DNA of 64,000 nt from contig CAIJPS010000090.1 in NCBI GenBank assembly GCA_903822595.1, positions 1 to 64,000 on the forward strand, read 5' to 3'. Position numbers and translations under genes: made by a program. The notes under the pieces were generated by a model. It made no database searches. It was not told the DNA's origin and saw only the letters and a program-made list of their open reading frames with translations. Positions 1-64,000 of this stretch are shown piece by piece. This stretch comes from an uncultured Chlorobiaceae bacterium (GTDB lineage Bacteria; Bacteroidota; Chlorobiia; Chlorobiales; Chlorobiaceae). Numbering within the stretch: the stretch's first letter is position 1; each line of letters begins with the position of its first letter.

Positions 1-938
1 ATCCTGAAGTAGTCTTTTTCAGTTGTGATCAGGCTCAACCCTTTGGTCTCTGCTTTATTGCGTATAGCGTTGATTTTCAGGGTATTATAGGGCTCATGAT
101 CGCGGAAAAAACGGTGTGCTGCGATGTTGACTCCCTCTTTTTTGAGGCTTTCCAGAAAGCTTTCAGGTGAAGAGATACCTGCAAAGGCGAAGGCGTTGAT
201 GTTTTTCATGGGTATAGTCTCTTCTGATGAGATACATTCGCCTGAAAAACAGACCAGTTCTGCAGTTTTGACGCGGGCTTTTATAACTGGCCGCCCGTGT
301 TTTTCAAGTTCTTTTTCTATAGCATCAGCTTGTTCGGGATCGTTGATTTTATTCAGCACAATCAGGTCTGCTCTTGAGATGTTTTTCAGTGGTTCCCTCA
401 AGCGTCCTTCTGGAAGCATTTTCGCATTGAAAAAAGGTTCTGATGCATTGACGACTGCGATATTGAGCACCCTGTCGATTTGGCGATGCTGGAATGCGTC
501 GTCGAGGATAATAACAGAGGGGAGCCTTCCGGCGAAGTGTTTTGCAAGATACTTTACGGCCTCTTTTCGTTTTTTTGCGACAATGACAATCGCATCGGGG
601 TTGTTCCATGCGAGCATTGCGGTTTCGTCACCGGACTCTCTGCTGCTGATCAGTACCTTTTGACCGTCGGAAACAAGTTGTACATCTTTTGATTCCCGCC
701 GATATCCTCGTGAGACGATGGCTGGTTTACATCCGATTGAGAGATAGAACTTGACTACCCAGTCAACAAGGGGAGTTTTTCCAGTACCGCCGACAGAGAG
801 GTTGCCTATTGAAACAACAGGAATGGGTGATCTCCAGGCTTTGAAAAGATGTCGGTCAAAAAGTGCATTGCGAAGCTGCACGATAACCTGGTAGAAAAGA
901 GCAACGGGTCTAAGGAGTATGGAAAATGGGTTATGCAT
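1..938 (-). CDS. lpxK: Tetraacyldisaccharide 4'-kinase LpxK (3' end outside window)
   Basis: LpxK phosphorylates the 4' position of the tetraacyldisaccharide-1-phosphate precursor of lipid A at the inner face of the cytoplasmic membrane. Reading the minus strand from the ATG at 938 gives an open frame of 312 codons that runs off the left edge. It starts with MHNPFSILLRP and has a membrane-associated N-terminus, then a Walker A loop in the LpxK form (SIGNLSVGGTGKTPL, about residues 43-57), an SRGY segment just after it, and an LDDAFQHR segment typical of the family. The protein is normally about 340-350 residues, so only a short C-terminal piece is missing. The start overlaps the stop of the upstream acyltransferase gene by 8 bases (ATGCATAA), so the two are probably translated together. 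Confidence 0.93.
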   Translation of the reverse strand, partial: MHNPFSILLRPVALFYQVIVQLRNALFDRHLFKAWRSPIPVVSIGNLSVGGTGKTPLVDWVVKFYLSIGCKPAIVSRGYRRESKDVQLVSDGQKVLISSRESGDETAMLAWNNPDAIVIVAKKRKEAVKYLAKHFAGRLPSVIILDDAFQHRQIDRVLNIAVVNASEPFFNAKMLPEGRLREPLKNISRADLIVLNKINDPEQADAIEKELEKHGRPVIKARVKTAELVCFSGECISSEETIPMKNINAFAFAGISSPESFLESLKKEGVNIAAHRFFRDHEPYNTLKINAIRNKAETKGLSLITTEKDYFR

Positions 939-1539
939 GGTCGAGCTGAATTGAGAGTTTTTTTGCATACGATCGGAGCTCTTCTTCGCTGGTAAATGCA
1001 GGAAGATCAATGAGCTGGAGTTTGACGGCTGTTTTGCTGAAAGGTTTTGGAATTTCAAAATGGTCCCAGCTTTTGAGCTTCCAGGGGTTTGCATAGCTGA
1101 TATCTGCAAAAAAAAGTGGATAGCGTTTCTCCGATGCTAACCGCAAGGTGCCGAATTTGAATTGTCTGGCAGGGCCGCGTGGCCCGTCGGGCGTGATAGC
1201 TATAATAGCACCTCTCTGCAGCGCATTTTGCATGGTACGTTTGACTTCATCTCCTCCTTTTGAGCTTGATCCGCGGATAAGCGAAAAATCAAGTCGTTCA
1301 AGCGTTTCGGCAAGAGCCGTTCCGTCTTCGGACATGCTTACCACGGCGGTAATTTTTTTCCCGGGAAAGAGTGTCTGGGCAAGAAGCCAGCCGGTGATCA
1401 TTTTGCCGTGCCAGAAGGTGATGATGGCTGTTTTTCCGGGAAGTTCGATTTGGGGGGTTATCGATATCCGCAGGCTTGCATGAAGAAGTTTCAACGCAAT
1501 GGGAACGATATGGCGGAAAATCAGGGGGGAAAGCGGCAT
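931..1539 (-). CDS. DUF374 lysophospholipid acyltransferase family protein
   Basis: A 202-residue protein of the DUF374 family, related to glycerolipid and lipid A acyltransferases. Visible family motifs are WHG (43-45, replacing the usual HX4D-type block), SEDG (70-73), RGSSSKGG (89-96) and TPDGPRGPA (116-124). The N-terminus is hydrophobic and amphipathic, as expected for a membrane-surface enzyme. Its stop overlaps the lpxK start, which supports a role in adding an acyl chain to the lipid A precursor; no separate LpxL is visible in the window. The exact acyl donor and acceptor cannot be read from the sequence. Family assignment is firm, and substrate is inference from the neighbour. Confidence 0.88.
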   Translation of the reverse strand: MPLSPLIFRHIVPIALKLLHASLRISITPQIELPGKTAIITFWHGKMITGWLLAQTLFPGKKITAVVSMSEDGTALAETLERLDFSLIRGSSSKGGDEVKRTMQNALQRGAIIAITPDGPRGPARQFKFGTLRLASEKRYPLFFADISYANPWKLKSWDHFEIPKPFSKTAVKLQLIDLPAFTSEEELRSYAKKLSIQLDHA

Positions 1540-1554
1540 AGGTGTTGAAAATAA

Positions 1555-1583
1555 TTGACAATCAGGGAACTTGCCGATACAGT
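1555..1583 (+). promoter_or_regulatory. Possible sigma-70-type promoter upstream of purD
   Basis: TTGACA (1555-1560) is followed after exactly 17 bases by TACAGT (1578-1583), a perfect -35 with a four-of-six -10 hexamer. It lies in the divergent spacer between the DUF374 gene and purD, pointing at purD, about 130 bases upstream of the ATG. Green sulfur bacterial promoter consensus is poorly defined, so this is only a candidate. Confidence 0.28.
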
Positions 1584-1684
1584 AATAATTTTTTTAATTA
1601 TTTATTTTATTTTTCGTGCATTATATACTGGTTCTCTGCTCTGGAGAGGGGTACAATTTAACAAACCGTGCCGATAAACCACAG

Positions 1685-1699
1685 TGTCAAATTGTGACA
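1685..1699. promoter_or_regulatory. Short inverted repeat just upstream of purD
   Basis: TGTCA-AATTG-TGACA is a perfect 5+5 base inverted repeat ending 13 bases before the purD ATG. The position would suit an operator overlapping the ribosome-binding area, but no regulator family can be named and such short repeats arise by chance. Confidence 0.22.
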
Positions 1700-1712
1700 A
1701 ATACCTGTAGAA

Positions 1713-3002
1713 ATGAAAGCTATGAATGTTCTGATCATAGGGAGTGGTGCCCGTGAACATGCCATGTGTTACTTTGCAGCACAGAATGAGGGGGTGCAGA
1801 GGGTTTTTGTAGCACCCGGGAATGGCGGTACTGCCTTGATGGGAGGGAAGGTTTGTAATGTATCCCTTACAGCGGTAGCGCTTGACGATCTGCTTCAGTT
1901 TGCTCTGGATAGCGATGTCGATTTGACCATCGTCGGTTCGGAGGCTCCGCTTGAACTTGGTATAGTGGATCTCTTCCGTCGAGCGGGTAAAAAGATTGTC
2001 GGTCCCACACAGGCTGCTGCCCGTCTTGAGTCAAGCAAGGTATTTTCCAAGGAGTTCATGCAGCGCCATCATATTCCTACTGCCGGGTATCATGTTTTCC
2101 ATGATGCGTTTTCCGCCAATGCTCATATTGAGTCCACGTTGAAGCACTATCCCCAGGTGATCAAGGCAAGCGGGTTATGCGCCGGAAAAGGGGTTTTTAT
2201 TGTTTTTGACAAAGAGCAGGCAAAGAGTGTAATCAGGGAGCTCTTTGAAAAGAGGATTTTTGGGGATGCGGGAAATGAGGTGGTCATTGAGGAGTTTTTG
2301 CCGGGTGAGGAGGCGAGTGTTTTTGCCCTGACGGATGGTACACGGTACCGGCTCTTTTTGTCAGCCCAGGATCATAAACGTATTGGCGATGGGGATACTG
2401 GCAAGAATACCGGCGGTATGGGTGCCTATGCTCCTGCGCCGCTGGTGACACCTGAAGTGATGCAGAGGGTTGAGGAGCTGATTATTCAACCGACACTGAA
2501 AGGGATGCGGGATGAGGGTTCTCCATATACGGGATTTTTGTATGTTGGCTTGATGATTAACAGGGGAGAACCCTTTGTTGTTGAGTATAATGCGCGTATG
2601 GGTGATCCTGAGACACAGGTGGTACTTCCCCTTTTAAAAAGTGATTTTATTACAGCTCTTCAGGCAAGCGTTGAGGGTACACTTGATGACGTGCCTTTCG
2701 AGATGCATCGGAGATCTGCGGCAACGGTCGTCATCGCCTCCGGTGGCTATCCAGATCATTACGAAACCGGTAAAGCCATCACTTTTGCCGATGAGCTTTC
2801 TGTCCTTGATGGTTGTCTGGTGTTTCATGCTGGAACGGCTTTGGACGCGGGACATCTTACTACTTCGGGTGGAAGGGTTTTTTCGGTTACAGCGCTTGGG
2901 GAATCGCTCCGGGAGAGTATTGATCGGGCCTACAGAGCGGTTGAAAAGATCGGTTTTGAAGGGGCTGTTTATCGTAAGGATATAGGGGCAAAGGCACTTT
3001 AA
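1713..3002 (+). CDS. purD: Phosphoribosylamine--glycine ligase PurD
   Basis: GAR synthetase, the second step of de novo purine synthesis, joining glycine to 5-phosphoribosylamine with ATP in the cytoplasm. At 429 residues it has normal family length. The N-terminal nucleotide-binding loop GSGAREHA (10-17) is the PurD signature. An ATP-grasp core follows, with ASGLCAGKGV, an EEFLPGEEASV segment, QDHKRIGDGDTGKNTGGMGAYAP and the metal-binding VEYNARMGDPETQ block. The start chosen (MKAMNVLIIGSG) could alternatively be the second Met three codons on. The gene is preceded by a 173-base divergent spacer and followed 20 bases later by a JAMM-domain gene that probably shares its transcript. Confidence 0.96.
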   Translation: MKAMNVLIIGSGAREHAMCYFAAQNEGVQRVFVAPGNGGTALMGGKVCNVSLTAVALDDLLQFALDSDVDLTIVGSEAPLELGIVDLFRRAGKKIVGPTQAAARLESSKVFSKEFMQRHHIPTAGYHVFHDAFSANAHIESTLKHYPQVIKASGLCAGKGVFIVFDKEQAKSVIRELFEKRIFGDAGNEVVIEEFLPGEEASVFALTDGTRYRLFLSAQDHKRIGDGDTGKNTGGMGAYAPAPLVTPEVMQRVEELIIQPTLKGMRDEGSPYTGFLYVGLMINRGEPFVVEYNARMGDPETQVVLPLLKSDFITALQASVEGTLDDVPFEMHRRSAATVVIASGGYPDHYETGKAITFADELSVLDGCLVFHAGTALDAGHLTTSGGRVFSVTALGESLRESIDRAYRAVEKIGFEGAVYRKDIGAKAL

Positions 3003-3022
3003 TTTCAGTCAATGGATATTCT

Positions 3023-3454
3023 ATGAAACTACCCAGGCGTCAATTCGAAATCATTCAGGAGCAGGCGTTTCGGGAGTTGCCCTATGAATGTTGCGGGCTC
3101 TTGGTCGGAATACAGAATAGTGATCACAGGGGAAACGTAGAGAACACGGTCTATGAGGTTGCACCCTGCAGGAACTGCCTCTATTATGGCCGGGAGCAGG
3201 GCTTTGAGATTGCCCATCAGGAGTATCTCGATGTGGAGCGTGAAGCAGGGATGCTTGGTTATGAAATTATAGGCTCTTATCATTCCCATATCAATTCCCC
3301 GGCTCTTCCTTCATTGCATGATGTTGATTTTGCACGATCGGGCCATACCCTCCTGATTATTTCATTGATGAATGCGCAGCCAAGGGAGGTGACGGCATGG
3401 CTCAGACGGGAGTCAGGAGGCTTTCATCAGGAACAGATCCGTGTGGTTGAATAG
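3023..3454 (+). CDS. Stand-alone bacterial JAMM/MPN metallopeptidase (Mov34 family)
   Basis: A 143-residue single-domain zinc peptidase of the JAMM class. The full metal motif is present: Glu22 in PYECCG, then H87-x-H89-x7-S97-x2-D100 in the segment HSHINSPALPSLHD. Family relatives remove C-terminal extensions or cysteine adducts from small ubiquitin-like sulfur carriers (ThiS/MoaD/CysO type) or cut at Gly-Gly, but no such partner gene is adjacent. It sits 20 bases after purD and 90 bases before carB. Catalytic competence is supported by the intact motif. The substrate is unknown. Confidence 0.9.
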   Translation: MKLPRRQFEIIQEQAFRELPYECCGLLVGIQNSDHRGNVENTVYEVAPCRNCLYYGREQGFEIAHQEYLDVEREAGMLGYEIIGSYHSHINSPALPSLHDVDFARSGHTLLIISLMNAQPREVTAWLRRESGGFHQEQIRVVE

Positions 3455-3544
3455 TTAGCGCCGGCTTGGGGGAGAAGAACTCCTTAAATATTTTGTACAT
3501 TACCTTTTTTTAAGCTTAGTCAAGTATTAAACCCCCTGAATAAC

Positions 3545-5023
3545 GTGCCAAAGCGGGAAGATATAAAGTCTATTTTAGTGATTGGTGCCGGTCCTATTGT
3601 GATCGGCCAAGCCTGTGAATTTGATTATTCCGGCACTCAGGCGTGCCGCGCCCTTAAGGAGGATGGGTACCGGGTTGTGCTGGTAAACAGTAATCCGGCC
3701 ACCATTATGACCGATATAGAATTTGCTGATGCAACTTATATTGAGCCGATTACTCCGGAATATGTGCAGAAAATTATAGAGCGGGAAAAACCGGATGCGC
3801 TTCTGCCGACGATGGGCGGTCAGACGGCACTGAACATTGCGGTCAGCCTGGCCGAATCAGGTATTCTTGAGCGTAATGGAGTTGAACTGATTGGTGCGAA
3901 GCTTCGTGCGATCCGAAAAGCTGAGAATCGTGAGTTTTTCAGCGATGCCATGAAAAAAATCGGCCTTGAAATGGCCAAAGGTTTTTTTGTCCGTAATGAA
4001 AAAGAGGCGAAAGAGGCGCTCGAAGAGATAGGACTTCCGATTGTCATTCGTCCGTCATTTACGCTGGGCGGAACCGGAGGCGGATTTGCAGAGACAAAAG
4101 CCGACTATTATGATGCCGTTCGGAGGGGACTTACCGAAAGTCCAATCAGTGAAGTGCTTGTAGAGGAGTGTCTGACGGGCTGGAAGGAGTATGAGCTTGA
4201 GGTTATCCGCGATCTGGCGGATAATGTCATTATTGTCTGCTCTATCGAAAATGTCGACCCAATGGGGGTGCATACTGGTGACAGTATTACGGTTGCTCCG
4301 GCGCAGACGCTTACTGACCGTCAGTATCAGGAACTCAGGGATGCCTCAATCCGCATTATCCGTGAAATCGGTGTCGAGACGGGCGGGAGTAATATCCAGT
4401 TCGCCATAAATCCTGTGAACGGGCGTATCGTAGTCATCGAGATGAATCCTCGTGTGTCGCGCAGCTCAGCGCTTGCCTCAAAGGCTACCGGTTTTCCGAT
4501 TGCCAAGGTGGCAGCCAAACTTGCCGTAGGGTACCGGCTTGATGAAATTCTGAACGATATTACCAAAACAACACCGGCCAGTTTCGAGCCAGCCATAGAC
4601 TATTGTGTTGTGAAGATTCCTCGCTGGGATTTTGAAAAATTCAAGAACGTTGATGCCCGCCTCGGTGTGCAGATGAAGTCGGTAGGTGAGGTCATGGCTT
4701 TTGGACGAAATTTCAGGGAAGCGTTGCAGAAATCGCTTCGTGGACTTGAAATTGGTCGTGCAGGGCTTGGCTCCGACGGCAAGGATGTCATGAATGTTCT
4801 GGCTATGACTCCTCAGCAGAAAAAGTTTGCCAAGGAGGATATTCTTGAAAAAATCAGAATACCAAAAGCTGATCGGATGTTTTATCTGCGTTATGCTTTC
4901 CAGGCCGGGGCAACCATCGAAGAGGTGCATCAGTCGACCGGTATTGATCCCTGGTTCCTTGACAACATTCTCCAGATTGTTGAGCTTGAAGAGCAGCTCA
5001 GGGAACTGGCAACAGCAGTCTGA
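3545..5023 (+). CDS. carB: Carbamoyl-phosphate synthase large subunit, N-terminal half only (medium subunit, CarB1 type)
   Basis: This 492-residue protein covers only the first half of a normal CarB (about 1,070 residues): the ATP-grasp domain that makes carboxyphosphate, plus the start of the oligomerisation domain. It opens with the CarB block [20 protein letters not shown] and contains the GTGGG-type loop ([13 protein letters not shown]), [14 protein letters not shown] and [18 protein letters not shown]. It stops cleanly at a TGA after the helical domain, with trpC starting 8 bases later, and no C-terminal carbamate-phosphorylating half follows. The break therefore looks like a split gene, as in some archaea and Aquifex, whose partner is elsewhere. 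Start codon is GTG. Confidence 0.93.
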
Positions 5024-5031
5024 ACGGGGTT

Positions 5032-5802
5032 ATGAGCTATCTGGACAGGATACTTGAGGAGAAAAAGCGGGAAGCAGGGGAGCTTGCCAGGGAGCATCCC
5101 GCCCGGCGCTATGGTGAATTGCAGGGCTCTTTGGCGGTGACCCGTGATTTTACTGCTGCGCTCCGGCGGAGTGGCGGAGGGTTAAGGCTTATCGCCGAGA
5201 TCAAAAAAGCTTCTCCTTCACGAGGGCTTATTGTCACCGATTTCAATCCCGTTGCCATTGCAAAACACTATGGGGAGCTTGGTGCTGCGGCCTATTCGGT
5301 GTTGACTGACCGTACCTTTTTTCAGGGTTCAAACGACTATCTTCAGATGGTGAGTCGTTCATTTTCTCTGCCGGTATTGCGTAAAGATTTTATTATTGAT
5401 GAGTCCCAGATTTTTGAGTCACGTTTGATCGGAGCGGATGCCATTCTGCTTATCGTGGCTGCTCTTGATGCGTCTCAACTTGGCGATTACCTGCAGTTGG
5501 CTGAAGCCATTGGCCTGCATGTTCTTGTGGAGGTGCATGACCGCAAGGAGCTTGACAGGGCGATTGAGAAGGGTGCGGCCATCATCGGGGTCAACAACCG
5601 GGATCTGCATGACTTTTCCCTCAAGCTTGAGACCTCACGGTCACTTCGTCCCTTTATTCCTTCAGACGTTGTTGCCGTTTCTGAAAGTGGCATGAAAAGC
5701 TCAGCCGATATCGCCCTGATCGATCGAGCATTGTTTGATGCCGTGTTGATCGGTGAAGGGCTGCATACCAGTTCTGAGCTTCGCGGGATTACCTGGTCAT
5801 AG
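5032..5802 (+). CDS. trpC: Indole-3-glycerol phosphate synthase TrpC
   Basis: Closes the indole ring of tryptophan from CdRP by decarboxylative cyclisation. The 256-residue TIM-barrel protein starts MSYLDRILEEKKRE, has the catalytic block IAEIKKASPSRG (beta-1 with lysine), a second lysine in VLRKDFIIDE, the NNRDLHDF strand and the phosphate-binding SESGMKS and LIGEGLH segments. Length is normal and it is not fused to TrpF. It lies 8 bases after the split carB gene rather than in a trp operon. The last 14 bases overlap the 3' end of the convergent rpe gene. Confidence 0.96.
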   Translation: MSYLDRILEEKKREAGELAREHPARRYGELQGSLAVTRDFTAALRRSGGGLRLIAEIKKASPSRGLIVTDFNPVAIAKHYGELGAAAYSVLTDRTFFQGSNDYLQMVSRSFSLPVLRKDFIIDESQIFESRLIGADAILLIVAALDASQLGDYLQLAEAIGLHVLVEVHDRKELDRAIEKGAAIIGVNNRDLHDFSLKLETSRSLRPFIPSDVVAVSESGMKSSADIALIDRALFDAVLIGEGLHTSSELRGITWS

Positions 5803-6454
5803 CCCTGATCTTTGCTGCTGTTTGTGCCGGATTGGCCGCCTTGAAAAATGCGGTACCGGCAATCAGTGCATCAGCTCCAGCCGAGACTACCTCCTGGGCA
5901 TTTTCTTCCGTTATGCCGCCATCAATGGCAATGACCATCTCTGGATTCAGTTTCAGACGCATCTCATGGAGCTGACGGATTTTTCCAATTGATGAGGGTA
6001 TAAATTTCTGTCCTCCGAAACCGGGATTGACCGACATCAGAAGGACAAGATCAAGATCCGGCAGGATGGCATCAAGGGTTGAGAGCGGTGTTCCTGGATT
6101 GACTGAGACGCCGGCTTTTGCTCCAAGGCTTTTGATGAACTGAATGGTGCGGTGCAGATGCGGACAGGCTTCCTGGTGGACAGTGATCTGGTGGGAACCT
6201 GCCTTGATGAACTCCTCGATATAGCGGTCTGGATGGGCAATCATCAGATGGGTGTCGATAATCATTGAGGTGCACGATGCAATTGCCTGTACGATAAATG
6301 GCCCGAAGGTGATGTTGGGGACAAAGTTGCCATCCATGATGTCGCAGTGCATCCAGTCTGCTCCCGCTGTTGTTGCGAGCGCTATGGATTGTTCAAGCCG
6401 GGTGAAGTCAGCCGAAAGAATTGATGGGGCAAGAAGCGTGGAGGGTGCTGGCAT
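5789..6454 (-). CDS. rpe: Ribulose-phosphate 3-epimerase
   Basis: Interconverts ribulose-5-phosphate and xylulose-5-phosphate in the non-oxidative pentose phosphate pathway. Since this organism type fixes CO2 by the reductive TCA cycle, its role here is pentose supply rather than a Calvin cycle. The 221-residue TIM barrel shows SILSAD (about 12-17), the metal and catalytic block HCDIMDGNFVPN, DTHLM, HQEAC, MSVNPGFGGQKF and AIDGGI, all diagnostic for Rpe. Its 3' end overlaps trpC tail to tail by 14 bases. A gene for an outer-membrane barrel protein ends 44 bases upstream and may share the transcript. Confidence 0.96.
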   Translation of the reverse strand: MPAPSTLLAPSILSADFTRLEQSIALATTAGADWMHCDIMDGNFVPNITFGPFIVQAIASCTSMIIDTHLMIAHPDRYIEEFIKAGSHQITVHQEACPHLHRTIQFIKSLGAKAGVSVNPGTPLSTLDAILPDLDLVLLMSVNPGFGGQKFIPSSIGKIRQLHEMRLKLNPEMVIAIDGGITEENAQEVVSAGADALIAGTAFFKAANPAQTAAKIRAMTR

Positions 6455-6498
6455 GATGGTACTCTTGTTATCGTGAAAAAAATAATCCGGTTAAATAA

Positions 6499-8700
6499 TT
6501 AAAAAGCTTCGCCAATTCCAAAATTGAAGGTGTAGTCACTGATGTTCAATGTTGAGAGACGCCATGGCTTCGCTTCAGCCGGATCATGGAGTTTATAGGC
6601 GAAATCAAAACGGAAAGGGCCTATGGGCGAGCCTATACGCAGTCCGATACCGGTGTCCCAGGCGAAGTCTCTCGTCAGGGAGGCAAAATTGAAGCCGTAG
6701 GGTCCGTTTCTGTCCCAGATGTTTCCGATATCAGTAAAAATTGTTATTCCTGAAGGTTGATTGAAGAGGGTGAAAAATTTTTTCCGGTATTCCATATTGA
6801 GTTCAAGCTTGACATCTGCGCCAAAATTAGCCGCTGCTTTGCTCACACTCCGCCCCGGTCCGAGGGTATTGAAAAGCCAACCCCGCATACTGTTTGTTCC
6901 TCCAGCATAAAAACGGCGCTCTTCGGGAGTTGTTTCAGCTTTTCCGTATGGCATCATCCATCCGATAGTTCCTCTTCCTGCAAGTTGGCTTTGAGGAGTG
7001 ATGTTTTTTGCAAAACCCAGGTCGCTTTCAGTTTTTACATACTGAGAATAGGTTGTACCGAATATCTGGGGATTTTGGTCGGTGAATCCGCTGTAGCTTT
7101 TCGTGTCAAAATATTTATCGATCAACCAGGCAAGACTGCCGGATTCTTCAAGAAGCAGGTTCAGGTTCCAGGTTGTCTGATCCGAAGGGGTGTGCAGCCG
7201 GTTTGTGGTGTTGTAGCGAAGCCGGAAGGTCTGGTTGACATGGGTTTCAAGAAGGCTGTCAATTCCGGCGTTGACAGCGGCTTCATTGGATGGGTTTATG
7301 CCGATATTGTTTGCAAGATCGGTTTTAAAAAGCTGTTTGAAGCCTTTCAGGGAGTCTTTTTTTACCCATTCAAATTCAAAAAAATCAAAATTCAGGCGTG
7401 ATGAGGGGTTCAGGCGGGCGCTGTACGTTCCACGGACCAGTCCGTTTTTGTTTGAGAGCAGCACTGGCAGTTTTGTAGCTGCGTATTCAACAGTGGTTGC
7501 ATAGAAATTGCCGGGTTTTTTGAGAACGGGCATGACAAGGCTGCTTTTAAGGCTGAACTCATAAGGAATAACCTTGGCGTACTGGCCTGCGTCAAGGTTT
7601 TGAAGCAGTTTGTTGTTGTTGTTGGCTTGGGTACCGTATTCGGTTGATGCATGGAGTTGTTCGGCTCCGCCGAGCAGGTTATTGTTTTCATAGGCCAGAG
7701 AGGTACCAAAAAAAAGGGATCCGTAACGGTTGTCGACAAGTATTTTTGGTTCTATCTGGTGTTTGGGTGCAGTTTCAAGATGGATGGTAGTGTAGAGTTT
7801 GTCGGCGTGTACCGAGTCAGGGCTGATATAAATTGAAGAAAAAAGATTGGTTGCGCCAAAATTTTGCAAGGTGCGCTGTTCAAGACTTTTGCGGGTAACG
7901 TTCCCTGGCCGGTATTCGATGGCTGAGGTGATCAGTCGAGAAGAGATTTTCTGATTTCCGAAGATTTTCCCGCTGATGTTTTCATGTGTAAATGTCTTTG
8001 CTTTCAGCGCGGTGTCGCTTTTAACGGTATTGTGTACCACCGCATTGATTGGTCCATATTGCAGTTGTTTTGGAAGCTTGAGTTGAAAGAGGAGGCCAGT
8101 ATGAGTTCCAACAGTATCAACCTTGATGCGGATACTGTCTTCATGAAAAAAGGTAAAGCCGTACTCCCTGAAAAATGAGATAGTGCGATCCCGCTCTTCA
8201 ATCAATCGCTCAACGGAAAAAATATCATTGACGTTCAGCCGTTTTTTGTTGAGATAGTCTGTTTTGAGTTTTGCGGGAATATTTTCAAGTCCTTCATAGG
8301 TGACAAAGTCAACTTTTGAGGGCTCTTTTTCATGGATGTTGATGTCGATGTTTACTTTCCTGCCATTGTTTTTCCGGATAATGGAGGTGTCAACGTTGGC
8401 AAAAAAATAGCCTTTATAGGTATAGAGTTTCTTGATGAGGAGGATGTCTTTTTCGAACTCCTCCAAATTGAATGGCTTGCGTGCCCCTCCGAAGAGGCCA
8501 AGTCCAAGAAAGGATCGGTGTTCGGAGGTGACAATGATCAGGCGAAGTTCTTCTTCACTGATCGATTTATTGCCGCTGAAATGGATTTTTCCAACATAGG
8601 GCGATAAGGCTGTACGCCCCTTCACCGGGCTGACTGACTGACTCTGTACCGGAAAGGCAAAGAGCAGCATAAGTGCGATAAGAGTGAATGCTTTTGCCAA
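6499..8700 (-). CDS. BamA/TamA-superfamily outer membrane protein with POTRA domains
   Basis: A 733-residue Omp85-type protein. The N-terminal signal peptide (MAKAFTLIALMLLFAFPVQS) is followed by about three POTRA repeats (roughly 35-345; the first begins YVGKIHFSGNKSISEEEL) and a 16-strand surface-antigen barrel. Conserved barrel features include RFYAGGTNSMRGW (the lid-lock RG loop) and a C-terminal aromatic end (YTFNFGIGEAF). Three rather than five POTRA units suggest a TamA-like translocation/assembly factor instead of the main BamA. It follows the small DUF2795 gene by 19 bases and precedes rpe by 44. Family is certain; the TamA reading is inference from length and repeat count. Confidence 0.88.
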   Translation of the reverse strand: MAKAFTLIALMLLFAFPVQSQSVSPVKGRTALSPYVGKIHFSGNKSISEEELRLIIVTSEHRSFLGLGLFGGARKPFNLEEFEKDILLIKKLYTYKGYFFANVDTSIIRKNNGRKVNIDINIHEKEPSKVDFVTYEGLENIPAKLKTDYLNKKRLNVNDIFSVERLIEERDRTISFFREYGFTFFHEDSIRIKVDTVGTHTGLLFQLKLPKQLQYGPINAVVHNTVKSDTALKAKTFTHENISGKIFGNQKISSRLITSAIEYRPGNVTRKSLEQRTLQNFGATNLFSSIYISPDSVHADKLYTTIHLETAPKHQIEPKILVDNRYGSLFFGTSLAYENNNLLGGAEQLHASTEYGTQANNNNKLLQNLDAGQYAKVIPYEFSLKSSLVMPVLKKPGNFYATTVEYAATKLPVLLSNKNGLVRGTYSARLNPSSRLNFDFFEFEWVKKDSLKGFKQLFKTDLANNIGINPSNEAAVNAGIDSLLETHVNQTFRLRYNTTNRLHTPSDQTTWNLNLLLEESGSLAWLIDKYFDTKSYSGFTDQNPQIFGTTYSQYVKTESDLGFAKNITPQSQLAGRGTIGWMMPYGKAETTPEERRFYAGGTNSMRGWLFNTLGPGRSVSKAAANFGADVKLELNMEYRKKFFTLFNQPSGITIFTDIGNIWDRNGPYGFNFASLTRDFAWDTGIGLRIGSPIGPFRFDFAYKLHDPAEAKPWRLSTLNISDYTFNFGIGEAF

Positions 8701-8719
8701 GCATGAATCCCGTTTTATT

Positions 8720-8947
8720 CTATGTTAATGGCTCTTCATCACCGTAGCCAAAGTCTTCGTCGGTAGGATAGTCGGGCCATATCTCGTCAAGACTTTCATA
8801 CATTTCATCGCTTTCCGGCAAGTCAAGCAAATTGTCGATCACCTGTTGGGGGGCACCACTCCTGGTTGCGTAATTAATGAGTTCATCTTTTGTTACAGGC
8901 CACGGAGCATCAGCTATATGACGGGCAAGGTCTAAATTCCAGTACAT
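8720..8947 (-). CDS. Small DUF2795 protein
   Basis: A 75-residue acidic protein. Residues about 17-45 (PVTKDELINYATRSGAPQQV and the helix after it) match the pattern of DUF2795, a short helical domain in which YA.R.GA and V...L..LP are conserved. The C-terminal third is rich in Asp/Glu (DEIWPDYPTDEDFGYGDEE) and probably disordered. No biochemical role is established for the family. It lies between an M23 peptidase gene and the Omp85 gene on the same strand with short spacers, so it is probably co-transcribed with envelope genes. Confidence 0.8.
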   Translation of the reverse strand: MYWNLDLARHIADAPWPVTKDELINYATRSGAPQQVIDNLLDLPESDEMYESLDEIWPDYPTDEDFGYGDEEPLT

Positions 8948-8970
8948 ACTATGTCGATTGAGTTATTCAG

Positions 8971-9750
8971 TTAAGAGTTATTGTCGCTTTGTTCCGGTGC
9001 AGGTTGTTGTGTTGTGATGAACTTGGCCGGATTGTTTTCATCAAAGAAATAAGCTGTTGGATTGACTTTTACATTGTCCTTCTGTATTTCGTAGTGCAGA
9101 TGCGGGCCGGTCGATACTCCAGTGTTTCCCGAAAGTGCAATGATTTCACCGCGTTTGATTCTCTGGCCCTGACGCACAAGAGATTTTGACAGATGGGCAT
9201 AAGTCGTTTTATAGCCATAGCCGTGATTGATGGTGATTTTTTGTCCATAACCTTTGTCATATCCTGAAAAGGCAACAATTCCGTCACCTGTTGCCTGCAC
9301 CCTTGAGCCTTCCGAAGCGGAAAAATCAATGCCGGAGTGAAAAATGGTGATGTTGTAGATTGGGTGTATACGATTTCCGAATGCGCTGGTAATTGAGCCG
9401 CTGACGGGTTTGATATTTGGTATGCTGGAAAAAAAAGAGGTTGGATTGGAGTTTTCTGTGATCTCTTTTGATTCCGTTGTGCTGTTTTTCTGGAGGTCTA
9501 TCTGCATGATCAATTGTTCTATCATCTGCTCTGTACTTGCAAGCAGTCCTTCGGTAGTGGTTGCCGGAGCTGCGGTATTGTTCTCAACAGGCTGTTTTTC
9601 TTCAGCAAGGAGAGTCGCAGGTGTCGACAAAAGAGATGAGAAGAGGCAAAGAGAGAGAGCAAGTGTTCCTGCCGACAGGTACGTAAAGAGAGAACTCTTT
9701 ATGTTTCTGCCGTATTCAGATAGAGCCATAAGCCGATTTTTGGAAGTCAT
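8971..9750 (-). CDS. M23 family zinc peptidase (LytM-type), membrane-anchored
   Basis: A predicted peptidoglycan hydrolase or hydrolase activator of the envelope. Counted from the ATG at 9750 (259 residues), a short cytoplasmic N-terminus is followed by one hydrophobic segment (about 22-48) and a low-complexity linker. The M23 domain then runs from about residue 115 to the end. Zinc ligands are visible as H138-x3-D142 (HSGIDFS) and H217-x-H219 (GPHLHYE), with the catalytic His in YAHLS, so the enzyme looks active. An in-frame TTG at 9798 could extend it by 16 residues; the ATG is preferred although no strong ribosome site precedes it. Confidence 0.9.
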   Translation of the reverse strand: MTSKNRLMALSEYGRNIKSSLFTYLSAGTLALSLCLFSSLLSTPATLLAEEKQPVENNTAAPATTTEGLLASTEQMIEQLIMQIDLQKNSTTESKEITENSNPTSFFSSIPNIKPVSGSITSAFGNRIHPIYNITIFHSGIDFSASEGSRVQATGDGIVAFSGYDKGYGQKITINHGYGYKTTYAHLSKSLVRQGQRIKRGEIIALSGNTGVSTGPHLHYEIQKDNVKVNPTAYFFDENNPAKFITTQQPAPEQSDNNS

Positions 9751-9831
9751 GTGGTATCGGGAATTGTTGGTCTGAACAGGAACTTTATCGATAGGCAAAT
9801 ATAAAAAAACTTTTTTTTATAACGTCAATGA

Positions 9832-12666
9832 TTAGTGGGCTTCCAGCCAGTTTTTTCCAATGCCTGTGTCGACCAGAACGGGCACTGTTTTTAGGCCGCA
9901 AGTTATTGCAGCATCAATCATTGCCTGCTCAACAAGGGTTGAAAGTTGCTCTTTTTCTGCATCAGTGGTTTCAAAGAGCAGTTCGTCATGTACCTGAAGC
10001 AGCATGACTGATTGCATCTTCTGATGTTGCATTCGTGTGCTGCAGAGGTTCATTGCGCATTTGATGATGTCGGCTGCAGTGCCCTGAATTGGTGTATTCA
10101 TTGCCGCCCTTTCAGCCGCTTTTTTCAGGTTTGTATTCCGGCTGTTGAGGTCAGTAAGGTATCGGCGTCGGCCGAGAAGGGTCGAGACATATCCTTTTTC
10201 CCTTCCGGTTTCAATAATTTTTTGCAATGCTTCAAAAAGCCCCGGATATTTCGAAATGTAGGTGTCGATAATAGCCTTGGCCTCTTTTTGAGGGATGTTG
10301 AGTCTTCGTGAGAGCCCGAAAGGCATGATGCCGTAAAGGACTCCGAAATTCACCTCTTTTGCTTTGCGCCGCATATCGCCGGTAATCTCATTGGTACCGA
10401 AAATTACCCTTGCGGTGGCGGTGTGAATGTCTTCCCGGTTGCGGAATGCTTCGAGAAGTTGCGGGTCTTTGGATATTTCAGCGGCAATTCTCAGCTCGAT
10501 CTGGGAATAATCTGCCGAAAGAAGCCATTTATCGGGGGATGAGGGGATAAATGCCCTGCGGATCTCTTTGCCGAGAGTGCTGCGTATGGGAATGTTTTGC
10601 AGGTTTGGATTGGAAGAAGAGAGCCTGCCTGTTGCCGTGATAAACTGATTGAATGAGGTATGCAGCCTGCCAGTCTGAAGATTGACCATTTTTGGTAATG
10701 CGTCGATATAGGTTGTCTTGAGTTTCTGGAGGCTCCGGTATTCAAGGAGGTCACGTGCAACGGGATAAATTGCAGCAAGCTCCTCAAGTACTTCGACATT
10801 GGTTGAGAAGCCTGTTTTTGTCGCTTTTTTTGTCGGAATTGCAAGGACATTGAACAAGATATGGGCAAGCTGTTTCGGCGAATCGATGTTGAAGACGGAG
10901 CCTGCTACGGTATAAATTTTTTCTGTCAGCAGTTCGAGCTCGTTTTTGACTCTTTCAGAGGATTTTGCAAGATGTGGTACGTCGATGCATATACCGGCAT
11001 ATTCCATAGCCGCCAAAACAGAGACTAATGGAAATTCAATGTTTTCGCAGAGCCAGAGCAGCTCTTTTTCCGGCGCCAGTTTTTTTCGGAATATCTCTTC
11101 AAGCTTGAGGGCCAGATCGGCATCCTGACAGGCATAATTTGAGAGTTTTTCAGGTTCTACTTCGAAAATATGCAGTTTTGTTTTTCCTGTGCCGACCAAC
11201 TCATCAAAGGTTGTTGTACGGTACCCGAGATGGTTGGCTGCCAAATCGTCAAGATTATGCTTTTCTTCCGGGTTGAGCACATAGCTGGCGAGCATGGTAT
11301 CGAATCCAACGGGCGAGAGCTCTATGCCGTATTTTTTCAGGACAAGAATGTCGTATTTAAGATTTTGGCCGGTTTTCGGCAGAGAAGCATTTTCAAGCAG
11401 GGGTTTGAGGATTTCGAGCGTTTTTTCACGGTGAAGCGTGCTCTTTGCAAAAGAGATAAATCGGGCTTTTCCGGTTTCACTGGAAATTGATATGCCCGCC
11501 AGTTCGGCTTCAAAGATATCAAGACTGGTGGTCTCCGTGTCGACGGCGATACGACGGGCTTGCTGAAGCGAGTCAATCAGTTCCTGCAGTTTTTCTTCTG
11601 TATCGATACGTGCATAGTCAGCCCCCTCTTGTGGGGATCGAAGCGCAGGTTGTTCTTCGTGCAAAGGATTGGCTGGCTCTTCATGGAGTGGAGCGTTTGC
11701 TGAAGGATCTTGTTGCAGCTCGCCAAAAAGAGTTGATACTCTTGAGAAAATGGTTTTAAGACCGAATTTTTGCAGCAGTGGAAAAAGTTTTGCCGGGTTG
11801 GGTAAACCGCAGGCAAGTTGTTTCAATGTTACATCGATCTGCAAATCCGTGCGTATGGTGACCAGTTGTGTTATCAGGTTGAGAGAGGGTTGAAATTCTT
11901 CAAGACTCTGGCGGTTTTTAGGGGATATCTCATCCAGATGATTGTAGATATTCTGCAGGGAGCCGTATTTGCCAAGAAGGGAGACTGCGGTCTTCGGGCC
12001 AATTCCTTTTGCTCCGGGAATATTGTCGGAGGTGTCACCGGTGAGGGTCAGGAACTGGGTAAAGAGTTCTGGCGGAACCCCGAAATGCTCAATGATCTCC
12101 TTTTTTCCAAGCAGTTCAAGCTCATTCTGGTTTTTACCGGGCTTGAGGATGTTTATTCCCTCGTGGACCAGTTGTGCAAGATCCTTGTCGGGGGTAACAA
12201 TGTAGACCTGGCACGTTTGGCTGAATTTATGGGAGGCTGTCCCTATAAGATCGTCAGCTTCATACCCGGGGGTTTTGATGAGCGGAATGTCGAAGGCTTC
12301 AAGGAGTTCGAAGATTGCGTCAAGTTGCATGATCAGATCTTCAGGTGGTGCCGATCGATTGGCTTTATATAAGGGGTAAAGATCGTGTCGAAAGGTTTTT
12401 TCCTTGCTGTCGAATACCGCTGCGAGGTAGTGTGGCCTATAGATTTCAAAGATTTTCAGCAGTGTGGAAGTAAAGCCATAAAGAGCTCCGGTCGGCATAC
12501 CCTCCCGGCTTGTCATACCTGTTCGTTGCAGGGCAAAAAATGCCCGGTAGACGATGGCCATGCCGTCGAGCAGAAAGAGCGATGGTTTTTCAGTTACAGC
12601 CACCGGGTTTGTAGTTGCTGGCTCAGTGGTGGTGGTCGAAAAGAAGTCGAGCTGACGTTTATTCAT
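9832..12666 (-). CDS. polA: DNA polymerase I, with 5'-3' and 3'-5' exonuclease domains
   Basis: A 944-residue three-domain Pol I for primer removal and repair synthesis. The FEN-like 5' nuclease occupies about 30-330 (FLLDGMAIVYRAFFAL, YEADDLIGT, GDTSDNIPGAKGIGPKTA). The proofreading exonuclease (about 365-550) keeps all motifs: DTETTSLD, GQNLKYDI and YACQDAD. The polymerase domain has DYSQIELR, RRKAKEVNFG.LYG and the VHDE catalytic motif. Start is set at MNKRQLDFF because this ATG overlaps the pheA stop as ATGA (12663-12666); the upstream in-frame extension lies inside pheA. Residues 1-28 are a poorly conserved lead. Confidence 0.97.
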   Translation of the reverse strand: MNKRQLDFFSTTTTEPATTNPVAVTEKPSLFLLDGMAIVYRAFFALQRTGMTSREGMPTGALYGFTSTLLKIFEIYRPHYLAAVFDSKEKTFRHDLYPLYKANRSAPPEDLIMQLDAIFELLEAFDIPLIKTPGYEADDLIGTASHKFSQTCQVYIVTPDKDLAQLVHEGINILKPGKNQNELELLGKKEIIEHFGVPPELFTQFLTLTGDTSDNIPGAKGIGPKTAVSLLGKYGSLQNIYNHLDEISPKNRQSLEEFQPSLNLITQLVTIRTDLQIDVTLKQLACGLPNPAKLFPLLQKFGLKTIFSRVSTLFGELQQDPSANAPLHEEPANPLHEEQPALRSPQEGADYARIDTEEKLQELIDSLQQARRIAVDTETTSLDIFEAELAGISISSETGKARFISFAKSTLHREKTLEILKPLLENASLPKTGQNLKYDILVLKKYGIELSPVGFDTMLASYVLNPEEKHNLDDLAANHLGYRTTTFDELVGTGKTKLHIFEVEPEKLSNYACQDADLALKLEEIFRKKLAPEKELLWLCENIEFPLVSVLAAMEYAGICIDVPHLAKSSERVKNELELLTEKIYTVAGSVFNIDSPKQLAHILFNVLAIPTKKATKTGFSTNVEVLEELAAIYPVARDLLEYRSLQKLKTTYIDALPKMVNLQTGRLHTSFNQFITATGRLSSSNPNLQNIPIRSTLGKEIRRAFIPSSPDKWLLSADYSQIELRIAAEISKDPQLLEAFRNREDIHTATARVIFGTNEITGDMRRKAKEVNFGVLYGIMPFGLSRRLNIPQKEAKAIIDTYISKYPGLFEALQKIIETGREKGYVSTLLGRRRYLTDLNSRNTNLKKAAERAAMNTPIQGTAADIIKCAMNLCSTRMQHQKMQSVMLLQVHDELLFETTDAEKEQLSTLVEQAMIDAAITCGLKTVPVLVDTGIGKNWLEAH

Positions 12667-13505
12667 TCCGCAACCACTCCATAACTTCCGAGGACGTTGA
12701 CCATAGTGGCAAATTCCCTGAGATGGCAAAGCGCATTGTGGATGTTCCGATCGTTCTGATGTCCGATAAAATCGACATAAAAGAGATACTCAAATGCTTT
12801 TTTCCTGAAAGGTCTCGACTCGATTTTTGTCAGATCAATATCACGCATGGCAAAGGTGGCCAGTGCCTTGAAAAGAGATCCTTGTTCGTTGGGGAGCGTG
12901 AATGCGATGGAAGTTTTGTGTTCTGCGCTCTCCAGCCTGGTTTCAATCGGCAGGGGGGCTGGATTTTTTGAATGAGTAATGCAGAAAAAACGGGTGATGT
13001 TCCACTCTTCATCGGCGAGGTTTTCCTGCAGGATTTCAAGCCCGTAGAGTTCACCTGCCCTTTTTGAGGCTATAGCCAGTTTTGTTGAATCTTTTTCAGC
13101 GGCGATCATCTTTGCGCTGCCCGCCGTATCGTATGCTACTTCAGCTTTGAGATTCCTGTGAGCAGCAAAAAAATTTCGGCACTGGGCCAATGCCTGTGGG
13201 TGAGAGAGTACCTTCAGGGCATCTTGTATTGATGAGCCGGGAATGCCGAGCAGACAGTGTTTTACCTTGACAAAGGTTTCTGCCACAATCGTGACCGGAT
13301 GCTGAAGCAGAAGATCATAGTTGTGATGAATGCTGCCGCCCAGTGAATTTTCTATCGGAATAACGGCATAATTGACCTCATGGTTTTCAACGGCAGCAAA
13401 AACCTCGTCAAATGATTCGAAGGGTTTTGGCTCTCCAATTCGGAGCGCGGCGATTTCACTGTAAGCTCCTGGTTCACCCTGATAGGCGGTTATCACGTTT
13501 GTCAT
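12663..13505 (-). CDS. pheA: Prephenate dehydratase with ACT domain
   Basis: Converts prephenate to phenylpyruvate in phenylalanine synthesis. The 280-residue protein has the periplasmic-binding-protein-like catalytic fold (TAYQGEPGAYSE at the start; PIENSLGGSIHHNYDLL; the catalytic Thr in YDTAGSAKM). From about 195 it has an ACT domain containing LPNEQGSLFKAL and ESRP, the phenylalanine-sensing motifs, so feedback inhibition is expected. There is no chorismate mutase domain, so that activity must come from another gene. Its stop overlaps the polA start by four bases. Confidence 0.96.
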   Translation of the reverse strand: MTNVITAYQGEPGAYSEIAALRIGEPKPFESFDEVFAAVENHEVNYAVIPIENSLGGSIHHNYDLLLQHPVTIVAETFVKVKHCLLGIPGSSIQDALKVLSHPQALAQCRNFFAAHRNLKAEVAYDTAGSAKMIAAEKDSTKLAIASKRAGELYGLEILQENLADEEWNITRFFCITHSKNPAPLPIETRLESAEHKTSIAFTLPNEQGSLFKALATFAMRDIDLTKIESRPFRKKAFEYLFYVDFIGHQNDRNIHNALCHLREFATMVNVLGSYGVVAE

Positions 13506-13621
13506 TGTTTTTTCTTGTTATTAACTTGCACGAATGCCGTTAGATTTGATTTTATTTAAAGAAAATAAATCTATTATCATAGGCGGGCATCTGGAGGAAT
13601 AATAAATCAGCATTTTTTATT

Positions 13622-14374
13622 ATGTCAGGACACAGCAAATGGGCAACCATTAAAAGAAAAAAGGCGGTAACCGATCAGAAAAGAGGCAGTTTGTTCACCA
13701 AACTGGTCAAGGAGATTACGATTGCAGCAAAAATGGGTGGTGGTGACCCATCAGGCAATCCGCGTCTCAGGCTTGCAATCGATACGGCCAGAGACAATTC
13801 CATGCCGATGGACAATATCCAGCGAGCTGTCAAGAAGGGAACAGGGGAGCTTGAGGGGGTAACCTGGGACGAGATTACATACGAGGGGTATGGCCCGGCA
13901 GGGATTGCCCTGATTATTGAGACGGCGACCGACAATCGTAACCGTACGGTTGCTGATATCCGTCATATCATGAGTCGCAACAATGGTTCTCTTGGTGAAA
14001 GTGGCAGTGTGGCCTGGATGTTTCAGCGCAAGGGAACTCTTGATGTTCCACGCTCGGCTGCCGGAGAGGATCAGCTTATGGAAATTCTGCTTGATGCGGG
14101 TCTTGAAGATCTCGGCAGCGATGATGAAAATTATTTTACGGTCATAACCGACGTCAAGGATCTTGAAAAAGTAAAAAAAGCACTTGATGATGCCGGTATT
14201 GTGTATGAGAATGCCAAAATTGATCTTATACCGGAAAATTATATTGAGCTTGAAGCCGATGATGCCCGGAAAGTGATCAAACTGATTGACGCGTTTGAAA
14301 GCAATGATGATGTGCAGGCGGTTTACTCGAATATGGAGATCAGCGAGAGTGCAATGAGCAGTTTAAACGACTAA
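13622..14374 (+). CDS. yebC: YebC/PmpR/TACO1 family protein
   Basis: A 250-residue YebC-family protein opening with the signature [20 protein letters not shown] and containing [29 protein letters not shown]-like YEGYGPAG, and GSVAWMF. The family is annotated as DNA-binding regulators, and more recent work links members to relief of ribosome stalling on proline stretches; which applies here cannot be read from sequence. It starts 116 bases from the divergent pheA and ends 4 bases before the ruvC start, an arrangement common to many bacteria and a sign of co-transcription. Confidence 0.96.
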
Positions 14375-14378
14375 AAGA

Positions 14379-14942
14379 GTGATTGTTCTGGGGGTTGATC
14401 CTGGAAGTCGGCTTACTGGCTATGGTGTGGTTCGTTATGATTGTGGCGTGTTTTCTCTGCTTGCGTGCGGTGTTATACGGCTTTCACCCCGCAGCAGTCA
14501 TGCCGAGCGGATTGGTCTGATATACAGGGAGCTTGAGGTTGTTATTGAGGCTTTCGCCCCTGAGTGCGTTGCTCTTGAAACTGTTTTTTTAAGCAGGAAC
14601 GTGCAGTCTGCCCTGAAACTGGGTCAGGTGCGTGGTGCCGTTATTGCCCTTGCGATGAATCAAAATCTTCTTCTGCATGAATATGCTCCCCGTGAGGTTA
14701 AATTGGCAGTAACCGGAAAGGGGGCGGCAAGCAAGGAACAGGTTGCATTTATGGTCTCAAGAGTGCTTGCTCTCAGCCCGGTTCCTGAGCCTTACGATGT
14801 TACTGATGCTCTCGGGATTGCACTCTGTGATTTGCTGAGAGGTGAAAGCGGGCAGCGTGTCCCGCAGCATGGAAAAAGCCGGAAAGGGGGAAATAACTGG
14901 TCGAAGTTTATTCATGCATCACCTGATATGGTTATCCGGTAG
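14379..14942 (+). CDS. ruvC: Crossover junction endodeoxyribonuclease RuvC
   Basis: Resolves Holliday junctions together with RuvAB. The 187-residue protein has the RNase H-like catalytic tetrad at D7 ([12 protein letters not shown]), E67 ([10 protein letters not shown]), D140 and D143 ([13 protein letters not shown]). The start codon is GTG, four bases after the yebC stop. The C-terminal tail beyond about residue 155 is basic and longer than the catalytic core needs. The ruvB partner is at 49943-50977; ruvA is not in the window. Confidence 0.95.
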
Positions 14943-15270
14943 TCTCAGGCCTCAGAAGGGGGAGTTGCCCCGTTTTAAATGGAGTCTCCAAGAATCAATA
15001 ATAAATTTACAACCTTGAAAGGTCGGTTCCACATGCAAAGTTTTTCTGCCTTTTCTTGCCTCTTTAATCGCTATAGGAAATATTCCTCTAAGCTTTGCTT
15101 CGTGAAGGAATTGTCAAACATGAACTCATACCCCGTAGCGCTGCTGCGGGGTAGTTGATTACGGAAGGTTCAAAAAATGGAAATATTGAGCGATTGGCGA
15201 AATTTTGGTAAAGTTTCGGCTGTTCTTGTTGTATTTTCTTCTTCTTTGTATGTTGCTAAAAAGTAGTAAG
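14943..15270. other. Intergenic stretch between ruvC and pgsA
   Basis: No gene is convincing here. At 14958-14976 a G-run and C-run form a short hairpin (stem 14959-14962/14968-14971) followed by TTTT, a weak terminator candidate for ruvC. A strong palindrome lies at 15129-15153 (separate entry). An in-frame TTG at 15205 would extend pgsA but is not favoured. Confidence 0.6.
15129..15153. repeat. GC-rich palindrome (11-bp stem, 3-base loop)
   Basis: TACCCCGTAGC - GCT - GCTGCGGGGTA forms an 11-bp stem that is perfect except for one G-T (G-U in RNA) pair. No T-run follows, so it is not a standard intrinsic terminator. It resembles REP-type intergenic palindromes, but no second copy of this exact element is in the window. 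Confidence 0.6.
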
Positions 15271-15852
15271 ATGCAGGGATTCTTTAAAAAATGGAATATG
15301 AAAGGTCGAATTTTTAATCTCCCGAATTCTCTGAGTTTCCTGAGAATACTCTTGATACCCTGGTTTCTCTTTTATTTTCATACCGGCCATCTTACCATTG
15401 CCTTTTTCATCATGGTTGTGGCTGTTTTGACAGACTGGTTTGATGGTCAGGCGGCACGATGGACAAACGAAGTTTCCGAGATGGGAAAAATTCTTGATCC
15501 TCTTGCCGATAAACTTTGTCTTGCAAGTGTTGCTGTCTATTTTTTTTGGATCGGTCAGCTTCCCTTGTGGTTTGTGCTTTTTGCGGTACTGCGCGATATC
15601 CTGATTTTTATGGGAGCAGGGTACGTAAAATACCGTCATTCCGTTGTGACGACATCTCTTTGGCCGGGAAAGTGGGCGGTTGGTTTTGTCTCCATGATGT
15701 TTATTGCAATGGTCTGGCCGCACCCTTTTTTCAGACAATACCATGTGAAGGAATTTTTTTTATACCTCTCTACCGTCATGCTTCTCTACTCCTTTGTTCT
15801 TTACTGCGTGAGGTTCCACAAAATTCATAAGGGACTCGACTACAAGGCCTGA
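15271..15852 (+). CDS. pgsA: CDP-alcohol phosphatidyltransferase, probably PgsA
   Basis: Predicted CDP-diacylglycerol--glycerol-3-phosphate 3-phosphatidyltransferase, first committed step of phosphatidylglycerol synthesis in the inner membrane. From the ATG at 15271 it is 193 residues with about five hydrophobic helices. The complete CDP-OH-P motif DG-x2-AR-x8-G-x3-D-x3-D is seen in DWFDGQAARWTNEV and the following GKILDPLADK. NLPNSLSFLRI near the start is typical of PgsA. A second ATG at 15298 (MKGRIFNLPNS) and a TTG at 15205 are alternative starts. Other members of the superfamily (phosphatidylserine synthase, cardiolipin synthase) are less likely given the N-terminal motif. Confidence 0.88.
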   Translation: MQGFFKKWNMKGRIFNLPNSLSFLRILLIPWFLFYFHTGHLTIAFFIMVVAVLTDWFDGQAARWTNEVSEMGKILDPLADKLCLASVAVYFFWIGQLPLWFVLFAVLRDILIFMGAGYVKYRHSVVTTSLWPGKWAVGFVSMMFIAMVWPHPFFRQYHVKEFFLYLSTVMLLYSFVLYCVRFHKIHKGLDYKA

Positions 15853-16193
15853 ATTTAAAACGAATATTTTCCACTCCTGCAAGGCGGTTTTCACCTCTTT
15901 ATCTTCTTTTATTGCACTCTTTTTCTTTTCGTTTTACTTGCAGCAATCAAGGTGCTCCTGATATTGACAACTTTGCATGCGAAAAACAGGATTTTGTGTG
16001 ACAACTGTTTAACGTATTTATTTGTAATAACTAAATCGTGTTAACGTGTTTTATATTCTCAAGCACAGAGTGTTGACAACTTGTTGATGAAATGTTGAGA
16101 TGCTGTTTCTGCGGGCTCTATTCCTGGCGAGTGTCCCATGGAGTGCCCGGCACAGGGAGATGCAGGGCGCTTCATGCGTAAAGGTTCTTGTGA
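15853..16193. other. Intergenic stretch between convergent pgsA and lpxC-fabZ
   Basis: No open frame of interest and no RNA gene recognised. The only pattern noticed is the string TGACAACT three times (about 15965, 15999, 16074), twice as TTGACAACT, without a regular spacing. No terminator hairpin is obvious for either gene. Confidence 0.55.
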
Positions 16194-17597
16194 TTACTTG
16201 TTTTTCGGTACAACCGTTGCCATAAGGGAGGCTTCGCAGACAAGCTCGCCCCTTACATAGGCTTTTGCGTCAAACTGGCAGACGGTTCTGCGCTTGTTGG
16301 TTATGGTTGCTTCAATGACCAGTGTGTCGCCCGGAAGCACGGGTTTGCGGAATCGGGCTTTGTCGATACCCATAAAGTAGACCACGCTCTCCTTGATATT
16401 GTCGTTGCCGTTGAGCATCATGATGCCGCCCGTCTGGGCCATGGCTTCAAGAATGAGAACGCCAGGCATGATGGGATTTCCGGGAAAATGGCCCTGGAAA
16501 AAGGGTTCGTTGATGGTGACGTTTTTGATCGACACAATTTTTTCATCCAGTTTGAACTCAACAATCTTGTCGATCAAAAGGAAGGGATAGCGGTGGGGGA
16601 GAATTTTTTGAATAGCGTTGATATCAAAAATAACGCCTGCTTTTTTCTCGTGCTGGTACTGCCGGGCAAGCTTGTTGCGATCGGCATACTTTTTGAGTTG
16701 TTTCACAAATTCCACATTAGATGCGTGACCGGGGCGGGCTGCGAGCACCTGGGCCTTGAGTGGCATACCGAGGAGTGCGATGTCGCCGAGAAGGTCAAGC
16801 AGTTTATGGCGTGCAGGCTCGTTCTTGAAGCGCAGTTCACGGTTGTTGAGGATACCGTTTTCACCAATCACAAGATTGTCGCTTTCCAGACCGAGTTTTT
16901 TGCCAAGGTCGGCAAGTTCCTCTTTGCACATGGTTTTGTCGATAATGACAATAGCGTTGTTTACGTCGCCACCCTTGATGATACCCTGATTTGCAAGTGC
17001 TTCAACTTCGCTGAGAAAACAGAATGTTCTGGAAGATGAGAATTCCTTGACAAATTCCTTATCCAGATCAAACAGCCCGGAATGTTGAGAGCCGAGTGCC
17101 GGATTTTTGTAGTCCACCATGACGGTTATTCTGAAGCTGTCGAGGGGGAGCGCTACAATATCGACGCTGTTGTTGGCATCATGGTATTCAATGGTCTCGT
17201 CAATAACCAGGTAATTTTTTGGTTCCTCCTGTTCCTTGAACCCGGCACCGATGAGTGCTTCAGCAAAAGGGTGTGAGCTTCCGTCCATGACCGGAGGTTC
17301 TGGTCCGCTCATTTCAATGCGGCAGTTATCGATCTGGAGGCCGTATAGTGCACCAAGAACATGTTCAGTGGTATGAACCTTCACGCCGTTGAGGGCAATG
17401 GTAGTACCTCTCAGGACATCAACGACATTCTCAATCAGGGCCGGTATTTCAGGACTGTTGTCAATATCGGTACGTACGAAACGGTATCCATAGTTGACTG
17501 CTGCGGGTTTAAAGGTGATCATGCACTCTTTTCCGGTGTGCAGTCCGGTACCCCATAGAGAGACTTCTTTTTGAAGCGTACGTTGATGAATGAGCAT
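16194..17597 (-). CDS. lpxC: Fused LpxC deacetylase - FabZ dehydratase
   Basis: One 467-residue polypeptide carrying two enzymes. Residues 1 to about 300 are LpxC, the zinc deacetylase committing UDP-acyl-GlcNAc to lipid A (start [20 protein letters not shown]; zinc His in [39 protein letters not shown]). Residues about 320-467 are FabZ, 3-hydroxyacyl-ACP dehydratase ([13 protein letters not shown] with the active His; [20 protein letters not shown] with the active Glu). The fusion is known from Bacteroidetes and Chlorobi and couples the two fates of 3-hydroxyacyl-ACP. The start at 17597 is preferred to an upstream in-frame extension because it matches the conserved LpxC N-terminus. Confidence 0.96.
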
Positions 17598-17735
17598 AGT
17601 AAAATTGTTGCTCCTGCCCGGGGCTTGACCCTTGCTGGAAATGAAGGCAAATTGTAATGAAGAAAAACTGTTGACCTTAAAGATAATAAAGAACCCTTTC
17701 CAGTTCAAATCAGGTGGGTCGTTGAGCCCTGTTTG

Positions 17736-18545
17736 TTACTGTTTTTTTGGAGGGAAGTGTTTCAGTGCTTTTTCAAGAAGCAGGGGATGGGTGATGCTGT
17801 TGCCGGCGATAATGCTTTGCCGTTGAAAAACATCGGGCTCTCCTTCGAAGTCGGTGACCGTTCCTCCGGCTTCACGGACAAGCAGAACACCTGCCGCAAA
17901 ATCCCAGGGAAAGAGTTTGTATTCCCAGAAGCCGTCAAAGCGGCCGCAAGCGGTATAGGCAAGGTCGAGTGCCGCTGAGCCTGCACGCCGGATACCTGCT
18001 GAATCATGAATGACCTCTTTGAGCATATCAATATACGATTCCAGATAGTGGTACTCCTTGAAGGGAAGTCCTGTTCCCATCAGAAAACTCTCCTTTTCTG
18101 TGCGGCTTGATATTGCGATCTTTTTCCCGTTAAGGAATGCGCCTCGGCCGCGTTCGGCGGTGAAGAGCTCCTTCAGAACAGGCTGATAGACAACACCAGT
18201 GAGCATTTCATTATCGACATCTTTCAGCGCAATGCTTATTGAAAAAACGGGAAAGGAGTGAATAAAGTTAAGGGTGCCATCAAGAGGATCGACAATCCAT
18301 GTTCGTCCTGATGTGCCTTTTATGACGGTGCCCTCTTCGCAGAGCATACTGTCTTGAGGAAAACTTTCGGTAATAAATGAGCTGATTGCTGCTTCACAGT
18401 CTTTGTCGACGTCGGTGACAAAATCCTTGAACTCTTTTGCCTTGATTTCAGCATGAGAGAGTTCTCCAAATTTTTCAAGGGTTATTGCTCCTGCCGCTTG
18501 CGCTGCACTGATGGCCGTCCGCAGTTCTTTACTTTGGTTTTCCAT
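17736..18545 (-). CDS. Inositol monophosphatase family phosphatase (SuhB-like)
   Basis: A 269-residue Mg2+-dependent, Li+-sensitive-type sugar phosphatase. The metal-binding residues are all visible: E70/E71 in CEEG, the D86-P-L-D-G-T91 block, and WDFAAG near residue 214 ahead of EAGG. Members include inositol-1-phosphatase/SuhB, histidinol-phosphatase and 3'(2'),5'-bisphosphate nucleotidase; sequence alone does not choose, though overall length and the SFPVFSISIAL segment are SuhB-like. It lies 138 bases upstream of lpxC-fabZ on the same strand. Confidence 0.88.
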   Translation of the reverse strand: MENQSKELRTAISAAQAAGAITLEKFGELSHAEIKAKEFKDFVTDVDKDCEAAISSFITESFPQDSMLCEEGTVIKGTSGRTWIVDPLDGTLNFIHSFPVFSISIALKDVDNEMLTGVVYQPVLKELFTAERGRGAFLNGKKIAISSRTEKESFLMGTGLPFKEYHYLESYIDMLKEVIHDSAGIRRAGSAALDLAYTACGRFDGFWEYKLFPWDFAAGVLLVREAGGTVTDFEGEPDVFQRQSIIAGNSITHPLLLEKALKHFPPKKQ

Positions 18546-18735
18546 GCAACAGTAAGGGTTGAAATTGAAGTGGCGGTCAATATAACATTTCCCGGATAGA
18601 GTACCTACAAGTCCAGTGGCTCCAGGAGGTCACACCAACCCTGTCTCTCTGGCTGTTCCGGGGAATTATCGGTAACATATATCTGTTTATCAAGTTATGG
18701 TGATATAAGATTTGATAACCCTAATTTACGTTACA

Positions 18736-19212
18736 ATGAAACTTAATGTTCCAAAGCTTGCGCTCTCTATTGGTTTGTGTTTTGTTTTTGCCTATGCAGG
18801 CAGCACCGTTACTCCCGTGCCGGGTTCTGAGTGGTACTACCATGTACTCAACAAGCCCTCATGGAACCCGCCTGACTGGCTTTTTCCTCCTGCATGGAGT
18901 ATCCTCTTTCTTCTGATGGGTATTGCTCTCTATCTTGTTGTATTGCATTGGGGCGAAAATAAACTGGTGAAGGGCGCTCTTGTTCTCTTTGGTGTACAAC
19001 TGTTCCTGAACCTTGGATGGTCGGTCGTATTTTTCGGTTTTCATTCCCCTTTGCTTGCACTGGTGGTGATTGTTCCGCTCTGGTTGGCCATTCTCTTGAC
19101 TCTTGTGAAATTCAGGGCAATTTCACCTTTGGCAGGCAATCTGCTGGTTCCCTATCTTCTCTGGGTAAGTTTTGCCTCCTTTCTGAACTTTACGATCTGG
19201 CAGCTCAATTGA
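18736..19212 (+). CDS. tspO: TspO/MBR family membrane protein
   Basis: A 158-residue protein with five predicted transmembrane helices, the tryptophan-rich sensory protein/peripheral benzodiazepine receptor fold that binds tetrapyrroles. The signature appears as WYYHVLNKPSWNPPDWLFPP followed by AWSILFLLMGIALYLV, and later LFLNLGWSVVFFG. In phototrophs, TspO is tied to porphyrin handling and pigment gene control, which would suit a bacteriochlorophyll-rich cell; that link is inference. Start at the ATG matches the conserved N-terminus, while an in-frame TTG at 18712 would add eight residues. A strong bidirectional terminator follows. Confidence 0.92.
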   Translation: MKLNVPKLALSIGLCFVFAYAGSTVTPVPGSEWYYHVLNKPSWNPPDWLFPPAWSILFLLMGIALYLVVLHWGENKLVKGALVLFGVQLFLNLGWSVVFFGFHSPLLALVVIVPLWLAILLTLVKFRAISPLAGNLLVPYLLWVSFASFLNFTIWQLN

Positions 19213-19269
19213 GTATGACAAGGCTGTAAATAGCCCACATTTGAAAGGCAGGAGTTGCAGATGAAAATA

Positions 19270-19309
19270 AAAGCCGAAAAGCGCAGATGGTGCGGCGCTT
19301 TTCGGCTTT
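19270..19309. terminator. Bidirectional terminator between tspO and acs
   Basis: Perfect 15-bp stem (AAAGCCGAAAAGCGC / GCGCTTTTCGGCTTT) with a 10-base loop, centred between the convergent tspO and acs ends. The A-rich left flank gives a T-rich tract on the minus strand, so termination of acs should be strongest. Confidence 0.87.
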
Positions 19310-19339
19310 ACGATGCGTTATGATGAAAAGCGTTGAGGC

Positions 19340-21322
19340 TTAGTCGCTTTCCTGGTCACGAAGGTTTTCAAGAACACCGAAATCCTCAAGCGTGGTGATA
19401 TCTCCCTTGATCTCATTGCTTGTGGCAAGTTCACGAAGGAGACGGCGCATGATTTTGCCGCTGCGGGTCTTCGGAAGTCCTTTGGCCCATCTGATTTCAT
19501 CGGGCTTGGCAATAGGTCCGATCTCCTTGGCAACATGGTTGCGCAGCGCTTCACGGAGTGTCATGTCGCCGACATATTCATCTTTCAGCGTCACGAAGGC
19601 GACAAGGGCATTGCCTTTCAGCTCATCAGGACGGCTGACGACGGCAGCTTCTGCTACTGCTTCGTGCGAAACCAGTGCGCTTTCAACCTCGCTGGTGCCG
19701 AGGCGGTGACCGGAAACGTTGACCACATCATCGACACGTCCCATGATCCAGATATAACCGTCCTCATCCTTGCGGGCGCCATCGCCGGTAAAGTACATTC
19801 CGGGGAACTCCGACCAGTAGGTTTTTTCGTAGCGTTCGTTGTCACCGTAGATAGTACGGAGCATTGAAGGCCATGGCTTTTTAATAACAAGGTATCCGCC
19901 CTCGTTGGCTTCGCATGGCGTGCCATCCTTGTGTACCACATCGACCGCGATGCCGGGGAGCGGACGGGTTGCTGTGCCGGGTTTTGTCGGTGTTGCGCCC
20001 GGGAGAGGGGAGACCATGATGCCGCCGGTCTCTGTTTGCCACCAGGTGTCGACAATCGGGCATTTTCCCTGTCCGACAACCTTGTGGTACCACATCCATA
20101 CGTCAGGATTTATTGGCTCGCCCACGCTGCCGAGAAGACGGAGAGAACTGAGGTTATGTTTGGTGACCCACTCGTTACCGGCGCGGATAAATGCGCGGAT
20201 AGCGGTTGGAGCGGTATAGAGGATGGTGACTTTGTGACGGTTGATGATATCCCAGAACCGATCCCACTGCGGGTAGTTCGGAGCACCTTCGTACATGAGC
20301 ATGGTTGCGCCGCAGAGCAGAGGTCCGTAAGCCATATAGCTGTGTCCGGTAATCCATCCGACATCAGCCGTACAAAAGTAGATATCCTCATCCTTGATAT
20401 CAAAAACGTATTTGAATGAGTTTGCGGCGTGGACCATGTATCCGGCGGTGGTGTGCAGGATACCTTTTGGCTTTCCGGTGGAACCGCTGGTGTAGAGTAC
20501 GAAGAGCGGATGTTCTGCATCAAGTTCTGCTGGCTCGGATTCATCAGCAGCAAGGCCCATGAGATCGTGCCACCAATGGTCCATACCGTTATGCATGTGG
20601 ATATCTTCATTGGTCACTTTCAGAACAATGACACTGCGAACCGACGGGGTATTGACAATCGCCTCATCAACAATATTTTTCAGGTTGATGGAGCTTCCGC
20701 GGCGTCTTGTGCCATCTGCGCAGATAACCATTTTGGCACGTGAATCATTGACACGTTCGGTAATTGCGTGGGCAGAGAAACCGGCAAAAATAACATTATG
20801 GACCGCTCCAACGCGTGCACAGGCGAGAACTGCGATAATCAGTTCAGGAACCATGCCCATATAGATAGCAACCCTGTCGCCAGGCTTGATTCCAGCGATT
20901 TTGAGCACATTTGCAAATTTGCTGACCTGGCGATGCAGTTCGCCGTAAGTCAGTACCCGCTGCTCTCCCTCTTCGCCTTCCCAGATAATGGCAGCCTTGT
21001 TTTTTCTCCAACTGTTGACATGGACATCAAGGGCATTGTAGCAGATATTGGTTTTTCCGCCGTTAAACCATTTTGCATACGGAGTATTCCACTCCAGAAC
21101 GCTATCCCACTTTTTGAACCAATGGAATTGTTCAGCAATACCTCCCCAGTAGGCATCAGGATCTGCTTCAGCGGCAGCATAGAGTTTCTCATACTCCTCC
21201 ATGGAGGTGACATGGGCCTTGCTTGCAAACTCTGCCGGGGGCGGAAATTTCCGCTTTTCAGAGAGAACAGAGCTGATCGATTGTTCTTGCTGTGCGTTGG
21301 ATGTTGTTTCGTCTGTAGCCAT
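19340..21322 (-). CDS. acs: Acetyl-CoA synthetase (AMP-forming)
   Basis: Activates acetate to acetyl-CoA through an acetyl-adenylate, allowing mixotrophic acetate assimilation when combined with the pyruvate synthase at 52789-56358. The 660-residue protein has the ANL-superfamily P-loop YTSGSTGKPKG, the Acs block DVGWITGHSYMAYGPL, WWQTETGGIM, TGDGARKDEDGYIWIMGR and the C-terminal KTRSGKIMRR whose lysine is the known acetylation control site. Length and motifs are those of true Acs rather than another acyl-CoA ligase. The gene stands alone between tspO and leuS. Confidence 0.97.
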   Translation of the reverse strand: MATDETTSNAQQEQSISSVLSEKRKFPPPAEFASKAHVTSMEEYEKLYAAAEADPDAYWGGIAEQFHWFKKWDSVLEWNTPYAKWFNGGKTNICYNALDVHVNSWRKNKAAIIWEGEEGEQRVLTYGELHRQVSKFANVLKIAGIKPGDRVAIYMGMVPELIIAVLACARVGAVHNVIFAGFSAHAITERVNDSRAKMVICADGTRRRGSSINLKNIVDEAIVNTPSVRSVIVLKVTNEDIHMHNGMDHWWHDLMGLAADESEPAELDAEHPLFVLYTSGSTGKPKGILHTTAGYMVHAANSFKYVFDIKDEDIYFCTADVGWITGHSYMAYGPLLCGATMLMYEGAPNYPQWDRFWDIINRHKVTILYTAPTAIRAFIRAGNEWVTKHNLSSLRLLGSVGEPINPDVWMWYHKVVGQGKCPIVDTWWQTETGGIMVSPLPGATPTKPGTATRPLPGIAVDVVHKDGTPCEANEGGYLVIKKPWPSMLRTIYGDNERYEKTYWSEFPGMYFTGDGARKDEDGYIWIMGRVDDVVNVSGHRLGTSEVESALVSHEAVAEAAVVSRPDELKGNALVAFVTLKDEYVGDMTLREALRNHVAKEIGPIAKPDEIRWAKGLPKTRSGKIMRRLLRELATSNEIKGDITTLEDFGVLENLRDQESD

Positions 21323-21504
21323 TGATACCCATGTTTTATGTGTTAAAAAAAGGATACTCCGTTCCCATTACAGGTATTCGGGAACGTGGAAAATAACTTG
21401 TTGCAACGGAGATAAAAAGCCGGATAGAGAGTTTTATGCATTCTCTTCCAATTTTACATAAAATAATTCTGTCTGTCAATAATCGTGATGCGCAATCCCT
21501 CGAA

Positions 21505-23928
21505 TCACTCGTTTTTTGCGACAAAATTAACCAATTTATCTACAACTACAATCTCGCGAATAATTGTTTGACCTTCAAAAAATTTAAGCACCGATTCTAC
21601 CTTTTTTGCTTCCCGGAGAAGAAAATCTTTCGGGCTTTTGGCTGGAGCAAGAAAGGTTCCTCTCAGTTTTCCGTTGACCTGGACGGCAATGGTCAAAACG
21701 CTCTCTTCGACAAGTTTTTTGTCAAAGGAAGGAAACGGGGCCTGGCTTATGGAGTGGCTGTGGCCAATGCTTTCCCAGAGTTCTTCGGTGATGTGAGGAG
21801 CGTAGGGCGCAAGCAGAACAAGCAGCGTTTCAACAGCATTGCGATTTGTGCAGCCAGCCTTGTGCAGCTCGTTGACAAAGACCATCATTTCGGAAATTGC
21901 GGTATTGAATTTGAGCTGTTCGGTGTCTTCACCAACCTTTTTAATGGTTTTATGCATGCGCCGCAGCAGCTCGTCCGGCATGGCATCCAGTGTCAGTTGC
22001 TTTGCCGGCCCCTCATGTTCTGCGTGTACCAGTCGCCACACTTTCGACAAAAAACGGCTTATGCCTTCAATGCCATTGGTGTTCCAGGGTTTGACCTGCT
22101 CAAGTGGTCCCAGAAACATCTCATAGAGGCGCACGGCATCGGCACCGTATCGCTGAAGGACGTGGTCTGCAGGGATGACGTTGCCACGCGATTTCGACAT
22201 TTTCTCATTGTCTTCACCAAGAATCATCCCCTGGTTGAAGAGCTTTTTGAATGGTTCTCTGGTGCTGACAACACCGAGGTCAAAGAGTACCTTGTGCCAG
22301 AAGCGTGCATAGAGCAGGTGAAGAACAGCGTGTTCTGCACCGCCGATATAGAGATCGACGTTCATCCAGTAGCGCTCTTTTGCTGTATCGATCAACTGTC
22401 TGCTGTTTTCAGGATCAATGAAACGGAGATAGTACCAGCAGCTTCCCGCCCACTGGGGCATGGTGTTGGTCTCCCGTCTGAACTCTCCGTGTTCATCTGT
22501 TCCGAAGAGCCATTGCGGAATATTGGCAAGAGGCGATTCTCCGGTTGAGGATGGATGATAGGCCTCGACTTCAGGAAGAGTGAGGGGCAGGTTGGTTTCG
22601 AGTCGAAGGGTGCCATCGTCGTAATGTTTGATCGGGATCGGTTCTCCCCAGTATCGCTGGCGGCTGAATATCCAGTCACGGAGCTTGTAGTTGACCTTTC
22701 TCTGACCAATTTTTTTGGCTTCAAGCCATGATGCCATCCGCTCAAAAGCTTCACTGAACGGGAGTCCGTTGAGTGAAATTTCATCATTGGCAGAGTTGAC
22801 CGGGAAACTCTCTTTCCCTTCAAAAACGCATTCCTGAACATCATGCGGGCTTTTGACAACCTCGATGATGGGGAGGTTGTACTGCTTGGCAAATTCCCAG
22901 TCGCGGCTGTCATGTGCCGGGACTGACATGATGGCTCCTGTTCCGTAACTGATCAGGACAAAGTCGGATATCCAGACAGGAAGAGGTTCCCCCGTTGCGG
23001 GATTAATGGCATAGGAGCCGGTAAAAACACCGCTTTTTTCTTTTTGCAGCCCTGTTCGTTCGAGCTCTGTTTTCAGTTTTGCCTGACTGATATAGCTTTT
23101 CACGGTAACCAGTTGCTGTGCGGTGGCAAGCTTTTCTGCAAGCGGATGCTCTGGTGAAATAACAAGATAGGTTGCTCCGAAAAGCGTGTCGGGCCTTGTT
23201 GTATAGACCCTGAGGCTGCGGTTGTGGCAACGGAGTTCAAAGTCAATTTCCACCCCTTCCGAACGGCCAATCCAGTTGCGTTGCATCTGTTTGACATTTT
23301 CCGGCCAGTCGACTTCATCAAGGTCGGCAAGAAGGCGGTCAGCATAAGCGGTGATTTTCAGTACCCACTGCCGCAAAGGGCGGCGGACAACCGTGTAGCC
23401 GTCGGCAATTTTTTCATCAACCTCTTCGTTTGCCAGAACGGTCTTGAGCTCTTCGCACCAGTTGACATCCACTTCTGACATATAGGCCAGTCCCATCTCA
23501 TAGAGCTTGAGAAAAATCCATTGTGTCCATTTGAAATATCCGGGATCGGTCGTATTGATCTCCCTTGACCAGTCGTAGGAAAAACCCATGGCCTGAAGGG
23601 TTCCCTTGAAGCTCCGGATATTTTCTTCTGTAGTAGTTTTCGGGTGTGTCCCTGTCTTGATGGCAAACTGCTCAGCAGGAAGACCGAAGGCGTCCCATCC
23701 CATTGGGTGAAGCACATTGTAGCCGCAACTCCGTTTGTAACGCGCGATGATATCTGAAGCGGTGTACCCTTCAAGATGGCCGACATGGAGACCGGTGCCA
23801 CTGGGGTAGGGAAACATGTCGAGTACATAGTATTTTGGCTTGCCGCTCCCTTCATTGGTTGAAAAGGTATTCTGCTTCTGCCACCGGGCCTGCCATTTCG
23901 CTTCTGTTTTTGAAAAATCGTACCTCAT
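21505..23928 (-). CDS. leuS: Leucyl-tRNA synthetase
   Basis: Class Ia synthetase of 807 residues. The HIGH motif appears as HVGHLEGYT (about 46-54) and the KMSKS loop as EKMSKSRGNVIP. A CP1 editing domain lies between (GTGAIMSVPAHDSRDWEFA contains the conserved editing aspartate region). The C-terminus includes the anticodon-binding helical bundle and the small LeuS C-terminal domain. Upstream on the same strand are pnp and a terminator, so leuS probably has its own promoter. Confidence 0.98.
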   Translation of the reverse strand: MRYDFSKTEAKWQARWQKQNTFSTNEGSGKPKYYVLDMFPYPSGTGLHVGHLEGYTASDIIARYKRSCGYNVLHPMGWDAFGLPAEQFAIKTGTHPKTTTEENIRSFKGTLQAMGFSYDWSREINTTDPGYFKWTQWIFLKLYEMGLAYMSEVDVNWCEELKTVLANEEVDEKIADGYTVVRRPLRQWVLKITAYADRLLADLDEVDWPENVKQMQRNWIGRSEGVEIDFELRCHNRSLRVYTTRPDTLFGATYLVISPEHPLAEKLATAQQLVTVKSYISQAKLKTELERTGLQKEKSGVFTGSYAINPATGEPLPVWISDFVLISYGTGAIMSVPAHDSRDWEFAKQYNLPIIEVVKSPHDVQECVFEGKESFPVNSANDEISLNGLPFSEAFERMASWLEAKKIGQRKVNYKLRDWIFSRQRYWGEPIPIKHYDDGTLRLETNLPLTLPEVEAYHPSSTGESPLANIPQWLFGTDEHGEFRRETNTMPQWAGSCWYYLRFIDPENSRQLIDTAKERYWMNVDLYIGGAEHAVLHLLYARFWHKVLFDLGVVSTREPFKKLFNQGMILGEDNEKMSKSRGNVIPADHVLQRYGADAVRLYEMFLGPLEQVKPWNTNGIEGISRFLSKVWRLVHAEHEGPAKQLTLDAMPDELLRRMHKTIKKVGEDTEQLKFNTAISEMMVFVNELHKAGCTNRNAVETLLVLLAPYAPHITEELWESIGHSHSISQAPFPSFDKKLVEESVLTIAVQVNGKLRGTFLAPAKSPKDFLLREAKKVESVLKFFEGQTIIREIVVVDKLVNFVAKNE

Positions 23929-23965
23929 GGTGTGTTGATCAATGAGTGTTGTATCCCTATATTAA

Positions 23966-24001
23966 AAAAAAAGCAGCACAGCGTTACCTGTACTGCTTTT
24001 T
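23966..24001 (-). terminator. Intrinsic terminator after pnp
   Basis: On the minus strand, starting 16 bases after the pnp stop, AAAAAGCAGTACAG pairs with CTGTGCTGCTTTTT (one G-U pair) around a 6-base loop and ends in a long T-run. It separates pnp from leuS. Confidence 0.82.
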
Positions 24002-24016
24002 GACTTTTGTAGCCAT

Positions 24017-26203
24017 TCAGTTGTTTTCCGCGCCGTTCTCTTTAACGGCATCCTGTTCAACTGCCTTTATTGAAAGGGCAAAACGGGTTTTTCCGGTTCG
24101 GGGATCCTTGCGGACATCAACCAGTTTTACCTTCACCTTTTCACCGATTTTCAGGTGATCACTGACCTTCGTGACTCTTCCGCTTGAAATTTCAGAGATG
24201 TGCACAAGCCCATCGGTTTTTGGAAGAAATTCCACAAAGGCACCGAGCTCATCACGAATATCCCGTACCTTGCCGATGTAGACATTGCCCACTTCTGGCT
24301 TTGCAGTGAGATTTTTTATGGTGGCAAGTGCTGCATTTGTGCCTTCACTGGTGGAGCAGGCGATGGTGACGGTGCCGTCGTCATCAATGTTGATTTCTGC
24401 ACCGGTCTCTTCAGTAATGCTGCGGATGGTCTCTCCACCCTTGCCAATGATCATGCCGATACAGTCAACCGGCACCTTGATGGTTGTCAGTTTTGGCGCA
24501 AAGTTTGCAAGTTCCTGGCGGGTTGAAGGGATAGCCTTCTCCATTTCGTCGAGAATGTGCAGACGGCCTCTGCGTGCCTGCTCAAGGGCGGTTTCAAGGA
24601 TGTGATAGTCGAGTCCATCGATCTTGATGTCCATCTGACAGGCGGTAATACCGTCACGGGTGCCTGATACCTTGAAATCCATATCTCCGAGGTGATCTTC
24701 ATTGCCGAGGATATCGGAAAGTACCGCGTAAGCTTCACCCTCCTTGATCAGTCCCATGGCAATACCTGAAACCGGCTTTTTGATTGGCACACCACCATCC
24801 ATCAGGGCAAGCGTTCCTCCGCATACCGAAGCCATCGATGATGAGCCGTTTGACTCAAGGATGTCTGAGACGATACGGATGGTGTAGGGGAACTCCTCTT
24901 CGGTCGGAGCAACCATTTTGATGGAGCGCTCAGCCAGATTGCCGTGCCCTATTTCCCGCCGCCCGATACTTCCAAGCCTTCCGCATTCACCAACGCTGAA
25001 TGGAGGGAAGTTGTAATGGAGATAAAATCTTTTGTCGGCACTGCTGGTCAGGGTATCAACAGACTGGGCATCTTTTTTTGTGCCGAGCGTAATGGTGACA
25101 AGCGCCTGGGTCTCTCCCCTGGTGAAGAGTGCTGAGCCGTGGGCTCTCGGGATGATGCCAAGTTCAATGCTGATCGGGCGTACCTGGTCAAGGGCTCTGC
25201 CGTCAAGGCGTTTTGCGTCGTCAAGAATCATGTGGCGCATCATCCTCTTTTCGACTGCATGAATCTGTTCGTCGATGATATGCTGGTTAAGGCAGAGAGC
25301 TTTCGATGGATCGGCTGCGATATCCTCGCTGCTGATTGCCGCCTTGAAGTGCTCAATGGTCGCCTCTATGGTTTCACGATAGATGTGGGCGGTCTGGTCT
25401 GCGCGCTCTTCCTTCTGAAGCGGGGTGTAGGCGAGCTCCTTGAGACGGCTTTCGCAGAGTCCCCGAACAACTTCAGTGAGCTCTGCCGGAATAACGGTCG
25501 GTGAAAAGGGTCGGCCTGGTTTTGCAACTTCTGCTGCAATCTCGCTCTGGAGGGCACAGAGTTTGCGGATGGCCGCGTGACCAAACTTGATTGCATCAAC
25601 CATCTCTGCCTCAGAAATCTCTTTCATCTCTCCTTCAAGCATGCAGATGGTATCTACTGTGCCACCGATACAGATATCAAGGTCGCTGCTGGCTAGTTCG
25701 TTGATATCAGGGTTGATGATGAAGAGACCGTTTATTCTGCCTACCCGCACTTCGGACATCGGGTTGTGGAAAGGAATATCGGATACCATGATGGCTGTTG
25801 ATGCTGCCAGTCCGCCAAGGACGTCGGCATCATTGACCTGGTCAGAAGAGATCACGGTTACAATGATCTGGGTTTCATAAAGGTAGCCGTCAGGAAAGAG
25901 AGGGCGGAGTGCACGGTCTATGAGTCGTGCTGAAAGAATCTCTTTTTCGGATGGGCGGCTTTCACGCTTGAAAAAACCACCGGGGAATTTGCCTGCAGCA
26001 GAATATTTTTCGCGGTATTCAACCTGGAGCGGAAAGTAGTCCTGGTTGGGAGGAGGTGTTTTTTTACTTGAAACAACGGTTGCAATGACCATAGTGTCAC
26101 CAAGGCGGACAACGACAGCACCGTCGGCCTGTTTTGCCATTTTACCGGTTTCGATAGAGATAATCTTGCCCTGGCCAAGATCAATTTCTTTGTTGATAAT
26201 CAT
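24017..26203 (-). CDS. pnp: Polyribonucleotide nucleotidyltransferase (PNPase)
   Basis: Phosphorolytic 3'-5' exoribonuclease of mRNA turnover. The 728-residue chain has two RNase PH domains separated by the helical linker. The first contains [10 protein letters not shown] and the [13 protein letters not shown] loop; the second contains [16 protein letters not shown] and [14 protein letters not shown] with catalytic aspartates. A KH domain ([14 protein letters not shown]) and an S1 domain ([20 protein letters not shown]) follow near the C-terminus. Normal bacterial architecture and length. It ends at a clear terminator. No rpsO gene is adjacent, unlike the common rpsO-pnp pair. Confidence 0.98.
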
Positions 26204-26318
26204 GGAGATCGTGTGATAGTAAGTGATAAAAATGTTGTCCGGTTGTTTTCAGGCAATGAACAAGTCCCGAAATATAACACAAAAAAATCTCTTCCGGTAA
26301 CCTCATCTCACGCTCTTG

Positions 26319-27170
26319 TCATGCCCGGATTTTACCGTTATCGATAAGGCGCACCGCACCGAACCAGGCTGCAAGCAGCAGGCGATACTCTTTTTCCTCC
26401 TCAGCGATTTCTACCGGTTCAAACCGCTCTTCATCGACAAAAACTACATAATCGGGTCGGCATCCTGGTGTTGAGCCGATCATCCGCTCGATCTCTGTTG
26501 CAATTGCCGGAAGGCTTTTCTGCTTCTCACCAATGCATTTTTCGGCATGGCAGATTCCCTGATAAAGAATGGAGGCAGCGTTGCGCTCCTGGCTTGAAAG
26601 GTAGATATTTCTTGAGCTTACCGCCAGCCCATTTTCTTCCCGGATAATGGGCGCGGCGACAATTTTAATATCCAGATTAAGATCTTCGACAAGTCGACGG
26701 ATAACGGCGAGTTGCTGGGCATCTTTTTCGCCGAAGATCGCAATATGCGGTTTTGTGATATGAAAGAATTTTGTCACAATAGTGGCTACTCCGTTGAAAT
26801 GACCTGGCCTTCGTTCTCCTTCAATCCTTTCGCTGAGAGAGCCGCACTTCAGGGTGGTTTGATAGTTTTCGGGGTAGATGCTTCCGGCAACAGGCGCAAA
26901 GAGGTAATCGACTCCTGCCGCTTTTGCAAGGGCGACGTCCTGCTCGAAAGGTCTGGGGTATTGGTGGAGGTCTTCGTTTGCTCCGAACTGTGAAGGGTTG
27001 ACAAAGATCGTGAGAATAACCGTGCCTGCGCTTTGCCGGGCAAGCTTTATAAGGCTCAGATGCCCTTCGTGCAGTGCACCCATGGTCATGACAACGCCTA
27101 TGAACTGGCGGTTGAGCCGCAGTTTTTCGGCTATGGTCTGCATCTGGCGGGGTTCAGTGATGATCTGCAT
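26319..27170 (-). CDS. panC: Pantothenate synthetase
   Basis: Condenses pantoate and beta-alanine with ATP, the last step to vitamin B5. The 283-residue protein contains MTMGALHEGHLSLI (HxGH nucleotide motif), FVNPSQFG, EGERRPGHFNGVATIVTKF, FGEKDAQQLAVI and the KMSKS-like SSRNIYLS. Start is set at MQIITEPRQM, which overlaps the end of rsmI by 17 bases. A longer frame beginning at 27215 would lie deep inside rsmI and adds only a lysine-rich lead. Confidence 0.95.
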   Translation of the reverse strand: MQIITEPRQMQTIAEKLRLNRQFIGVVMTMGALHEGHLSLIKLARQSAGTVILTIFVNPSQFGANEDLHQYPRPFEQDVALAKAAGVDYLFAPVAGSIYPENYQTTLKCGSLSERIEGERRPGHFNGVATIVTKFFHITKPHIAIFGEKDAQQLAVIRRLVEDLNLDIKIVAAPIIREENGLAVSSRNIYLSSQERNAASILYQGICHAEKCIGEKQKSLPAIATEIERMIGSTPGCRPDYVVFVDEERFEPVEIAEEEKEYRLLLAAWFGAVRLIDNGKIRA

Positions 27171-27888
27171 CTTCTTCTTCGGGTTTGATTGTTTTTTTTC
27201 CGGGCGGCTCAACAATCACCACAAACTCTCCTCTCGTTTTGCCCTCGGCGAGTTGTTGGCGGATCTCTTCAATGCTTCCTGTAATATACTCTTCATGTAT
27301 TTTCGTCATCTCCCGTCCAATGAAAATCCGTGCATCTGCCAGAATGTTGTTCAGTTCGTCGAGGAGTTTCATGATCCTGAAGGGTGATTCATAGACAACA
27401 AATGGTGCTTGCAGTGCGGCGAGGTATTCGAGACGGCTTTTGCGCCCCTTTTTATGCGGAAGGAAACCTGCAAAAAAAAAATTGTTGACCGGAAGCGGAC
27501 AGGCTGAGAGTGCAGCAGTCAGTGCGCTTGGTCCCGGAATCGGGATAACCTGAAGCCCGCGATCATGCAGAGCGTGCAGGAGTGCATATCCGGGATCACT
27601 GATTACAGGGGTTCCTGCATCGGTGATGAGCGCGACATCGTTGCCCTCTTCAAGCAGGGCGATAATCTGGCTGATAGCTCTCGGCTCATTGTAGTTGTGA
27701 TAACTGATGAGCCTTTTGCCTGAAATATCAAAATGGCGGAGCAGAATGGAGGCACGGCGCGTATCTTCACAGGCTATTGCTCCGGATTCTTTCAAAATTC
27801 TGATGGCTCTCAGAGTAATGTCTTCGAGGTTGCCGAGCGGCGTTGCAACAACGTAGAGCGTTCCGGTATGTAAATGATCAGTTTGCAA
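27154..27888 (-). CDS. rsmI: 16S rRNA (cytidine(1402)-2'-O)-methyltransferase RsmI
   Basis: Methylates the ribose of C1402 in the decoding centre of 16S rRNA. The 244-residue tetrapyrrole-methylase-fold protein shows the RsmI series ATPLGNLEDITLRA, CEDTRRAS, SYHNYNE, ITDAGTPVISDPG and PIPGPSALTAALS. Length is a little short at the C-terminus compared with many relatives (about 270-290), where the last helix is replaced by an acidic PEEEDADHH tail. It overlaps panC by 17 bases and is divergent from the ABC ATPase gene across about 100 bases. Confidence 0.95.
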   Translation of the reverse strand: MQTDHLHTGTLYVVATPLGNLEDITLRAIRILKESGAIACEDTRRASILLRHFDISGKRLISYHNYNEPRAISQIIALLEEGNDVALITDAGTPVISDPGYALLHALHDRGLQVIPIPGPSALTAALSACPLPVNNFFFAGFLPHKKGRKSRLEYLAALQAPFVVYESPFRIMKLLDELNNILADARIFIGREMTKIHEEYITGSIEEIRQQLAEGKTRGEFVVIVEPPGKKTIKPEEEDADHH

Positions 27889-27986
27889 GGTTAAAAGAGG
27901 GACGTGAACAAAAGGTTTGTTTATGGGAGATTCATAATCGTTTTAGTATAATAATAAAAAATACGATAAACAGCGTTCAGTCAAAG

Positions 27987-28970
27987 ATGAAGGATCAAGG
28001 GCGATTACTGTCGGTCAACGACTTGCGGGTGCTTTTCCCCGGAAAAAAGAGCGGGCTTATGGGTAAACCACTTCCGATACCGGTGGTGAATGGCGTCTCC
28101 TTTGATGTTTTTCAGGGAGAGACGCTCGGGCTGGTCGGTGAGTCGGGATGTGGGAAAACCACTCTTGGCAGAGCGCTGATTCGTCTTGGTCATCCTGTGG
28201 TGACGGGCAGCATTGTCTTTGAAGGGCGTGAGATCACCACGATCGGCAATCGCGAGTTCCGTGCTCTTCGCAAAGAGATACAGATGATTTTCCAGGATCC
28301 TTTTGGATCGCTGAACCCTCGCTTGACGGTTGGGCAGATGCTTGGAGAGGTGTTGCTGGTTCATCGAATTGCCCGTGGGGAGGCCGCCCGAAAGCGGATT
28401 GAGGAGTTGCTTGATGTCGTTGGTTTGAACAGAGAGTACAGCAATCGTTATCCGCATGAGTTTTCAGGAGGGCAGAGGCAGCGCATCGGTATTGCGCGGG
28501 CACTGGCGGTCAATCCGAAATTCATCATCTGTGATGAGCCGGTTTCTGCACTCGACGTCTCCATTCAGTCGCAGATCATCAATCTGCTCAAGGATCTCCA
28601 GCGGGATCTGGGGTTGACCTATCTCTTTATCGCTCATGACCTCTCGGTTGTTGAGTATATTTCCGACAGGGTTGCAGTTATGTATCTCGGTAACATTGTT
28701 GAAATTGCCGACTATGCTGAACTCTATGACAATCCAAAACATCCCTATACCAGAGCGCTTCTCTCGGCTATCCCCAATCCTGAATTTGGAGGAAAAAAAG
28801 AGAGGATTCTGCTGCATGGAGATTTGCCCGGCCCAATGCATATACCCACCGGATGCGGATTTCATCCGCGCTGTCCCTCTGCAAGGGCCGAGTGCAGCCA
28901 GAGGGAACCAATGCTTCAGGAACTCACTTCTACTCATGGACACAAGGTAAGCTGTCTCCTTTATGAATAA
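27987..28970 (+). CDS. Oligopeptide/dipeptide ABC transporter ATP-binding protein (OppF/DppF type)
   Basis: A 327-residue ABC ATPase of peptide importers. It shows Walker A GESGCGKTT, Q-loop with the DPFGSLNPRLTVGQ block typical of OppF/DppF, signature SGGQRQRIGIARAL and Walker B FIICDEPVSALDVS. The C-terminal oligopeptide extension (HPYTRALLSAIP; cysteine-containing FHPRCPSARAEC) is the region that often carries an iron-sulfur centre in this subfamily. Start at the ATG near MKDQGRLLSVNDL; the upstream in-frame stretch runs into the divergent rsmI. No permease is adjacent: a binding protein and a permease of the same transporter class lie 19 kb away (47134-49908). It overlaps sppA by 8 bases. 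Confidence 0.93.
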   Translation: MKDQGRLLSVNDLRVLFPGKKSGLMGKPLPIPVVNGVSFDVFQGETLGLVGESGCGKTTLGRALIRLGHPVVTGSIVFEGREITTIGNREFRALRKEIQMIFQDPFGSLNPRLTVGQMLGEVLLVHRIARGEAARKRIEELLDVVGLNREYSNRYPHEFSGGQRQRIGIARALAVNPKFIICDEPVSALDVSIQSQIINLLKDLQRDLGLTYLFIAHDLSVVEYISDRVAVMYLGNIVEIADYAELYDNPKHPYTRALLSAIPNPEFGGKKERILLHGDLPGPMHIPTGCGFHPRCPSARAECSQREPMLQELTSTHGHKVSCLLYE

Positions 28971-30765
28971 TACGAACACGCCAAAAAAGAGGCCGGGCTG
29001 TTTTCGCGTCGGTTGTCTTGCACTTTTTCTTTTGCTGGCTCTTGTCTTTGCCGGACTTTTCTGGGCATATCACAGCTCACATGCCCTTGCCGACCGTTTT
29101 GTACTGGTAGTTCCTCTCAGTGGGGAAGTTGATGAAATTCGCGATGAAAGCAGTTCACTGCCTTTTATGCCTTTACGTGAGTCACTTTCTCTCCAGGAGC
29201 TGCTCTTTGTGCTCGATCATGCTGTTTCGGATGAGCGGGTCAGGGAGGTGCTTCTTGATATTCGGGGTGTAAAGACAACTCCTGCCAAGATCGCGGAATT
29301 ACGTGATGCCGTTGAAAAGGTGCGCAAAGGAGGGAAAAAGGTCACGGCATTTCTTCGCTCTGCCGAGGATGCCGATTATCTGCTTGCAACAGCATGTGAC
29401 TCCATTATTGTTGAGCGCGGCGGCCATCTTCTTCTTGATGGTATGAAGGCGGAAACGCTTTTTTATACTACTCCCCTTGGGAAAATAGGGGTCACAGTCC
29501 AGGCGGCGCAGTGGAAAAAGTACAAGAGTGGTATTGAGCCATTCGTCAGAACAGAGGCCAGCAAGGAGTATTTCGAGCAGATTAACGCCTTGCTTGATGA
29601 GGTCTACGATGAGTATCTCGGTTATGTCGCGAAGCGGCGCGGCGTGAGCCGCAGCTCGTTTGAGGCGCTTATCAACAATGATCCCCTGCTGTCGGCCAAA
29701 AAAGCCAGAACGCTTGGATTGGTTGATGGCATTGCCTCGTTCTGGGAGTTACAACGTACGTTGACCAAAAAAATAACAGGACATGAGCTCACCAGCGAGA
29801 ACAATGCCTTTGTCAGCGCAGCAGACTATCGTTCTGCAGTTGCATGGCCCCAGCGTGCGGAGAGTAATCAGCGCATTGCCGTTATTACCCTCTCCGGTAC
29901 CATTGTTCGCTCAGCAGGTGAGTTGGGTGAAGGGATTGATGTAGAGACTCTGAAAAATGCGCTTGATGCAGCGCTGGAGGATAAGGCGGTTAAAGCTCTT
30001 GTGGTGCGCATTGACAGCCCTGGCGGCGATGCTCTCGCGTCGGCTGATATGCTGCAGATGCTCGACTCTGCCGCGGTAAAAAAACCTCTTGTGGTTTCCA
30101 TGTCGGGTGTTGCGGCTTCGGGCGGCTACATGACCGCTCTTTCCGGAAAAACCATTTTTGCCCAGCCGCTGACCATTACCGGATCCATTGGAGTCTATGC
30201 CCTGAAACCCAATATCGGCGGACTTGTCGAAAAAATCGGCTTGGGTCGCGATGTTGTGACGCGAGGCCGTTACGCCGATGCCAGCACCCCCTTCAAACCT
30301 CTTGAGGCCGAAGCCTACAGTAAGTTTGTGGCCGCATCGGGTGAAATCTATGATGACTTTGTCGGAAAAGTGGCAGTTTCAAGAAGGATGCGCGTTACCG
30401 CTGTGGATTCTGTTGCCGGGGGAAGGGTCTGGACAGGAAGCCGAGCCTTGAAGGTCGGTCTGGTTGACCGTATGGGGGGACTTTTTGATGCTATTCATGC
30501 AGCAGAGCTTCTTGCCAAAATGGACATGACAAAAAAGCCCAAAATCATGCTCTATCCGGTTCAGAAAAGCTGGCTGGAGTCTCTCCTGCAGGGCAACGGT
30601 GCGAGCATTTCCAGCAGGTTAACCATCGCCGTGAAGCAGCAGGTGCTGCACGAGGTCATCCCCCGGCAGCATTTCAGCTCCATGGCCGCCTTTTACGAAA
30701 TGCTGCTGACGTCGGGGCAGTTGAAGATGCTGGCCGTCATGCCATCCGAAATCATCATTGATTAA
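28963..30765 (+). CDS. sppA: Signal peptide peptidase SppA, double-domain (67K) type
   Basis: Membrane-anchored serine protease that degrades cleaved signal peptides. The 600-residue length matches the tandem-domain form. One N-terminal transmembrane helix (about residues 15-37) is followed by two clp-like repeats. The N-terminal repeat carries the lysine of the Ser-Lys dyad in AAQWKKYKSG, and the C-terminal repeat carries the nucleophile in MSGVAASGGYMTAL. The start ATG overlaps the upstream ABC ATPase stop (ATGAATAA), suggesting coupled translation of two peptide-handling proteins. The functional link is inference. Confidence 0.94.
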   Translation: MNNTNTPKKRPGCFRVGCLALFLLLALVFAGLFWAYHSSHALADRFVLVVPLSGEVDEIRDESSSLPFMPLRESLSLQELLFVLDHAVSDERVREVLLDIRGVKTTPAKIAELRDAVEKVRKGGKKVTAFLRSAEDADYLLATACDSIIVERGGHLLLDGMKAETLFYTTPLGKIGVTVQAAQWKKYKSGIEPFVRTEASKEYFEQINALLDEVYDEYLGYVAKRRGVSRSSFEALINNDPLLSAKKARTLGLVDGIASFWELQRTLTKKITGHELTSENNAFVSAADYRSAVAWPQRAESNQRIAVITLSGTIVRSAGELGEGIDVETLKNALDAALEDKAVKALVVRIDSPGGDALASADMLQMLDSAAVKKPLVVSMSGVAASGGYMTALSGKTIFAQPLTITGSIGVYALKPNIGGLVEKIGLGRDVVTRGRYADASTPFKPLEAEAYSKFVAASGEIYDDFVGKVAVSRRMRVTAVDSVAGGRVWTGSRALKVGLVDRMGGLFDAIHAAELLAKMDMTKKPKIMLYPVQKSWLESLLQGNGASISSRLTIAVKQQVLHEVIPRQHFSSMAAFYEMLLTSGQLKMLAVMPSEIIID

Positions 30766-30792
30766 TCCCAGGCCCCCATCCATTGTGCCGTA

Positions 30793-30951
30793 GGGGCGGG
30801 GTCATCCCGCCCTTACAACCCTGACAAAACACCCAATTCCATCCAGGGCATGTCCATTCCATCCAACATTGTGCAAAACCCGATTATGGCGGTCGGGATG
30901 ACCCCGCGGGAATCGGGTGGTGGATACAAAAAGGGCGGGATGACCCCGCCC
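30793..30951. repeat. Three copies of a GC-rich palindrome, in both orientations
   Basis: GGGGCGGGGTCATCCCGCCC at about 30794-30813 recurs inverted as GGGCGGGATGACCCCGCCC at 30933-30951, and an imperfect copy (GGTCGGGATGACCCCGCGGG) lies at 30891-30910. Each copy is itself a 6-7 bp stem around GTCAT/ATGAC. They fill the space between convergent sppA and the porin gene, and the outer pair could fold into one long hairpin. This has REP-element character. Confidence 0.75.
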
Positions 30952-30958
30952 GTACAGA

Positions 30959-32290
30959 TTAAAATTTATAGGTCAGCGAGCTCTGTGCCCGTAACGCATT
31001 GCTGCCAGCGGCATTTTTGTAGTCGGTTTTCCAATCCGAGAGCTGAAGTCCAAGGATAAAGTTCGGAGTTATCTTGTTGATGACATTTGCGAAAATGCTC
31101 TGGTTCCGTGATCGTGCACCGACGGCCAGATCGTTATCATTCGGGTTATCCACCCCTGCACCGATGCTGAAAGAGGTTGACGGGCTTGATGTGTACCTGA
31201 GTGCTGCCCATCCGCCATTGGAACGAATCTCCTTAACCGTGCCGGTATTGACCCCCTGGTTTATTCCACCCCAGTAGTCGTCGAGGTTTGAACCGGTAAA
31301 ATACTCTCCAGCCAGTGTCATTTTTTTGCATATCGGCATGGAGAGTTCCATATTGCATGACCATGAGTCAAGCGTCTTGTGATTGCCAGTGTTATTTGTG
31401 TCCCACTCTTCTTGTCCGTAATGGCCTGAGAATGCGAGGGTTGCTGGCTGATTATCCACCAGAAGCGGCGCTGACCAGGCAACTCTGCCCTGAATGGTGG
31501 GGATATTGGCATCTTTGCCTGTATCCGTTGCAAGCACACCGGATGTCGTATTTTTTTCGCCGATTGTTCTCGATGCAGCCACGGCCAGTTCCACGCGGCT
31601 TTTTTCTGCGGTTGAAAATCCTTTGGTGAGACGCAACTGCGTGTGGCGAGAACCGATATTCCCTGCACTCCACATGAGGGCGGGATCGTCCACAAACGGG
31701 ATCAATGAAGAGACCAGATCCCAGGTCTGGCCTGCGACAATGCTGAAGTCGGAGGCGGGCCAGTATGCTTTTAAATAGCCATGACGCAGGCGGGGGGCCT
31801 GGTTGTTTTCAGTTGAGACGCTGGTGAGAAAATCAAACTCGATGTTTCCCGACAGCTTCATGCTTTCTGTATCAGGGCCGCTAAGGTTCAAACCAATCCT
31901 TGTCGCGCCTGCCGTGAGGTTCCACTCGCTGTCATTGCTGCTGCCGCTTTTTGGCTGAGCCCAAAGAGCGATATTGCCGGGATAGATTTGGCCAGTGTCA
32001 TACGAACCATCAAAACGGGCAAAACCGTAAAGCTGGACATTAACGCCTGAACCGATTGATACTGGAAGTGGAGCTGATGGTTCGACTTTTTTTACCGGTG
32101 CAGATGTGTTGGTTGTTTCTGCAGCAGCAGGTCTGTTTGGTACCAGCGCTTTCAGCTCGGCAAGTTCCTGCTCAAGACGACTGATGCGAGTTTCAACGGT
32201 TTCTGCAGTTTCGGCGGCAAAAGAGGGCGCAGCGGTGCAGAGTGAGCCGGCAAGCAGCAGGGTGTAACGGAATTTTCCCCTTGCGTTCAT
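30959..32290 (-). CDS. DcaP-like outer membrane porin
   Basis: A 443-residue predicted porin. The signal peptide (about 1-25, ending PSFAAE) is followed by a short coiled coil (TVETRISRLEQELAELKAL) and a proline/alanine linker. A beta-barrel with repeated amphipathic strands then begins NVQLYGFARFDGSYDTG and ends in an aromatic residue (SLTYKF). N-terminal trimerising coiled coil plus barrel is the arrangement of DcaP-type porins, which pass dicarboxylates and other small anions in proteobacteria. The substrate here is unknown. It is flanked downstream by the palindrome cluster. Confidence 0.85.
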   Translation of the reverse strand: MNARGKFRYTLLLAGSLCTAAPSFAAETAETVETRISRLEQELAELKALVPNRPAAAETTNTSAPVKKVEPSAPLPVSIGSGVNVQLYGFARFDGSYDTGQIYPGNIALWAQPKSGSSNDSEWNLTAGATRIGLNLSGPDTESMKLSGNIEFDFLTSVSTENNQAPRLRHGYLKAYWPASDFSIVAGQTWDLVSSLIPFVDDPALMWSAGNIGSRHTQLRLTKGFSTAEKSRVELAVAASRTIGEKNTTSGVLATDTGKDANIPTIQGRVAWSAPLLVDNQPATLAFSGHYGQEEWDTNNTGNHKTLDSWSCNMELSMPICKKMTLAGEYFTGSNLDDYWGGINQGVNTGTVKEIRSNGGWAALRYTSSPSTSFSIGAGVDNPNDNDLAVGARSRNQSIFANVINKITPNFILGLQLSDWKTDYKNAAGSNALRAQSSLTYKF

Positions 32291-32401
32291 GGATATTCTC
32301 CGTGGGATGGTTTGGTTAAGGGAACGGTCTGGATTTGAAATTGAAGCGGAAATATAGGCAGTCGGGAGACAATTTCTTTGCCTTTTTTGCTGAGCCTTCG
32401 G

Positions 32402-33958
32402 TCAGAAGCTCCAGAAATCCCGGTCGAGGTTGCGGTACTGAATGCCTTGTATGAGATGCTTCATGGCAATGTGCTCGCAGCCGTCAAGGTCAGCGATGGT
32501 GCGGCTTACCTTGAGAATCCGGTCGTGTGCCCTTGCGGACAGGTTCATGCGGTTCATCGCATCCATCAGCTTTTGCGCGCTCTCCCGGTCGAGCTGGCAG
32601 TACGATTTGATCTGGCGGGAGCTCATCTGGGCATTGGTATAGATTTTCGGTGCAGTTGTGGAGGCAAACCGCTCCTGCTGGATCTTTCGGGCAGCGATGA
32701 CCCGCTGGCGGATGGTCAGTGAGTTTTCCGCGCTCGATGCCGCGAAGAGGTCGCTGTTTTCAACTTTCGGTACATCGATATGAATATCAATACGGTCAAG
32801 CAACGGGCCGGAAATTTTAGAAAGATAGCGCTGAATCTGCTGGGGCGGGGCAGTCAGATTGCCGTCCGGGTCTTTCAATGCTCCCGCGGGGCTCGGGTTC
32901 ATGGCGGCGATCAGCATGAACCCTGCCGGATACCTGGTGGTAACGGAGATTCTCGACACCGTCACCTCTCGCTCCTCAAGGGGCTGGCGGAGCACCTCAA
33001 GGGCGTTGCGGCTGAATTCGGGCAGCTCGTCGAGAAAGAGAATCCCATTATGGGCAAGGCTCACCTCTCCCGGTTTGGCCGTGGAGCCGCCTCCGATCAG
33101 CGCGATATTGCTGGTGGTGTGGTGCGGACTGCGGAAGGGGCGTGTAACCATGAGGGGGTGCTCTTTGTCAAGCAGGCTGGCCACCGAATAGATTTTTGTG
33201 GTTTCGAGCGCCTCTTCAAAGCCGAGAGGTGGCAGAATGCCCGGCAAACCCTTTGCCAGCATGGTCTTGCCGCTGCCGGGCGGACCGATCATGATCACGT
33301 TATGCCCCCCGGCCGCCGCTATTTCAAGTGCTTTTTTTGCCGCTCCCTGTCCCTTGATATCGGCAAAATCAACAAGGTACTCCTGTTCCCCCTCAAAAAG
33401 CTCCGCAATATTGACGCTCACCGGTGTGAATACCCTCTCTCCATTCAACAGGGCAACCGTCTCGTTCAGGCTCTCCACACCGTAGACCTCAATGGCCGAT
33501 TTTGCAGCAGAGACCGCCACCGCAGCCTCCGCCGCGTTTTCCATCGGCACAATCAGCCGCGTTATTCCCTCCTTCCCCGCCATGATGGCTACAGGAAGTG
33601 CGCCGTTGATTCTTCTGAGCGAGCCATCAAGCGCGAGCTCCCCCATAATGAGTGTCTCCTCGAACCGGTTGCCGATCAGCTCAAGCGAACCAAGAAGGCC
33701 GATGGCAACGGGGAGGTCAAATGCCGTACCCACCTTCTTGATATCGGCAGGCGCCAGGTTGACCGTGATTTTTTTTGGTGGAATGGTAAAGCCCGAATTC
33801 CGGATTGCCGTAAGAATCCTCTCCCGGCTCTCCCTGACCGCATTATCCGGCAATCCCACAACCGTAAACGAGGGTATCCCGCCAGCCACATTGGCTTCAA
33901 CCGTAACCTTCATGGCATCAATGCCAATGAGTGCAGCAGCATTCAGTGTTGAAAGCAT
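32402..33958 (-). CDS. ComM/YifB family Mg-chelatase-like AAA ATPase
   Basis: A 518-residue protein with the YifB layout. An N-terminal Lon-like ChlI domain (about 20-140; FTVVGLPDNAVRESRERI, LGELAL-like MGELALDGSLR) is followed by an AAA+ core (Walker A GPPGSGKTMLAKGLPGILPP, Walker B ILFLDELPEF, RPFRSPHHT) and a C-terminal Mg_chelatase_C segment. ComM relatives are hexameric helicases promoting branch migration during integration of incoming DNA in natural transformation. This is not the BchI subunit of bacteriochlorophyll synthesis, which lacks the N-terminal domain. Confidence 0.93.
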   Translation of the reverse strand: MLSTLNAAALIGIDAMKVTVEANVAGGIPSFTVVGLPDNAVRESRERILTAIRNSGFTIPPKKITVNLAPADIKKVGTAFDLPVAIGLLGSLELIGNRFEETLIMGELALDGSLRRINGALPVAIMAGKEGITRLIVPMENAAEAAVAVSAAKSAIEVYGVESLNETVALLNGERVFTPVSVNIAELFEGEQEYLVDFADIKGQGAAKKALEIAAAGGHNVIMIGPPGSGKTMLAKGLPGILPPLGFEEALETTKIYSVASLLDKEHPLMVTRPFRSPHHTTSNIALIGGGSTAKPGEVSLAHNGILFLDELPEFSRNALEVLRQPLEEREVTVSRISVTTRYPAGFMLIAAMNPSPAGALKDPDGNLTAPPQQIQRYLSKISGPLLDRIDIHIDVPKVENSDLFAASSAENSLTIRQRVIAARKIQQERFASTTAPKIYTNAQMSSRQIKSYCQLDRESAQKLMDAMNRMNLSARAHDRILKVSRTIADLDGCEHIAMKHLIQGIQYRNLDRDFWSF

Positions 33959-34216
33959 GGCGGAATGGATGAGAGTATTTCAGTATTTATACGTAAAATA
34001 TGCAAATATTTGAAAGTTTCAGCATCAGCGGGATTATGTCGTTCTCTTGAGTGTGTGAACGCACGCTTTTTGATGCAGTAATTCAGTCGTCAGCTTTGAT
34101 GAAAGCCTTATGCGAGGCATTGTGGTAAATTGAAAGGAAAGATTATACTTATTGAGGGCGTTGCGGAATTATCGGGATGGGAGAGTCTCTCTGCAATTGC
34201 TCTGCTGGCAATATTA

Positions 34217-35524
34217 ATGCAACAGGTCACATTGAAAACACATCACAAAATTGTTCGCGGCGACAGCCGGGAGATGAACCTCCTGCCCGCCAAATCGGTG
34301 CATCTTGTTATCACCTCACCACCTTACTGGCAGCTTAAGGACTACGGGACGGAGAACCAGATCGGCTTTCACGAGAGTTACGAGAGCTACATCAACAACC
34401 TGAACCTTGTCTGGAACGAATGCGAGAGGGTGCTGCACCCCGGTTGCCGTCTCTGCATCAACATCGGTGACCAGTTTGCCCGCTCGGTCTATTATGGCAG
34501 GTACAAGGTTATTCCCATCCGGACGGAGATCATCAAGTTTTGCGAAACCATCGGGTTCGACTACATGGGCGCGGTGATCTGGCAGAAGGTCACCACAACC
34601 AACACCACCGGCGGCGCCTCGATTATGGGGAGCTTTCCCTATCCCCGTAACGGCATTCTCAAAATTGATTACGAGTTTATTCTCATCTTCAAAAAACCGG
34701 GTGACGCACCAAAGCCCACCAAAGAGCAGAAAGAAAGCTCTGCCATGACTACCGAGGAGTGGAACACTTATTTTGCAGGCCACTGGAACTTTGCCGGAGC
34801 AAAACAAGAGGGGCATCTTGCCATGTTCCCTGAAGAGCTTCCGCACCGGCTCATTAAAATGTTCGCCTTCCGGGGCGATACCGTGCTTGACCCATTCATG
34901 GGGAGCGGCACAACCTCACTTGCGGCAAAAAATCTCGGACGAAACTCGGTCGGATACGAAATCAATCCGGAGTTTATCGAGATTGCCCGGCAGAAGCTGA
35001 ATACCAAGCAGCCCGATTTTATGGGTACGGAGTACGAATTTTTGCATGACACGGTCAAGGGTGATTTTGCTGCGGCCATTGAGCAGTTGCCTTATCAATT
35101 CAAAGATCCCCACAAGCTCGACAAGAAAACCGACCCCCGAAAACTCACCTTTGGCTCCAGGATTGAGAAGGAGAGCCAGGCAGAGCGCGAAGAGTTCTTT
35201 ACGGTCAAAGAGATACTCAGCCCAGAAAAAGTGAGGCTATCCAACGGGTTGACGGTAAAACTGATCGGCATCAAAAGCGAACCCTATACGCACGACAACG
35301 CTGTTGCCTATTTAACCGAAAAAATCAAGGGAAAGCGTATATTCCTGAAGTATGACAAGCTGAAACATGACGAAGAACACGTCCTGCTTTGCTACCTCTA
35401 TCTGGAGAACAAGACCTTTGTCAATGCGCATCTGATCAAAAGCGGGCTGGTCGCGATTGACAGCAGCTATGAGTACAGGTGCAGGGGGAAGTTTCTGAAT
35501 ATGGGTGAGCTTGTTCAGGGTTGA
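34217..35524 (+). CDS. Beta-class amino DNA methyltransferase with degenerate nuclease-fold C-terminus
   Basis: A 435-residue modification enzyme. Catalytic motif IV TSPPYW (33-38) precedes the AdoMet motif DPFMGSGTT (225-233), the beta-class order; SPPY points to N4-cytosine or N6-adenine methylation. After a linker, residues about 326-430 read as a staphylococcal-nuclease (TNase) fold: EEFFTVKEILSPEKVRLSNG, VKLIGIKSEPY, YLTEKIKGKRIFLKYD, LLCYLYL and VNAHLIKSGLVAID. The nuclease residues appear lost (the usual GIDTPE is GIKSEP and the second catalytic Arg of YGRxLAY is absent), so it may only bind DNA or protein. The ATG at 34217 is preferred to a longer frame opening at 34130. It heads a restriction-modification cluster. 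Confidence 0.88.
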   Translation: MQQVTLKTHHKIVRGDSREMNLLPAKSVHLVITSPPYWQLKDYGTENQIGFHESYESYINNLNLVWNECERVLHPGCRLCINIGDQFARSVYYGRYKVIPIRTEIIKFCETIGFDYMGAVIWQKVTTTNTTGGASIMGSFPYPRNGILKIDYEFILIFKKPGDAPKPTKEQKESSAMTTEEWNTYFAGHWNFAGAKQEGHLAMFPEELPHRLIKMFAFRGDTVLDPFMGSGTTSLAAKNLGRNSVGYEINPEFIEIARQKLNTKQPDFMGTEYEFLHDTVKGDFAAAIEQLPYQFKDPHKLDKKTDPRKLTFGSRIEKESQAEREEFFTVKEILSPEKVRLSNGLTVKLIGIKSEPYTHDNAVAYLTEKIKGKRIFLKYDKLKHDEEHVLLCYLYLENKTFVNAHLIKSGLVAIDSSYEYRCRGKFLNMGELVQG

Positions 35525-35820
35525 AGAGCGTGACGAGTTCAAAATGTTAGCGGTACTTGTTCATGCTATCAGTCCGATTGCCGAGCAGAGTCAGCATCTT
35601 GAACAACGGCGCGAGCATGGACGAAACCTCTGGCATTTGATGGCTGCGGTTATGATGACATGGACTTCCCCTGACAAACTGGCGTCAGAAGAATAAAATG
35701 CTGGAGCGCACTGTTTTTTTATTTATCTATTCTGAACGGTAAAACAATCCTGCTGGTTTTCGGCATTTCAAATGCTGTGAAATCGGCTATCAGTTTCATT
35801 CAGAGAACAGATCACGAAAC
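35525..35820. other. Spacer between the two methyltransferase genes
   Basis: No recognisable gene. A 63-codon frame from a GTG at 35505 to 35696 (ends TSPDKLASEE) overlaps the end of the upstream methyltransferase and has no family features; it may be a decayed remnant or chance. The segment 35700-35800 is A+T rich without a clear hairpin. Confidence 0.5.
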
Positions 35821-37143
35821 GTGCACATCAATAATAAAATAAGCACAGAGCTCCCAGTCGTTACAAGTGATGAGCAAGTTTATCATGATCGACTGGCAGG
35901 GAGATTAAACAATAAGCTCTCGCTTCGGGTTATTGATCTTTTTGCCGGTGCAGGTGGTTTGTCTGCCGGGTTTTCCTGCTTCTTTGGCCATCACTTCACG
36001 CCAGTTTGGGCGAATGACTTCAACTCTTATGCTGCAGAGAGCTATAATGCCAACTTTGGGGCTCACTGCAGGGTTGGTGATATTGTTGATATTCTTGATA
36101 ACCCCACAACAATTATTCCCAAAGCTGATGTCGTTATTGGAGGCCCTCCTTGCCAGGGATTCAGCCTTTTAAATAAAAACAAGGAGGGAGACGCACGGAA
36201 GCAGCTTTGGATACCATTCATGGATGTTGTCAGGCTTTCTGGCGCTGACGTTTTTGTTATGGAGAATGTCCCTGAGCTGTTAAGTAGTCTGGAATGCCGA
36301 GAAATCTACGCTATGGCGAACTCAATGGGCTTTAGGCTGGTCAGCGCCAAACTCTGTGCAGCCGATTACGGTGTGCCACAAATTCGTTGGCGTGCGTTTA
36401 TTGTAGGATGCAAATTTGCAGACCCCCAGGCAGTATTTCCGCCAAAAAAGACACACTTCCCGCACAAGGGATACCGGCAGAGATTTGTTGAAAGCTATAT
36501 TTCGTACATCGCTGATGCTCAGCCATTCCGGACGGTCAAGGATGCCATAGGCGACCTGCCAGTGCCGCAAGGCACAACTCTTCGCATCGAAGCACCACCA
36601 TTAAATCTTCATTTCGGTCGCACACCGACAGCTAAAAGTTTGGAACGGTACCGATCAATACCCGAAGAGGGGATGAACCGTGTTGATCTCAAAAGAATAG
36701 CTCCAGAGCTGACACCTGATTGCTGGATGCGAAAGAAGAGCGGAGGCACGGATCTCTTTGGGCGGTTATGGTGGAACAAGCCATCAGTAACCATTCGGAC
36801 GGAGTTTTATAAGCCGGAAAAGGGGCGATACTTGCATCCTGTTCAAGACAGGCCGATTACCCACCGGGAGGCTGCCCGTATCCAGTCATTTCCAGATGAA
36901 TTCAAGTTTACTGGCTCAAAAGTGGAAATTGCAAAACAGATTGGCAACGCCGTTCCCTGCCAGCTTGCAGCCCGAGTCGCCGATTGCGTTTATGCCTTGC
37001 TCGCATCAAAAAATGAGGCTATCAAGTCGAAAGGATCAATTGCAACGCAAAGCTCAAGAGTGACAGTCTCAGGCGAAACCGAACGGCACTACAAAAAAAT
37101 AAAAGGTACGGACGTACGTTCGCCTCAAGGGCTTTTTATATAG
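35821..37143 (+). CDS. DNA (cytosine-5-)-methyltransferase
   Basis: A 440-residue m5C methyltransferase with the canonical motif order: I, VIDLFAGAGGLSAGF (D39-G46); IV, IGGPPCQGFS with nucleophile C111; VI, MENVPEL (148-150 ENV); VIII, QIRWR (187-191). A variable target-recognition region follows, then ITHREAARIQSFPD and QIGNAVP (IX-X). It belongs to the restriction-modification type rather than a Dcm housekeeping copy because an HNH endonuclease starts 68 bases downstream. Start is a GTG; the N-terminal 33 residues are extra to the core. Its 5' coding end contains a 15-base string also found at the ppc stop (see findings). Confidence 0.95.
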   Translation: MHINNKISTELPVVTSDEQVYHDRLAGRLNNKLSLRVIDLFAGAGGLSAGFSCFFGHHFTPVWANDFNSYAAESYNANFGAHCRVGDIVDILDNPTTIIPKADVVIGGPPCQGFSLLNKNKEGDARKQLWIPFMDVVRLSGADVFVMENVPELLSSLECREIYAMANSMGFRLVSAKLCAADYGVPQIRWRAFIVGCKFADPQAVFPPKKTHFPHKGYRQRFVESYISYIADAQPFRTVKDAIGDLPVPQGTTLRIEAPPLNLHFGRTPTAKSLERYRSIPEEGMNRVDLKRIAPELTPDCWMRKKSGGTDLFGRLWWNKPSVTIRTEFYKPEKGRYLHPVQDRPITHREAARIQSFPDEFKFTGSKVEIAKQIGNAVPCQLAARVADCVYALLASKNEAIKSKGSIATQSSRVTVSGETERHYKKIKGTDVRSPQGLFI

Positions 37144-37211
37144 ACCGTTCAGTTGTTTGAACAGATCAAAATCGTCAGCGCACTTTTCAGACAGGTTATA
37201 CAGGACTTTTT

Positions 37212-38141
37212 ATGGCAAAACGAAGAACGCTCAACGATCCTGAAAGCTTGCGTCAACAACTTGTAGCGTTGCTGATAAACTTTGAGCATGAGTTGCGGGA
37301 TGGCGACTTGCGCTCGAAAGTATTGGCGCTTTTGCCAGCTCACAACCAGTTGCGGGATATGGGCAGCTCCCTCATCCCGAAAGAGGATGCCTCCGCAGCA
37401 CGAGACCGCATCCTGTATTATTTCTGCAACTATCCCCGTATCGTTATCACAGGCGAAGAGTTGATGATTGTAGCCGGGATAAGTGAGTGGGCAAGACGTC
37501 TGAGGGAGTTGCGGGTTGAGTTTGGCTGGAAAATCATAAGTGGCAGTACGGCCAAAGAGATGGCAAAAGAGGGAGAATTCGCCATTCCCGGTATTGATGC
37601 CTCCATGTTGGGACCCGATGACTATATTCTTGCAGACGAGCATCAGGATCGTGATGACGCATTTCGCTGGAACCTGGCCAACGAAATCCGGCGAAAGAAT
37701 ACAGGTGTTCGAGATCGAATCCTTGAATATTTGTTGCGCAATGTCGGCAAAGTAATAAACGGCGAAGAGTTACGCTACGTTGCAGGCAACAGGACGGAAT
37801 GGGCCCGGCGAGTACGGGAACTGCGAACCGAGTTTGGATGGCAGGTTATGACCAAAACCACAGGAATGCCAGAGATCCCTGTCGGATTATACATACTTAC
37901 CAGCGACCGGCAGGCTCCGGAACATGACCGGGTGATTCCTGACGCAATACGTCGTGAAGTGCTCCAGCGAGATGATTACAAGTGTCAGAAATGCGGATGG
38001 CATCACGAGAAGTGGAACCCGTCAGATCCCCGACATCTTGAAGCGCATCATATAAAGCAGCATGTGGCAGGTGGAGAAAACACAACGGAGAATCTCGTCA
38101 CTCTGTGCAACATTTGTCATGACAAGGAACATGCAAGATAA
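37212..38141 (+). CDS. HNH endonuclease with duplicated DNA-binding-like module, probable restriction enzyme
   Basis: A 309-residue protein with a C-terminal HNH/McrA-type nuclease (about 245-309). Structural cysteines CQKC (258-261) and CNIC (299-302) frame the catalytic AHH (278-280) and ENLVTLC segment. The N-terminal part has two copies of a roughly 47-residue module, 64-111 and 167-213, each reading RDRIL-Y-...-GEEL--VAG---EWARR-REL--EFGW. The pattern suggests winged-helix DNA reading units. Immediate linkage to a cytosine-5 methyltransferase supports a type II restriction role. No characterised enzyme is recognised, and the recognition site cannot be derived. Confidence 0.87.
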   Translation: MAKRRTLNDPESLRQQLVALLINFEHELRDGDLRSKVLALLPAHNQLRDMGSSLIPKEDASAARDRILYYFCNYPRIVITGEELMIVAGISEWARRLRELRVEFGWKIISGSTAKEMAKEGEFAIPGIDASMLGPDDYILADEHQDRDDAFRWNLANEIRRKNTGVRDRILEYLLRNVGKVINGEELRYVAGNRTEWARRVRELRTEFGWQVMTKTTGMPEIPVGLYILTSDRQAPEHDRVIPDAIRREVLQRDDYKCQKCGWHHEKWNPSDPRHLEAHHIKQHVAGGENTTENLVTLCNICHDKEHAR

Positions 38142-38253
38142 TAAAAAGACTTTCTGTGCGGTATTCGTTTCGGAAGTCCTCTAACTACTTTATATCTAAT
38201 GATTTCGAGAAGTTGTTCAGGTGGGTAACTATAGCACACTTCCAGATGAATAG

Positions 38254-38450
38254 TACCAGATCAAAATTAGTAGGAGTGGACTTGTTTACAGGTGCAGGAG
38301 GGGAATGTCACTTCGTGCAAAAATGGCTGGCATAGATGTTCTTCTTGCTGTTGAAAATGATAAACATGCAGCAGCTACCTATGCAAGTAACCACCCGGAA
38401 CCTCAATTATTTATAGATGATATAAGAAATTTCCCCCCTTATCAAAACGA
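38254..38450 (+). pseudogene. Frameshifted 5' fragment of a second cytosine-5 methyltransferase
   Basis: Frame 1 begins at about 38247 (MNSTRSKLVGVDLFTGAGG) and carries methyltransferase motif I. At the following G-run it shifts, and the sense continues in another frame from about 38308 (MSLRAKMAGIDVLLAVENDK, then ATYASNHPEP, IDDIRNF) before a stop near 38454. Together these are motifs I and II and part of III of an m5C methyltransferase; motif IV (PCQ) and everything after are gone. The fragment is not a copy of the intact gene at 35821, whose motif I context differs. Confidence 0.82.
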
Positions 38451-38453
38451 CTG

Positions 38454-38588
38454 ATGATTTTTTTGACAGTGACCAGGGAATGGATATGCTTTAACATTGA
38501 TGCTGAGGAAGTTTTTGGAATCTGCGAAAAGCATCTTGGCAGTTTGCATGATGCCGTTAAGCAAATGAAAGCATCTCTCGCGCCGTAA
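38454..38588 (+). pseudogene. Unidentified 44-codon open frame in the decayed segment
   Basis: A short frame (MIFLTVTREWICFNIDAEEV, then CEKHLGSLHDAVKQMKASLAP) directly follows the methyltransferase wreck. It has no recognisable family and is probably the tail end of a lost gene rather than a working one. In another frame the same DNA ends ...DFFDSDQGMDML, and on the minus strand a further frame is open from about 38690 to 38557, so coding direction is undecided. Confidence 0.25.
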
Positions 38589-38677
38589 ACTGCGTCAATA
38601 TCCTGAAATTATTTTCAAACCACAATCCGATATCGTCAATCTTGTTTCGCGGCAGCACCTTCTGGTCAACGCCCGCC

Positions 38678-38725
38678 GAGCGCCAGCCCGGCAGAAAAAG
38701 AGGATAATCTGCCGGGCTGGAGCTC
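38678..38725. repeat. Long GC-rich hairpin beside the ppc 3' end
   Basis: Perfect 13-bp arms CCAGCCCGGCAGA (38683-38695) and TCTGCCGGGCTGG (38708-38720) around a 12-base loop; after one mismatch the stem continues four more pairs (GAGC/GCTC). It begins 15 bases past the ppc stop (ppc reads leftward) and may act as its terminator, though no T-run follows. The composition is REP-like. Confidence 0.7.
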
Positions 38726-38739
38726 TGCGCTCCCAGTCG

Positions 38740-41508
38740 TTACCCCGTAGTCCGTAACCCCCCTGATATGGCGTTGACGGTCAAAAAGAGCTCCAGCAGC
38801 AGTTTCTCAGCCTCTTCCTCTCTGGCAGACTCCTTGAGGGCGCGCCACTCTTTGAGCAGTTTGATCTGTTGCTGGTGGAGCATTTCGAGCCCTTCGCGGC
38901 GGGGGGCGATAAATTTGTTGACGTTCATGCGCTGGATTTCAAGGGGCTCGGCAAAGAGCAGCTCGATATATTTTTTAGTCCGGTGGTATTCGGCCTCAAT
39001 CATGCCGAGGATGCGCTCCCGTATGGCTGTATCGTTGACCAGTTCAGCGTACTGGTGCATGACGTGCAGATCGGCTGATGCCATGCTGGTGTCGGCATTG
39101 CTGATGATGTAGCGGAGCGGTGGCCAGGCGTGGCTGCGGAAGCGGATTTCGTCGAAGGCATCCGGATTGGTGGTGTGCAGATGCTCAAGTGCTGAGCCGA
39201 CGCCATACCATCCCGAGAGGGAAAATCGGGCCTGGTTCCAACTGAAAACCCAGGGGATGGCCCGCAGATCCTTGAGGCTTGTCTGGCCGCTCCTTCGTGA
39301 GGGGCGTGATCCTATTCTTGATGATTCAATAACGTCAATGGGGGTTGCTTCACGGAAAAAGGTGAGAAATCCTTCTGCTTCGATCAGCTCCCGGTAGGCA
39401 CGGTTGCTTTTTTGCGAGAGAGTGTCCATAACGGGTTCGATGGGGTGCGCTCTTTTCGGGCTTTTACGCTGCTTTGCCATTGCGCCGGTAACGCTGGCCA
39501 TGAAGAGCTCAAGATTATAGACGGCACTGATACGGTTGGCATATTTCTGTGCAATGGTCTCCCCCTGTTCGGTAAAGCACATGCCTCCATTGATGGAGCC
39601 GTAGGGTTGCGCCTTGACAAAGCGGTGTGTCGGGCCAGCTCCACGGCTGATGCTTCCGCCTCTGCCATGAAAAAAAAGAATGTCGGTGTTGTGGCGTCCG
39701 GCGGTTTCAAGCAGTGCCTCCTGGGCGCGGTAGAGCCGCCATGTACTTGCAAATATTCCGCCATCCTTGTTGCTGTCGCTGTATCCGATCATCACCTCCT
39801 GCACCGCTTTTGTTTTGCCTGATTTTTTTCTCCGGTATTCAAGACTCCGCTGTGTCACAGGGTGGATTAGGAACTCTTCAAGTATCAGTGGGCTTTTTTC
39901 GAGATCCTCAATGGTTTCAAAAAGGGGGACAACGGGGAGGATGCAGGCGTCTCCGTCACCCGCCGGGGTCATCAGTCCGACCTCCCTGGCAAAGAGATAG
40001 ATGACGAGCAGGTCAGAGGCATTGCGGGTCATACTGACAATAAGGGAACCGATACCGCCGGTGCCGTACACTTTGCTGTGGTTGAGCAATACCTTGTAGC
40101 AAGCAAGCACGGCATCGGCTTCAGTTCCGACCTTCATGTCCGGATGAGTGAAGGGGCGTGGTGAAAGGAGTTCCTGGTCGAGAAATGCCCTTCTTGCAGG
40201 CTCCTCCCACTCCAGAAAATCGTTGCCGTTCAGGCCGGAGGCCGCCATGAGCTGCGAGAGTGCAAGATCGTGAAAGTGGCTGTTCTGACGGATATCGAGT
40301 GCGCCAAGGTGGAAACCGAAGGTTTGTACGATCCGGTAGACCGGTGCGACCTCTGTGTCGGCGATATGCTGCGCCCCGACCTCGAGGAGTGATTGGCGAA
40401 GGAGCGAGAGGTCTTCAAGGAGCTCATCAGCACAACTGTAAAGAGCCGGTTCAAAGCTTCTCTGATTGCTTTCCGATCTGCCAGCTTCAAATGGAAGAGA
40501 GGCGATCATCAGGTTGAGGAACTGGCGCCAGGGTTCATGGCGGTTTCGCTGGATGGCTTCAAGGCTGGTTTCTCTCAGTCTGAGGCAGAGGTTGTCGATG
40601 CGCAGGAGAAGCGCTTTGCCCGGAGTCTGGAGCCGTTCACAAAAGCTGAGTTTTGAGGCGAGTTCCCTGAGATGACGCATAACAAGGTTCAGGGCGCTGC
40701 GGCGCATATCGGCGAGGGTTTCCTGGGTGACCTCAGCGGTGACGAGCGGATGGCCGTCACGGTCGCCTCCTACCCAGCTCCCGAATCGAAGGCGGGGAAG
40801 GCTGCGAGGATCAGAAAGGTTTGCGCTGTGAAATCCTGCATCTCTCCATGCCTGCATGAGGCGTTTGTCGAGCATCGGCAACACTTCGGGAAAGATATTG
40901 AAGAGGTAGTGAATGACATTGCGCCGCTCATCCGATACATCGGGTTTTTCGAAGAGGATCTCTCCCGTTCTCCAAAGCCGTTCCATAACCACCTTGATCT
41001 CATTGCGGATGTCGAGTTTTTCGAGCGGGGTCCACATCTGGTTTTCCCGTTGTACCAGCAGCAGGTAGAGTTGCCGGTGTTGTTCAAGCACGGTTTTTCG
41101 TTTGGCTTCTGTCGGATGTGCAGTTAAAACGGCATCGATGGAGACCTCGGGTAAGAGAGCACAAATCTCGCTCTCAGTGATTCCCCGTTCCCGAAAACGC
41201 AGCAGGGTTCTTCCCCAGAGGCCGGTGAGATGTGATAATCCCTGTTCAGCTTCAAGTGCGCGCCGATTCTGGGCTGCGGAGTTCTCTTCAGCCATGTTGA
41301 GCAGTTGAAAAAAAATGGAAAATGCCTGAAGGGCACGCTCACTGTTGGGATAGCGCTCAAGTGGGAGCCCCCCATTGTGCCAAGGCAGGTGCTCTGCAAG
41401 TTCGTGCTCCCCGAGGTCGTGGAGTACCTCCTGAAAACAGAGGAGGAGAAAAAGAAAATCGCGTTCCGCCTTTTCAAAATCGATAACGCTGCTGGTTGTA
41501 GTAATCAT
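38740..41508 (-). CDS. ppc: Phosphoenolpyruvate carboxylase
   Basis: Adds bicarbonate to PEP to give oxaloacetate, an anaplerotic and carbon-fixing entry to the reductive TCA cycle. The 922-residue protein has the catalytic His block VLTAHPTEAKRKT (about 130-142), FGSWVGGDRDGHP, the second catalytic region IGYSDSNKDGG, FHGRGGSISRGAGPTH, and near the C-terminus the aspartate/inhibitor-site region with RSIPWVF-like RAIPWVFSW; it ends in GGLRTTG in place of the usual MRNTG. Full length and intact motifs. It is transcribed divergently from pscC. Confidence 0.97.
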   Translation of the reverse strand: MITTTSSVIDFEKAERDFLFLLLCFQEVLHDLGEHELAEHLPWHNGGLPLERYPNSERALQAFSIFFQLLNMAEENSAAQNRRALEAEQGLSHLTGLWGRTLLRFRERGITESEICALLPEVSIDAVLTAHPTEAKRKTVLEQHRQLYLLLVQRENQMWTPLEKLDIRNEIKVVMERLWRTGEILFEKPDVSDERRNVIHYLFNIFPEVLPMLDKRLMQAWRDAGFHSANLSDPRSLPRLRFGSWVGGDRDGHPLVTAEVTQETLADMRRSALNLVMRHLRELASKLSFCERLQTPGKALLLRIDNLCLRLRETSLEAIQRNRHEPWRQFLNLMIASLPFEAGRSESNQRSFEPALYSCADELLEDLSLLRQSLLEVGAQHIADTEVAPVYRIVQTFGFHLGALDIRQNSHFHDLALSQLMAASGLNGNDFLEWEEPARRAFLDQELLSPRPFTHPDMKVGTEADAVLACYKVLLNHSKVYGTGGIGSLIVSMTRNASDLLVIYLFAREVGLMTPAGDGDACILPVVPLFETIEDLEKSPLILEEFLIHPVTQRSLEYRRKKSGKTKAVQEVMIGYSDSNKDGGIFASTWRLYRAQEALLETAGRHNTDILFFHGRGGSISRGAGPTHRFVKAQPYGSINGGMCFTEQGETIAQKYANRISAVYNLELFMASVTGAMAKQRKSPKRAHPIEPVMDTLSQKSNRAYRELIEAEGFLTFFREATPIDVIESSRIGSRPSRRSGQTSLKDLRAIPWVFSWNQARFSLSGWYGVGSALEHLHTTNPDAFDEIRFRSHAWPPLRYIISNADTSMASADLHVMHQYAELVNDTAIRERILGMIEAEYHRTKKYIELLFAEPLEIQRMNVNKFIAPRREGLEMLHQQQIKLLKEWRALKESAREEEAEKLLLELFLTVNAISGGLRTTG

Positions 41509-41851
41509 AAGACAACAAATTCCCTCGGGTTATTGAAACAATCTTTCTCCAGTATTCTAAAAAATCAACTGAGTTACAAATAAGGGCACTTTTTTTGAAA
41601 CCGTTCAGTCTCAGAGGGTACTTTCAATGAAGTGTTTCATTTTGAAGAGAATCAGTGAAAAAGAGGGCAATACCCTGGAGTTTTTGTGGGTTCTTTTGCT
41701 GCAATACACAGGCCTCCTTACTTCGGATCAGAATTTTCCAGTTATGAATGGCAAGCTTTTTTGAGCTTTCTGTTTGTCGTCTTTACTATTTATGCTTATC
41801 TTGCTCTATAATTTTTTGGGTAAGCCACTAACACCTAATTCATTACCAGTC
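41509..41851. other. Divergent regulatory region between ppc and pscC
   Basis: No gene is seen. The region should hold the promoters of both genes; a TATAAT candidate for pscC is listed separately. An upstream in-frame extension of pscC to 41774 exists but is hydrophobic and not conserved in type, so it is not called. Confidence 0.55.
41782..41812 (+). promoter_or_regulatory. Possible promoter of pscC
   Basis: A perfect -10 hexamer TATAAT at 41807-41812 lies 40 bases before the pscC ATG. The best -35 match is TTTACT (41782-41787), four of six but with a long 19-base spacer, so assignment rests mainly on the -10. Confidence 0.3.
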
Positions 41852-42496
41852 ATGGACAACAAATCAAATGGTAAGCTTGCTGCTTTAGCGGTGGGCGGGG
41901 CTGTCTTAATGGGTGCTTCTTTTTTCGGGTTGTCATTTTTAACCGGGTACAAGTTGCCCGCAGCGAACCTTAACGCGTTTCTTACCCCTCTGCGCTCTTT
42001 TGCGGGGTGGATCTCGCTGATTACGTTTGCCTCGCTGGTTATTATGGGTCTTGGCAAGATGTCGTCAAGAATCAGTTCGAAGTGGTTTTTAAGCTTTCCT
42101 CTCAGCATTATTGCCATTGTTGCAGTGATGTTTGCTTCTTTATGGTTTCGTCCTTCGGGGATTTTGCTTTCAACCACTGGTCGCACGACAACGCTTGACG
42201 GAAAGTATATCCGTTCGGTTACTGAACTGAAAGCCTATCTTGAAAAGCCGGTATTGTCTCCTAATGTACCTCTTGCTCCTCCCGGTTTTAATTTCAAGGT
42301 GGCAGAGGAACTCTGGGTAGCCAAATGCAACATCTGTCATACTCAGGTTTCGGTGTTGGACGTACTCAAAAGCAAGTATAAAAAGAGAGGCCAGATTGAT
42401 GTGGTTGTCAAGAGTATGGAGCAGAAAGCGGGTGGCTTGATTACTCCGGCAGATGCTACAACGATTATGCAGTTCCTTAATCAGGGGAAATACTGA
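41852..42496 (+). CDS. pscC: P840 reaction centre cytochrome c-551 (PscC)
   Basis: Membrane-bound cytochrome that donates electrons to the P840+ special pair of the green sulfur bacterial homodimeric reaction centre. The 214-residue protein begins MDNKSNGKLAALAVGGAVL, has three transmembrane helices (about 9-31, 40-62, 74-95), the GRTTTLDGKYIRS junction, and a C-terminal monohaem domain with CNICH (haem c attachment). Met in the TIMQFLNQGKY end or the VVKSMEQ segment could be the sixth ligand. This protein is a hallmark of Chlorobiaceae and fixes the taxonomic reading of the window. The ATG at 41852 matches the conserved N-terminus. Confidence 0.95.
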   Translation: MDNKSNGKLAALAVGGAVLMGASFFGLSFLTGYKLPAANLNAFLTPLRSFAGWISLITFASLVIMGLGKMSSRISSKWFLSFPLSIIAIVAVMFASLWFRPSGILLSTTGRTTTLDGKYIRSVTELKAYLEKPVLSPNVPLAPPGFNFKVAEELWVAKCNICHTQVSVLDVLKSKYKKRGQIDVVVKSMEQKAGGLITPADATTIMQFLNQGKY

Positions 42497-42529
42497 TATC
42501 GGTAAACCTTTTTTTTGAAATAAAGTGTT

Positions 42530-42568
42530 AAAAAAGCCTCAGAGAGTAGATCTTACTGAGGCTTTTTT
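42530..42568. terminator. Bidirectional terminator between pscC and queF
   Basis: AAAAAAGCCTCAG pairs perfectly with CTGAGGCTTTTTT around a 13-base loop, with A- and T-runs on both sides, between two convergent gene ends. Confidence 0.9.
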
Positions 42569-42578
42569 ATTGTGGTTT

Positions 42579-42929
42579 TCAGTTTGACGCGCTATAGTTG
42601 ACGGTGACGGTTTCGGTTATACCGCCCCTTGCTTTCCATTCCGTTATCACGCTGAGCGATCGCGGCTGAAGCAGGGCGACAAGATCGTCAAGAATCCTGT
42701 TGGTGATATTCTCGTAAAAAATGCCTGCGTTACGGAACTCAAGAAAATAGTATTTCAGCGATTTCAGCTCGATACAGCTTTTGTCGGGCACGTAGCGGAT
42801 CGTGATGGTTCCGAAATCCGGCAGTCCGGTTTTAGGGCAGACGGAGGTAAATTCCGGATTGACGATCTCGATCGTGTAGTCTCTGTCGGGGAAGGTATTA
42901 TCGAAGATTTCAAGAAGTTCTTTTTTCAT
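42579..42929 (-). CDS. queF: NADPH-dependent 7-cyano-7-deazaguanine reductase QueF
   Basis: Reduces preQ0 to preQ1 in queuosine synthesis. The 116-residue T-fold protein is the short (type I, Bacillus-like) form. The catalytic Cys31 sits in [12 protein letters not shown] with Asp38, and the nucleotide/substrate block appears as [16 protein letters not shown] and [11 protein letters not shown]. Start at MKKELLEIF; an upstream in-frame stretch to 43133 overlaps the divergent methyltransferase region and is not coding in character. Only this one queuosine gene is in the window. Confidence 0.95.
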
Positions 42930-43083
42930 TAGTGTGTCAGGGATTGTTTGAATTATTCTTTTATCGGATTTTATTATGCTAAAAGAAGCCCATTTTGATG
43001 CAAAATAAAAAATCCGCGGCTGTTTTTTTGCTAAATTTCGTTTTGATTTGTGGTTGTTACCTGAAAGTAAATGGCTGGAAATT

Positions 43084-43797
43084 ATGGAGATATCGCGGGA
43101 AGGGGAGGGTTCGGAACGGCAGTTGCTGTACAAGGCATTGGCTGCTGAGTATGATCTTGCTGAAACGAGCTATACTTTTGGAGCACATTCTTTCAGCTTT
43201 TTGAGTGTTCGTGACAGTTATGCGCTACTCGACCGGATTTCTCCTGAAGAGTTTGTCAAAGATGAACAGATGCCCTACTGGGCGGAAATATGGCCATCAG
43301 CGATAACGCTCTCTTCATTTATTGCCGATGAACTTCCTGTTGAGGGGTTGCATGTGATTGAGATAGGGGCAGGTGTCGGTATGGCGTCGGTTGTTGCTGC
43401 CTGGAAAGGTGCCCGTGTTCTGGTTACCGACTACTCTCTTGAAGCGCTTCGTTTTGTCCGCTATAATGCATTGAGAAACAAGGTTTTGCTTGAAAGCGAG
43501 AGGCTTGATTGGCGCCTTGTGCAGTGCAGAGAACAGTTTGACCTCCTTTTTGCCGCTGATGTGCTTTATGAAAGGGTCAATCTGCTTCCTATTGTCACAG
43601 CGATCGATAAACTGCTGAAACCCGATGGTGTTGCATACCTTGCTGACCCCCGAAGGAGACTCGCTGAGCAGTTCCTTGAGCTTGCGGCTGAAAATAATTT
43701 CTCGATAACTCCATTTCAGAGGAAGTATAGTGGAGGCAAGCAGGCCGTTTCGGTCAATATCTACAAAATGACAAGGCAATCAACCGCTCAATCATGA
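43084..43797 (+). CDS. Class I SAM-dependent methyltransferase, METTL21/lysine-methyltransferase-like
   Basis: A 237-residue Rossmann-fold methyltransferase. AdoMet motif I is [16 protein letters not shown] (about 91-106), preceded by [10 protein letters not shown] (64-73), a segment characteristic of the METTL21/ETFB-KMT-like protein methyltransferases, and followed by VTDYS and [11 protein letters not shown] (acidic post motifs). The target, probably a lysine on a protein, cannot be named. The ATG at 43084 is chosen over an upstream TTG. Its stop overlaps the next start as ATGA, beginning a chain of three coupled genes. Confidence 0.85.
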
Positions 43798-44654
43798 ACA
43801 CTGGTGATGAACTTGCGGTTCGCTGGCGCTATCATGCAGGTCGTGGTGCCCTTGTCTGGCAGCTCATGTTTACCCAGACCGATACTCTCGTCGGTCAGAA
43901 GCGTATTGCCGCCAGCCAGCAGGCACTCTTTTTCGGTATTGATACCCTGACCGGGCATCTCTTTTGCGATGACTTTCTCTTTGTGGACCATCTCCAACCT
44001 TTTTCCGTGAATAAAGGCTGGTTTACGGGTCTTGAAACAACCCTTGGCGATCTTGTTTACTGTCATGGCTGTCAACCGGATAGTCCGGAGCATCAGGGGA
44101 TATGGGCCGTTGATTTCAAGAGTGGACACGTGGTGTGGTCCCGCCCTGATATTGTCTTTGTTGCCAATCTTGAAGATGAGTTTCTTGTCTACAAGTCGTC
44201 GGCTTTTGCCGGGTTTCCCGAGCGTCAATTTATGCTCATTGATCCCGTTACTGGTTCTGATCGTTGTTTGCCTGGCCTTGATACTCTTGATGTTAACGCC
44301 CTCAGGGAGGAGGTGGTGCAGGAAGAGGTGCGCCAGCGGGTTACGCTTCCGGAATTTGTGACGGAGGGGATGACCGAAGAGGGTTTAGCCTTGCAAAGGG
44401 TCGGCATAGCCGTTCCAATTCGCTGTGAATGTATTGTTCAGGGTTCGCTCACCGTTGCCGCTCTGCATGAGCCAAACAAGTTGAGCGGTTTATGGGACTC
44501 TTTTGTCAAAGTATGGCGAGATGATCGTCTTGTCTATGCTGACTCTATGGAAGAGCGTGTCGAAAAACCGGTGCTGAACAATTTTCTGGTTAGAAGTGGA
44601 GCTCTTTACTATCTCAAAGGGAGAGAGGAACTGCTTTGTGTTACACTCTCATGA
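43794..44654 (+). CDS. Conserved-looking protein with PQQ/beta-propeller-like strands, function unknown
   Basis: A 286-residue soluble protein without a signal peptide. At least three segments follow the beta-propeller pattern x-x-ID--TG-x-x-W: [16 protein letters not shown] (about 45-60), [17 protein letters not shown] (about 102-118) and [15 protein letters not shown] (about 146-160). This suggests an incomplete or divergent propeller, as in PQQ-type repeats, but no catalytic or cofactor residues are evident. It overlaps both neighbours by four bases (ATGA), so it is translated with the methyltransferase and the Xer recombinase. A Chlorobi-specific DUF is possible; I cannot assign it with confidence. 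Confidence 0.7.
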
Positions 44655-45661
44655 ACGATTCGTCACGTAATTCCATTCCTCCCCTTTTTCGGGAAGGTTC
44701 ACTTCCGGTCAGTGACTTTCTCGATAAACTCCGCAGCCATAGAAATCTGTCGCCCAATACGGTTATTGCCTACAGAACCGACCTGATCCAGTTTTTTTCT
44801 TTTCTTTCAGAGCATTTTGGGCTTGCCGATTTGAGTAATTTTGATCCGGAGCAGGTGACCGCCGTAGAAGTAAGGCTTTTTATGGCGGCCTTGATTGAAC
44901 GGGGAGTTCAGCCGCGCTCAATTGCCAGAAAACTTGCCTCAGTTAAAAGCTTTTATCGATATTTGCAGGAGGCCGGGCATATCAAGAGTTCTCTCTTTTC
45001 CTCTCTTGCTACTCCAAAGTATCCGCGGCGTGTTCCCGGATTTTTAACAGAACAGCAGACGGAAAAGCTGTTTGACGAGTTTCTGCCGGCCAGTGTGCAA
45101 GGGTTCCGAAAGCCGGAAAAAAATGATCTGGATGAATCTTTTATCCGTGAACGTGACAGGAGTATGCTTGAGCTGCTCTATTGCAGCGGGCTTCGTATTT
45201 CAGAGCTGACTGGATTGATGACTGAAGATCTTGATCTTGACGGAGGATTTGTCAAACTGACAGGGAAGGGCAGAAAGCAGCGAATTGTCCCTGTCGGGCG
45301 GCAGGCTGTTGATGCACTTAAAAAATATTTTGAAGTCAGAAGAAACTTCTTTAGAATGAATAAGGAGGGGGAGTGTGGGGCTCTGCTCCACGTCTTTGTA
45401 ACCAAGAGGGGCAAAAAGCTTTATTCTATGCTTGTCCAGAGATTGACCAGACAATACCTTCTTGCGGTTACTGATCAGAAAAAGAAAAATCCGCATCTTC
45501 TGCGTCACACCTTTGCTACCCATCTGCTGAACGGCGGCGCAGATCTTAACAGTGTCAGTGAAATGCTTGGACACAGTAATCTGTCAACAACTGAAATCTA
45601 TACGCATGTTACCTTTGAGCGCTTGAAGGAGGTCTACCGGAAGGCGCATCCCAAAGCTTAG
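44651..45661 (+). CDS. Tyrosine recombinase XerC/XerD family
   Basis: A 336-residue site-specific recombinase that would resolve chromosome dimers at dif with a partner. A SAM-like core-binding domain (about 20-115) precedes the catalytic domain, in which the R-K-H-R-H-Y set is complete: R182 (CSGLRISEL), K206, H282 and R285 ([12 protein letters not shown]), H308 ([15 protein letters not shown]) and Y317. It is 30-40 residues longer than Escherichia coli XerC, with an insertion around [11 protein letters not shown]. Genomic setting (housekeeping, no attachment site seen) favours Xer over a phage integrase. The start overlaps the upstream stop by four bases. Confidence 0.92.
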
Positions 45662-45742
45662 AGTTATCGTGGGCTTCGGATATTTTTTTTCACCGGAGTC
45701 TTGTTCCTTCATGACGTTCACCTTATTTAAACGGAGTTTATC

Positions 45743-46063
45743 ATGACAAAAGTTGTCGTTAATGATGCGGTTAATGTTACGGTCACTTTGCGCCATTCCA
45801 ATAATCATACCGATATAGAAGAGTATGCCCGCAACGCAGTGCTTCTGCTTACTAAGGTTTTTCCGGGGATTATCAGTTGCCATGTCATTTTGGACCATCA
45901 AAAAAATGATTTTGAGAAAAACAAGCTTGCCGAGATAACCGTGCATGTACCGCAGAATGTTCTCGTTGCAAAGGAGGCGTGCGCGGCTTATGAACAGGCC
46001 ATCGACAGTTGTGTTGAGGCATTGAGCCGTCAGCTTCAAAAGTACAAGGAAAAATTGCAATAA
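45743..46063 (+). CDS. hpf: Ribosome hibernation promoting factor, short form (HPF/RaiA family)
   Basis: A 106-residue single-domain protein of the sigma-54 modulation/S30EA family, which binds the 30S decoding centre in resting cells. Features are the beta-alpha-beta-beta-beta-alpha pattern with LRHSNNHTDIEEYARNAVLL, ITVHVPQNVLVAKE and EQAIDSCVEALSRQLQKYKE. It lacks the C-terminal dimerising domain of long HPF. A GGAG sits 9 bases before the ATG. It is followed by a strong terminator and then hprK, and the hpf-hprK neighbourhood is seen in many bacteria with nitrogen-PTS relics. Confidence 0.9.
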   Translation: MTKVVVNDAVNVTVTLRHSNNHTDIEEYARNAVLLLTKVFPGIISCHVILDHQKNDFEKNKLAEITVHVPQNVLVAKEACAAYEQAIDSCVEALSRQLQKYKEKLQ

Positions 46064-46082
46064 CAGCGACTGGCTCAGGAGT

Positions 46083-46119
46083 CTGCGGGGTACTGCTTCA
46101 GAGAGGCCCCGCAGTTTTT
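46083..46119 (+). terminator. Intrinsic terminator after hpf
   Basis: CTGCGGGG (46083-46090) pairs with CCCCGCAG (46107-46114) around a 16-base loop and is followed by TTTTT, 20 bases after the hpf stop. It argues that hprK has some independent transcription. Confidence 0.82.
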
Positions 46120-46154
46120 CCTTGATTCTTTTAACACCTCGATTGTCGGAAGCC

Positions 46155-47150
46155 ATGAATCTTGATCAAAAAGGATTAAAAAAGCGATCAATAACGGTCG
46201 CCTATTTTTTTAATACTATCGGCAAGAAGCACGATATCAAATTCCGGCGCCTGAACGACGTTGATGAGCAGAAACGGCGGATTTTTGAGCGTGATCTTCA
46301 TCGTCCGGGGCTTGCATTGGCGGGATTTACCAATCTCTTTACCTACAAGCGGGTGCAGATTTTCGGAAATACGGAAACAAGGTTTTTGAATCACCTTGTG
46401 GAAGAGGAGCGCAATCGGCTTTTTGCAAACCTTGTACGATTCAAGATGCCCTGCATTATTTTGACCAGCAATAACAAACTGCCGCAGAATCTTCTGGATA
46501 TGGCGACCAATGCGGATATTCCGGTCTATATAACCCGATGTTCTTCCACGAAAACCATCTATCTTGTTACCGGTTTTTTGGACGATCAGTTTTCGCCCTA
46601 TCAGCAGTATCACGGTTCAATGGTCGATGTCTACGGTGTCGGGGTGCTGCTTACCGGAAAGAGCGGTCTTGGGAAATCCGAGATTGCGCTTGATCTGATT
46701 GAAAGGGGGCATGGCCTTGTGGCTGATGATGTAGTTGTTATCCATCGAAAAGGGGAGTCGATGGTGCTCAATGCCAAAAGAAACCATATCATTGACCATT
46801 TTATGGAAATCCGGGGTCTCGGTGTTGTCGATGTGAAGGCAAATTTTGGTATCCGGGCAATTCGTGATGTGAAGGAGGTACAGGTTGTTGTAGAGCTGCT
46901 TGAATGGAACAAGGAGATTGTCTATGAACGGCTCGGATTGGATACCAAACTCGTAAAGATTCTCGGTGTTGACGTTCCTCTGGTTGAATTACCGATATTT
47001 CCCGGTAAAAACATTACCGTTATCATTGAGGTGGTTGCACTTAATTTCCTTTTGAAACGATATTCGAACTATGTGGCAGCCGAGGCGCTGACCAACAGGA
47101 TAAACAATGTGATCAACAGTGAAAAGACAGAGAATGATATCCATGATTGA
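46155..47150 (+). CDS. hprK: HPr kinase/phosphorylase
   Basis: Bifunctional enzyme that phosphorylates and dephosphorylates Ser46 of HPr. The 331-residue protein has the N-terminal MurF-like domain and a C-terminal catalytic domain. Walker A is GKSGLGKSEIAL (about 168-179), the conserved catalytic His lies in QQYHGSMVDVYG, VADDVV follows, and the HprK signature EIRGLGVVDV is present. All catalytic parts are intact, so it should be active. Start at MNLDQKGLKK, as the longer frame runs back into the hpf terminator. Its stop lies inside the start region of the following lipoprotein gene. Confidence 0.95.
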   Translation: MNLDQKGLKKRSITVAYFFNTIGKKHDIKFRRLNDVDEQKRRIFERDLHRPGLALAGFTNLFTYKRVQIFGNTETRFLNHLVEEERNRLFANLVRFKMPCIILTSNNKLPQNLLDMATNADIPVYITRCSSTKTIYLVTGFLDDQFSPYQQYHGSMVDVYGVGVLLTGKSGLGKSEIALDLIERGHGLVADDVVVIHRKGESMVLNAKRNHIIDHFMEIRGLGVVDVKANFGIRAIRDVKEVQVVVELLEWNKEIVYERLGLDTKLVKILGVDVPLVELPIFPGKNITVIIEVVALNFLLKRYSNYVAAEALTNRINNVINSEKTENDIHD

Positions 47151-48936
47151 AACAGGTGCAAAGAGGTGTTCCTCCACATGCAGGCTTGCGGCTTACTTGT
47201 TGCTTGTTGTGTTTGTCATTACCCTTTCCTCCTGCAATCACCGTAACGGGAGTTCCGGAAAGGGAACGGCAGCCATGGATTCGACCCTTGTTATTGCCAT
47301 GCTTGGCGATGCAGATTATCTCAATCCTGTGCTTGCCAGTACCGTCACATCAGCAAATATTATTGGCCTTATCTATCCAACGTTGTTGCAAAGCGAGTTT
47401 GATACCACGACAGGGCTGGTAAACTACATGGCCCTCGAAAAAAAGCTGCGAGAAGTACCGCCAGGTCAGGTGACAAAAAATCCTGAAGCCGCTCTCGCAA
47501 AGAGCTGGTCCATGTCGCCGGATCAGCGATCCATTACCTATATTCTCAGAAAAGATGCATACTGGAATGATGGAACGAGGGTTGTATCGGGTGACTTCAA
47601 ATTTTCATACCAGTTGTATGGCAATCCGGTGATTGCCAGCGCCCGCCAGCAGTATCTTGCGGAGTTGATCGGTGCCGACAAGGGCAAGGTTGATTTTGAT
47701 AAAGCCATACTTACCCCTGACGATACCACGCTTGTTTTCAGGTTTTACAAGTCCGTTCCCGAACATCTTGCACTTTATCATACATCACTGACACCTTTGC
47801 CGGCTCACCAGTGGAAAAATGTCAAGCCGGATGAGTTCCGTCACTCTCCGCTTAATCTTGATCCCCTTGGCGCGGGCCCCTACAAACTGAAGAGCTGGCA
47901 GCAGCAGCAGGAGATTGTTCTGGCCTCAAGCCGGAAATCGAATCTTCCGAAGCCAGGGACAATTCCGCTGATCACCTTCAGGGTGGTGCCCGATTACACG
48001 GTCAGGCTTGCCCAGCTTCAGACCGGAGCAGTGGATGTTGTTGAAAATATTAAACCGGAAGATTTTACAGCTCTTTTGAAGGCAAACAGGCAACTTGAGA
48101 TCAAAACGGTCGGGCTGAAGGTCTATGACTATGTTGGCTGGTCAAATATCGATCAGAATGAGTATCACAAAAGCGGCAAGATCAAGCCTCACCCGCTTTT
48201 TGGTTCTGCGAAGGTACGCCTTGCCCTTACTCAGGCCATTGATCGCGAAGCGATCATTGACGGCTATCTCAAAGAGTATGGTGTGATTTGCAATACCGAT
48301 ATTTCACCCTCCCTGAAGTGGGCCTATAATGACCGGATTGTACCTCATGCCTTCGATCCTGCAGGTGCCTCAGCCCTGCTCAAGGCGGAGGGCTGGTTGC
48401 CGGGACCGGATGGTATTTTGCAAAAACAGGGCCGCAAGTTCAGTTTTGTGCTCTATACGAATGCGGGCAATGCAAGAAGAAACTATGCAAGTGTCATTAT
48501 TCAGCAGAATCTTCGTTCAATCGGCATCGATTGCAAGCTTGATGTTCAGGAATCCAATGTTTTTTTTGAGAGCCTCCAGCAGAGAAAGCTTGATGCGTGG
48601 ATGGCTGGATGGTCGATTGGTCTGGAGATCGATCCGCTTGATGTCTGGGGTTCAGACCTCAAAAAGAGCCCGTTTAATTTTACGGGTTACCGGAATCCGA
48701 GAATAGATGAACTCTGCGAGCTTGCCAAGCAGAAAATGGAGCCGACAGGAGCAAAAGCCTACTGGCTTGAGTACCAGGAGATTCTTCATCGGGATCAGCC
48801 GATTACCTTTCTCTACTGGATCAAGGAGACTCAAGGATTCAGCAAGAGAATCGAGGGGGAAGATCTCAATATTTCCGGAACTTTTTACAATATTGAAGAC
48901 TGGAGGTTGCGGCCTTCAGCAAATGTTGCACTTTAA
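47134..48936 (+). CDS. Peptide ABC transporter substrate-binding lipoprotein (SBP_bac_5 family)
   Basis: A roughly 600-residue DppA/OppA-type binding protein. An N-terminal basic stretch and hydrophobic helix end in the lipobox LSSC (lipidated Cys about residue 34). The mature domain shows DADYLNPVLAS, YPTLLQSEFD, WNDGTRVVSGDFKFSYQ, DPLGAGPYKLKSW, VRLALTQAIDREAII and YRNPRIDELCELAK, all typical of family 5. The start could be GTG 47119, ATG 47134 or ATG 47143; all overlap the hprK 3' end. A permease starts 6 bases after the stop, while the second permease is absent and ATPases are elsewhere. Confidence 0.92.
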   Translation: MISMIETGAKRCSSTCRLAAYLLLVVFVITLSSCNHRNGSSGKGTAAMDSTLVIAMLGDADYLNPVLASTVTSANIIGLIYPTLLQSEFDTTTGLVNYMALEKKLREVPPGQVTKNPEAALAKSWSMSPDQRSITYILRKDAYWNDGTRVVSGDFKFSYQLYGNPVIASARQQYLAELIGADKGKVDFDKAILTPDDTTLVFRFYKSVPEHLALYHTSLTPLPAHQWKNVKPDEFRHSPLNLDPLGAGPYKLKSWQQQQEIVLASSRKSNLPKPGTIPLITFRVVPDYTVRLAQLQTGAVDVVENIKPEDFTALLKANRQLEIKTVGLKVYDYVGWSNIDQNEYHKSGKIKPHPLFGSAKVRLALTQAIDREAIIDGYLKEYGVICNTDISPSLKWAYNDRIVPHAFDPAGASALLKAEGWLPGPDGILQKQGRKFSFVLYTNAGNARRNYASVIIQQNLRSIGIDCKLDVQESNVFFESLQQRKLDAWMAGWSIGLEIDPLDVWGSDLKKSPFNFTGYRNPRIDELCELAKQKMEPTGAKAYWLEYQEILHRDQPITFLYWIKETQGFSKRIEGEDLNISGTFYNIEDWRLRPSANVAL

Positions 48937-48942
48937 CATCTC

Positions 48943-49908
48943 ATGCTGATTTATATTCTCAAGCGGCTTTTGATTGCCATACCGCTCATTTTCGGGGTGC
49001 TGACCCTTACATTCTTCATTACCAGGCTTGCTCCCGGTGATCCTGCGGCCTTGTTCATTCAGCCGGGGATCAGTCCAAATGTTGCCGAGCAGATCAGGGC
49101 GCAGTATGGGCTTAACGATCCTGTTCCGGTCCAGTATGTCAAGTGGCTTGCGAATGTTCTGCAGGGTGATTTTGGACGCAGTTTCAGTCGTGCCCAGCAG
49201 CCGGTTTTCGATGTGATCGCCCAAGCGTTACCAATAACGGTGACGATAGCGGGGTTGACCCTTGTTGCCAATTTTTTCATTGGTATTCTTGTCGGGATTA
49301 TTTCCGCAGTTCGTCAGAACAGTTTTCTCGACCGCTTTCTGACCGTGACGTTTCTCTTTTTTTATTCGATGCCGGAGTTCTGGTTTGCCTTGATGATGAT
49401 TATCCTTTTTGCCCTGAAGTTTCCCCTTTTTCCAGCTTCGGGCCTGAATGAGATTGGCGCGGAGGGTTTCGGTCCGCTCGGATTTGTGCTTGACCGGTTC
49501 TGGCATCTCTTTTTGCCGCTTACGGTGCTCAGCATCAATGGAGCTGCGGGTATTGCCCGTTATGTCAGGGGTAGCATGCTTGAAGTGATCCGGCAGGACT
49601 ATATCCGAACAGCAAGGGCCAAAGGTTTACCGGAAAAGGTGGTTATTTTCAAGCATGCCCTTCGAAATGCTCTTTTGCCGGTGATTACCCTTATGGGAAG
49701 CTCGCTTGCCTTTATTTTCAGCGGAGCCTTGTTCATTGAGGTGATCTTTGCGTTTCCGGGTATGGGCAGGGTAACGGTAGAGGCAATTTTTGCAAGGGAT
49801 TATCCGCTGATTATTGCCAGTACCTTTGTTGCTGCTTCTCTGGTTGTGCTTGGCAATCTTTTTGCCGACGTCCTGTATGCTGTTGCTGATCCTCGTATAA
49901 AGCTGTGA
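48943..49908 (+). CDS. Peptide ABC transporter permease (DppB/OppB type)
   Basis: A 321-residue inner-membrane permease with six transmembrane helices. It begins MLIYILKRLLIAIPLIFGVL and has the LAPGDPAALF periplasmic loop of DppB, and an EAA motif region around IRTARAKGLPEKVVIFKHALRNALLP for docking the ATPase. It directly follows the binding protein gene and must pair with a DppC-type permease coded elsewhere. The next gene, ruvB, is unrelated. The ATPase at 27987-28970 is a candidate partner on family grounds only. Confidence 0.94.
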   Translation: MLIYILKRLLIAIPLIFGVLTLTFFITRLAPGDPAALFIQPGISPNVAEQIRAQYGLNDPVPVQYVKWLANVLQGDFGRSFSRAQQPVFDVIAQALPITVTIAGLTLVANFFIGILVGIISAVRQNSFLDRFLTVTFLFFYSMPEFWFALMMIILFALKFPLFPASGLNEIGAEGFGPLGFVLDRFWHLFLPLTVLSINGAAGIARYVRGSMLEVIRQDYIRTARAKGLPEKVVIFKHALRNALLPVITLMGSSLAFIFSGALFIEVIFAFPGMGRVTVEAIFARDYPLIIASTFVAASLVVLGNLFADVLYAVADPRIKL

Positions 49909-49942
49909 GAGACCTGACCGTTTAACCTGTAATGTTTTCTGT

Positions 49943-50977
49943 TTGAGAATAGAATTACTCAATACGCCTCCTGATGCCGCTGAAACAAGGATCGATGAGC
50001 AGATACGTCCGATTCGCATGGATGCTTTTGCTGGCCAGCAGCGCTTGACTGATAATTTGAAGGTCTTTATTTCAGCGGCAAGAATGCGAGGCGAAGCGTT
50101 GGATCATGTTTTATTGTCAGGCCCTCCGGGTCTTGGTAAGACGACGCTTGCCTATATTATCGCTTCCGAGATGGGGAGCAGCATCAAGTCAACCTCGGGA
50201 CCTTTGCTCGACAAGGCGGGCAATCTTGCAGGCCTTCTGACGGGTCTTCAGAGGGGTGATGTACTTTTTATTGACGAAATTCATCGGATGCCACCAACGG
50301 TGGAGGAGTATCTTTACTCAGCCATGGAAGATTTCCGCATTGATATCATGCTTGACAGCGGGCCATCTGCAAGGGCGGTACAGTTGCGCATTGAGCCCTT
50401 CACTCTTGTCGGTGCCACAACACGTTCCGGTCTTCTGACCTCCCCCCTCAGGGCAAGGTTCGGCATCAATAGCCGCTTCGATTACTATGCACCGGAACTT
50501 CTTGAAGGCATTATTGTCAGGGCGGCGGCTATTCTGGGTATTGGCATTGATACTGAAGCTGCATCGGAAATAGCCGGACGTTCAAGAGGTACTCCCCGTA
50601 TTGCCAACCGGCTGCTCCGGCGTGCCCGTGATTTTGCGCAGGTTGATGGTGCTGTGCTGATAACCCGTGCTATTGCCATCAAGACCCTTGAGTGTCTCGA
50701 AATTGATGACGAGGGGCTTGATGATATGGATAAAAAAATCATGGAGACCATTGTCAACAAGTTTAACGGTGGGCCGGTCGGGATAGCCTCTCTTGCCGTC
50801 TCTGTGGGAGAAGAGCAGGATACCATTGAAGAGGTTTATGAGCCATACCTTATCCAGGCGGGTTATCTGACAAGAACGACAAGGGGAAGGGTTGCTACCC
50901 GCCAGGCACTTGTACGTTTTTCAACTGGTTCAGAAACTTATGAATGCCCCTTGTTTGATGCGAAGCCGAATAGCTGA
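49943..50977 (+). CDS. ruvB: Holliday junction branch migration ATPase RuvB
   Basis: Hexameric AAA+ motor that drives branch migration with RuvA. The 344-residue protein has Walker A GPPGLGKTTLAYIIASEMG, Walker B LFIDEIHRM, sensor 1 GATTRSGLL, the arginine finger in PLRARFGI, and the C-terminal winged helix (PYLIQAGYLTRTTRGRVAT). No ATG is available in frame upstream, so a TTG at 49943 (MRIELLNTPPDA) is the likely start. The 3' end overlaps the start of the TPR lipoprotein gene. ruvC is at 14379. Confidence 0.96.
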   Translation: MRIELLNTPPDAAETRIDEQIRPIRMDAFAGQQRLTDNLKVFISAARMRGEALDHVLLSGPPGLGKTTLAYIIASEMGSSIKSTSGPLLDKAGNLAGLLTGLQRGDVLFIDEIHRMPPTVEEYLYSAMEDFRIDIMLDSGPSARAVQLRIEPFTLVGATTRSGLLTSPLRARFGINSRFDYYAPELLEGIIVRAAAILGIGIDTEAASEIAGRSRGTPRIANRLLRRARDFAQVDGAVLITRAIAIKTLECLEIDDEGLDDMDKKIMETIVNKFNGGPVGIASLAVSVGEEQDTIEEVYEPYLIQAGYLTRTTRGRVATRQALVRFSTGSETYECPLFDAKPNS

Positions 50978-52691
50978 ATTGCCGACATCCCGCAAAACCC
51001 GGGTGAGTTTCAGCTCTTTTCTGTTTATGGGTTCAATTTTCGGCATGCTTTTTTTTTCGGCTTGTACCTCTCCGGTACCAGTGGTGTCTGGCAACACGGG
51101 TTCCGATTCCCTTGCTGAAGCCTCAGAAAGAGAGTTTGTTGCCGCATCGCTGCAAAGTGCAAAAGGGGAGTATCGTGGAGCAGCTCAGCGTTATGGGAAG
51201 CTCTTGACCACTCAACCCTCCAATGCGGCCATCCATTATGCCCTATCGAAAGCCTACGCTGGACTTGGTGTTCTCGACTCCGCTCGTCTCTATGGTGAAA
51301 AAAGTGTTTTGCTCAATCCTCGCAACAAATATTATGCGGGATTTCTTGCTGCGCTTTCTCATCAACTGCATGATTACGAACGGGCAGCTGCTCTTTACCG
51401 TCAGCTTTCCGCAATTGAGCCAGGCAATACAGAACCACTCTCCAGTCTTGCACTGGAATACCTTGCAGCCGATAAGCCAGAAAAAGCACTTGCCGTTTTT
51501 CAGGAAATTTTGACACTCGACCCGAAGAGTGAGGCTACCCTTGTGCAAATGCTGCTTATGGAAATAAAGCTCACCCATTATCAGGATGCGATAGGTACGT
51601 TGACGGAGCTCATTGAGCAGGGAGATGGAAAAGAGAAGTTGCGTCTTACCCTCGGTGAATTGTATCTGCAAACAAAGCAATATGATCTTGCATCCAAAAC
51701 ATTTCAGGAGCTTCTCAACGAGAATCCGAGATCTGTTCCTGCCTGGTTGGCGTTGTTTGAGACTTCCGTACAGTCCGGAAACCATCCAGCGTTTCTTTTT
51801 GACCTTAATCGTTTTTTCAATACCAATCAGGCGAGCCTTGAGCAAAAGATTGAGCTTGCCAAACTTTTTCTCGGGCGTTCATCCAGAGAGAGCTCTTTTG
51901 TTGACCCTGCATCTGTCATGATCGATGAAATTAACAAGCGTCATCCCGGCAATGGTCAGGTCTCTGTGCTCCGTGGCATGGTTCAGCTCCAGAAGGGTGA
52001 TGTCGCTGCTGCTGTGATCGATTTCAAAAAGGCCCTTCTTCAAGAGCCTGGTACCGTCGAAATCTGGGAAGATTTTATTATGGCATCGCTCATACAGAAA
52101 GATTTTCGGCAGGCAGGGGAGGTGCTTTTCAATGCAAAAAAACGGTTTCATCCCATGACTTTCAGGCTTCATGTACTGGAAGGTGAACTCTTTTTTCAAA
52201 CAGGCAGTATTAAAAAGGCAGCATTGCTGCTTGAACATGTGGTTCACTCAAAATATGCACAGAAGGAAAAGAGTCTCTATCTCCAGGCATGCACTACTCT
52301 TGCCTTATGTTATGATACTCTTGGTTTGCGGGATAAAAATATTCGCCTCTATGAGACCATTCTTGATCTTGAGCCTGACAATATCCTCATGATGAATAAT
52401 CTTGCTTATGTGCTGGCGGAACAGGGAGAAGAACTTTTGCGAGCAAAAGGGCTTGCCATGCAGGTGGTTGCTGCGGAGCCGGCCAATGCCGGTTATCTTG
52501 ATACTCTCGGCTGGGTGCTGTTCAGGCTTGCTGAGTATGAACATGCAAGGGAGATCCTGGTAAAAGCAGTGGAGCTGGATCCCCGCGAAGCTGATATTTT
52601 GGATCATCTCAGCAAAGTGTACGAAAAGCTTGGAAACATGGAGAAGGCGCTTGAAATGAAAAAAACGGCAAGGAAGCTCAAGGCGAAATAG
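50940..52691 (+). CDS. TPR-repeat lipoprotein
   Basis: A 583-residue predicted outer-membrane lipoprotein. The N-terminal basic region is followed by a hydrophobic helix ending FFSAC (lipidated Cys about residue 42), then a long run of tetratricopeptide repeats covering most of the rest. Typical TPR phases are AAQRYGKLLTTQPSNAAIHY, AAALYRQLSAIEPGNTEPLS, KALAVFQEILTLDPKS and AREILVKAVELDPREADILD. Such proteins act as scaffolds; no partner is indicated. The start is uncertain (ATG 50940 or 50958) and lies within the end of ruvB. A strong bidirectional terminator follows. Confidence 0.86.
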   Translation: MNAPCLMRSRIAELPTSRKTRVSFSSFLFMGSIFGMLFFSACTSPVPVVSGNTGSDSLAEASEREFVAASLQSAKGEYRGAAQRYGKLLTTQPSNAAIHYALSKAYAGLGVLDSARLYGEKSVLLNPRNKYYAGFLAALSHQLHDYERAAALYRQLSAIEPGNTEPLSSLALEYLAADKPEKALAVFQEILTLDPKSEATLVQMLLMEIKLTHYQDAIGTLTELIEQGDGKEKLRLTLGELYLQTKQYDLASKTFQELLNENPRSVPAWLALFETSVQSGNHPAFLFDLNRFFNTNQASLEQKIELAKLFLGRSSRESSFVDPASVMIDEINKRHPGNGQVSVLRGMVQLQKGDVAAAVIDFKKALLQEPGTVEIWEDFIMASLIQKDFRQAGEVLFNAKKRFHPMTFRLHVLEGELFFQTGSIKKAALLLEHVVHSKYAQKEKSLYLQACTTLALCYDTLGLRDKNIRLYETILDLEPDNILMMNNLAYVLAEQGEELLRAKGLAMQVVAAEPANAGYLDTLGWVLFRLAEYEHAREILVKAVELDPREADILDHLSKVYEKLGNMEKALEMKKTARKLKAK

Positions 52692-52741
52692 CTTTTCACT
52701 ATTCTGGAACCACTTCCATTACGGGTTGTTGCGGGAGAAAC

Positions 52742-52772
52742 AAAAAAACGGCGTTTTATCCGCCGTTTTTTT
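52742..52772. terminator. Bidirectional terminator between the TPR gene and nifJ
   Basis: AAAAAAACGGCG pairs perfectly with CGCCGTTTTTTT around a 7-base loop, with runs of A and T giving a U-tract in both directions, between convergent gene ends. Confidence 0.9.
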
Positions 52773-52788
52773 GTTCAATAATGAGTTG

Positions 52789-55700
52789 TTATTTGATCTC
52801 ATCGAAGGTGCGAGCTGCAAGATATTCGTAATGCGCCCACCGAGCATCTACCTCTTTCTGGATTGCTGCGTAGTACTCTTTTGCATGTTCAGGATGGCTC
52901 TTCTTGAGCATCCTGAACCGGTTTTCCATATCAAGGAACTGGGCAACCGGTATTTTCGGCTTTTTCGAATCAAGCATAAGCGGATTCTTTCCTTCCAGCA
53001 AGCGGTCAGGATTGTAACGGTAAAGTATCCAGTGTCCTGAATCTACAGCAGCTTTCTGATTATCCAGTGCGGTAGACATGTTGATACCGTGTGCAATACA
53101 GTGTGAATAGGCTATGATGATCGAGGGGCCATTGTAGGCCTCTGCTTCAAGGAATGCTTTCAGTGTCTGCTCATCACGGGCTCCAAAGGCAACAGAGGCA
53201 ACATAGGCATTTCCATAACTCATTGAAATCATACCAAGATCTTTTTTCGTCACCGTTCTTCCGGCTGATGCAAATTTCGCAACAGCAGCTTTAGGTGTTG
53301 CTTTCGACGCCTGTCCTCCTGTATTGGAATAGACCTCGGTATCGAGTACCAGAAGGTTGATGTTTTTGTCTCCGGCTGTTATATGGTCAACACCACCGTA
53401 GCCAATGTCGTATGCCCATCCATCACCACCGACAGCCCAGACACTCTTTTTTACAAGCATATCGGCTACTGCGAGCAAGTTCTTTGCATCAGAAGAATCC
53501 ATCAGAGTGAGCTTCTCCTTGAGAATCGAAACCCGTTTTCTCTGTTCAAAAATTTCCGGTTCACTGAGTTCTGCCGCATCAAGTATCTCGTTTGTCAGTG
53601 TATCGCCAATTTCCGAAGCCACCCGCTGTAAAAGTTCGCGTGCATATTCCCGCTGTTTGTTGATTGAAATCCGGAAGCCGAGTGAGAACTCTGCAGTATC
53701 TTCAAAGAGCGAGTTTGACCATGTCGGGCCAAGACCGTCAGCATTGGTTGTATAAGGTGTTGTTGGAAGGTTTCCTCCATAGATCGATGAACATCCGGTA
53801 GCATTGCCAATGACAAGCCTGTCACCGAAAAGCTGGGTCATGAGCTTGATATAGGGGGTCTCTCCACAACCTGAGCAAGCGCCGGAAAACTCGAAAAGAG
53901 GCTCCTGAAGCTGCTGTTCCTTGATCAGCTTGTTGTTGATCTTATTCCGGTCATATTCCGGAATGTTGAGATAATGGTTCCAGTTGTCAATCTCTGTTTC
54001 ACGAATGGGCAGTTGCTCATGCATGTTCAGCGCCCTTCTTTCAGGGTTGTTTTTGTCTCTTGCCGGACAGACATGAGCGCAAATTTCGCATCCGGTACAG
54101 TCTTCGGGGGCGATTTGGATGGTATACTTCATTCCGCTCCAACTGGCACCCTTTGCTTCGGCAGATTTAAAGGTGCGTGGCGCGTTTTTCAGGTATTTCG
54201 GATCATAGAGCTTTGCCCGAATGACGGCATGAGGGCATACGAGGGAGCATTTGGCGCACTGGATACAGAGGTCGGGTTCCCACACCGGAATTTCATCGGC
54301 AAGGTTGCGCTTTTCAAATTTTGAAGTTCCACTCGGGTAGGTGCCATCAGCAGGCAGTTCGCTGACCGCAATGTCGTCACCCTCGCCGGTAATGACTTTT
54401 GCCAGGACGTTGCAGACAAAATCAGGTGCCTCACCGACAATCGGCTGACGCAGTTTCCTTGTGCTGTCGGCAATAGAGCCGATAGTGACCTGATGCAGGT
54501 TCGAGAGGGTATCGTCAACAGCCTGTATGTTTTGCTTGACGACATCATCACCTTTTTTTCCGTAGGTAGCCCGGATAGAATTCTTGATTTTTTCTATTGC
54601 CTCCTCACGGGGCAAGACACCGGAGATGGCAAAAAAGCAGGCTTGCATGATGGTGTTGATGCGCTGTCCCATTCCGCTTGCATGGGCGACTTTATAGGCA
54701 TCAATGGTAAACAGCTTTGCCTTTTTGCTGATAAGGCGTTCCTGGACAATTTTAGGCAGTTTCTCCCAGAGTTCTTCCGGAGAGTAGTGCGTGTTCAGCA
54801 GCAGGGTACCCTCTTGCTTGAGATTTTTGACAAGGTCAAGCATCTCAAGAAAAATCCAGTGATGGCAGCCGATGAACTGGGCCTCTGTGATCAGATAGGT
54901 TGAACGAATCTCATGTGGGCCGAAGCGCAGATGCGATGTTGTGATTGAACCTGACTTTTTGGAGTCGTAGACAAAGTAGCCCTGGGCAAAATTGTCGGTG
55001 TTTTCACCGATAATTTTGATGCTGTTTTTATTGGCGCCGACGGTGCCATCCGATCCAAGGCCGTAAAAGAGCGCCCGGAACATCTCATCTGGTTCAATAC
55101 AGAAGGTTCGGTCGAAGTCAAGACTGGTGTTGGTAACATCATCGTTGATGCCAACAGTGAAATGGTTTTTCGGTTTTGCTGCAGCCATGTTGTCGAAGAC
55201 TGCCTTGATCATTGCTGGTGTGAATTCCTTGGATGAAAGACCATATCTGCCGCCGGTTATGTTGGGGACTCTGGCTATTAATCTATTTTGTACTCCTTCA
55301 AGCAAGGCATTGACCGTATCAAGATAGAGTGGCTCTCCCGCACTTCCAGGTTCCTTTACCCGGTCAAGTACCGAGACTGATTTAACGGTAGCGGGGAACG
55401 CTTTGACGAAGCGCTCGACATCAAACGGACGGAAGAGACGGGCATGAATGACACCGACTTTTTCGCCCTGTTTATTGAGATACTCAGCGGTTTCACGTGC
55501 AGCCTCAACACCGGAACCCATCAAGACAATCACACGCTCAGCATCCGGTGCGCCATAGTATTCGTAGAGGTTATAGTGACGACCGGTCAGCTTTCCAAAT
55601 TTTTCCATCACTTTTTCGGTGATTCCGGGGCACGCATTGTAATAACTGTTGACCGTCTCCCTGCCTTGAAAATAGACATCAGGATTCTGTGAGGTGCCCC

Positions 55701-56358
55701 TGATAATTGGAGCATCCGGGCTCATGCGGCGGTTCCGGTGCGCTATGACGAGATCATCATTGATCATTGCCTTAATGATATCGTCAGCAATGACCTCAAT
55801 TTTGGAAATCTCATGAGATGTCCTGAAGCCGTCAAAGAAATGGAGGAACGGAATTCTTGATTCAAGAGTTGCCGCTGCACTAATGAGTGCCATATCCATC
55901 ACTTCCTGAACGGAACTTGAGGCCAGAAGGGCAAAGCCCGTTCCGCGAACTGACATGACATCGCCATGATCTCCAAATATCGAAAGTGCCTGTCCCGCAA
56001 GGGCACGGGCTGATACGTGGATCACGCAGGATGAGAGTTCTCCAGCAATTTTATACATATTCGGGATCATGAGCAACAGACCCTGCGATGCGGTAAAGGT
56101 AGTGGTCAGCGCACCAGTTTGCAACGCTCCGTGAACCGCGGCCGCGGCGCCAGCTTCACTCTGTAACTCATCAACTTTCGGTGTGGTACCCCAAATGTTT
56201 TTTTTCCCTTCTGCGGCCCATGCTTCCGAATACTCACCCATGGGTGATGCAGGAGTGATAGGGTAGACACAGATAACTTCACTGGTGCGGAAAGAGACAT
56301 GAGCTAACGCTTCATTTCCCTCCATTGTCTTATAAATCGGGCTCATACTGTCAGTCAC
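52789..56358 (-). CDS. nifJ: Pyruvate:ferredoxin (flavodoxin) oxidoreductase, single chain
   Basis: A 1,189-residue thiamine-diphosphate enzyme. In green sulfur bacteria it runs as pyruvate synthase, fixing CO2 onto acetyl-CoA with reduced ferredoxin. The N-terminal pyrimidine-binding domain starts about 15 (EVICVYPITPASPMGEYSE). Domains II/III follow, then a two-cluster ferredoxin domain (CIQCAKCSLVCP and CTGCEICAHVCP, about 690-760), and a C-terminal TPP domain with GACSGCGETPYIKL, GNATGCSSIYGGN and VGGDGWAYDIGYGG. Full length and all four cysteine sets are present. It works with acs (acetate in) and ppc (oxaloacetate out) coded in the same window. Confidence 0.97.
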   Translation of the reverse strand: MTDSMSPIYKTMEGNEALAHVSFRTSEVICVYPITPASPMGEYSEAWAAEGKKNIWGTTPKVDELQSEAGAAAAVHGALQTGALTTTFTASQGLLLMIPNMYKIAGELSSCVIHVSARALAGQALSIFGDHGDVMSVRGTGFALLASSSVQEVMDMALISAAATLESRIPFLHFFDGFRTSHEISKIEVIADDIIKAMINDDLVIAHRNRRMSPDAPIIRGTSQNPDVYFQGRETVNSYYNACPGITEKVMEKFGKLTGRHYNLYEYYGAPDAERVIVLMGSGVEAARETAEYLNKQGEKVGVIHARLFRPFDVERFVKAFPATVKSVSVLDRVKEPGSAGEPLYLDTVNALLEGVQNRLIARVPNITGGRYGLSSKEFTPAMIKAVFDNMAAAKPKNHFTVGINDDVTNTSLDFDRTFCIEPDEMFRALFYGLGSDGTVGANKNSIKIIGENTDNFAQGYFVYDSKKSGSITTSHLRFGPHEIRSTYLITEAQFIGCHHWIFLEMLDLVKNLKQEGTLLLNTHYSPEELWEKLPKIVQERLISKKAKLFTIDAYKVAHASGMGQRINTIMQACFFAISGVLPREEAIEKIKNSIRATYGKKGDDVVKQNIQAVDDTLSNLHQVTIGSIADSTRKLRQPIVGEAPDFVCNVLAKVITGEGDDIAVSELPADGTYPSGTSKFEKRNLADEIPVWEPDLCIQCAKCSLVCPHAVIRAKLYDPKYLKNAPRTFKSAEAKGASWSGMKYTIQIAPEDCTGCEICAHVCPARDKNNPERRALNMHEQLPIRETEIDNWNHYLNIPEYDRNKINNKLIKEQQLQEPLFEFSGACSGCGETPYIKLMTQLFGDRLVIGNATGCSSIYGGNLPTTPYTTNADGLGPTWSNSLFEDTAEFSLGFRISINKQREYARELLQRVASEIGDTLTNEILDAAELSEPEIFEQRKRVSILKEKLTLMDSSDAKNLLAVADMLVKKSVWAVGGDGWAYDIGYGGVDHITAGDKNINLLVLDTEVYSNTGGQASKATPKAAVAKFASAGRTVTKKDLGMISMSYGNAYVASVAFGARDEQTLKAFLEAEAYNGPSIIIAYSHCIAHGINMSTALDNQKAAVDSGHWILYRYNPDRLLEGKNPLMLDSKKPKIPVAQFLDMENRFRMLKKSHPEHAKEYYAAIQKEVDARWAHYEYLAARTFDEIK

Positions 56359-56623
56359 TTGATTTGTATTGAGAAAGGTATGTGCAGGTCACCGATAAGG
56401 AAAGTGCGAAGGAGCTGCAAAAGGTATAATCGTAAGAAATAGAAACAATGCAAAAACCACTTTGAGATGTAATCAAAGATATAAAAAAAAATGAATTTGA
56501 TAAATTTAATTAGATTCCGGTTTGGCCAACAGAGAGTCCGGCTGCCAGGAAATGTTTCTTGCGATGCTTGGGTTCTGCTTCTTTTCATTTTAAATTAACC
56601 TACAATAGACGGAAAAAGCTTTT

Positions 56624-57370
56624 ATGGACGCGGAACATTCCGAAAATATTGTCTATGGCAGGAATGCCGTACTTGAGCTTCTCCAGCAAAAGCCAGAGAG
56701 CATTGAGAAGATCTACTTTCAGTTTAATACCTCTCACCCGAAACTCAAGGAAATTGTCATCACCGCACGGCGACTGAAGCTTGTCAGCGGTAAGGCCCGG
56801 CTCGAAAAACTCTCCCTGATTGCCGGAACAACAAAGCACCAGGGAGTTTGTGCCCTTATCAGCTCGGTCACCTATTACTCGCTGGAGGAGGTACTTGCAA
56901 CCCCTCGCAATACTTTTCCGCTCTTTGTGGTTCTGCAGGGACTGGATGATCCGCATAACATTGGAGCCATTATCAGAACCGCTGAAGCCGTGGCGGCTGA
57001 TGCTGTTGTGCTTGTCGAAGGCAAGGGGTCGCCTGTCAATGCGGTTGTTAACAAGGCTTCTGCAGGGGCGCTCTCCCATATGAGAATCTGCAAGGTAAAA
57101 AGCCTTGTGCGTGCCCTCGAATTCCTGCACCAATACAATGTCCAGATTCTTGCGGCTGACATGGATGCGGAACTCAACTATACCGATGCCGACATGAAAA
57201 AAGCGACGGCCATTGTGCTTGGTATGGAAGGGAGCGGGATTGCACCCGAAGCGCTGCAATTCTGTGACCATGTTGTCCGTATCCCCATGGCAGGCTGTGT
57301 TGAATCCCTGAATGTCAGTGTGACTGCAGGTGTATTGCTTTACGAGGCCATGAGGCAGCGATTGGCATAA
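56624..57370 (+). CDS. rlmB: SpoU-family 23S rRNA (guanosine-2'-O)-methyltransferase RlmB
   Basis: A 248-residue trefoil-knot (SPOUT) methyltransferase that methylates the ribose of G2251 in 23S rRNA in characterised relatives. An L30e-like N-terminal RNA-binding domain (IVYGRNAVLELLQQKPESIE) is followed by the three SpoU motifs: DPHNIGAIIRTAEA, VLGMEGSGIAPEAL and RIPMAGCVESLNVSVTAGVLLYE. Length and order fit RlmB/TrmH group 3. It is divergent from nifJ across 265 bases of A+T-rich DNA without other features. Confidence 0.93.
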   Translation: MDAEHSENIVYGRNAVLELLQQKPESIEKIYFQFNTSHPKLKEIVITARRLKLVSGKARLEKLSLIAGTTKHQGVCALISSVTYYSLEEVLATPRNTFPLFVVLQGLDDPHNIGAIIRTAEAVAADAVVLVEGKGSPVNAVVNKASAGALSHMRICKVKSLVRALEFLHQYNVQILAADMDAELNYTDADMKKATAIVLGMEGSGIAPEALQFCDHVVRIPMAGCVESLNVSVTAGVLLYEAMRQRLA

Positions 57371-57484
57371 AACCGCCGTAGCCGGCTGATTTGAAGGGAT
57401 TATAAAAAATTAGTAACTTGTTTTCCACAACGACGGACTGCTCTTTTTGCTGCTTACTCAATCAACATACTTTTTCTCTCTGCC

Positions 57485-57868
57485 ATGACTATTCCTGAAA
57501 ATCTCCGTTATACCAAAGACCATGAATGGATCAAACTGCTCGAAGATGGCAGTACCGCACTGGTCGGCATTACTGACTTTGCCCAGCACGAACTTGGCGA
57601 TATTGTTTTTGTGGAGCTGAAATCGGCTGGAACGGTGCTGAAGCAGCATGAGGTTTTTGGAACGGTCGAAGCGGTAAAAACGGTCGCTGATCTTTTCGCA
57701 CCGGTTGCCGGTGAACTTCTTGAGTCGAACCCCCTGCTTGACAGCGCCGAAATTGTTAACCAGGATCCCTATAACGATGGTTGGCTTGTCAAGATAAAGG
57801 TTGAGAGTCCGGAAGCAATTCTCGCACTTCTTGACGCTGAGGCCTACCGTCAGCTCACAGGGGAGTAA
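57485..57868 (+). CDS. gcvH: Glycine cleavage system H protein
   Basis: Lipoyl carrier of the glycine decarboxylase complex, shuttling the aminomethyl group from P to T protein. The 127-residue protein has the lipoylation Lys65 in FGTVEAVKTVADL within a flat beta hairpin, preceded by YTKDHEWI and VGITDFAQHELGDIVFVELK. It is followed three bases later by gcvPA, so the two are one transcription unit. gcvT and gcvPB are not next to it. Confidence 0.97.
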   Translation: MTIPENLRYTKDHEWIKLLEDGSTALVGITDFAQHELGDIVFVELKSAGTVLKQHEVFGTVEAVKTVADLFAPVAGELLESNPLLDSAEIVNQDPYNDGWLVKIKVESPEAILALLDAEAYRQLTGE

Positions 57869-57871
57869 CCA

Positions 57872-59209
57872 ATGCCATTTATTGTCAATACCGCCAGCGA
57901 AAGGGAGGAGATGCTCCAGGCAATTGGTGTAAGCTCTTTTGACGCTCTTATTGCCGATATCCCCGAAGAGATTCGTTTGAAGAGAGCCCTCGATCTTTTT
58001 GCCGCTTCAGATGAGCCCCAGGTGCGCAAACTGCTTGAGGGCCTTGCTGCGGCCAACAAGAGCACCGCTGATTATGTCAGTTTTCTCGGTGGAGGGGCCT
58101 ATGACCACTTCATCCCTGCAGCCATCAAGACCATCACCTCTCGAAGCGAATTCTATACCGCATATACGCCATATCAGCCAGAGGTCTCCCAGGGCACCCT
58201 GCAGGCGATCTACGAATACCAAAGTCTTATTTGTCGTCTTTATGAAATGGATGTAGCCAATGCCTCCATGTATGACGGGGCTACAGCCCTGGCGGAAGCG
58301 GTCTTGATGGCCATGAACGTCACCGGCCGCAGCCAGGTTGTTGTGGCAGGCAAGCTGCATCCCTTCAACAACTCCGTTCTGAAAACCTATCTCGAAGCGG
58401 CCGGTCACAACGCAGTCATACAGAACACTCTTGAAGAGGGTATTGGCAGCATCCCGGCACTGAAGGAGCTCGTCGGCGACAATGTGGCCGCTGTGATTGT
58501 ACAGCAGCCCAACTTTTATGGCTCTCTGGAAGAGGTCGAGGCGATCGGTGCCATTGCCCATGAAAAGGGGGCGCTCTTTGTTGTTTCTGCTGATCCGCTT
58601 TCACTTGGTGTTCTTGCTGCTCCCGGAAGTTATGGAGCTGATATCGCCGTTGGTGAAGGTCAGCCCCTTGGCTCATCGCAGAGTTTTGGTGGCCCCTACC
58701 TTGGTATTTTTACGGTGAAACAGCAGCTTGTCCGCAAGATTCCCGGTCGCCTGGTTGGCATGACCAAAGACCGCGATGGTGAGAATGGTTTTATTCTCAC
58801 TCTTCAGACCCGCGAGCAGCATATCCGCCGCGAAAAAGCCACATCAAATATATGCAGCAATCAGGCACTCAACGCGCTCCAGGCTGCGGTCTACCTGTCG
58901 CTGCTCGGTAAAGAGGGGTTACAGCAGGTTGCTGCTCAATCAGCACAGGGTGCGCACTATCTGGCTGGAAAAATTGCAGCGATTTCGGGTTTTTCCCTGA
59001 AGTACACATCGCCCTTTTTTCGCGAGTTTGTTGTTGAAACCCCCCTACCTGCGGCAGTCATCATTGAGAGGATGCTTGATCACAAGGTTTTTGCAGGCTA
59101 TGACCTGGCTGCTCATGGTGAAACCGGGCTGCTTGTTGCTGTTACAGAGAAACGAACTCGCCAGGAGCTGGATGGTTTTGTTGAAAAGCTTGGTGAGATT
59201 GTGGTATAG
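57872..59209 (+). CDS. gcvPA: Glycine dehydrogenase (decarboxylating) subunit 1
   Basis: The N-terminal half of the PLP-dependent P protein in the two-subunit form. At 445 residues it has the expected GcvPA length and carries [58 protein letters not shown] and [20 protein letters not shown]. The PLP lysine is in the other subunit (GcvPB), which must be encoded elsewhere. It starts 3 bases after gcvH; a hairpin follows the stop. Confidence 0.96.
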
Positions 59210-59219
59210 CAGTTCCATG

Positions 59220-59255
59220 CCTTATGAGCTACTGGCGGCGCAGTAGCCCATAAGG
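59220..59255. terminator. Hairpin between gcvPA and dapA
   Basis: CCTTATGAGCTACTG pairs with CAGTAGCCCATAAGG (one A-C mismatch in 15 pairs) around the loop GCGGCG, 10 bases after gcvPA and between convergent genes. No T-run follows on the plus strand, so it may be a weak or factor-assisted terminator. Confidence 0.55.
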
Positions 59256-59273
59256 GTGAACGAAGGTGTGGTT

Positions 59274-60164
59274 TCAGATGAGTCCCAAAGTTTTCAACTC
59301 CTGGTCGACAAGCTGCTTGTTCTCAGCTGAGAGCGGCACAAGCGGCAGCCGATAGTTCTCCTTAATCATCCCCATTCGTGACAAGGCATACTTTACCGGC
59401 ACCGGGTTGCTCTCAATAAAGTTCAGTTTTAACAGTTTGCGATACCGGCGGTTGATGGCTCGCGCACTCTCAAGATCGCCCCGCCTTGCAGCCTCGATCA
59501 GTTGCTTGATCTGTGAAGGAATCTGGTTTGCCGCAACAGAAATAGCTCCATCTCCTCCCATTGCCATGAAAGGCAGAATCAGCGAATCCTCACCGGTCAG
59601 CACGGAAAAATGTGCAGGCCTCTCTTCAAGAAGCTCAGAGATCTGGCTGATATTCTCGGATGCCTCCTTTACGGCCGCAATATTTTCAAAATCCCTTGCA
59701 AGCCGCAGAATGGTTGCTGCCCCAACATTGCATCCGGTTCTTCCTGGAACATTATAGATGATAATCGGCACAGAGACAGCCTCGGCGATATGCCGGTAGT
59801 GCTGATAGATACCCTCTTGCGAAGGTTTGTTGTAATAGGGTGCGACCGACAGAATCGCTGCAGCACCGGCTTTTTCAGCATTTTTCGCCAGCTCGACCGC
59901 ATGTCTTGTATCATTGGTGCCAGCACCTGCCGCTACGATAATATTGTTGCCAGCCTCACTTTTTACGGTGCGGATAATCTCAAACTGCTCATCCCCGGAA
60001 AGGGTTGGTGACTCACCCGTCGTTCCACAGGTTATGATGATATCGGTTCCAGCCTCAAGATGAAACTGTACCAGCCGTCTTAACGCATCGGTATCAACCG
60101 TCATATCCTCTTTAAACGGGGTTACCAGCGCAACGGCAGATCCGGAAAGGTATCGTGTGGACAT
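59274..60164 (-). CDS. dapA: 4-hydroxy-tetrahydrodipicolinate synthase
   Basis: Condenses pyruvate with aspartate semialdehyde, the first step towards diaminopimelate and lysine. The 296-residue TIM barrel has the TTGES loop (48-52), the catalytic Tyr137 in [11 protein letters not shown] and the Schiff-base Lys166 in [10 protein letters not shown]. Length is normal and the motifs separate it from N-acetylneuraminate lyase relatives. The start follows SD-poor sequence; the [17 protein letters not shown] opening is typical of DapA. Confidence 0.97.
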
Positions 60165-60643
60165 ACTATTTTAATCCCTTGTTAGTAGAAATCTTGTTGT
60201 GTTGATCCCTCGAAAAATTTATCTTTCAATAAGTTAACGGGGAAAATCCACCTCAAGCCGGTATCGGTTTGACATGGAAGTTATACAGATCATCAGGGAA
60301 CTCCTCTTTTTGATTCCCTTGATACTGTATGATAGAGAAAGGTAGAAGATAAATAAAGAAAGCAAATTTGCCGTTCCCGAAATACTATAAGTGTTTCTGT
60401 GTGTGAAAAAAATCCACATTCCACTTGTTGCCTCTGTTTGCGGTATCTCGGGATTGCCGGGCAAGAATCGTTAAAATCCACCTCTGATTCCTGCCCATAC
60501 GTTATCTTCTGGTGTCAGGCACCTCACTTTTTATTCCCTGGAAGCTGAGGTTAAACGACTGACAAAAGAGCAACCGTCAAGAAATAATACGGGATTTGGA
60601 TGCATCAACACCCCAAAAATAGGCTTTGCTATTTGGAAGCACT
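60165..60643. other. Intergenic region, nothing recognised
   Basis: About 480 bases upstream of dapA and downstream of the CSSCH membrane protein. No convincing open frame, hairpin or RNA gene was seen; the 12-base string AAAATCCACCTC occurs twice (about 60243 and 60475) without other structure. Confidence 0.55.
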
Positions 60644-61342
60644 TTAGTGGCATGATGAACAACTCTCCCGTGTTCGGCGATGCAATGCATCATCAGGGGC
60701 CTGTACATCGCTCATGAATCGGCTGTTATCTTCGGTAATGGTGTTACTTCTGCTATCGGGGCTGGATTGATTTCCTTCCTCGCGGAATGCAACTTCTCTT
60801 GATGACGATGAGCCTGCGGTGGCAAAATGCTCTTCATCCATTTCCTCATTCAAAGCTTCGTGATGTTTGTCGAGATAAGATGGCTGCGAAAGCTCAGCAA
60901 GTGTCAAACGTTCAACAAGAGGCTTCGGTACTTGCTTTTCTTTGGGATCTAAAGATTTTGAAATTTTCTTACCAAACTCAAGAATGGCAGAAAAAGGCTG
61001 GATACCGAAGTAAGTACCGAAACCAACAAACAGTGAGAGAATGAGTATCGTCACCAGCTCTGCAGGGCGCTGCATTCCCTGGGTTGTCTTTGTTTTCAGG
61101 TAGGAGAGGAACGCATGCCAGTTAATAAGAAAAAGATGGCCAAGAGAGAGCAGGGAAAAAGCAAATCCAAAAATGATATGCTGGTTCTGCCAGGCTGGTT
61201 TTGTAAGTCCGGCTATCTCCCACGAAAATCCGGGAGTTCTGCCTGGAAAAATATAGAGGATTACGCCCGAGATGAGAAGCATAAAAAAAGAGAGAAAAAG
61301 CCCGAAGCTTGTGAAAACCCGCCAACTGAAAGATTTGTTCAT
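60644..61342 (-). CDS. DUF4405-like three-helix membrane protein ending in a haem c motif (CSSCH)
   Basis: A 232-residue protein with three transmembrane helices (about 9-31, 54-78, 93-118). His55, His69 and His76 sit in helix two and its edges, a layout like the haem-b-binding DUF4405/cytochrome b561-type proteins. A long polar tail (119-232) holds the segment PKPLVERLTLAELS and a low-complexity Ser/Glu stretch. The last five residues are C-S-S-C-H, a CxxCH haem c attachment motif directly before the stop. That suggests a small b/c-type electron carrier or a truncated multihaem protein; no stop-free continuation exists downstream. Function is not assigned. Confidence 0.7.
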   Translation of the reverse strand: MNKSFSWRVFTSFGLFLSFFMLLISGVILYIFPGRTPGFSWEIAGLTKPAWQNQHIIFGFAFSLLSLGHLFLINWHAFLSYLKTKTTQGMQRPAELVTILILSLFVGFGTYFGIQPFSAILEFGKKISKSLDPKEKQVPKPLVERLTLAELSQPSYLDKHHEALNEEMDEEHFATAGSSSSREVAFREEGNQSSPDSRSNTITEDNSRFMSDVQAPDDALHRRTRESCSSCH

Positions 61343-61564
61343 CGTGCGTCTTTTTGAAATTCGTTATTTATGATCTGTCATAACGTCAGACGCTCTTTCT
61401 TCCGATTTCCGGCGGTTCAAGTTATTCAGTTGCTTTCAAAGAGAGGTAATGAGTTGCAACAGTACAGAATAGTCCGATTCTTACGCCGTCTGAAATTGCA
61501 TATTGGATAAATCCAAAAAATGCTGCTATCCCCTTGTTCGGAATCTCGTCTCCCTTAATTACAG

Positions 61565-61966
61565 TCACAACCCTCTTTTTAGAAAATCAGCAGGAGCAAG
61601 AACCGCGATACCTCTCCATGAGAGCAGCTCAAGTAAATGGTTGTCACCGGAAACAATGACCTCTGCATGAGCAGTAAACGCGGCCTCAAGAATCCGGTTA
61701 TCATCAGGATCCGCAGTGATGTCATGAACGGTAATGAGTGGGGTAATCAAGGTAAATGTCTCTAAGTATAGCCCTATAATCCGGTAAACCTGTTCAGGGA
61801 GAAGGCCAAACTTTGGTCGTTGCAGAACATCGTCCACCTCCTGCATCATGTCAGGAGAGATGAAGTTGATCACCTTGCCAGCAGAACAAAGTCGCAAGAT
61901 CTCCCTTGGATTTCCACCAAAGAGAATGCCGGAAACAAGAACATTGGTATCGCACACAATTTTCAT
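61565..61966 (-). CDS. PIN-domain toxin of a toxin-antitoxin pair
   Basis: A 133-residue PIN-domain ribonuclease of the COG1569 type. Acidic residues that would bind Mg2+ are visible at D6 (CDTNVLVSG), E43 (MQEVDDV), D89 (DPDDNRILEAA) and D108 (VSGDNHLL). It follows the ribbon-helix-helix antitoxin gene with an ATGA overlap at 61963-61966, the usual order for such operons. The target RNA is unknown. Confidence 0.9.
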   Translation of the reverse strand: MKIVCDTNVLVSGILFGGNPREILRLCSAGKVINFISPDMMQEVDDVLQRPKFGLLPEQVYRIIGLYLETFTLITPLITVHDITADPDDNRILEAAFTAHAEVIVSGDNHLLELLSWRGIAVLAPADFLKRGL

Positions 61967-62214
61967 GAAAACCTGGCTCTTGTTGTACGGAGAGCCGCGA
62001 TCTCTGTTGCAACATCATGCTCCGTCAACTGCTGCTTTCGGGCAACCATATCGCCAAGCTGAAACAGATCATTCCACTGACTTTGTCGCTGAATATAGAG
62101 TCTCGCAGCCTCCCTTATCAACTCTGAACGGCTTCGATACTCCTTTTTAGCTGTTTTGTCAATTTCATTCAGCAATGAGTCCTGAAAAGAGACATTCACG
62201 GTAACCGTGCTCAT
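61963..62214 (-). CDS. Ribbon-helix-helix antitoxin
   Basis: An 83-residue protein whose N-terminus (TVTVNVSFQDSLLNEIDKTA, then YRSRSELIREAARLYIQ) is a CopG/MetJ-type ribbon-helix-helix DNA-binding domain, and whose C-terminal half would wrap the PIN toxin. The ATG at 62214 is chosen because the beta strand starts there. The pair probably represses its own promoter in the 100-base region upstream. Confidence 0.88.
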   Translation of the reverse strand: MSTVTVNVSFQDSLLNEIDKTAKKEYRSRSELIREAARLYIQRQSQWNDLFQLGDMVARKQQLTEHDVATEIAALRTTRARFS

Positions 62215-62318
62215 AATAACTTTTTTATACGTTATCAATGAAGGAACATACAAAGTTTGTACATGCTTTCAAAGCCCTTCTACAGAGTCAAAGAGTTGCT
62301 CGAAGTCAACCGTTGCGT

Positions 62319-62840
62319 TCAGTCAGCCTTTGGCGTGCTCTTTTTTTTCGCTCTCCAGGGTTTGAAAATGGAGACAAAGAGGGTGATCATTAATATCACG
62401 ACCTGAAGGGTGCCGAAAAGGAGATTCATCTTCTGGTTGTAGAGGTAGGCGGAGTTGCTGAGCGATGCCATGCCGAGTTTTCCGGAAATCTCCATCATCG
62501 AGCTCTCCCAGGGGCCAAGAAAAAAGGTGCCAAACACAATGGCGGAGATGGTCACAATCCACTTGACGGTGAGCCATTTGTGTTTGAAGAAGCCCCAATT
62601 GCTGAACAGTGAGTAGGCGAGCCCGGTAAGCAGGCAACCGATGGCACCGGGAACGACGACAATCGACATGTCAACATGATGAAGGCTCTGGTTTATGCCG
62701 TACAAGACCGCCCCATCGGTAACCTGACTTTTCAGGAAATAGAGCGATATCAGCGATACGGCGCCGCCGATCCAGCAGGAAACCGCAAGAAGATGAAACC
62801 CTTTCAGCCATTGTAAACCCTTCGCTTTCAGTTTTGGCAT
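62319..62840 (-). CDS. Four-helix integral membrane protein (DUF2269-like)
   Basis: A 173-residue inner-membrane protein with four predicted helices (about 12-33, 55-78, 90-110, 142-163). The opening KGLQWLKGFHLLAVSCWIGG and the later HHVDMSIVVVPGAIGCLLTG and KWLTVKWIVT resemble DUF2269-type and related uncharacterised membrane proteins that carry conserved His and Trp residues near the membrane faces (His16, His54, His55). The tail is basic (KPWRAKKKS). No function is established, and haem or quinone contact is only a guess from the histidines. Confidence 0.72.
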   Translation of the reverse strand: MPKLKAKGLQWLKGFHLLAVSCWIGGAVSLISLYFLKSQVTDGAVLYGINQSLHHVDMSIVVVPGAIGCLLTGLAYSLFSNWGFFKHKWLTVKWIVTISAIVFGTFFLGPWESSMMEISGKLGMASLSNSAYLYNQKMNLLFGTLQVVILMITLFVSIFKPWRAKKKSTPKAD

Positions 62841-62989
62841 GTGCGTCCTCCCATTGTGTTACTGAACTTTTTTGCAAGATAGAAAAAATGGATGAGCCTT
62901 GCACTTCGGCGTGTATTTCGTGCGGTTGCCAACCAGTCTGCCAAGGAGCGTCGAGGTTCATCAAACCGAAGAGAGGTGACTGTGGCGCT

Positions 62990-64000
62990 TCAGTGAGCTG
63001 CACCGGCAATCAGTTCGGAGGCGTGATTGAGCGATGAGGGAGAGATGCTTTTTCCGCTGATGAGCCGGGCGATGGCCTTGACGCGGTTTTCATGATCAAG
63101 AGGGGTCACTTCTGTCACGGTTCGCTCACCCTGAACGGATTTTTGTACCTGGAGGTGCAGGTCGGCCATGGCGGCAATTTGCGGGAGGTGGGTAATTGCG
63201 ATGATCTGGTGCAGGCGTGAGAGGCTTTTGAGGCTTTTTCCGACGGCCTCTGCGACACGGCCGCTGATGCCGGTATCGATCTCATCAAAAATAAGGATTG
63301 GCAGTTTGGCAGTTTCCGCCAGTGCGCTTTTCATGGCGAGCATGACCCTTGAAATTTCTCCACCTGATGCCACTTTGACGAGAGGTTTTGGTTTTTCTCC
63401 GGGGTTGGCGGAAATCAGAAACTCAATCCGGTCGCAGCCGTTCGGGAGTGCGGTAAAGTTCTTCCCTTCTATAGATATCTCTCCGTTATCCTGCTCCTCA
63501 CGTCTCATGGTGACGATGAAGGTAGCATTTGGTATTCCGAGATGGGCAAGGTGGCCCTGAATGACGCTCTCAAGGCGACGTGCGGCCTCCTGGCGCTTGC
63601 AGGAGAGTTGTTCTGCACGGAGAGAGAGTTCCGCTTTCTGTGTTGTGATTTCACGTTCAATGCGGGCAATCTCCTCATCAAGATTCTCTTCAAGGGCAAT
63701 TCTTGCGTCAAGTTCATTGCGTAACGCGATCAGCTCCGTAATGGAACGGCCATATTTTTTGCTGATGCGCTGGAGCAGGAGCTGTCGTTCACGCAATGAG
63801 TCGAGCCGGCCAGGATTGAAGTCAATATCCGACGAATAGCTTCGGCTGAATCGGGCAAGTTCATCGACAATGCTTTTTGCGGTTCGAGTCTCCTCAAGGT
63901 GCAGGGCAAATCGTTTGTCAATGTTGGCAAGCTTTTCGAGGGTGTGGAGCGCAGTGCTGATGGAGGAGTATACCGAGTGTTCGCTGTTATAGAGCAGCTC
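62990..64000 (-). CDS. recN: DNA repair protein RecN, C-terminal part (5' end outside window)
   Basis: SMC-like ATPase acting early in double-strand-break repair. The minus strand is open from the right window edge (ELLYNSEHSVYSSISTALHT) to the stop at 62990, giving 337 codons of a protein that is normally about 550-570. Visible are the second coiled-coil arm (about 95-165 of this part), the ABC signature VASGGEISRVMLAMKSAL, Walker B LPILIFDEIDTGISG and the H-loop IAITHLPQIAAM. The N-terminal Walker A half lies beyond the window. A shorter frame starting with TTG at 63796 is only an internal codon. Confidence 0.94.
   Translation of the reverse strand, partial: ELLYNSEHSVYSSISTALHTLEKLANIDKRFALHLEETRTAKSIVDELARFSRSYSSDIDFNPGRLDSLRERQLLLQRISKKYGRSITELIALRNELDARIALEENLDEEIARIEREITTQKAELSLRAEQLSCKRQEAARRLESVIQGHLAHLGIPNATFIVTMRREEQDNGEISIEGKNFTALPNGCDRIEFLISANPGEKPKPLVKVASGGEISRVMLAMKSALAETAKLPILIFDEIDTGISGRVAEAVGKSLKSLSRLHQIIAITHLPQIAAMADLHLQVQKSVQGERTVTEVTPLDHENRVKAIARLISGKSISPSSLNHASELIAGAAH

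Follow-up and report, generated by a model that had tools for sequence, protein, structure and literature searches.

A gene on the forward strand of the window (34217..35524), by which we mean the whole 64 kb stretch of DNA analysed here, raises the question of what a nuclease fold that appears to have lost its active site could be doing at the end of a DNA methyltransferase. The gene, which we call MTase-SNase, covers residues 30-464 of a mechanically delimited open reading frame, P0001 (34130-35524, +; 464 codons), whose numbering is used throughout. Translation likely starts at Met30 (34217) or at Leu35 (TTG, 34232), since the alignment of relatives begins near residue 34; the original prediction of a dead nuclease fold counted from Met30, and its residues 326-430 are residues 355-459 here.

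The two-domain protein is already known to databases as a Type II methyltransferase. The PADLOC MTase_II model PDLC03259 (423 positions) covers the whole protein under this label, matching residues 37-457 with an E-value of 2.5e-176, and the label is silent on the SNase-like domain. The N-terminal part is a beta-class N4-cytosine/N6-adenine methyltransferase core (residues 41-295; 34250..35014, +; Pfam N6_N4_Mtase, E = 3.3e-45), a solved relative being 2zie (E = 7.6e-61). Motif IV (TSPPYW) lies ahead of motif I (DPFMGSGTT), which together with the Pfam match places the core in the beta class, as expected of an MjaI-type CTAG methyltransferase, and the SPPY motif suggests N4-cytosine methylation. 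A linker (residues 296-354; 35015..35191, +), in which residues 322-346 are highly conserved among relatives, leads to the domain in question (residues 355-458; 35192..35503, +), recognised as a catalytically degenerate SNase fold by Pfam, profile-profile comparison, an AlphaFold2 model and fold search.

Fold of the C-terminal domain

The SNase fold of the C-terminal ~105 residues of the methyltransferase is confirmed. Taken alone, the domain matches Pfam SNase (PF00565) with an E-value of 7.3e-5 and 23.6 bits, above the gathering cut-off of 21 bits; the whole protein reaches 20.3 bits and stays under it. All 78 members of the domain alignment match the same family at E <= 0.01, the best with 3e-10. 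The profile-profile comparison of the domain family with 13 genomic SNases gave P = 8e-10; the reversed alignment gave 0.66, and in 50 column shuffles of this comparison the probability was at most 2.1%. The AlphaFold2 model of the domain, computed from 78 sequences, has a pLDDT of 83.5 (above 90 across most of model residues 61-160) and shows an OB-fold with its strands and helices in the SNase order (b-b-b-a-b-b-a-a). When this model was submitted to Foldseek, all 50 top rows were staphylococcal nuclease entries (E = 4e-7), and VIA-align superposed it on SNase over 111 residues with a Z-score of 16.2 and an rmsd of 1.9 Å; structure prediction followed by a fold search, the check that had been proposed for this domain, thus bore out the assignment. 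A search of PDB sequences with the domain profile returned no match at E <= 1, and the best phmmer match of the domain had an E-value of 0.26, the remainder being worse, so that the assignment relies on the Pfam match and on the comparisons of profiles and folds. The full-length model reaches a pLDDT of 74.2, its linker and loops being the weak parts. L023 and L050, whose chosen frame hit a stop close to the start, were left out of the alignments, as were L071 from the full-length alignment and L008 and L032 from the domain alignment.

The likeness to Tudor-SN that had been put forward holds in part. As in Tudor-SN and extended Tudor proteins (PMC7641849), a catalytically dead SNase fold is reused as a non-enzymatic module. 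The Tudor insertion, however, is absent: the domain has ~105 residues, and 111 residues of the model (58-169) align to SNase, which leaves no room for a long insertion. It also differs in being bacterial and carried by a DNA methyltransferase, and its binding role is putative.

Active-site loss, conserved lysines and selection

The catalytic positions were compared in 80 aligned proteins, the window's included, following the staphylococcal numbering and the roles of D21, R35, D40, E43, D83 and R87, with D40 and E43 the metal ligands and R87 the phosphate arginine. The 13 reference SNases were selected among 30 fetched loci with a pattern requiring DGDT-like and R..D-x-PE motifs, and D21, R35, D40 and E43 are therefore intact in them by selection, R87 being outside the pattern. 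In the family, the position of D21 is Glu in 67/80 proteins and Asp in none, and that of D40 is Lys in 78/80 and Asp in none; Glu is found at the E43 position in 9/80 and Arg at the R87 position in 2/80. The R35 position is basic in 79/80 proteins (Arg in 44, Lys in 35). None of the 80 proteins keeps three or more of the five catalytic residues, and strand 3 is followed by a shorter loop in the domain than in the 13 references. Judged from these alignments, the nuclease active site of the domain is gone, and cutting by the SNase mechanism would not be possible. The strings on which the original prediction was based (VKLIGI, GIKSEP, YLTEKIKGK and VNAHLIKSGL) are all present in the translation, and GIDTPE and YGR are absent from it. 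Its account of the replacements (GIKSEP, no YGR) is correct. Its central claim, that the methyltransferase carries a dead SNase fold, is supported by Pfam, profile-profile comparison, predicted-structure fold search and catalytic-position counts.

In comparison with staphylococcal nuclease and its thermonuclease relatives (PF00565), the domain thus has the fold over 111 residues, with D83 among the shared positions, but is without D40, E43, R87 and the longer strand-3 loop and is fused to a methyltransferase. Weak Pfam scores such as these could mislead annotation towards DNA-cutting methylase-thermonuclease fusions; the database labels read 'Type II methyltransferase' only. Could a rearranged active site nonetheless let the domain cut as a nuclease? 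The acidic D21 and basic R35 positions would be compatible with such activity, as would D409 and D414, both invariant in the family. However, D40, E43 and R87 are lost, a lysine stands at the D40 position and the strand-3 loop is shortened, while D414 looks structural, since the same column is Asp in 13/13 reference SNases. A nuclease joined to the protecting methyltransferase would moreover presumably be self-harming, and we regard this explanation as very improbable.

The positions that the family has fixed on its own account are rich in lysine. Lysines K360, K382, K398, K412, K428 and K454 are each conserved in 76-79 of the 80 proteins (K382 in 78) and are not common to the 13 SNases; other family-specific invariant positions include N427, T429 and H434. 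The net charge of the domain averages +4.2 in 76 proteins and that of core and linker is close to 0, although the window's own domain has only +3 and the +4 of the family is not above that of many active SNases, which range from -6 to +9. The explanation that we favour, and to which we would give about an even chance, is that the protein is a CTAG-specific N4-cytosine methyltransferase of an MjaI-type system, equipped with an accessory pseudo-nuclease domain whose role is a non-catalytic grip on DNA. The methyltransferase core would read CTAG, and the SNase-fold domain would raise affinity for DNA, or residence on it, without cutting. From the fixed lysines and the basic R35 and D40 positions we infer that this grip would bind phosphate: with a basic residue kept at R35 and a lysine gained at D40, the old cleft may have become a non-cutting, phosphate-binding one. 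A further and rather improbable reading is that the dead cleft senses the state of the DNA (nicked, single-stranded or at a replication fork) and steers CTAG methylation there. If true, modification would stay ahead of the partner endonuclease on new DNA, and the pseudo-nuclease would be the guide of the modification enzyme.

The domain is under purifying selection. Its dN/dS is 0.10, 0.07, 0.16 and 0.12 in comparisons with L002, L007, L008 and L009, respectively (two further comparisons were saturated), and that of the core is 0.04-0.07 in the same near-relative comparisons. Change has nevertheless been quicker in the domain than in the core; in most distant systems, for instance, its identity is 44-60% vs 71-81% for the core. 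This faster pace, and the loss of the domain in a truncated allele common to two genomes (see below), count against the DNA-gripping explanation and are what one would expect of a non-functional or purely structural remnant of an ancient fusion, such as a stabiliser. The dN/dS of 0.07-0.16 and the presence of the domain in 78/78 tested relatives from several phyla run counter to this idea, which we find scarcely probable.

Family spread, RE_MjaI partner and methyltransferases without the domain

A scan of genome contigs returned at least 584 stretches encoding relatives of MTase-SNase, the best 80 of which were retained for analysis. By record title, these best 80 belong to Chlorobiota, Bacteroidota, Ignavibacteriota, Nitrospirota, deltaproteobacterial lineages, Spirochaetes and others. 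In an evenly drawn phylum sample, the domain profile was matched at E <= 0.001 in 75 of 394 genomes, a count that includes some ordinary SNases or short fragments (e.g. L200, which is the same place as the SNase locus L124). The domain had no match in the phage collection and was found at one locus (L188) in viral contigs. In a widespread restriction-modification lineage, a degenerate nuclease fold has become a stable part of the protective methylase. The SNase Pfam match also lies inside open frames of ~640-740 residues (L132, L134-L136, L138-L141 and others); such frames are found in many genomes of family f18 and in some others of the phylum.

The genetic partner of the family is a restriction endonuclease. 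In 60 of 81 loci (L002 and L007-L086), a conserved ~210-aa open reading frame is the first or second same-strand frame within 1 kb of the methyltransferase; two of these frames were scanned and both are RE_MjaI (PF09568; E = 5e-45 and 4.9e-47). A more sensitive search found an RE_MjaI-like frame in 67 of 80 fetched loci, and at least two of the 13 loci without one (L013 and L032) stop at or near the methyltransferase. No conserved partner gene other than RE_MjaI was seen across the 81 loci. MjaI-type systems act on CTAG. M.MthZI, M.MjaI and M.BfaI are 4mC CTAG methyltransferases (PMC5867850) which, like the MTase-SNase family, have a beta-class core with SPPY and an RE_MjaI partner; they differ from it in their length of 303-364 aa and, in the case of M.MthZI, in being without an SNase-like tail. 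No account of an SNase-like domain carried by a CTAG methyltransferase, or by any other bacterial Type II methyltransferase, came up in the open-licence literature searched.

M.MthZI is instructive in this respect. This 355-aa enzyme, whose gene adjoins that of an MjaI-family endonuclease, matches MTase-SNase only up to about residue 291, with a core identity of ~34%, and no SNase-like sequence was recognised by eye in its tail. In this enzyme, a core alone suffices for CTAG. Domain-less methyltransferases also occur within the phylum. Among the 30 RE_MjaI loci fetched from it, the methyltransferase has the domain in 23 and is without it in five; the remaining two (L102 and L111) have no classifiable methyltransferase in the fetched stretch and stand outside this 23-vs-5 count. 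The endonucleases of the five domain-less systems share a strongly supported clade with six from domain-bearing systems, in a tree made by a quick method from 43 hand-chosen proteins of 97 RE-like ones and requiring two label changes, and identity across the divide is 59-61% (L087 to L088, L089 and L031). A tree in which the five domain-less systems are held as one group was not rejected (AU p = 0.21). That endonucleases of the same clade go with both kinds of methyltransferase speaks against a role of the domain in setting the target or in docking the endonuclease.

A second contrast is provided by L151:296-1246 (genome G149) and L201:1234-299 (G264), which have in common a methyltransferase allele ending at about residue 349, without the domain. 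Since their parting, the two cores have accumulated 35 nucleotide and 9 amino-acid differences with a dN/dS of 0.10, so the domain can be dispensable and the core may work alone in these genomes. A search of G149 found no RE_MjaI, and the 43 RE_MjaI-positives do not include G264. Such natural contrasts (one endonuclease clade with both methyltransferase kinds, truncated alleles and orphans) make the role of a pseudo-enzyme domain testable.

These comparisons weigh against both roles that had been suggested for the domain at the outset, target recognition and partner binding. If the domain set or extended target recognition, the target of the family would not be plain CTAG. In favour of this, the domain is an addition to an enzyme with a motif VIII-X region that seems short by eye, and the partner endonucleases of most methyltransferases with the C-terminal domain belong to a branch other than the archaeal-type one. 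Nevertheless, endonucleases of one clade serve enzymes with and without the domain, M.MthZI is without it, and the domain-less core of the two genomes is under purifying selection; we hold recognition by the domain to be improbable. Partner binding is disfavoured where the endonuclease is the partner, by the same mixed clade and by orphans that retain the domain under purifying selection. The domain may still be a protein-protein module of another kind, serving dimerisation of the methyltransferase or docking to a protein of the host (a factor of replication or repair, for example), whose location methylation would follow. SNase folds of Tudor-SN act as protein-binding scaffolds (PMC7641849), and the invariant N427, T429 and H434, like the retention of the domain in orphans, would suit such a module. 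RE_MjaI is, however, the sole conserved partner gene seen, and we consider a protein module fairly unlikely.

Orphan copy of the window and its surroundings

The window's MTase-SNase is itself an orphan whose restriction gene has been lost. In Chlorobium L007, the flanks are those of the window, a ComM-like gene and a gene of 922 aa, which we take to encode PEP carboxylase, and between them lie the methyltransferase and then RE_MjaI. In the window, no RE_MjaI match is left in the corresponding region after the methyltransferase (35525..35820, +), and none was found anywhere in the window's genome. A second copy of the methyltransferase, 93% identical and located on another contig of this genome (C108), is also an orphan. 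Under the DNA-gripping explanation, an orphan could have been retained as protection from incoming CTAG-cutting systems, or for regulation. At L157:3-3671, this second copy is followed by a 1,222-aa protein with NERD and protein kinase domains and a weak NACHT match, which matches the PADLOC models PD-T4-6, MkoA and SspF.

CTAG itself is very rare in this DNA. The window has a single CTAG (25693-25696), where dinucleotide shuffles have 124 ± 10, and in its genome CTAGAA occurs 32 times vs 2264 for the reversed control. The depletion is genus-wide. In 61 genomes with gene classes entered by hand, the median CTAG ratio was 0.0125 in those with near-full RE_MjaI (n = 10) vs 0.0203 in those with neither gene (n = 34; p = 0.11), the other 17 carrying methyltransferase pieces or genes without RE_MjaI. 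Being genus-wide and without a significant link to the genes, the depletion was rejected as proof of specificity. It is compatible with a long exposure of the lineage to CTAG restriction, but is no proof of anything about the MTase-SNase protein.

The interval that follows the methyltransferase (35525-38738) belongs to a fixed site between the ComM-like and 922-aa genes, at which cassettes are exchanged: methyltransferase and RE_MjaI in L007, methyltransferase, C5 methyltransferase and HNH endonuclease in the window. The C5-cytosine methyltransferase (35821..37143, +; Pfam DNA_methylase, 1.4e-54) probably has the HNH endonuclease (37212..38141, +; Pfam HNH, 5.3e-10) as its partner. Both were considered as family-wide restriction-modification partners of MTase-SNase and rejected, each being matched in only 1/80 family loci, weakly in the case of the C5 enzyme. 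The HNH protein seems to contain two similar stretches, GEELMIVAG...SEWARRLRELRVEFGWKI and GEELRYVAG...TEWARRVRELRTEFGWQV, with no repeat visible in the DNA, which might represent a doubled winged-helix module. Further downstream, 38272-38450 is a frameshifted remnant that corresponds to the beginning of a further C5-cytosine methyltransferase (Pfam DNA_methylase, E = 4.7e-10), of which 54 residues were read by eye across two frames.

Elsewhere, the MTase-SNase gene occurs in arrays of degenerate copies, as in the same-genus locus L190, where they occupy the whole 12 kb, and also in L189, L191-L194, L198 and L008. The copies show recurrent internal-deletion joints at residues ~101|191 and ~173|336. 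Between them lie toxin-antitoxin and other cassettes (Gp49/HigB-like, RelE, ParDE, a DUF4143 ATPase and a macro domain), and the methyltransferase fragments look like the repeated borders of a cassette island.
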